From assembly GCA_019104905.1 (NCBI GenBank), contig JAHRXB010000138.1, positions 1-19,827 on the forward strand: 19,827 nt of DNA, given 5' to 3'. The notes below the pieces were generated by a model, which made no database searches, had not been told where the DNA came from, and saw nothing but the letters and a program-made list of their open reading frames with translations. A program made the position numbers and the translations under genes. Shown one piece after another: positions 1 through 19,827 of the stretch (within the stretch, counting starts at the first letter, position 1; each line of letters starts with the position of its first letter). Source of the DNA: Bdellovibrio sp. (GTDB taxonomy: Bacteria; Bdellovibrionota; Bdellovibrionia; Bdellovibrionales; Bdellovibrionaceae).

Positions 1-2
1 GA

Positions 3-152
3 ATTTGGAGGGAGGGAAGGACTTTGATGGCCGAAGTGAGGCCTTCGCGGGGCCTGGATGGCCCCCTGCCGGAGCGACAGCGGAGGTAGGAGCGATGAGG
101 CAGGATGCCGTGCCGAACGCAGCGCCAGCAAAGTCCTTCCCTCCCTCCAAAT
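3..152. repeat. Long inverted-repeat element 1 (24-bp perfect arms, 102-nt spacer)
   Basis: Bases 3-26 and 129-152 are perfect reverse complements (24 bp), separated by 102 nt. The arms are purine-rich on the left and pyrimidine-rich on the right. The spacer holds a further hairpin (GGGGCC at 49-54 with GGCCCC at 60-65), a CTGCC/GGCAG pairing (66-70 with 99-103) and two direct copies of GGAGCGA (71-77, 89-95). The right arm ends in ATCCTCG (151-157), as in the element at 5170-5340, and the left side begins GAAT (1-4), also shared. It lies beyond the 3' end of the minus-strand gene at 230-718. No open frame in it looks like a gene. The repeat geometry is seen directly; mobile, regulatory or RNA roles are unproven. 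Confidence 0.85.
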
Positions 153-229
153 CCTCGTGCCATCACCAGACTAGGAGATCAGTTTCAAAGCGGCCTAACC
201 TTCCAAGGTCGGCCCTTTGTACTAAAATC

Positions 230-718
230 TTATTGTCGATACGCTTTCTCCAAGGTCGAGATATCGAGCTTCTTCATCGGTAACAAAGCCTCCATGACCT
301 TGTTCGATCTCTCTGGATCCGAGTCGCTGATCATTTCCTCTAAGGCCTCCGGGACAATTTGCCACGAAAGACCATACCGGTCTTTGAGCCACCCACACTG
401 TTGGGCATTTTTGTCTCCCCCTTCCGAAAGTTTTGCCCAATAATAGTCTAATTCCTCTTGCGTCTTGCAGTTCACCACTAAAGAAACTGCTTCGTTGAAT
501 CTAAAAACGGGGCCTCCATTCAACGCCATAAACTGCTGACCATTCAGCTCAAAAACCACCGTCAACACACTTCCTGAGGGCCTATGATGGATTTCAAATC
601 CGGCTTCCCCATAATGGGTGACTTTTAAAATCTTCGAGTTCTTAAAGATGGAGGTATAGAATTTAGCGGCCTCTTCAGCTTCTGAATCAAACCACAAACA
701 TGTAGAAATAGATTGCAT
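230..718 (-). CDS. VOC superfamily protein, PhnB / 3-demethylubiquinone-9 3-methyltransferase-like fold
   Basis: A 162-residue cytoplasmic protein of the glyoxalase/VOC superfamily, in the PhnB-like group often annotated 3-dmu-9_3-mt. The start MQSISTCLWFDSEAEEAAKFY matches the usual opening of this family: a beta strand, then a helix with AxFYxSIF. It continues with GSVLTVVFELNGQQFMALNGGP and ends the core with CGWLKDRYGLSWQIVP, the family's hallmark WL-D-YG-SWQIVP stretch. Length is normal. The ATG at 718 has a strong AAGGAG six to seven bases upstream. A candidate promoter lies in the 81-bp gap to the ABC permease gene, so it is probably a separate unit. Family membership is clear; substrate is unknown, and the methyltransferase name in databases is not evidence of that activity. 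Confidence 0.85.
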   Translation of the reverse strand: MQSISTCLWFDSEAEEAAKFYTSIFKNSKILKVTHYGEAGFEIHHRPSGSVLTVVFELNGQQFMALNGGPVFRFNEAVSLVVNCKTQEELDYYWAKLSEGGDKNAQQCGWLKDRYGLSWQIVPEALEEMISDSDPERSNKVMEALLPMKKLDISTLEKAYRQ

Positions 719-744
719 CGCTGGCTCCTTGAAAAGATCCCCAC

Positions 745-774
745 ATCCTAGCGGATGACTTAAGCTCGTCTCAA
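745..774 (-). promoter_or_regulatory. Candidate sigma70 promoter for the VOC gene
   Basis: On the minus strand TTGAGA (769-774) is followed after 18 bp by TAGGAT (745-750), 26 bp before the start codon. The match is 5/6 and 4/6 to consensus. Pattern match only. Confidence 0.4.
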
Positions 775-799
775 GGAGTGCTTTGACATGAACGTGCGC

Positions 800-2068
800 C
801 TAGAGTTTGACACTCAACCCGTCTTTAAGAGCTAAACTTTGTGCTCTCAAGGCCGGAATCAAACCAATCACTGTGCCGCCAATCAATGTAATGAATAGAT
901 AAATCAGCTCACGCGACGTAAACCAGGGACCCACCAAATAAAGGCCAAACTCAGATTCGATCCAAGGTTTTAAAACGGCCACAAGTCCCCAGGATAAAAA
1001 GACCCCTAAGGCAATTCCCAGAACCGTCAACAGCGCCGACTCAAACACTAAAAGGCCCACAATTTGATGGGACTTCGCTCCCACGGCCCGCAAAATCGCC
1101 ATCTCACGACGGCGCTCATTCAACGCTGTGGTAAGGGCGATTAACATTGCCATAAATCCAACCAGCACGACCATCCAGGAAATAATACGTAAGACACCTT
1201 CCACAAAAGACAGTCCCTGCCACAGTTCACTCAGCGTGACTCCGGGAATGATCGCTAACAACGGTTCGTCTTTGTAGGTGTTGATCTCTCGCTGCAATTT
1301 CAAGGTCTCAATGCGTGACTTCGCACCAACAAAAAAAGCAGTGATGGTATGAACCTTCAATTTTTCTTTTGTGAGTTGTTCACGGGGAATGATTTTTTCG
1401 GCCGTGGGTGCGGCCCCTTCTTGCCAATCTACATGCAAGGCTTCCATCCCCTCCAACGACATGTACACCGCACGATCCAAAGGAGTTCCTGTCGGCTCCA
1501 AAATCCCCGCGACGACAAACGGTTTGTCATCGTGCTCTTGAATACCTTCCCCTTTGGTCACACCATGAGCGACCACCACACGGGACCTGAGTTTGTATCC
1601 CAATTTACGGGCGACATCGGCGCCAAGAACAACATCCCACAAATCGCGAAATTCTCCTCCTTGGGAAAACTTCACTTTGTGGTCTCCACGATAGTGATAA
1701 TGCTTAAAGAAATCCTGGTTGGTCCCGACAACTCGGAAGCCGCGATGACCGTCCCCCAACGAATAAGGAATGGTCCATTCGATCGCCGGGATTTTTTTGA
1801 TCTCCTCATAGGTCTCATAAGAAATATTATGAGTGGCACTTCCCATGTTAAAAACCGTGTATAAAATCAACTGCAAGGGACCACTGCGAGCTCCCACGAT
1901 AAGATCTGTCTTACTGATGGTTTGCGTGAACCCTTCTTCGGCCGCGCGCTTTGCTCTTTCAACAGAGAGCAATAAAGACACGCTGAGAGCGATAGAAATC
2001 ACCGTCAACGTCGTTGCAAAAATGCGATTCTTCAAGGACTTGATTGCCAATTTTAAGAAGACCATCAC
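800..2068 (-). CDS. ABC transporter permease, MacB/FtsX family
   Basis: A 422-residue inner-membrane permease with the MacB/LolC/FtsX layout: one N-terminal membrane helix (about 17-36), a large periplasmic domain (about 40-285), then three C-terminal helices (about 297-316, 338-364, 388-408). Between helices 2 and 3 is MAILRAVGAKSHQI, the conserved cytoplasmic coupling segment. It should dimerise and work with the ATPase encoded just upstream, whose stop it overlaps. The first codon could be GTG at 2068 (GTGA overlap) or the ATG at 2065 (TGATG); either gives translational coupling. Fourth gene of the minus-strand operon at 800-3697. By analogy with ZrgABC-type loci it may serve metal (zinc) handling, but permeases of this fold often act as mechanotransducers rather than importers, so the transported substrate is open. 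Confidence 0.88.
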   Translation of the reverse strand: MMVFLKLAIKSLKNRIFATTLTVISIALSVSLLLSVERAKRAAEEGFTQTISKTDLIVGARSGPLQLILYTVFNMGSATHNISYETYEEIKKIPAIEWTIPYSLGDGHRGFRVVGTNQDFFKHYHYRGDHKVKFSQGGEFRDLWDVVLGADVARKLGYKLRSRVVVAHGVTKGEGIQEHDDKPFVVAGILEPTGTPLDRAVYMSLEGMEALHVDWQEGAAPTAEKIIPREQLTKEKLKVHTITAFFVGAKSRIETLKLQREINTYKDEPLLAIIPGVTLSELWQGLSFVEGVLRIISWMVVLVGFMAMLIALTTALNERRREMAILRAVGAKSHQIVGLLVFESALLTVLGIALGVFLSWGLVAVLKPWIESEFGLYLVGPWFTSRELIYLFITLIGGTVIGLIPALRAQSLALKDGLSVKL

Positions 2069-2757
2069 CCAACCTTATTAATGGAGTCCAACGAGATGGA
2101 GCGGCTAAAAAGTTTTTCCATGCTGCGATCATGAGATACGAAAACCACGGTTGTTCCGTAAAGATCAGACAACTCAAACATCAGTTTCAAAAACTTCTCG
2201 CGATGATCCGTGTCCAAAGCTGAGGTTGGTTCATCGGCCAACAACAGATCTGGTTTTCCCAAGAGAGCTCTAGCTACGGCGACCCGCTGCTGTTGACCGA
2301 CACTCAATTCAGCGACTTTTTTACCCAGCAACTCTCCAATACCTAGATTTCCGCACAAAGCGCGAATCACCATTTCCGTATCGACACTGCCTAACCGAGC
2401 CCGGCGGGCCGCACTCAAATGCAAAGGCAATTCAATGTTCTCTTGCACCGTCAGATAAGGAATCAAGTTAAAGTTCTGAAAAACATATCCCATATGCTCG
2501 GCGCGAAAAGAGTCCCGCTCCGAATCACTCATCTTAGCAAAGTCACAACCCAATATCTTCAAACTTCCCTGAGACGGCTTCAACACTCCGGAAAGCATTT
2601 CCAGCAAGGTGGTCTTTCCGGTCCCGCTGGGGCCATAAAGAAAGAGCTGCTCGCCACGCACGATGGAAAATTCAGGGATCTTCAAAGTCGGCGTGGCCTG
2701 CCCTGGATAGACATACTGTAAATCACGAATCTCAATTAAGATGTTACTTGAGGCCAA
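2065..2757 (-). CDS. ABC transporter ATP-binding protein, LolD/MacB family
   Basis: A 230-residue ATPase with all expected motifs: Walker A GPSGTGKTT (42-50), Q-loop glutamine at 94 in YVFQNFNLIP, signature LSVGQQQR (151-158), Walker B LLLADE (171-176), D-loop SALD and switch histidine in VFVSHD (H209). It belongs to the LolD/MacB/FtsE branch that powers permeases with large periplasmic domains, and its partner follows directly. The start is TTG at 2757, inside the 3' end of the DUF2796 gene (14-nt overlap), with GGAG six bases upstream; no in-frame ATG would keep the N-terminal strand of the fold. Inferred role: energising the complex formed with the downstream permease, with the two upstream exported proteins as accessory or metal-binding parts. 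Confidence 0.92.
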   Translation of the reverse strand: MASSNILIEIRDLQYVYPGQATPTLKIPEFSIVRGEQLFLYGPSGTGKTTLLEMLSGVLKPSQGSLKILGCDFAKMSDSERDSFRAEHMGYVFQNFNLIPYLTVQENIELPLHLSAARRARLGSVDTEMVIRALCGNLGIGELLGKKVAELSVGQQQRVAVARALLGKPDLLLADEPTSALDTDHREKFLKLMFELSDLYGTTVVFVSHDRSMEKLFSRSISLDSINKVG

Positions 2758-3226
2758 GGCTGTCTCCGTTATTGGTCACTTGGAGGGATTTTTGGACACC
2801 ATCCGCAACGACGTCCACTTGAACTTTCCTTAAACGAGGAAAGATTTTTTGCATATGAAAAGAAATCTCGCTGCCCGCAACAGGAGCCTCACAAGATACA
2901 CCGAACTCGGCTTCAACCTCGGCGTGATTTTTCTGTTGATTCACTTCGAAGATCTCTTTTTTGATCTCACACTTTAAGGAAGGATCCATAACGATCATCT
3001 CTGAAATCTTTTCCTCTAACTTCAGCAGAGCCTGTTCTTTTTTTTGTCTGTCTTTTTTTGATTTAGCTTCGTGTTCAAAGCCATAAAGAGACTCGGCGGG
3101 AACGTGAAACTCGATTTTACCTCTTTTGCCATCAAAGGCCATACTGACTTTGCCTGCGCCATGCATGTGCGCCCCGTGCTCTCGTGCGGCAAAAACCATT
3201 GTCGAAAGTAAAAGGACCTTAAACAT
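2744..3226 (-). CDS. DUF2796 / ZrgA-like periplasmic metal-binding protein
   Basis: A 160-residue exported protein with a short signal peptide (about 1-14), followed by a mature N-terminus with HGAHMHG (H17, H20, H22). This is the signature start of DUF2796 (ZrgA-like) proteins, which bind zinc. Other potential ligands are H41, H52, H101, H124 and two cysteines (C86, C112) that may form a disulfide. Many ZrgA homologues have a long His/Asp-rich loop; here the corresponding stretch (about 51-75) is Lys/Glu-rich and nearly free of histidine. The start ATG has an AGGGGG Shine-Dalgarno, 18 bp after the DUF3299 stop. It overlaps the ATPase start. The context (DUF3299, ATPase, permease) matches Zur-regulated gene clusters in Vibrio and Pseudomonas. 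Family call fairly firm; zinc specificity is inferred. Confidence 0.8.
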   Translation of the reverse strand: MFKVLLLSTMVFAAREHGAHMHGAGKVSMAFDGKRGKIEFHVPAESLYGFEHEAKSKKDRQKKEQALLKLEEKISEMIVMDPSLKCEIKKEIFEVNQQKNHAEVEAEFGVSCEAPVAGSEISFHMQKIFPRLRKVQVDVVADGVQKSLQVTNNGDSLGLK

Positions 3227-3244
3227 AAAACCCCCTTTGAGAGA

Positions 3245-3697
3245 TTATTTGTACGGTTCTATCGCCTCGCCCACGAGTTCGAACGAAGCATCGCCGTACA
3301 TGGATTTCTTTGTCACTAAATTCAACGTCCCATAAACCCAGATCGGACCCACTGCCACATCTGTCCCACGCTTCATCTTCACATAAACCATCTGATTGGG
3401 AGGAGGAGGTGGAACATGAATACAAGCCTGCGGGCTTGGCACCAACAAAAACTCGACGACATCCCGTTGGTTGTCTTCGAGAGGCACCATAAATCCAGGG
3501 ATCTTAACGCTTTTGCCATTCAAAGCTTGCAGCTCTGACGAAGACTTTCCGGTGATATAGTCCATCTCCCCAAGAAGTCGCCAGTCCACCTCGACCCCGT
3601 TCAGCGCTCCGCCCCGCGAGCCCAGCATTTGATAAATCACGGCACCCGTGACCGCCGCTAATATGAATACTCCCGCCAGAACCCATTTTTTCATCAT
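3245..3697 (-). CDS. DUF3299 protein, membrane-anchored, first gene of the ZrgA-like operon
   Basis: About 150 residues. An N-terminal hydrophobic segment (about 4-22, after MMKK) should anchor or export it, followed by a periplasmic DUF3299 domain. Its core holds KIPGFMVPLE (65-74) and the family's hallmark ACIHVPPPPPNQM (91-103), where C92 and H94 could bind metal. The function of DUF3299 is unknown, but the family recurs next to DUF2796 and LolD/MacB-type ABC genes in zinc-responsive clusters. The open frame runs upstream to a TTG at 3751. I chose the ATG at 3697 because the upstream codons would place charged residues before the signal and run into the candidate promoter. A second ATG follows immediately at 3694. 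The Shine-Dalgarno is weak. Confidence 0.8.
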   Translation of the reverse strand: MMKKWVLAGVFILAAVTGAVIYQMLGSRGGALNGVEVDWRLLGEMDYITGKSSSELQALNGKSVKIPGFMVPLEDNQRDVVEFLLVPSPQACIHVPPPPPNQMVYVKMKRGTDVAVGPIWVYGTLNLVTKKSMYGDASFELVGEAIEPYK

Positions 3698-3714
3698 TCG
3701 TCCCAATTCCCAAA

Positions 3715-3733
3715 AGCCCCCCTCATAGGGGCT
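3715..3733 (-). promoter_or_regulatory. Stem-loop at the predicted 5' end of the ZrgA-like operon mRNA
   Basis: AGCCCC (3715-3720) and GGGGCT (3728-3733) form a perfect 6-bp GC-rich stem with a 7-nt loop, followed on the minus strand by TTTT. It begins about where transcription would start from the promoter at 3741-3769 and ends 17 bp before the ATG. It could be a 5' stabilising hairpin or a weak attenuator; no direct evidence. Confidence 0.35.
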
Positions 3734-3740
3734 CCTTCCT

Positions 3741-3769
3741 ATTAAAGACAAGGCTCACCTTAAATGCAA
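3741..3769 (-). promoter_or_regulatory. Candidate promoter for the ZrgA-like operon
   Basis: Minus strand: TTGCAT (3764-3769), 17-bp spacer, TTTAAT (3741-3746). The -10 matches 5/6, the -35 only 3/6, as expected for a regulated promoter. No convincing Zur box was found around it. It is back-to-back with the hisS promoter. Confidence 0.35.
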
Positions 3770-3774
3770 TAGCT

Positions 3775-3803
3775 TTGCGCACTGCCCTTAGCTCTGCTAT
3801 AAA
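3775..3803 (+). promoter_or_regulatory. Candidate promoter for hisS
   Basis: TTGCGC (3775-3780), 17-bp spacer, TATAAA (3798-3803), 32 bp before the hisS start codon. The -10 matches 5/6 and the -35 3/6. Confidence 0.4.
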
Positions 3804-3835
3804 GGAACTTTCCACTGAAGAGTGAGGCCGAAAAT

Positions 3836-5086
3836 ATGAGCAGCAAAATTCAAAGAGTTCGCGGCACCCGTGATCTCCTTCCCGAGGACAGTCTTCTTTT
3901 CCGTTTTGTCGAACAATCAGCCTATGAGAAGGCCCTTTTGTACGGTTACGGAGAAATTGAAACTCCAATTTTTGAATTTTCTGACGTTTTTCATCGCACC
4001 CTCGGCGAAACTTCCGACGTTGTGAATAAAGAGACTTATGATTTTACAGATCGCGGAGGCGAAAGTCTCACATTAAGACCTGAGGGGACAGCAGGCGTCG
4101 CACGCGCTTTTATCTCTGAAGGACTGAGTCAAAACCTTCCGTTAAAATTTTATTACTCCGGCCCGATGTTTCGATATGAGCGACCACAAAAAGGACGATA
4201 TCGTCAATTTTACCAATTGGGCGCAGAGTGTTTAGGTTATGACTCCCCCCTGGCCGACGTCGAGTGCATCGCTTTGGCGTGGGACGTCTTGCAAAAAATC
4301 GGCATTTCCGCCGACTGCACCCTGGAGATCAACACTCTCGGAGACTCAGAAAGTCGCGCCGCTTATCGCGAGGCTTTAGTCAGTTACTTCACGGCTCATC
4401 AAGAACAACTGTCAGCAGACAGCAAAATGCGTTTGGAAAAAAATCCTTTGCGTATCTTGGACTCTAAAGATGAAGGCGACAAAAAAATCAACGCCCTGGC
4501 GCCAAAATTTGAACAGTATCTCAATGAAACTTCGAAAACGTTCTTTAAAAAAGTTTTGGACGGCATCGAGAAATTGGGGATCCCGTATAAGATCAATTCT
4601 CACCTAGTGCGTGGCCTCGATTACTATTCTCACACTGTTTTTGAATTCACGACGGCCAAGCTGGGTGCACAAGGCACCGTGCTTGCTGGCGGACGCTATG
4701 ATGGTTTGATTGAAACCATGGGGGGCCCAAAAACTCCGGGCGTCGGCTGGGCCGCAGGGATCGACCGTTTGGCCGATCTCACTCCTAAAGAGTTAGCGAT
4801 TCAATCCGAAGTCCTTATCGCCGTCATTGGCGCCGATGATCTCGGCGAAGAAGAAAGCATCAAAGTCGCCCACGAAATCCGCAGCCGAGGCCTCAAGGCA
4901 GAAAACTTCCTCTCTGGAAAAATGGGCAAAAAAATGCAAAAAGCCAACAAGCTGAACGCCCACTACGCCCTCATCCTCGGCAGCAATGAAGTGACCAATA
5001 AAACCGTCACAGTAAAGAACTTCGCCACCGGAGAACAAAAAGAAATCTCCCGCACCGAACTTCAAACTTTTGATTTTAAAATCTAA
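3836..5086 (+). CDS. hisS: Histidine--tRNA ligase
   Basis: A 416-residue class II aminoacyl-tRNA synthetase that charges tRNA-His in the cytoplasm. Visible landmarks are the N-terminal [10 protein letters not shown] (9-18), RPEGT (81-85), motif 2 [13 protein letters not shown] (113-125), the histidine-specific [15 protein letters not shown] (257-271) and AGGRYDGL (284-291) leading into motif 3 [12 protein letters not shown] (301-312). A C-terminal anticodon-binding domain covers about 325-416 and includes [12 protein letters not shown]. Length is normal for the family. The ATG at 3836 follows GAGG at suitable spacing. It is monocistronic as far as visible, divergent from the ZrgA-like operon and convergent with lgt. 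Confidence 0.97.
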
Positions 5087-5124
5087 AAAAAGAAAAAGGC
5101 TCTATGAATTTCCCTCATAGAGCC
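5085..5124 (-). terminator. Intrinsic terminator for lgt, just past the hisS stop
   Basis: A perfect 10-bp stem (5098-5107 with 5115-5124, 7-nt loop) is followed on the minus strand by T5-C-T7. This is a strong Rho-independent terminator for transcripts arriving from lgt. On the plus strand the hairpin is preceded by an A-run and lacks a U-tract, so it would stop hisS less efficiently. The lgt 3' UTR therefore includes the inverted-repeat element at 5170-5340. Confidence 0.85.
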
Positions 5125-5169
5125 CCTCAAAAACCAAATAAACCTAAACAAAAAAGACGACCTCGTCGC

Positions 5170-5340
5170 GCGAGAATGGGGAGAGTTCCCCTGGGCGAAA
5201 AACCGAGTTCCGCAGCGCCAAGAAAAATCAGCCCAAGCAATCAAAAGACAAAAAAACAAAACCCACAATGCCAGCAAGCCCCTCCATGCGCGAGGACTGT
5301 CTGAGCGTTTTTCGCCCAGGGGAACTCTCCCCATCCTCGC
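5170..5340. repeat. Long inverted-repeat element 2 (34-bp arms, one mismatch, 103-nt spacer)
   Basis: Bases 5170-5203 and 5307-5340 are reverse complements over 34 bp with a single mismatch (A5175 against C5335); the inner 28 bp are perfect. The spacer is 103 nt, A-rich in the middle, with no gene. The outer ends read GAGAAT on the left and ATCCTCG on the right, as in the element at 3-152. The same mismatched pair sits at the same place in both elements. The arm sequences of the two elements are unrelated. GCGCGAG occurs at the left end (5168-5174) and again inside the spacer (5288-5294). CGCAGCGCCA (5211-5220) also occurs in element 1 (118-127). The element lies 14 bp beyond the lgt stop. 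Confidence 0.9.
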
Positions 5341-5354
5341 CCACCGAGCGCCGC

Positions 5355-6413
5355 CTACTTTCGTCCAAGTTTGATCGAGTGCCCTTTACCCCAACCCGGA
5401 ACATTCAAGGAACTTGCGCGAGTCCAGACAAACATGAGTATCAAACCCACTGCAAACATCACGACACTGAGCCACTGACCTCGAGTCAATCCCAACCATT
5501 GGAAACCAATATGGGCATCAGGCATACGGAAGTGCTCATCAATCACACGCACGATCGCATAAAGAAGAACAAAGGTCGCCGCGACAAATCCTGGCTTGCG
5601 AGGTTTTCTCCATAACAAAAACAAAAAGACAAAAAGAAAAAGCCCCTCACCCACCGCTGCGAAAAGTTGTGATGGATAACGAGGTGTCAAAATAGGTGCG
5701 ATCGCCTCTTTGGCCGCCGCATTCCCTTCTTGAATGGATTCAACGACTTTATTCATGATGGAATAAAGCTGATCACGAGAACCCACGTCAAAACGAAACT
5801 TTTCTACAAGCTCCAACCACTGCTCACGCCCCACGCCGATTTTTTCAACCACGGGAGCAAGATCCGGCAATCGTGTGGCTTCTTGTGAAGGCCACATGAA
5901 AATATCTTGCGGAAATTTCACCGCCAAAGGGAAAGACGGATCGCAAGGACGTCCCACCAGCTCGCCATTGATAAAGTTCGCGATGCGACCAAAAAACACA
6001 CCAATGGGCCCTGTCACGGCGACAAGATCCAAAAGATACAAAGAGTTCACGGAATACTTACGAGCATACAACAAACACGCAAGAACAATCCCGATAATCC
6101 CACCATGGCTGGCCATTCCACCTTCATTGACGGCTAAGACTCCCCAAAAAGGAAATGTGGATTTAAACTTCAAGAACAAATCAGGGCCATAGAAAAGCAC
6201 ATACCCCAAACGTCCACCCACCAAAGTTCCAATCGCGGCGTAGGTAACAAAGTCACCCACCATCTGGGCTGTCAGTCCTGATCTTTGCCTTTGCGCCAAC
6301 CAACGAATAAGCAGATAAGCACAAATGAACCCCATCATGTATGAGAGTCCGTACCAGCGAATACCAAAATCGCCAGAAATTCTTAGTGCAAAGGGATCAA
6401 AATCATGAACCAC
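5355..6413 (-). CDS. lgt: Prolipoprotein diacylglyceryl transferase (Lgt)
   Basis: A 352-residue polytopic inner-membrane enzyme that moves diacylglycerol from phosphatidylglycerol to the lipobox cysteine of prolipoproteins, the first step of lipoprotein maturation. Diagnostic features are the Lgt signature GRIANFINGELVGR (142-155, catalytic-region R143), ASHGGIIG (101-108, H103) and PRYPSQL (244-250), followed by FRMPDAH. At 352 residues it is longer than the usual 260-290. The extra sequence is a hydrophilic, mostly helical insert at about 175-243, between the signature and PRYPSQL. The start is GTG at 6413 with AAGGA six bases upstream. Its transcript probably ends at the terminator at 5085-5124. 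A predicted substrate, the M16-like lipoprotein at 17285-18703, is encoded in this window. Confidence 0.96.
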   Translation of the reverse strand: MVHDFDPFALRISGDFGIRWYGLSYMMGFICAYLLIRWLAQRQRSGLTAQMVGDFVTYAAIGTLVGGRLGYVLFYGPDLFLKFKSTFPFWGVLAVNEGGMASHGGIIGIVLACLLYARKYSVNSLYLLDLVAVTGPIGVFFGRIANFINGELVGRPCDPSFPLAVKFPQDIFMWPSQEATRLPDLAPVVEKIGVGREQWLELVEKFRFDVGSRDQLYSIMNKVVESIQEGNAAAKEAIAPILTPRYPSQLFAAVGEGLFLFVFLFLLWRKPRKPGFVAATFVLLYAIVRVIDEHFRMPDAHIGFQWLGLTRGQWLSVVMFAVGLILMFVWTRASSLNVPGWGKGHSIKLGRK

Positions 6414-6496
6414 AACGTATCCTTTTTTGAGACGTTAACAATGTATCAACGAGGGATTTCTTAGACCTTCCCCCATAAAAGCGAGAAAATGGGGTT

Positions 6497-7255
6497 ATGT
6501 CTAGGTTTTCATCTTTGCTTCTACTCTGCATTATCGCGTTTTCAGGACCGACTCAGGCTCAAAGCGCCAGCCGCTGGGGAAGTGGTATCGACTTCACTCA
6601 ACGAGCCGCCAACCGAGAAAAAGGCCGATGGTCTTTGACAGAGTGGTTGGACATGAAAAACCGCAACCGCATGATGGATATGTGGCTCTCCGTCAACTCG
6701 CCCTCCCCTTTTGAATTTATGCTTGGGGGCTCTTACAATGCGATGAAAACCGAAGTGCAAGGCTCAGGAACAAGCGCCACAGACACCTCGTATGCGGGGG
6801 AACTTGCCGCCTACGCGCAATTCGTAGGGGTTTCTGCTGAATATGAAAACAACACCGAGAAGGGCTACAACGATCTCAGTGGCATGCTGAATATCCGCCT
6901 TTTGGGAAACTCGATCCAAAACACCGCCTTCACGCTCCACTATGGTCAACGGACTCGAGAACAAAGCACCGGAGGACGCCTTTCCCAACAATTTGGGCAG
7001 GCTTCATTGCAAGTTTATCTCACGAAATATTTTGGTCTTGATGGGAAATATCGGTATTTCCTTCCCACCTCCACAAGTGAATTAGGAGATGTGGAGGGAA
7101 GTATCACCGAAGCCGGGCTTTTTATAGACTTTAAAGCCTTGAGAATCTTCGGTACCTGGTACAAGGAGAGCCAGAAAACAAAAATCCCTGCTGCGACGGA
7201 TGACACAGTCACCGATCGCGCAGGGATTAGGTCAGGAATTAAGATTTTTTTCTAA
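6497..7255 (+). CDS. Predicted outer-membrane beta-barrel protein, unknown function
   Basis: 252 residues with a clear signal peptide (about 1-21, ending TQAQ). The mature protein alternates short amphipathic strands with turns, for example FEFMLGGSYNAM, AELAAYAQFVGVSAEYE and ALRIFGTWYKES. It ends in GIKIFF, with the terminal phenylalanine typical of substrates of the BAM machinery. No cysteines or enzymatic motifs were seen. I do not recognise the family; small porin-like or structural barrels of this size are common in Bdellovibrionota. The Shine-Dalgarno is weak (GGGG two bases upstream), and CCCCAT/ATGGGG (6471-6476, 6489-6494) could fold over it. It is divergent from lgt and convergent with the gene at 7272-8003. 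Confidence 0.72.
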   Translation: MSRFSSLLLLCIIAFSGPTQAQSASRWGSGIDFTQRAANREKGRWSLTEWLDMKNRNRMMDMWLSVNSPSPFEFMLGGSYNAMKTEVQGSGTSATDTSYAGELAAYAQFVGVSAEYENNTEKGYNDLSGMLNIRLLGNSIQNTAFTLHYGQRTREQSTGGRLSQQFGQASLQVYLTKYFGLDGKYRYFLPTSTSELGDVEGSITEAGLFIDFKALRIFGTWYKESQKTKIPAATDDTVTDRAGIRSGIKIFF

Positions 7256-7271
7256 ATTCCCAAAGCCCCAA

Positions 7272-8003
7272 CTACTGAAGTTGGATCAACTTGTTCTCAC
7301 CACTTACGAAGTAGCTTTCAGTTGATTGCTCATGAGCCATTGGAGAAGTCACTTTCCATTCCATGTTCATTTGCATTCCCGCAACAGGGTCACGCTTTGA
7401 ACCTGTGTTGAATACAGAAGGGATCACAGCCGTCGCGTCGAATTGGAAACCCCAACCAACAGAAACATTCGCAGGTTGGAATGTCGCGTTTGTGATGTAT
7501 TTACCGATACCATCAGCAGAACCACCTGCTGTGTAAGTAACACGGTAAGAGAAATCCACAACTGTCATACCGAAACCGTTTTCGTACTGAACATTGTAAA
7601 CTTTAGATTGAGGAATGTTCCAGCCAGAAAGATCAGACCAGCAAGTCAAACCTTTAGGAAGAGCATTCGCAGTGTCGATTTTGATGTTTACAACAGGGCG
7701 ACCCGCATTGATTACGTTGAAGATCTTTTTACCGATATTGATGATTTGATCTACAACCAACTCGATCGCGTTCAAAGGATTTACATCACCTTGTTTGTCG
7801 CCAGTGAATTTAGGCGCCAAAGGCATTTGAGAGTTGCAGTCTTCAAGAAGACCAACTTTTTTTGCAAATAACGCTGATTGAGCGTATTGCTCTGTAACGT
7901 CAGTTACTTTTACTTTTTTGATTTCGAAATAAGCTTTGTCGATAGCAAACGCTGAAGATGCCATTCCCAAAGTCAACGCCATTGCGATTAGTGAACGAAT
8001 CAT
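7272..8003 (-). CDS. Secreted protein of unknown function, probably highly expressed
   Basis: 243 residues. A classical signal peptide (about 1-20, cleavage after AFA) precedes a mature protein rich in beta strands, with two cysteines (C56, C121) that could form a disulfide. No domain is recognised, and no terminal aromatic barrel signature is present (it ends KLIQLQ), so a periplasmic or secreted protein is more likely than a barrel. Codon choice is strongly biased to GGT, GCT, CGT, GTT, ATC, AAC, TAC and TTC, unlike its neighbours and typical of highly expressed genes. A good promoter is visible (8029-8057). The Shine-Dalgarno (AGGGGG) is within an inverted repeat, GACCCC/GGGGTC (8007-8012, 8026-8031), that also overlaps the -10. 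It is convergent with the barrel gene at 6497-7255, with a 16-bp gap. Confidence 0.75.
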   Translation of the reverse strand: MIRSLIAMALTLGMASSAFAIDKAYFEIKKVKVTDVTEQYAQSALFAKKVGLLEDCNSQMPLAPKFTGDKQGDVNPLNAIELVVDQIINIGKKIFNVINAGRPVVNIKIDTANALPKGLTCWSDLSGWNIPQSKVYNVQYENGFGMTVVDFSYRVTYTAGGSADGIGKYITNATFQPANVSVGWGFQFDATAVIPSVFNTGSKRDPVAGMQMNMEWKVTSPMAHEQSTESYFVSGENKLIQLQ

Positions 8004-8028
8004 GAGGACCCCCTATTAATTGCCAGGG

Positions 8029-8057
8029 GTCATATCAAGGGGAATACGAGCTTTCAA
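8029..8057 (-). promoter_or_regulatory. Sigma70-type promoter for the highly biased secreted-protein gene
   Basis: Minus strand: TTGAAA (8052-8057), 17-bp spacer, TATGAC (8029-8034), matching 5/6 and 4/6. The short palindrome GACCCC/GGGGTC overlaps the -10 and early leader and could be an operator. Confidence 0.5.
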
Positions 8058-8100
8058 ATGAAAAGAAAGGATGCCATTTAATTTTGCACAATGCAGTGTG

Positions 8101-8646
8101 CTACCAGCGCTTAGTCAACGTCAGCATCGGGAATATCCAAGTTTTGGAGTTGGACGCAGAGGATTCCACGCTGCTGACTGTTTTCTTTGTATAATTTGCA
8201 AGATAGTAATTCAAAGAAGCGCCCACATTGAGCCCCTCTCGCACCTCAGGAGACACTCCAAACTGCAACCAAATGCTGGTCCCCTCCCAGTTCTCAGAGG
8301 TGGAGCCGGAGCTATAGGCCGCTCGACTGAGGAGGTTGTAAGCCCCACTGAGACTGAAGATCTCATTCTTGCCAAACTGCCACTTCAGATACGGCCCGGT
8401 ATCTTGAGAGGAAAAAGTGGTCGTCACCGCGTCTGAGTCTGTGTGAGAAATGCCGCCAAAGTTCCAGCCTCCCCACACCGTCTTGTTAAAACTAAAAAGG
8501 ACTCCCAAATTGTAGAAATATTTAGAAGATGTTTTGGAGGAAGACGTCGCCAAACTGTCGGACAAATAGGTTCCCCCCAACTCAACCAGAACCCCGGCGT
8601 GAGCTGGCAATGAAAACAACAAGAAGAAGGAAAACAAGTACTTCAT
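8101..8646 (-). CDS. Predicted small outer-membrane beta-barrel protein
   Basis: About 181 residues. The signal peptide (MKYLFSFFLLFSLPAHA) is followed by alternating strands with Ser/Thr-rich turns and many glycine/aromatic pairs (VLVELGGTYL, GWNFGGISH, ISLTKRW-like end). The sequence ends in TLTKRW, a terminal aromatic as expected for an outer-membrane barrel. No family is recognised. I take the ATG at 8646; the GTG immediately before it is less likely. It lies 58 bp downstream of the RsmB-like gene on the same strand and may be co-transcribed, although a stable stem-loop (8667-8687) lies in the gap. No strong Shine-Dalgarno was seen. Confidence 0.7.
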   Translation of the reverse strand: MKYLFSFFLLFSLPAHAGVLVELGGTYLSDSLATSSSKTSSKYFYNLGVLFSFNKTVWGGWNFGGISHTDSDAVTTTFSSQDTGPYLKWQFGKNEIFSLSGAYNLLSRAAYSSGSTSENWEGTSIWLQFGVSPEVREGLNVGASLNYYLANYTKKTVSSVESSASNSKTWIFPMLTLTKRW

Positions 8647-8666
8647 CACGAAATCTTATCGGCACA

Positions 8667-8687
8667 CCCCCCGATTTCTCCGAGGGG
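8667..8687 (-). other. GC-rich stem-loop between the RsmB-like gene and the downstream barrel gene
   Basis: CCCCCCG (8667-8673) pairs with CGAGGGG (8681-8687), a 7-bp stem with one G-U pair in the minus-strand RNA and a 7-nt loop. No U-tract follows on the minus strand, so it is not a standard terminator. It may mark an mRNA processing or stability site. Confidence 0.35.
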
Positions 8688-8704
8688 ACCCCATGGAATT
8701 TAGA

Positions 8705-9892
8705 CTAACGTCTTTCCAGCAAGGCGGCGTAGAATCCGTCAAATCCCTCTTTGTCTGGACGAAGGTGGATTTGCTTTAGCAAAGTCCAGTGCTGCCCGTA
8801 CTCCGCCATGAATTTTTCAATCTGCTTTTCATTTTCACTGGGAAGCAGACTGCACGTCGCATAAACCAGGCGTCCGCCCTTTTTAGTCAAAGGAGCATAG
8901 CTGGTCAGGATCTCGTATTGAAGATCCTGCAGACGATCAATTTCTTCATCAGACAGCTTCCATTTGGAATCAGGATTGCGGCGTAAAACACCCATTCCCG
9001 AACACGGCACGTCCAACAAAACACGGTCCGCCGAATCGTACATGCGCTTGATCACTTTGTTGGAATCAATCACCCGGGTCTCAATCACATCGACCCCGTC
9101 ACGACGAGCTCGCACTTTAAGTTCTTTCAGCTTCCACTCGTGAATATCCAAAGAGATGATCTTCCCTTTGTTCTTCATCAGCGACGCCATATGAAGACTC
9201 TTGCCTCCGGCCCCCGCACAGGCGTCAATCACGCGATGCCCCGGCTGCACGTCCAAAAGAGGTACAACCATTTGCGAAGCCGCATCCTGAACTTCAAAAA
9301 GACCTTTTTTAAAGGGCTCGGTAATGAAGACATTTTTTCGTTCAGTGAGTTTCAATGCATGAGGCAACTCAGGAGACACTTTCACAGCTTGAATGCCTGC
9401 GTCCGCTAAAGTCTTAAGCAACTCATCAGGTGTGGTTTTTAAAATATTGGTGCGCAAAAAAACTTCTGCCGGCTGATTCAACGCCCGCACCACCTCTTTG
9501 TATTCCGCTCCCAGTTCTTTTTCTAAACGCTTTTCCATCCAATCCGGAATGGACTGCGCCACCGCGAAAGACGGAATGTCTTTTTGACGTGCCATCACCC
9601 CTTTGACGGAAAGGCCTTCCAGCTCTTCCCAGTCAGGAAGTTCATTCCCCTGACGAATCCAGTAGGCACCCCAGATTTTCCAAAAATCGTTGTCATTCGC
9701 AAGGTATCCCAACAAGCGTTCCCAGCGCACGATTTCGTAAACACTTTCGGCAAAAAAGCGGCGATCCCGAGACCCCCATTGCTTTTGTGCTTTCAGATTT
9801 CTCTGAATGACTTTGTCCGCGTACTGCCCTTGTTCGAAAACTTCATCAAGAGCCCCAATAATTGTTTCGACGAGATGTTTATGAATCTTCAA
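8705..9892 (-). CDS. RsmB/NOL1-NOP2/Sun family RNA m5C methyltransferase
   Basis: A 395-residue SAM-dependent enzyme, probably the 16S rRNA cytosine-5 methyltransferase RsmB or a close relative. The C-terminal Rossmann domain has DACAGAGGKS (223-232, SAM binding), DVPCSGMG (294-301) with catalytic-site C297, and YATCSL (344-349) with the nucleophile C347: the two-cysteine arrangement of this family. The N-terminal ~140 residues are helical, as in RsmB, whose NusB-like domain occupies this position; length is close to E. coli RsmB (429). The start is TTG at 9892, overlapping the stop of the upstream barrel gene as TTGA. The first internal ATG would remove most of the N-terminal domain. The exact target base is not provable from sequence. 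Confidence 0.88.
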   Translation of the reverse strand: MKIHKHLVETIIGALDEVFEQGQYADKVIQRNLKAQKQWGSRDRRFFAESVYEIVRWERLLGYLANDNDFWKIWGAYWIRQGNELPDWEELEGLSVKGVMARQKDIPSFAVAQSIPDWMEKRLEKELGAEYKEVVRALNQPAEVFLRTNILKTTPDELLKTLADAGIQAVKVSPELPHALKLTERKNVFITEPFKKGLFEVQDAASQMVVPLLDVQPGHRVIDACAGAGGKSLHMASLMKNKGKIISLDIHEWKLKELKVRARRDGVDVIETRVIDSNKVIKRMYDSADRVLLDVPCSGMGVLRRNPDSKWKLSDEEIDRLQDLQYEILTSYAPLTKKGGRLVYATCSLLPSENEKQIEKFMAEYGQHWTLLKQIHLRPDKEGFDGFYAALLERR

Positions 9893-10512
9893 AATGTAAA
9901 TACCAATCCACCTGATAAGAAGGTGCCGTTAAGTTGACCAGACGAGAGAATAAGAAGGTGATTTTTTAAACCAGCTTCGATGAAGAAGCCAGTATTTTCG
10001 AAGATATCAAAGAAGCGAGCCCCTGCCACCAACTGATAATCCAAAGACAAGGAGGATTTACCCGATGCTTGTTTGAAAAAAACTCCCAAACCCAGTCCCG
10101 CCCCAAAATAGAGAGGAAAACGTGAGCTCGCATCTGGGAACGTAATCAGCGGAAGAAAAGACAATTTCGTCGGCTTTTCCCCTCCGACCTCAAACTCGCT
10201 GTAGTCCAACCGTAAATTCAAATCCATGGAGTTTTGCCATTCCCCCACTCGGTAGGTGACTCCAAAGTTGTTCTTGCCAACATCGTCTTCCTGCCCGTTT
10301 TTGCCCCACTCGTAAGACTGAGAAGCCATGTAACGACCAAAATGCAATGCCAGGTAGTGATCCGAGGCCGCCCCCCCTTGATAAGTTTGAGCCGGGTCTC
10401 TTTTTTGGAAATACCGCGCGGCCGCGTCTCTTCCAACGCGGGGTTGGGAGTCTTGTCCAAATGCCATCGAACTTATCAACAAGGGCAAAATCAACGAGAG
10501 AAAAGTCTTCAC
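9889..10512 (-). CDS. Predicted outer-membrane beta-barrel protein coupled to the RsmB-like gene
   Basis: About 207 residues: signal peptide (MKTFLSLILPLLISSMAFG), then beta strands with glycine-rich segments such as YFGAGLGLGVFF and YQLVAGARFF, ending in GGLVFTF with a terminal phenylalanine. This is a small eight-strand-like barrel of unrecognised family. The frame opens with two GTG codons, at 10518 and 10512. I chose 10512 because GAGG lies five bases upstream of it but would abut the earlier one, and it gives a standard MKTF signal start. The stop overlaps the next gene's TTG start by four bases, an unusual pairing of a surface protein with an rRNA methyltransferase. Confidence 0.72.
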   Translation of the reverse strand: MKTFLSLILPLLISSMAFGQDSQPRVGRDAAARYFQKRDPAQTYQGGAASDHYLALHFGRYMASQSYEWGKNGQEDDVGKNNFGVTYRVGEWQNSMDLNLRLDYSEFEVGGEKPTKLSFLPLITFPDASSRFPLYFGAGLGLGVFFKQASGKSSLSLDYQLVAGARFFDIFENTGFFIEAGLKNHLLILSSGQLNGTFLSGGLVFTF

Positions 10513-10535
10513 ACGCACCTCAATTCTACCCCTCT

Positions 10536-10565
10536 ATTCTAGCCAGGTTTTATCCTATGAGTTAA
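10536..10565 (-). promoter_or_regulatory. Candidate promoter for the barrel-RsmB-barrel gene group
   Basis: Minus strand: TTAACT (10560-10565), 18-bp spacer, TAGAAT (10536-10541), matching 4/6 and 5/6, about 24 bp before the start codon. Confidence 0.4.
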
Positions 10566-10601
10566 GTCAATGACGCACAAAGACATTCAACACTAGACAC
10601 A

Positions 10602-10630
10602 TTGACTCCTTTCCGCCTGATACCTAATCT
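10602..10630 (+). promoter_or_regulatory. Weak candidate promoter for the nrdR operon
   Basis: TTGACT (10602-10607, 5/6) with a 17-bp spacer to TAATCT (10625-10630, only 3/6). The -35 is good, the -10 poor. It fits the nrdR start at 10662. Confidence 0.25.
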
Positions 10631-10661
10631 CCAGGCAGCTTTTAGGACGGGACCAAAGACT

Positions 10662-11246
10662 ATGAAATGCCCCTTTTGCGGACATGCAGACGATAGAGTT
10701 CTAGACACGAGAGTGCAAAAAGATGGCAGCATCCGCCGCCGTCGTGAGTGCCTTGAATGTAAAGCACGTTTTTCGACTGTTGAAACAATCATGCTAGCCT
10801 TCCCGTTCATTATTAAAAAAGATGGACGCCGCGAACCTTTCAGCAAAGAGAAAATCCTTAAAGGTCTTCAAGCTGCCTGCCAAAAACGACCTGTAAGCTT
10901 GGCGCAGATTGATGCGGTTGTAGAAAGAATCTCAGCCTGGGTTATCAACCGGGGCGAAAGTGAGATCTCATCTCGTCTTATCGGCAAAAAAGTCATGGCC
11001 GAACTCAAACAACTCGATGACGTGGCCTACATCCGCTTCGCGAGTGTGTACCGTACGTTCAAGGACGTTCAAGAGTTTGTTGAGACTTTGGAAGACGCTG
11101 AACTTCTTGATTTTGTCGATGCAAATAATCCACAATTAAGCCTTACAGCGATGAACTTTGTTGAAAGCGAGAAGAAGCCTAACCATGAAACTGACAGCAA
11201 GACGACAAGCCCGCGAACTCGCACTGCAACTCCTTTTTCAAACTGA
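10662..11246 (+). CDS. nrdR: Transcriptional repressor NrdR with C-terminal extension
   Basis: A 194-residue regulator of ribonucleotide reductase genes that senses ATP/dATP. It has a zinc ribbon with CPFC (C3, C6) and CLEC (C30, C33), the typical VQKDGSIRRRREC stretch, and an ATP-cone domain (about 49-140) with RREPFSKEKI and YIRFASVYRTF. Typical NrdR proteins end near residue 150; this one carries about 45 more, a tail low in hydrophobic residues and rich in Thr/Ser/Arg near its end. Its last ~20 codons overlap the start of nusB in another frame. I chose the ATG at 10662 because the family begins MKCPFC; an upstream in-frame ATG at 10602 adds residues that overlap the promoter. No clear Shine-Dalgarno was seen. 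Confidence 0.95.
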   Translation: MKCPFCGHADDRVLDTRVQKDGSIRRRRECLECKARFSTVETIMLAFPFIIKKDGRREPFSKEKILKGLQAACQKRPVSLAQIDAVVERISAWVINRGESEISSRLIGKKVMAELKQLDDVAYIRFASVYRTFKDVQEFVETLEDAELLDFVDANNPQLSLTAMNFVESEKKPNHETDSKTTSPRTRTATPFSN

Positions 11247-11592
11247 GTTTGCTCCTCAGATCAGCTACCAAACTTTCTTGGACGTGTTTGAACAAAGCGT
11301 AGACCCTGAGGTCACGACTTACGCGGACCTTTTGGTCACGGGTGTTCAATCCCATAAAGAAGCGATTGATGCAAAAATTCAAGCCTCCAGCGCTCACTGG
11401 AAAGTCGAGCGTATGGCCACGATCGATCGCAACATCTTGCGTATTGCCGTTTATGAAATGAAATTCGCGAAAGATCCGATCAAAGAAAACATCGCCATCA
11501 ACGAAGCGGTGGAAATCGCCAAGAAGTATGGCACGACTGAGTCGGCCAGCTTCGTGAACGGTCTTCTGGATCAAGTAAGCAAGGTTCACTGA
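11185..11592 (+). CDS. nusB: Transcription antitermination factor NusB
   Basis: A 135-residue all-helical RNA-binding protein that, with NusE (S10), binds boxA in rRNA leaders for antitermination. The N-terminus MKLTARRQARELALQLLFQTEF is classical for the family, which fixes the start at 11185 even though the frame is open upstream. Other marks are DRNILRIAVYEM and the C-terminal INEAVEIAKKYGTTESASFVNGLLD (given here as family-typical segments). Length is normal. The start lies 62 nt inside the nrdR reading frame. The stop TGA shares its A with the next gene's ATG (TGATG). nrdR followed by nusB is a common bacterial gene order. Confidence 0.96.
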   Translation: MKLTARRQARELALQLLFQTEFAPQISYQTFLDVFEQSVDPEVTTYADLLVTGVQSHKEAIDAKIQASSAHWKVERMATIDRNILRIAVYEMKFAKDPIKENIAINEAVEIAKKYGTTESASFVNGLLDQVSKVH

Positions 11593-12044
11593 TGTCTTTA
11601 AGTGTGCTTTCCCAAGCCAGCGCTTTAAATCCCGGCTCTGACCTGTGGATCGTGCCTGACTTAGAAAGATCACATTGGACGACCCGCCTTGACTGGTATC
11701 TGAATTTTCAACTGTGCAAGTCTTCTCGTCATATCACTCCGAACCTGCCGTCCTTTGTGAAGGAGGTTTTGGAGGAAACGGAGCTTGAAAAAAGGGCCTT
11801 CCCCATTTCCAGCAATGCGCCCTTGATGATTGCCTCCGAAGAACTTCTTCCTAATAAATGGGTCGTCGTTCTTCCCTGGAACGGAGATCTATCGAAATGG
11901 ACCTCCTCCATCTTTGATATCTGGCAAAACCTCAAAGAGCCCAGCTTGCGCGTTTTCCTTCCACCTGGACAAAGTACCGGGAATCTGCAAGCGGCTTGGC
12001 ACACTCATCACACCTTCGAAGATTTCACCGTCGTACTTGATTAA
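11592..12044 (+). CDS. Uncharacterised protein translationally coupled to nusB
   Basis: 150 residues, no signal peptide or membrane segment, so probably cytoplasmic. It opens with SDLWIVPDLERSHWTTRLDWYLNFQL. It is rich in tryptophan for its size (W19, W29 and W35 among others) and contains WVVVLPWNGDLSKW, then ends with a His-containing WHTHHTFEDFTVVLD segment. I do not recognise any family. It begins at a TGATG junction with nusB, so its expression should follow nusB, and it precedes another unknown gene and ppsR. A role in ribosome or RNA biology would fit the coupling but is unsupported by motifs. ATG chosen because of the overlap; no other start fits better. Confidence 0.7.
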   Translation: MSLSVLSQASALNPGSDLWIVPDLERSHWTTRLDWYLNFQLCKSSRHITPNLPSFVKEVLEETELEKRAFPISSNAPLMIASEELLPNKWVVVLPWNGDLSKWTSSIFDIWQNLKEPSLRVFLPPGQSTGNLQAAWHTHHTFEDFTVVLD

Positions 12045-12088
12045 AGGGCCAATCCTCCTCACAATAAATAGGTCAGAGGAGAGATGAC

Positions 12089-12646
12089 ATGGAAAAATTG
12101 TCCCAAACACTTGTTTCAAAAATCACAAAACTGCAAAAACGTTTTGAGTCTTTCTTGGACAATGATTTTGAAAACAAAGTGGAAGAGGCGGAACATATTC
12201 AGGCCTCTTTTGAACCCTCACGCGACACGGCCCTGATTCGTGGCCTTTCCCAAGGACTGCCTGATGATCACATTGATCGTGCGATCATCGTTTTTTCTCG
12301 CCTGGCCATGTTTTTTGATGCGGGTATTTTACTTGAAAACAACGATGGCCAATGGAAAGCCCAGGCGTCCTTCCATAAAGGTGTGACCCAGCTTCTCAAA
12401 AACAATTCCAAGTCGGTTGTGAAAGTTCCCAATATGACTTTGCTGTCCGTTTTGAAAACAGATTCCAAAGCCATGTTGCAAAAGCTGCAACTTCAGAACT
12501 TGGATCCCGAAAATAAAACAACTTGTTTGCTGATCAAAGCCAGCCCCGATTTTGCCTTTATTCTGTTTTCCAGCATGGCGGATCTGTGGTTGAAGGAACA
12601 TATTGAAAATGTTCGCCGCGCTTTGATCAACGGGTTTGCCGACTGA
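12089..12646 (+). CDS. Uncharacterised cytoplasmic protein coupled to ppsR
   Basis: 185 residues, no signal peptide. The N-terminal ~45 residues are helical with heptad-like spacing (MEKLSQTLVSKITKLQKRF), suggesting a short coiled coil. A mixed alpha/beta body (about 60-180) follows, with DRAIIVFSRLAMFFDAGILLE, KTTCLLIKASPDFAFILF and a final helix. The body is reminiscent of small ligand-sensor folds such as GAF, but no motif supports a firm call. The Shine-Dalgarno AGGAG lies eight to nine bases before the ATG. The stop TGA overlaps the ppsR start as TGATG, implying a functional link or fixed stoichiometry with that bifunctional kinase/pyrophosphorylase. A regulatory partner of PpsR is a reasonable but untested idea. 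Confidence 0.7.
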   Translation: MEKLSQTLVSKITKLQKRFESFLDNDFENKVEEAEHIQASFEPSRDTALIRGLSQGLPDDHIDRAIIVFSRLAMFFDAGILLENNDGQWKAQASFHKGVTQLLKNNSKSVVKVPNMTLLSVLKTDSKAMLQKLQLQNLDPENKTTCLLIKASPDFAFILFSSMADLWLKEHIENVRRALINGFAD

Positions 12647-13494
12647 TGATGGACCCTAAAAACGAATCCTATACGATCTATATTCTTTCCGACAGCACCG
12701 GGGAAACTGCCGCGACCATGATTCGCGCGGCCCTGGTTCAGTACTCTTCTAAAGAGATCAACATCATCCGTTGTAAAAATGTTCGCACGGAAACTCAAGC
12801 TGAGGCCGTGATCGAAGAGTGCTTCGAGCGTCGAGGCATGTTGGCTTACACCGTAGCCAGCCAGCAACTTCGCAACAAGATTCGCGAACAAGCCTCCGCA
12901 AAGGGCATTCCCTACTTCGATCTTTTGGGGCCTTTATTAAGTACTCTCGATACCTTCTTTGGCGAACACTCCGAATCCCATGTGGGAGCCTTGCGCGCGG
13001 TCGATGAAAGATATTTTAAACGCATCGAAGCCATCGAATACACGGTCAAACACGACGACGGAAAAACCTTCGCGGAATTAGACAAAGCCGACATTGTTCT
13101 TGTGGGAATTTCTCGCACCAGTAAGACGCCACTTTCGATCTTCCTGAGCCACAAGGGTTGGAAGGTGGCGAATGTGCCCATGGTATTAGACACTCCCTTG
13201 CCTGAAGAACTTTTCAAAATTGATCAACGTCGCATTGTCGGTTTGATTATTGATATGGAATCACTGCAAAGGATTCGCAAAAGTCGTCTGGAAAAATTCG
13301 GTCAAGACCCCGGAGGCGAATATGCCTCCATGGGCCACATCGCAAAAGAAATTGAATATGCGGAAAAAATATTTAAACAGAACCGACGCTGGCCCGTCTT
13401 CAATGTGACAGAACGAGCCCTTGAGGAGAACGCCAGTGAGATCGTACGCATCATCGCCGCTCGCTTGGGTCTTCCCGACAGTGTGATTTTCTAA
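12646..13494 (+). CDS. PpsR/PDRP family bifunctional serine/threonine kinase and phosphorylase (DUF299)
   Basis: A 282-residue member of the DUF299 family, which regulates phosphoenolpyruvate synthase or pyruvate phosphate dikinase by ADP-dependent phosphorylation and Pi-dependent dephosphorylation of the target enzyme. Visible motifs are SDSTGETA (15-22) near the N-terminus, [20 protein letters not shown] (113-132), and the nucleotide-binding P-loop GISRTSKTP (154-162), the family's G-[VI]-SR-[ST]-[SC]-KTP. Length is typical. The start overlaps the preceding stop (TGATG); two ATG codons are adjacent. Neither target enzyme is encoded in this window, so whether the partner is PpsA or PpdK cannot be told. 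The stop overlaps that of the convergent chemoreceptor gene. Confidence 0.9.
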
Positions 13495-15392
13495 GCGGCC
13501 TTTTTCACGGAATCATCGGAGTCCGCCTTGCCGCGGAACTCCGTCACTCGTGCTCCATGAACATTTCCCCCCTCCTCGCCATAAACAACAAGGTTGAGTT
13601 CATCGACCACGGACTTCATAATTTGCGCCTGAGTATTAATTTCATCCGCCGTGCCCGCAATCTCTTCTGAAGAAGCCGCATTAGATTGCACGGACTGATC
13701 CAATTGGTTCATGGCTTTGCTGATCTGTCCAATTCCCGTGGACTGCTCTTCGCTGGCCATTGAGATTTCATTGTTCAGCTCGGAAACTTTTTTCACTGAT
13801 TGAACGATGTTCTTAAGCATTTCTCCGGATTTTTCAGATTTGAAAGTGCCGCGTTCGATCTTTTCCACGGATTCTTTAATCAGACTCGTGATGTCCTTGG
13901 CCGCTGAGGCCGATCTTTGCGCCAACGAACGAACAGCCTCCGCAACCACGGCAAAACCTTTACCGTGTTCTCCCGCTCTTGCCGCCTCGACGGAGGCATT
14001 CAAGGCCAAAAGATTTGTTTGGAAAGCAATATCGTCAATGACGTTGATGATTTCTTCAATCTTTTTGGAGGAATCAGAGATCTCTCTCATGGAAACCAAC
14101 AAGTCCAACATCTCACGCTCTCCTTGCACCGCCACTTCTGAAGAGGTCGATGACAAGGCCGCCGCTTGTTTGGCATTGTCCGAGTTCAACTTCACCATGG
14201 AAGTCAGCTCTTCCAAGGAAGCCACGGTTTCCTCTAAAGAGGCCGCCGACGCACCGGAAGATTGAGACAAGGATTGTCCTGCAATCGAAAGCTGATGAAT
14301 GGCCGACGACACTTGTTCGCCAGAGGATTGAAGTTTTTCAGATAACGAACTTACGGACTTGGCAATATAACGTGCGATCAAAACAACCGCTGCGAGAAGG
14401 AACAAAATGCCCGTGAAGGCAATGATCACTTGTGTCCAAACCATGGCTGTCGCTTCAGCTAAAACTGTTTTGGTTGGAGTTCTTACAATCAAGGCCCAAG
14501 GCTCTTCGGTATTTCCCACGGAAATTGGACTAACAACGTATAAGTATTCGCTCTTATCGCGACTATCAATGCCTGTCGTTGCGAACTCTTGTCCCTTTTG
14601 AATGGCCTCTTTGAATTTTTCAACTTCAAACGGATACTCGGCAGTTTTTGTAATCATCTTTTCATCTGGATGAGAAACATAGTTTCCCTTCGCTGTCACA
14701 AGATAGGCCTCTGAAGTTTCATACGGCTTGATCGACGCCACTTTCTTTTGAATCTCTTTCAAGGGCAAATCAACCCCGGCGACGCCCACAAACTTACCAT
14801 CAAGAACAATCGGAACAACCGCAGAAGTCATCAGAGTTTGAACACCGTCGATAGGATACAAATAGGGTTCGACCATGGTTTCTTTCAGGCGGTTTTTGGG
14901 AACTAAATAAAAGTCTCCTTCGCCAGGGTTGTTATAACCCACCAGCGGAGTCAAAGAGGCCTTGCCGCCCTCCCAGTTCAAATAAGGTACAAAACGACCC
15001 GATTGATCATGTCCTTGAACGCCGACAAACTCAGAATCTTTTCCATCCCAAGCATTCGGCTCCCAGCCCGTCCAAGTTCCAATCAGAAATTTATTTTTTA
15101 CTAAAACCTCGCGAAGCGCTTCTGCGACGGAGCTACGACCGGTATGGCCGTTCTTTTTATAAGATTCAAGAATATGGGCGAAGTTTCTTGCGATATCCAA
15201 TCCGTGTTCGACCTCAAGACGCATTTCTGTGGCGTAAGCTCTCGCCGTCGCGACAGTTTTTTCTTGAGCTGCTTTCTCCGCAGCTTCATGGCCACTTCGC
15301 GCCATCATAAAAGTCATCGTCCCTAAAACCAGCAGCGCAATCAAAATAATAGGCACCGCAAGTTTCACCTGAATTGAATAGTGTTTCTTCAT
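13491..15392 (-). CDS. Methyl-accepting chemotaxis protein with dCache sensor, no evident HAMP domain
   Basis: A 633-residue transmembrane chemoreceptor. TM1 spans about 11-31. A large periplasmic sensor (about 35-315) of dCache type has [12 protein letters not shown] (108-119), then the membrane-distal and membrane-proximal modules with [21 protein letters not shown]2 is at about 319-341. The cytoplasmic signalling part starts almost at once; the ~50-residue HAMP domain that normally follows TM2 is not evident. The hairpin tip that binds CheA/CheW is at about 446-493 ([21 protein letters not shown]). Candidate methylation sites lie in the Glu/Gln-rich helices on both sides. No CheR-tethering pentapeptide at the C-terminus. 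The ATG at 15392 follows AAGGA. Ligand unknown; a small metabolite is likely for this sensor type. Confidence 0.93.
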
Positions 15393-15427
15393 GGTCAGTC
15401 CTTACTACGGATAAAAGATCTGACGAC

Positions 15428-15455
15428 TTCTCGGAAGAAACATCGATTATGTTTA
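15428..15455 (-). promoter_or_regulatory. Candidate sigma28 (FliA-type) promoter for the chemoreceptor
   Basis: Minus strand: TAAA (15452-15455), 16 bp, then TCCGAGAA (15428-15435), matching 6/8 of the FliA -10 GCCGATAA. Spacing is one longer than the usual 15. It is 35 bp before the start codon of an MCP, the expected class of target. An inverted repeat AAACAT/ATGTTT (15438-15443, 15449-15454) overlaps it. Confidence 0.35.
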
Positions 15456-15473
15456 GCCCTAGGGGGTAGACAC

Positions 15474-16379
15474 TCAGCCTTTCTCTTGCTGGGCTAAAGT
15501 TTGGTAGAAGACCTCGACCAGAGCTTTGCTCTCGGAATTCTTTTTGTAATAGAACATAAGATCAATCTCGTAATGAAGATCCTTCACATACACCCGATTG
15601 ACTCGTCCTGAACGCACTTGTTTTTTTATCGAGTGGGCTGGCAAAAATCCCCATCCCAATCCCGCTTCAATAACTCTTTTTAACGTTCCCACATTCGCGG
15701 ATTCGAAGATAGACGAAATATGTAAACCTAAGGCCTGCATCTTTCCATTCACCAGATTATTAAAACCCGGGAACTCGTCAGTAAAGTTCACCAAAGAAAA
15801 GGAGCCAATATCTTTGAAGCTGATCTGCTGGGGCATTTTTTCATCTTTACTTGAACCCACCAACCACATTTCCTCTTTCGCTAAAAACTTTTGTTCACAG
15901 TTTTCTAGCTCCGCGGAAAATTCGGTCTTCACATCTGGCAATATCAAAATATCGTACTGCCCTTTCTTGAATCCCTTGATCAGCTCGTCCCCTTTATCGT
16001 AGTCAATCTTCAACATCAAATCAGGATTATGGCGCATCAAACGCCCTACAATCGGACTCATCAAATGAAGTCCCAGTGAGTTCAAAGTACCTATGCGCAG
16101 TTGACCCTTCATCTGATTGCCAATGGATTTAATGGCGATCTCCGCTTGCTGGGTCAGATTGATAATCTTCTTGGCGTATTCATAGAGAACTTCACCCTGA
16201 GGCGTCGCTTTGATCTGACGAACTCCACGCACCAATAACTCAACCCCTAGATCTTCCTCCAGGTTACGAATCTGCTGGGAGACCGCCGGTTGAGTCAGAT
16301 ACAACTTGTCCGCTGCGGCCGTCATGCTTCCCTCGCTAATAACTGTTACAAAGGTTGTCAGCTGGTAAAGATTCTTCAC
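15474..16379 (-). CDS. LysR-type transcriptional regulator
   Basis: 301 residues. An N-terminal winged helix-turn-helix (about 1-60: SMTAAADKLYLTQPAVSQQIRN is the recognition region) is followed by a linker helix and a periplasmic-binding-protein-like effector domain (about 90-295). The effector domain begins GQLRIGTLNSLGLHLMSP, typical of the family. The start is GTG at 16379 with AGGAG nine bases upstream. It is divergent from the exported-protein gene at 16487, and the two share overlapping promoters with a perfect palindrome, the classical arrangement for a LysR regulator controlling itself and its neighbour. The effector is unknown. It lies upstream of, and on the same strand as, the chemoreceptor gene, with an 81-bp gap. 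Confidence 0.92.
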   Translation of the reverse strand: MKNLYQLTTFVTVISEGSMTAAADKLYLTQPAVSQQIRNLEEDLGVELLVRGVRQIKATPQGEVLYEYAKKIINLTQQAEIAIKSIGNQMKGQLRIGTLNSLGLHLMSPIVGRLMRHNPDLMLKIDYDKGDELIKGFKKGQYDILILPDVKTEFSAELENCEQKFLAKEEMWLVGSSKDEKMPQQISFKDIGSFSLVNFTDEFPGFNNLVNGKMQALGLHISSIFESANVGTLKRVIEAGLGWGFLPAHSIKKQVRSGRVNRVYVKDLHYEIDLMFYYKKNSESKALVEVFYQTLAQQEKG

Positions 16380-16400
16380 TGGATTTTTCTCCTTTGCTCT

Positions 16401-16429
16401 TTGATCCGAAGGAATTTTGTTATTATACT
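16401..16429 (+). promoter_or_regulatory. Sigma70 promoter for the exported protein at 16487
   Basis: TTGATC (16401-16406, 4/6), 17-bp spacer, TATACT (16424-16429, 5/6). Predicted transcription start is near 16436, giving a leader of about 50 nt. Confidence 0.55.
16422..16427 (-). promoter_or_regulatory. Perfect -10 element for lysR, overlapping the divergent promoter
   Basis: TATAAT on the minus strand. No good -35 is visible at 17 bp; that position falls inside the palindrome at 16442-16460, consistent with an activator- or autoregulator-dependent promoter. Confidence 0.45.
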
Positions 16430-16433
16430 TAAC

Positions 16434-16486
16434 GCAGACTTACTCCGAAGAAGTCGGAGTGCAAGTAAAACCAACTCGAGGTCTGC
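16434..16486 (+). promoter_or_regulatory. Nested inverted repeats: LysR operator candidate and structured leader
   Basis: A perfect 7-bp palindrome ACTCCGA/TCGGAGT (16442-16448, 16454-16460, 5-nt loop) lies inside an outer repeat GCAGAC/GTCTGC (16434-16439, 16481-16486) whose right arm touches the ATG at 16487 and flanks the GAGG Shine-Dalgarno. On DNA it covers the lysR -35 region and the first bases transcribed from the divergent gene. In RNA it would form a stem closing on the start codon. The palindrome does not have the exact T-N11-A spacing of typical LysR boxes (T-N13-A here). Confidence 0.5.
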
Positions 16487-17209
16487 ATGAAGTATCGTTT
16501 GTTCGCATCACTCGCCGTTATTCTACTCAGTTTTAGCGCCCATGCAAAAGTCTTTCGTAATGCCTATATTGCATTCGAAATGCCGGAATCATGGAAATGC
16601 AACCTGGAGCAAACCGAATGGGTCTGCCGCAGCGAACAGACTAAAGAATCTAAAGAGGCCATTATCATTTTGACCGCCAAAGAAGTCGGCCCGACCGATA
16701 CGTTCGCTCTTTACGAATCCCACTTAAACACCCCGATCACCGTGAATATGCGCGGCGGTGGCTCTAGTGAGTCTAAAATCGTTTATAAATCAAAAAGCGT
16801 GCAGATCAACGATCAGGCGTGGGTCGATTCTTTGCACTTAGGATCTGAAGTCCCCAACTACTTCACTCGTTATCTTGCGACGATCAAAGACAAAATCGCG
16901 ATCCTCGTAACCTTCAGTGCGCACAAGCAGTACTACACCAAATACAGCCAAGACTTCTTCAAAGCGGTGATGAGTCTGCGAGTGATAGCCTCGAAAAATC
17001 TTTTAGCGAAGCCCGACCTTGGTCCAATTCGCCCTGGTTCTGAAACTTTAGGGGCCCCTATCAGTTCGGCCATGCCCGCAGATATGCTGCAAGGTGATGG
17101 AACCGAAGGCAGCGGTGGAAAAAATAAAACCATGCTCTTAGCCGGAGCCCTGATCTTGGCCGCCCTTGGTGCTTACATCTATCTTCGCGCCCGCAAGAAA
17201 AAGAAATAG
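16487..17209 (+). CDS. Exported protein with PsbP/DUF1795-like body and C-terminal membrane anchor
   Basis: 240 residues. Signal peptide about 1-20 (ending SAHA). The mature domain (about 21-170) reads YIAFEMPESWKCNLEQTEWVC, with two cysteines (C38, C47) likely paired, and ends KYSQDFFKAVMSLRV. The pattern of an opening edge strand with PxxW and a closing helix before an SLR strand resembles PsbP/DUF1795-type folds; this is a resemblance, not a firm family call. A Pro/Gly/Ser-rich linker (about 171-212) leads to a membrane helix (about 214-234) and a basic tail RARKKKK. Expected topology is periplasmic domain tethered to the inner membrane. It is probably under control of the divergent LysR regulator. 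Confidence 0.72.
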   Translation: MKYRLFASLAVILLSFSAHAKVFRNAYIAFEMPESWKCNLEQTEWVCRSEQTKESKEAIIILTAKEVGPTDTFALYESHLNTPITVNMRGGGSSESKIVYKSKSVQINDQAWVDSLHLGSEVPNYFTRYLATIKDKIAILVTFSAHKQYYTKYSQDFFKAVMSLRVIASKNLLAKPDLGPIRPGSETLGAPISSAMPADMLQGDGTEGSGGKNKTMLLAGALILAALGAYIYLRARKKKK

Positions 17210-17217
17210 TCCTTTCC

Positions 17218-17250
17218 AAAAAAAATCTGCCGCTCATTCCAGCGGCAGAT
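17218..17250 (-). terminator. Intrinsic terminator for the M16 peptidase operon
   Basis: A perfect 10-bp stem (17225-17234 with 17241-17250, 6-nt loop) is followed on the minus strand by a run of T (about 7-8). It lies 34 bp beyond the stop of the M16 lipoprotein gene. On the plus strand no U-tract follows, so the convergent gene ending at 17209 gains little from it. Confidence 0.88.
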
Positions 17251-17284
17251 CCTCACAAAGTCTTTTGAATATCAGTGTCCCCGA

Positions 17285-18703
17285 CTACTTCATTCGCTCA
17301 ATCTCGGGTTTGTATTTCTCGAACTGAGAAATAATCTTTTCATCACCATAAACTAAAACTTTTAATTTGCTGGGATCAATCGCCTTTTGGAAGGCTTTGT
17401 TGGCTTCTGCCGCCTTGATCGCACCCACATTCTTATTAAAGTCTGTCAGATAGTCGACAGGGATTCCATAGAAGTCCAAGGCCAACAGATTGTAGGCCAA
17501 ACGATCTGCCGTTTCGATAGCGCGAGGAAATTGACCGATCAATTGGCTGCGGGCTCCGGCCACTTCCGACTCCTGAGCGCCTTGTTCAGCATAGTCGCGA
17601 ATCACCTTCAAAGTTTCCTCAAGGGCTTTCCCCGCTGTTTCGTTCTTTGTGAAAGTTGAAACGTCAAAACTGCCGCGTTCTTTTCGCACATCAAAGTAGG
17701 AATAGATCGAATAGGTCAGTCCCAGATCGTCGCGGACCTTCTGATTCAAACGGCTGGCGAAACCTCCGCCCAACGCTTCGTTAGCCAATCGCAACCGCAG
17801 ATAGTCTTCATTCGATCGTGCAATCCCCAAACCGGAGATACGAATCTGAGTTTGTTGCAGTCCTTTTTTAACAATCAACTTAACTTTCAGGTCGTCAATC
17901 GCCGGTGGCGCCTCCGTATTTACGACGGGAATTGTTCTTTTGGTCCATTTTCCAAAAATCTCTTCGACTCTTTTTTCAAACTCATCCCCAAAGCTACCCA
18001 CCACGGCCAAAGAAGCGTTGTTAGGTCGATAGAATGTCAGGTAATGCTTAATAATGTCTTGCTTGGAAATTCCACGCAGTGCCTCTGGAGTGCCATTCAC
18101 ATCACGGGCGTAGGGGTGAGCTCCGTAAAGATATTGATCCATGCGATCATCGGCATAGGCCGAGGGATTATCAATCTTCTTCTGAAGTCCCGCCAACATC
18201 TGAGCTCGCAGACGAGAAATCTCGGCATCCTTAAAGGCCGGATTCATCGCGACATCAACAAAGAGATCCAACAAAAAATCAGAACCCGTTGATAAAGAGT
18301 CCGCATACACCGTCGTGACATCGGCGCCTGGGGAAACATCCAAAGAGGATCCCAACTGGCCAAAGTCATCGGCGACCTTCATGGCGTTACGACTTTGTGT
18401 GCCCTGCTCCAAAAGATAAGCCGTTAAAGCATTCAGGCCTGCCTTCGCGTCGGTCTCTTGCACACTTCCCGTCTTAAACATCAAAGTTAAGCTCAAGCGC
18501 GGCAACGTCATATCGCGAATGAAAATAATCTTGAGGCCATTTTCCAATGTCACTTCTTTAAAAGGCTGAAGCGTGAAGGAACCATTCCCCTTGGTGACGT
18601 AGCCCTTTCCTGGCTTGGAGCCGGCCTGCTTGGGGGATGAAGAACAAGAAATCAAAGATGAACAAATCAAAGGAAGTACTAAGGCGTAGGAAACTCTTTT
18701 CAT
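17285..18703 (-). CDS. M16-family lipoprotein, inactive (non-catalytic) subunit
   Basis: 472 residues with a lipoprotein signal peptide: lipobox LISC with C20 as the lipidated residue. Two M16 halves follow. Where the active-site HXXEH should be, the sequence reads GLNALTAYLLEQGT (89-102), keeping the frame of the motif but without either histidine, so it cannot bind zinc. The C-terminal half keeps GGGFASRLNQKVRDDLGLTYSIYS, containing the Arg and Tyr that help hold the substrate in such proteins. This is the usual heterodimer design, an inactive partner supplying the R/Y region to a catalytic subunit, here encoded just upstream with a 3-bp gap. ATG at 18703, Shine-Dalgarno GAAGGA. Lipid attachment suggests periplasmic membrane location. 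Confidence 0.9.
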   Translation of the reverse strand: MKRVSYALVLPLICSSLISCSSSPKQAGSKPGKGYVTKGNGSFTLQPFKEVTLENGLKIIFIRDMTLPRLSLTLMFKTGSVQETDAKAGLNALTAYLLEQGTQSRNAMKVADDFGQLGSSLDVSPGADVTTVYADSLSTGSDFLLDLFVDVAMNPAFKDAEISRLRAQMLAGLQKKIDNPSAYADDRMDQYLYGAHPYARDVNGTPEALRGISKQDIIKHYLTFYRPNNASLAVVGSFGDEFEKRVEEIFGKWTKRTIPVVNTEAPPAIDDLKVKLIVKKGLQQTQIRISGLGIARSNEDYLRLRLANEALGGGFASRLNQKVRDDLGLTYSIYSYFDVRKERGSFDVSTFTKNETAGKALEETLKVIRDYAEQGAQESEVAGARSQLIGQFPRAIETADRLAYNLLALDFYGIPVDYLTDFNKNVGAIKAAEANKAFQKAIDPSKLKVLVYGDEKIISQFEKYKPEIERMK

Positions 18704-18706
18704 GTT

Positions 18707-19827
18707 CTATTCCTTCTTCATTTTCGGTTCTAGGGTGATGATCGAACGCTGTGTCTGCTGGGTGTATTTATTCGCCACCTTCTTGATATCCTCTGAAGTC
18801 ACCGCTTGGTACTTCTCAAGATCCGTAAAAAGACTTTGATAAGAACCCGTGACAATTTCATTCACCGCTAAGGCGCGTGCTTTTCCGTCCATGGTCTTAA
18901 GACTGTCCACAAGATCTTTCATGACTTGAGTTTTGGCCTTTTCTAACTCAGGATCCGTGACATTTTGATTACGCAGTTTCCAAATTTCGTTGTAAACAAT
19001 GTCCAAAGCTTCTTGGGTGTTCAAGCCGGGCTTCATATTCACACCAACACCTAAGATCCCGGCATCTTTCATCGCAAAGTTGTAAGCATAAGCCGACGTC
19101 GCAATTTCTTTTTGATAAACCAGGCGTTTGTGCAAACGGCTGGAAGTGCCATAACCCAAAATATTCGCCGCCAAATCCAAAGCGTACATATCAGGCTCCC
19201 CTTGACGAGGACTTTGGAAAGCCACGACGAATGAACTATTTTGCACGTCTTTCTTCAGAACGGCATTTTGTTGAACCTTCTGCGCAGGCTCCATCGCATA
19301 TTTTCTTTCAGGCAAGGGACGCGACGGCAACTTTCCATAATAGTCTTCGATAAGACTTTTCACTTTTGAAGTTTTGAAGTCACCCACAATAACCAAAACT
19401 GCATTGTTGGGGACGTAAAAGGTATTATAGAAGAAGCGCAGCTTTTCAGCATCGTAGTTTTCGATGTCTTTCATGTGTCCAATCACAGGCCACTTATAGG
19501 GATGAACCTTAAAGATCGTGCTCATCATCAGTTCTCGCAACAATCCCATCGGGTTGTTATCGATACGCCAACGTCGCTCTTCTTTGACCACCTCTTTTTC
19601 ACTTTTTAAATCGTCGGGATTCAAAGCCAAAGAACTCATACGATCCACTTCCATGTCCATGACAAGCTCAAGTTTGGAACTGGGAAGATTTTCGTAGAAA
19701 CCCGTATAATCATTGGATGTAAAGGCGTTATTGGTAATGCCATTTTCATGGAAAATACGATCAAAGGCTTTGCCATCGTATTTTTTGGCGCCTTTAAACA
19801 TCATGTGCTCTAACATGTGAGCCGCTC
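18707..19827 (-). CDS. M16 zinc metallopeptidase, catalytic subunit (5' end outside the window)
   Basis: Partial gene; the reading frame is open to the window edge, so the N-terminus is missing. The first visible residues read AAHMLEHMMFKG, giving the zinc motif HMLEH. The third zinc ligand glutamate is in VVKEERRW, about 75 residues further on, at normal spacing. NAVLVIVGDF and SSFVVAFQSP follow as in the family, then a C-terminal domain with GYGTSSRLHKRLVYQKEIA. The ATG at 19816 within the motif is not the true start, since the first histidine lies before it. It should cleave peptides or small unfolded proteins in the periplasm together with the lipoprotein encoded 3 bp downstream. Confidence 0.93.
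   Translation of the reverse strand, partial: AAHMLEHMMFKGAKKYDGKAFDRIFHENGITNNAFTSNDYTGFYENLPSSKLELVMDMEVDRMSSLALNPDDLKSEKEVVKEERRWRIDNNPMGLLRELMMSTIFKVHPYKWPVIGHMKDIENYDAEKLRFFYNTFYVPNNAVLVIVGDFKTSKVKSLIEDYYGKLPSRPLPERKYAMEPAQKVQQNAVLKKDVQNSSFVVAFQSPRQGEPDMYALDLAANILGYGTSSRLHKRLVYQKEIATSAYAYNFAMKDAGILGVGVNMKPGLNTQEALDIVYNEIWKLRNQNVTDPELEKAKTQVMKDLVDSLKTMDGKARALAVNEIVTGSYQSLFTDLEKYQAVTSEDIKKVANKYTQQTQRSIITLEPKMKKE

What the first reader, a model, noticed from the sequence alone, without database searches (positions are those of the whole stretch)
3..5340. Two long inverted-repeat elements with conserved ends but unrelated, self-complementary arms
Elements at 3-152 and 5170-5340 have arms of 24 bp (perfect) and 34 bp (one mismatch) around spacers of 102 and 103 nt. 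Both begin GAAT and end ATCCTCG, with the same A/C mismatch one base outside the inner perfect stem. The arm sequences themselves are unrelated between the elements. Keeping terminal bases and spacer length while arms differ but stay complementary suggests selection on structure, or a generating mechanism that copies one arm to the other (for example template switching). Both lie past the 3' end of a minus-strand gene. I know of no named family that fits, but I cannot search.
Basis: partly seen in the sequence, partly recalled or inferred. Interest (0 to 1): 0.72.

Follow-up and report, generated by a model that had tools for sequence, protein, structure and literature searches.

The report
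Hairpin repeats with rewritten paired arms
The two inverted repeats belong to two families of scattered DNA hairpins whose central piece is conserved (one of them across distant bacterial phyla) while the two matching arms are unique at each site and can be replaced together between closely related species, which hints at an unusual process that copies one arm from the other.

Summary
The inverted repeats are real, but the reading changes. The two elements belong to different repeat families; the shared end bases are chance (1 of 206 family-B copies, the element itself). Element 2 is family B: a conserved apex, GCTCARACAGTCCTCGC-(variable inner hairpin)-GCTGCGGAACT, between site-specific complementary arms of about 20-90 bp. 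Its words occur in 13 of 14 sampled genomes of the window's genus and patchily in other phyla. Element 1 is family A: another core, same layout. All 7 strongest inverted repeats in 400 kb of one complete genome involve one of these cores. At one orthologous site three close species keep flanks and core ends but have three unrelated, self-complementary arm pairs. Elsewhere an arm contains an inverted copy of the neighbouring gene's last codons. No left arm of 105 tested recurs at an unrelated site beyond chance-level matches. An RNA-strand (G-U) bias is not robust, few copies have a T-run, Rfam has no match. Best reading: a small DNA foldback element whose arms are made and remade by copying one strand back on itself across the apex. 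Where new arm sequence comes from, what spreads the core, and any host function are not shown.

The parts
5162..5203 (.). left arm of element 2 (site-specific; outer part has a counterpart in the core-less hairpin of G003)
5204..5307 (-). family-B core (apex) of element 2; on the minus strand it begins CGCTCAGACAGTCCTCGCGC and ends GGCGCTGCGGAACTCG; these two ends are the conserved words
5307..5348 (.). right arm of element 2, complementary to 5162-5203
3..31 (.). left arm of element 1
32..123 (-). family-A core of element 1 (minus strand GGCGCTGCGTTCGGCACGGCATCCTGCC ... GGGCCATCCAGGCCCC ...)
124..152 (.). right arm of element 1, complementary to 3-31
5355..6413 (-). lgt, whose 3' end lies beside element 2 (also the element site in G002, G006, G023; family A there in G007; hairpin without core in G003)
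3836..5086 (+). hisS, convergent neighbour of element 2

Best explanation
Element 2 (and by analogy element 1) is a short interspersed DNA foldback element: a conserved apex held at the turn of a long hairpin. Shown: the apex is conserved and dispersed; the arms are unique per site; an arm can hold an inverted copy of the adjacent flank; and the two arms differ together between species. Inferred: at a replication fork or at a cut cruciform the new strand, having copied the apex, folds back and copies its own upstream arm for some 20-90 nt before returning. This makes an inverted copy of the flank, repairs mismatches between arms, and, when one arm has been damaged and refilled, rewrites both arms at once. 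The apex escapes overwriting because it is the unpaired turn; its conserved words are probably read in hairpin form by an unknown factor that spreads or maintains the element. No host function is shown; I think it most likely behaves as a mobile or selfish DNA hairpin.
For: (1) Scan of 400 kb of G006 without looking for cores: 7 inverted repeats with score >=20 against 0 in each of 5 shuffles; 5 hold core B in the loop (by script), 2 involve core A (by eye: one has it in the loop, the other is two A cores facing each other). (2) In G059 the 66-nt core has 40 matches (75-100% identical, some partial); of 30 loci fetched, 20 have unrelated near-perfect arms of 41-50 or 77-88 bp, and 7 of the 30 have perfect arms of 45-83 bp. 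(3) Orthologous site near G006:1521371: flanks 0.86-0.95 identical over 100 nt, arms 0.54-0.61, near the level of left arms from different sites (mean 0.50, max 0.70, 66 pairs), yet each species' arms pair (scores 28, 28, 24). (4) Site 1 (G006:1146444): 12 genomes without the element have no long hairpin there (by eye) and only a short stretch between the gene end and the next ribosome-binding site; with it, the right arm is the inverted copy of the left gene's last codons, stop included; left-arm variants (AGAACTTATAGC, AGAAAGTATAGC, AGAAATTATAGC) are matched in the right arm of G006, G020 and G007. (5) Inverted, decayed copies of gene tails also beside ahcY (L021), a gene I read as nrfD-like (L042), lgt (L050) and in an actinobacterial MAG (L103); complementarity beyond the arms exceeds the 99th percentile of swapped pairs in 10 of 61 genus copies (0.6 expected), 5 of 90 named cross-phylum copies (0.9), 4 of 11 in G059 (0.1). 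(6) At the 1886081 site three species have three different stems, each pairing with its own other arm (scores 28, 33, 32). (7) Template switching is known to homogenise inverted-repeat arms (PMC8604942, passages read) and in yeast favours inverted repeats 40-80 bp apart (PMC10766183, passages read), within the range of core lengths here.
Against: At three of the four most changed sites the core also differs (0.76-0.81 identical; 0.88-0.90 at lgt), which fits replacement of the whole element. In G059 the arms end sharply and several share an outer motif (TCTCAAAATGARATC-like or GGTGCCTGACAC...TGCGTTATT, by eye), which suggests a unit with fixed ends. In Eggerthellaceae the arms are short (mostly about 18-31 bp) and none of the 7 inverted repeats with score >=20 in 400 kb of G061 holds a B core. 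Core-less hairpins exist at two orthologous sites (G003 at lgt, G002 at G006:1763022), which would also fit insertion into a hairpin. At 5 of 11 sites the arms are conserved at 0.90 or more, so rewriting is not general.
Confidence: 0.45

Rival explanations
1. Element turnover: whole hairpin elements (core plus arms) are mobile and replace one another at the same spot, by insertion into an existing copy or by recombination with strains that carry another copy; the arms travel with the element and are merely old and diverse.
For: At three of the four most changed sites core and arms change together with sharp borders. Near-identical family-A copies in the window's genome share arms and about 90 nt beyond on one side (L002/L003, 278 nt at 90%). 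Shared outer motifs in some G059 copies.
Against: Of 105 left arms searched in 3.6 Mb, 18 matches lay elsewhere: 1 is apparently one locus split over two contigs (L012/L014), 12 are among four loci that look orthologous (flank scores under the threshold of 80), 5 are chance-level 18-21 bp matches. L397 arms have no other listed home in 24 genomes (capped list). G059 cores are nearly identical while the arms share nothing but an outer motif in some.
Confidence: 0.25
2. A structured RNA (regulatory 3'-end or small RNA): the conserved words form the functional internal loop and the stems are free to vary as long as they pair.
For: Conserved words between two variable stems; inner loops hold stems of >=6 perfect pairs in 107 of 193, against 11% of shuffles. 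A raw excess of A-C over G-T mismatches on the core strand, i.e. G-U on the other strand (81 to 23 in named cross-phylum copies, 43 to 16 in the genus).
Against: The excess comes partly from shared positions beside the core; leaving out the inner 19 nt and counting per element it is 29 (G-T) against 44 (A-C), p=0.10. Copies occur between divergent genes too (13 of 49 genus copies with clear neighbours). Arms include coding sequence. No Rfam match for the elements (one search lists only an SRP RNA elsewhere in L055 and a sub-threshold match in L051).
Confidence: 0.18
3. Insertion of the cores into pre-existing hairpins such as bidirectional terminators.
For: Core-less hairpins at lgt in G003 and at G006:1763022 in G002 match the outer stem of the filled allele.
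Against: In the 400 kb of G006 none of the inverted repeats with score >=20 is free of the cores, and the empty alleles of site 1 have no long hairpin (by eye). Both core-less hairpins could arise by deletion between short local palindromes in the arms (inference). Only 9 of 83 genus copies have a T-run after the arm (background 5% per side) and 1 of 121 elsewhere.
Confidence: 0.07
4. Assembly or amplification artefact (fold-back chimeras, contig ends).
For: Some copies lie at contig ends in MAGs (element 1; L012, L014, L223, L226, L236).
Against: Same structure in single-contig genomes (G006, G023, G002) and orthologous in them.
Confidence: 0.01

Closest known systems
REP / REPIN (GTAG- and CGTC-tagged palindromes; RAYT-associated)
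   Same: Short, intergenic, dispersed, hairpin-forming, found in many phyla, some without a known transposase (abstract of PMC3733652)
   Different: REPs are families of small palindromes with a foot tag (abstract); here the apex is conserved and the stem is unique to each site. A genome with 41 copies (G060) has no Y1 transposase match.
Quasi-palindrome correction / template-switch mutagenesis
   Same: Arms made identical by strand switching across a spacer (PMC8604942, passages read)
   Different: The cases in the passages read are isolated short repeats in yeast genes; here a conserved, dispersed core sits at the turn.
[quoted passage not shown]
   Same: Strand switching at inverted repeats 40-80 bp apart yields inverted copies (PMC10766183, passages read)
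   Different: There large triplications at unrelated repeats; here tens of bases at a dedicated element.
Integron attC sites (recalled)
   Same: Sequence-variable stems with conserved boxes, read as a folded strand
   Different: attC boxes pair near the outer ends and come with an integrase; not tested here.
Mitochondrial double-hairpin elements of Allomyces (recalled)
   Same: Mobile hairpins
   Different: Not compared.

Membership tests
REP/REPIN | conserved stem sequence with GTAG or CGTC foot tag | tested here: not met
   Arms are unique per site, so there is no conserved stem; judged from the arms, no tag search was run
REP/REPIN | cognate RAYT (Y1_Tnp) present | tested here: not met
   16 of 17 genomes have a Y1_Tnp match, but G060, with 41 core copies, has none
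MITE | conserved terminal inverted repeats | tested here: not met
   Arms not conserved between sites; partial outer motif only in some G059 copies
MITE | target-site duplication | not tested
   Empty and filled sites were compared for inverted copies only
Intrinsic terminator | T-run directly after the hairpin | tested here: not met
   9 of 83 genus copies, 1 of 121 elsewhere, 2 of 11 in G059
Known RNA family | Rfam match at the gathering score | tested here: not met
   searches give 0; (E<=0.5) gives only an SRP RNA elsewhere in L055 and a sub-threshold match in L051
Quasi-palindrome / template-switch product | arms change together between close relatives | tested here: met
attC | R/L boxes and a cognate integrase | not tested
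   no search made

The most novel reading that the evidence does not exclude
A cross-phylum class of DNA elements whose only conserved part is the apex of a hairpin and whose two arms are generated, and from time to time replaced as a matched pair, by fold-back copying: in effect a natural paired-sequence generator that leaves inverted copies of neighbouring genes.
Probability: 0.4. Interest if true: 0.87.

Novelty: new variant of a known kind. Interest (0 to 1): 0.76.

Why it matters
If right, it gives a replicated natural record of fold-back (template-switch) synthesis in bacteria, with sister species as before and after, and an apex sequence that can be tested as its trigger. It would explain where some inverted copies of gene ends come from and adds a class of dispersed hairpins in which the loop, not the stem, is the conserved part. 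It also warns that covarying stems need not mean selected RNA structure.

Tried and rejected
First thought that some copies lay in the 23S-5S spacer; ORFs showed the neighbour is ahcY (name). The first pattern for more copies used too short a gap (0 hits). Y1 transposase as the mover: present in 16 of 17 genomes but not in G060. Phage or plasmid carriage: 1 hit in viral contigs for the two-word pattern, none in plasmids for the G059 core. Arms as captured phage DNA: 4 arms tried; two had no match, one a 25-nt 92% match at E 0.2 as the best of 60 phage records, one a single record, E 0.4. RNA-strand bias: raw excess, not robust. Donor of rewritten arms: none found. In one search the row L401/L410 conflicts (left arm 0.93 there, 0.50 here), probably because another word match was chosen; I leave that row out of the counts. 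A third hairpin type at site 2 in G017, G022 and G012 was not followed.

Papers: search listings only; passages found by term in PMC2267715, PMC8604942, PMC10766183; abstract and outline of PMC3733652. That I found no description in print rests only.

That G006 is B. bacteriovorus HD100 is recalled from its size.

Full report
What is in the window. The window is contig C131 of an 88%-complete MAG. One search confirms two long inverted repeats, 3-31/124-152 and 5162-5203/5307-5348. Element 2 folds with z-scores of -9.6 and -8.6 against 200 shuffles. Element 1 has two near-identical further copies in the same genome (99% and 92% identity) and one remote relative. Element 2's centre has three further matches in the same genome, and one search found five exact-word copies there. 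Searched over 59 genomes (own and relatives), the 401 bases around element 2 matched in 17, by the centre, by the flanks or by both.

The centre is the conserved part. Twenty distinct copies aligned around the centre give, on the minus strand of the window, CTC.GACAGTCCTCGCGC ... TTCTGATTGCT ... GGCGCTGCGGAACTCG, with almost no common sequence in the arms, although 18 of the 20 pair well within themselves (score 23.5 or more; L012 is cut by a contig end and L045 is weak). A genome of another family of the order, G038, has a loop of only 39 nt between 39-nt arms.

Distribution. A few (for example Propionigenium and Oscillospiraceae) have weak arms and may be chance. Of 125 places, 124 have usable flanks, and 108 of these have an arm score >=12 against 0.45% of swapped pairs; bases just outside the searched words (GCTCA.A) are also conserved at 82-94%, the dotted one at 60%. 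In 144 genomes of the phylum the pattern occurs in 14, namely 13 of 14 sampled genomes of the window's genus and one other, and the reversed control in none. In the family of Adlercreutzia hattorii it occurs in 16 of 60, up to 41 copies per genome, control none. The 30 loci that fetched all have complementary arms with score >=15.5. One viral contig matched the pattern, and no plasmid record matched the G059 core.

The association is not an effect of looking for it. In 400 kb of G006 (3,782,950 bp, the size I recall for B. bacteriovorus HD100) 13 inverted repeats score >=16; of the 7 with score >=20, 5 hold core B in the loop (by script) and 2 involve core A (by eye; one of these is two A cores facing each other); five shuffles give none. 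The six weaker ones carry no B core by the script. In a second 400 kb from G002, G023 and G006, chosen partly because it faces known elements and run without shuffles, 11 repeats score >=18: 7 B-like (4 by script, 3 by eye), 3 A-like by eye, and 1 the core-less form of a known site. In G025, another genus, 3 of 5 repeats with score >=20 hold a diverged centre of the type CTCRRACA...GAACTCG by eye. Against this, none of the 7 such repeats in 400 kb of G061 (Adlercreutzia hattorii) holds core B; the B copies of that family have short arms.

Arms are unique, and can differ together. In G059 (HKST-UBA12) 40 places match the core. Of 30 loci fetched, 20 have near-perfect arms of 41-50 or 77-88 bp; 4 are cut by contig ends, L225 shows no arms, and 5 have arms of 29-40 or 56 bp. 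They lie in convergent, tandem and divergent intergenes. Several of these arms share outer motifs, which I cannot explain. Of 105 left arms searched in 3.6 Mb of loaded sequence, none recurs at an unrelated site beyond five chance-level 18-21 bp matches; 13 further 'elsewhere' matches are one locus apparently split over two contigs and four loci that look orthologous. At the site of G006:1521371 the species G006, G023 and G002 have nearly identical flanks but three arms hardly more alike than arms of different sites, each self-complementary. Of 11 orthologous sites compared over two or three of these species (a twelfth row is set aside because it conflicts), 4 include a pair of species whose arms are 0.54-0.74 identical (1521371, 548279, lgt, site 2), 2 are intermediate (1886081 at 0.68-0.83; 1763022 at 0.66-0.76) and 5 are conserved at 0.90 or more. 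At 1886081 three species have three different stems, each pairing with its own other arm.

Copies of neighbouring genes. At site 1, 9 genomes have the element, G018 has a masked stretch between the arms, 12 have none, and 2 could not be anchored. The filled right arm contains the inverted end of the left gene, stop codon included; species differences in one arm recur in the other in G006, G020 and G007 (for G000, G001 and G003 the second script did not catch the right arm, and G009 matches less well). Inverted, decayed copies of coding ends are also seen at ahcY (L021), a gene I read as nrfD-like (L042), lgt (L050) and in the actinobacterial MAG L103. Beyond the arms, 10 of 61 genus copies are more complementary than the 99th percentile of swapped pairs, and 5 of 90 named cross-phylum copies.

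RNA or DNA. If an RNA stem were selected, G-U pairs should be spared on one strand. Counted plainly, A-C exceeds G-T on the core strand (43 to 16 in the genus, 81 to 23 in named cross-phylum copies), but part of this is a few shared positions; without the inner 19 nt and counted per element it is 44 to 29, p=0.10. Few copies have a T-run. In the genus 32 of 49 copies with clear neighbours have a gene on the left that runs towards the core's 5' word, and 13 of 49 lie between divergent genes. I read this as little support for an RNA role, not as disproof.

Core-less alleles. G003 at lgt and G002 at G006:1763022 keep a shorter hairpin that matches the outer stem of the filled allele. This can mean insertion into a hairpin or loss of the tip by deletion between short palindromes in the two arms; I favour loss because strong hairpins without a core were not seen in the G006 scan, but the direction is not shown.

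Mechanism. Strand switching within inverted repeats homogenises arms (PMC8604942) and, in yeast, prefers repeats 40-80 bp apart (PMC10766183). A dispersed apex of about that length with an inner hairpin would be a fitting turn. Copying explains the gene-tail copies and the concerted differences; it does not explain the origin of wholly new arms, for which I assume a break and refilling from an unknown source before re-copying. Element turnover is the strongest rival.

Family A. Element 1 has another core with the same layout: the 13 loci printed show paired arms of differing sequence (some imperfect), and at lgt G007 carries A where others carry B. In the window's own genome three A copies share arms and some flank, so A units can also be copied whole.

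Noticed in passing
L227, L231, L233-L235, L242, L245 (G059); similar near lgt in L020, L027, L028: A second dispersed motif, AAAAGGTGCCTGACAC...CTGCGTTATT, forms the outer arms of several G059 elements; a GGTACCTG form occurs beside lgt.
   Followed up: no
L269, L272, L275 site 2 (G017, G022, G012): Another hairpin type (GCGTTGCTGCG...CTTCCTCCTTGCGCC-like centre) occupies the site where G006, G023 and G002 carry core B.
   Followed up: no
L047, L048, L049 (G002, G023, G006): Pairs of family-A cores in opposite orientation about 200-300 bp apart, with coding-like flanks that in L048 and L049 are inverted copies of each other.
   Followed up: partly
G060 and G226 (Eggerthellaceae): Several core copies lie in opposite orientation about 80-155 bp apart, like paired palindromes.
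   Followed up: no
window 1-156; L012, L014: MAG contigs break at these elements; L012 and L014 share arms and look like one ahcY-side element split over two contigs.
   Followed up: partly
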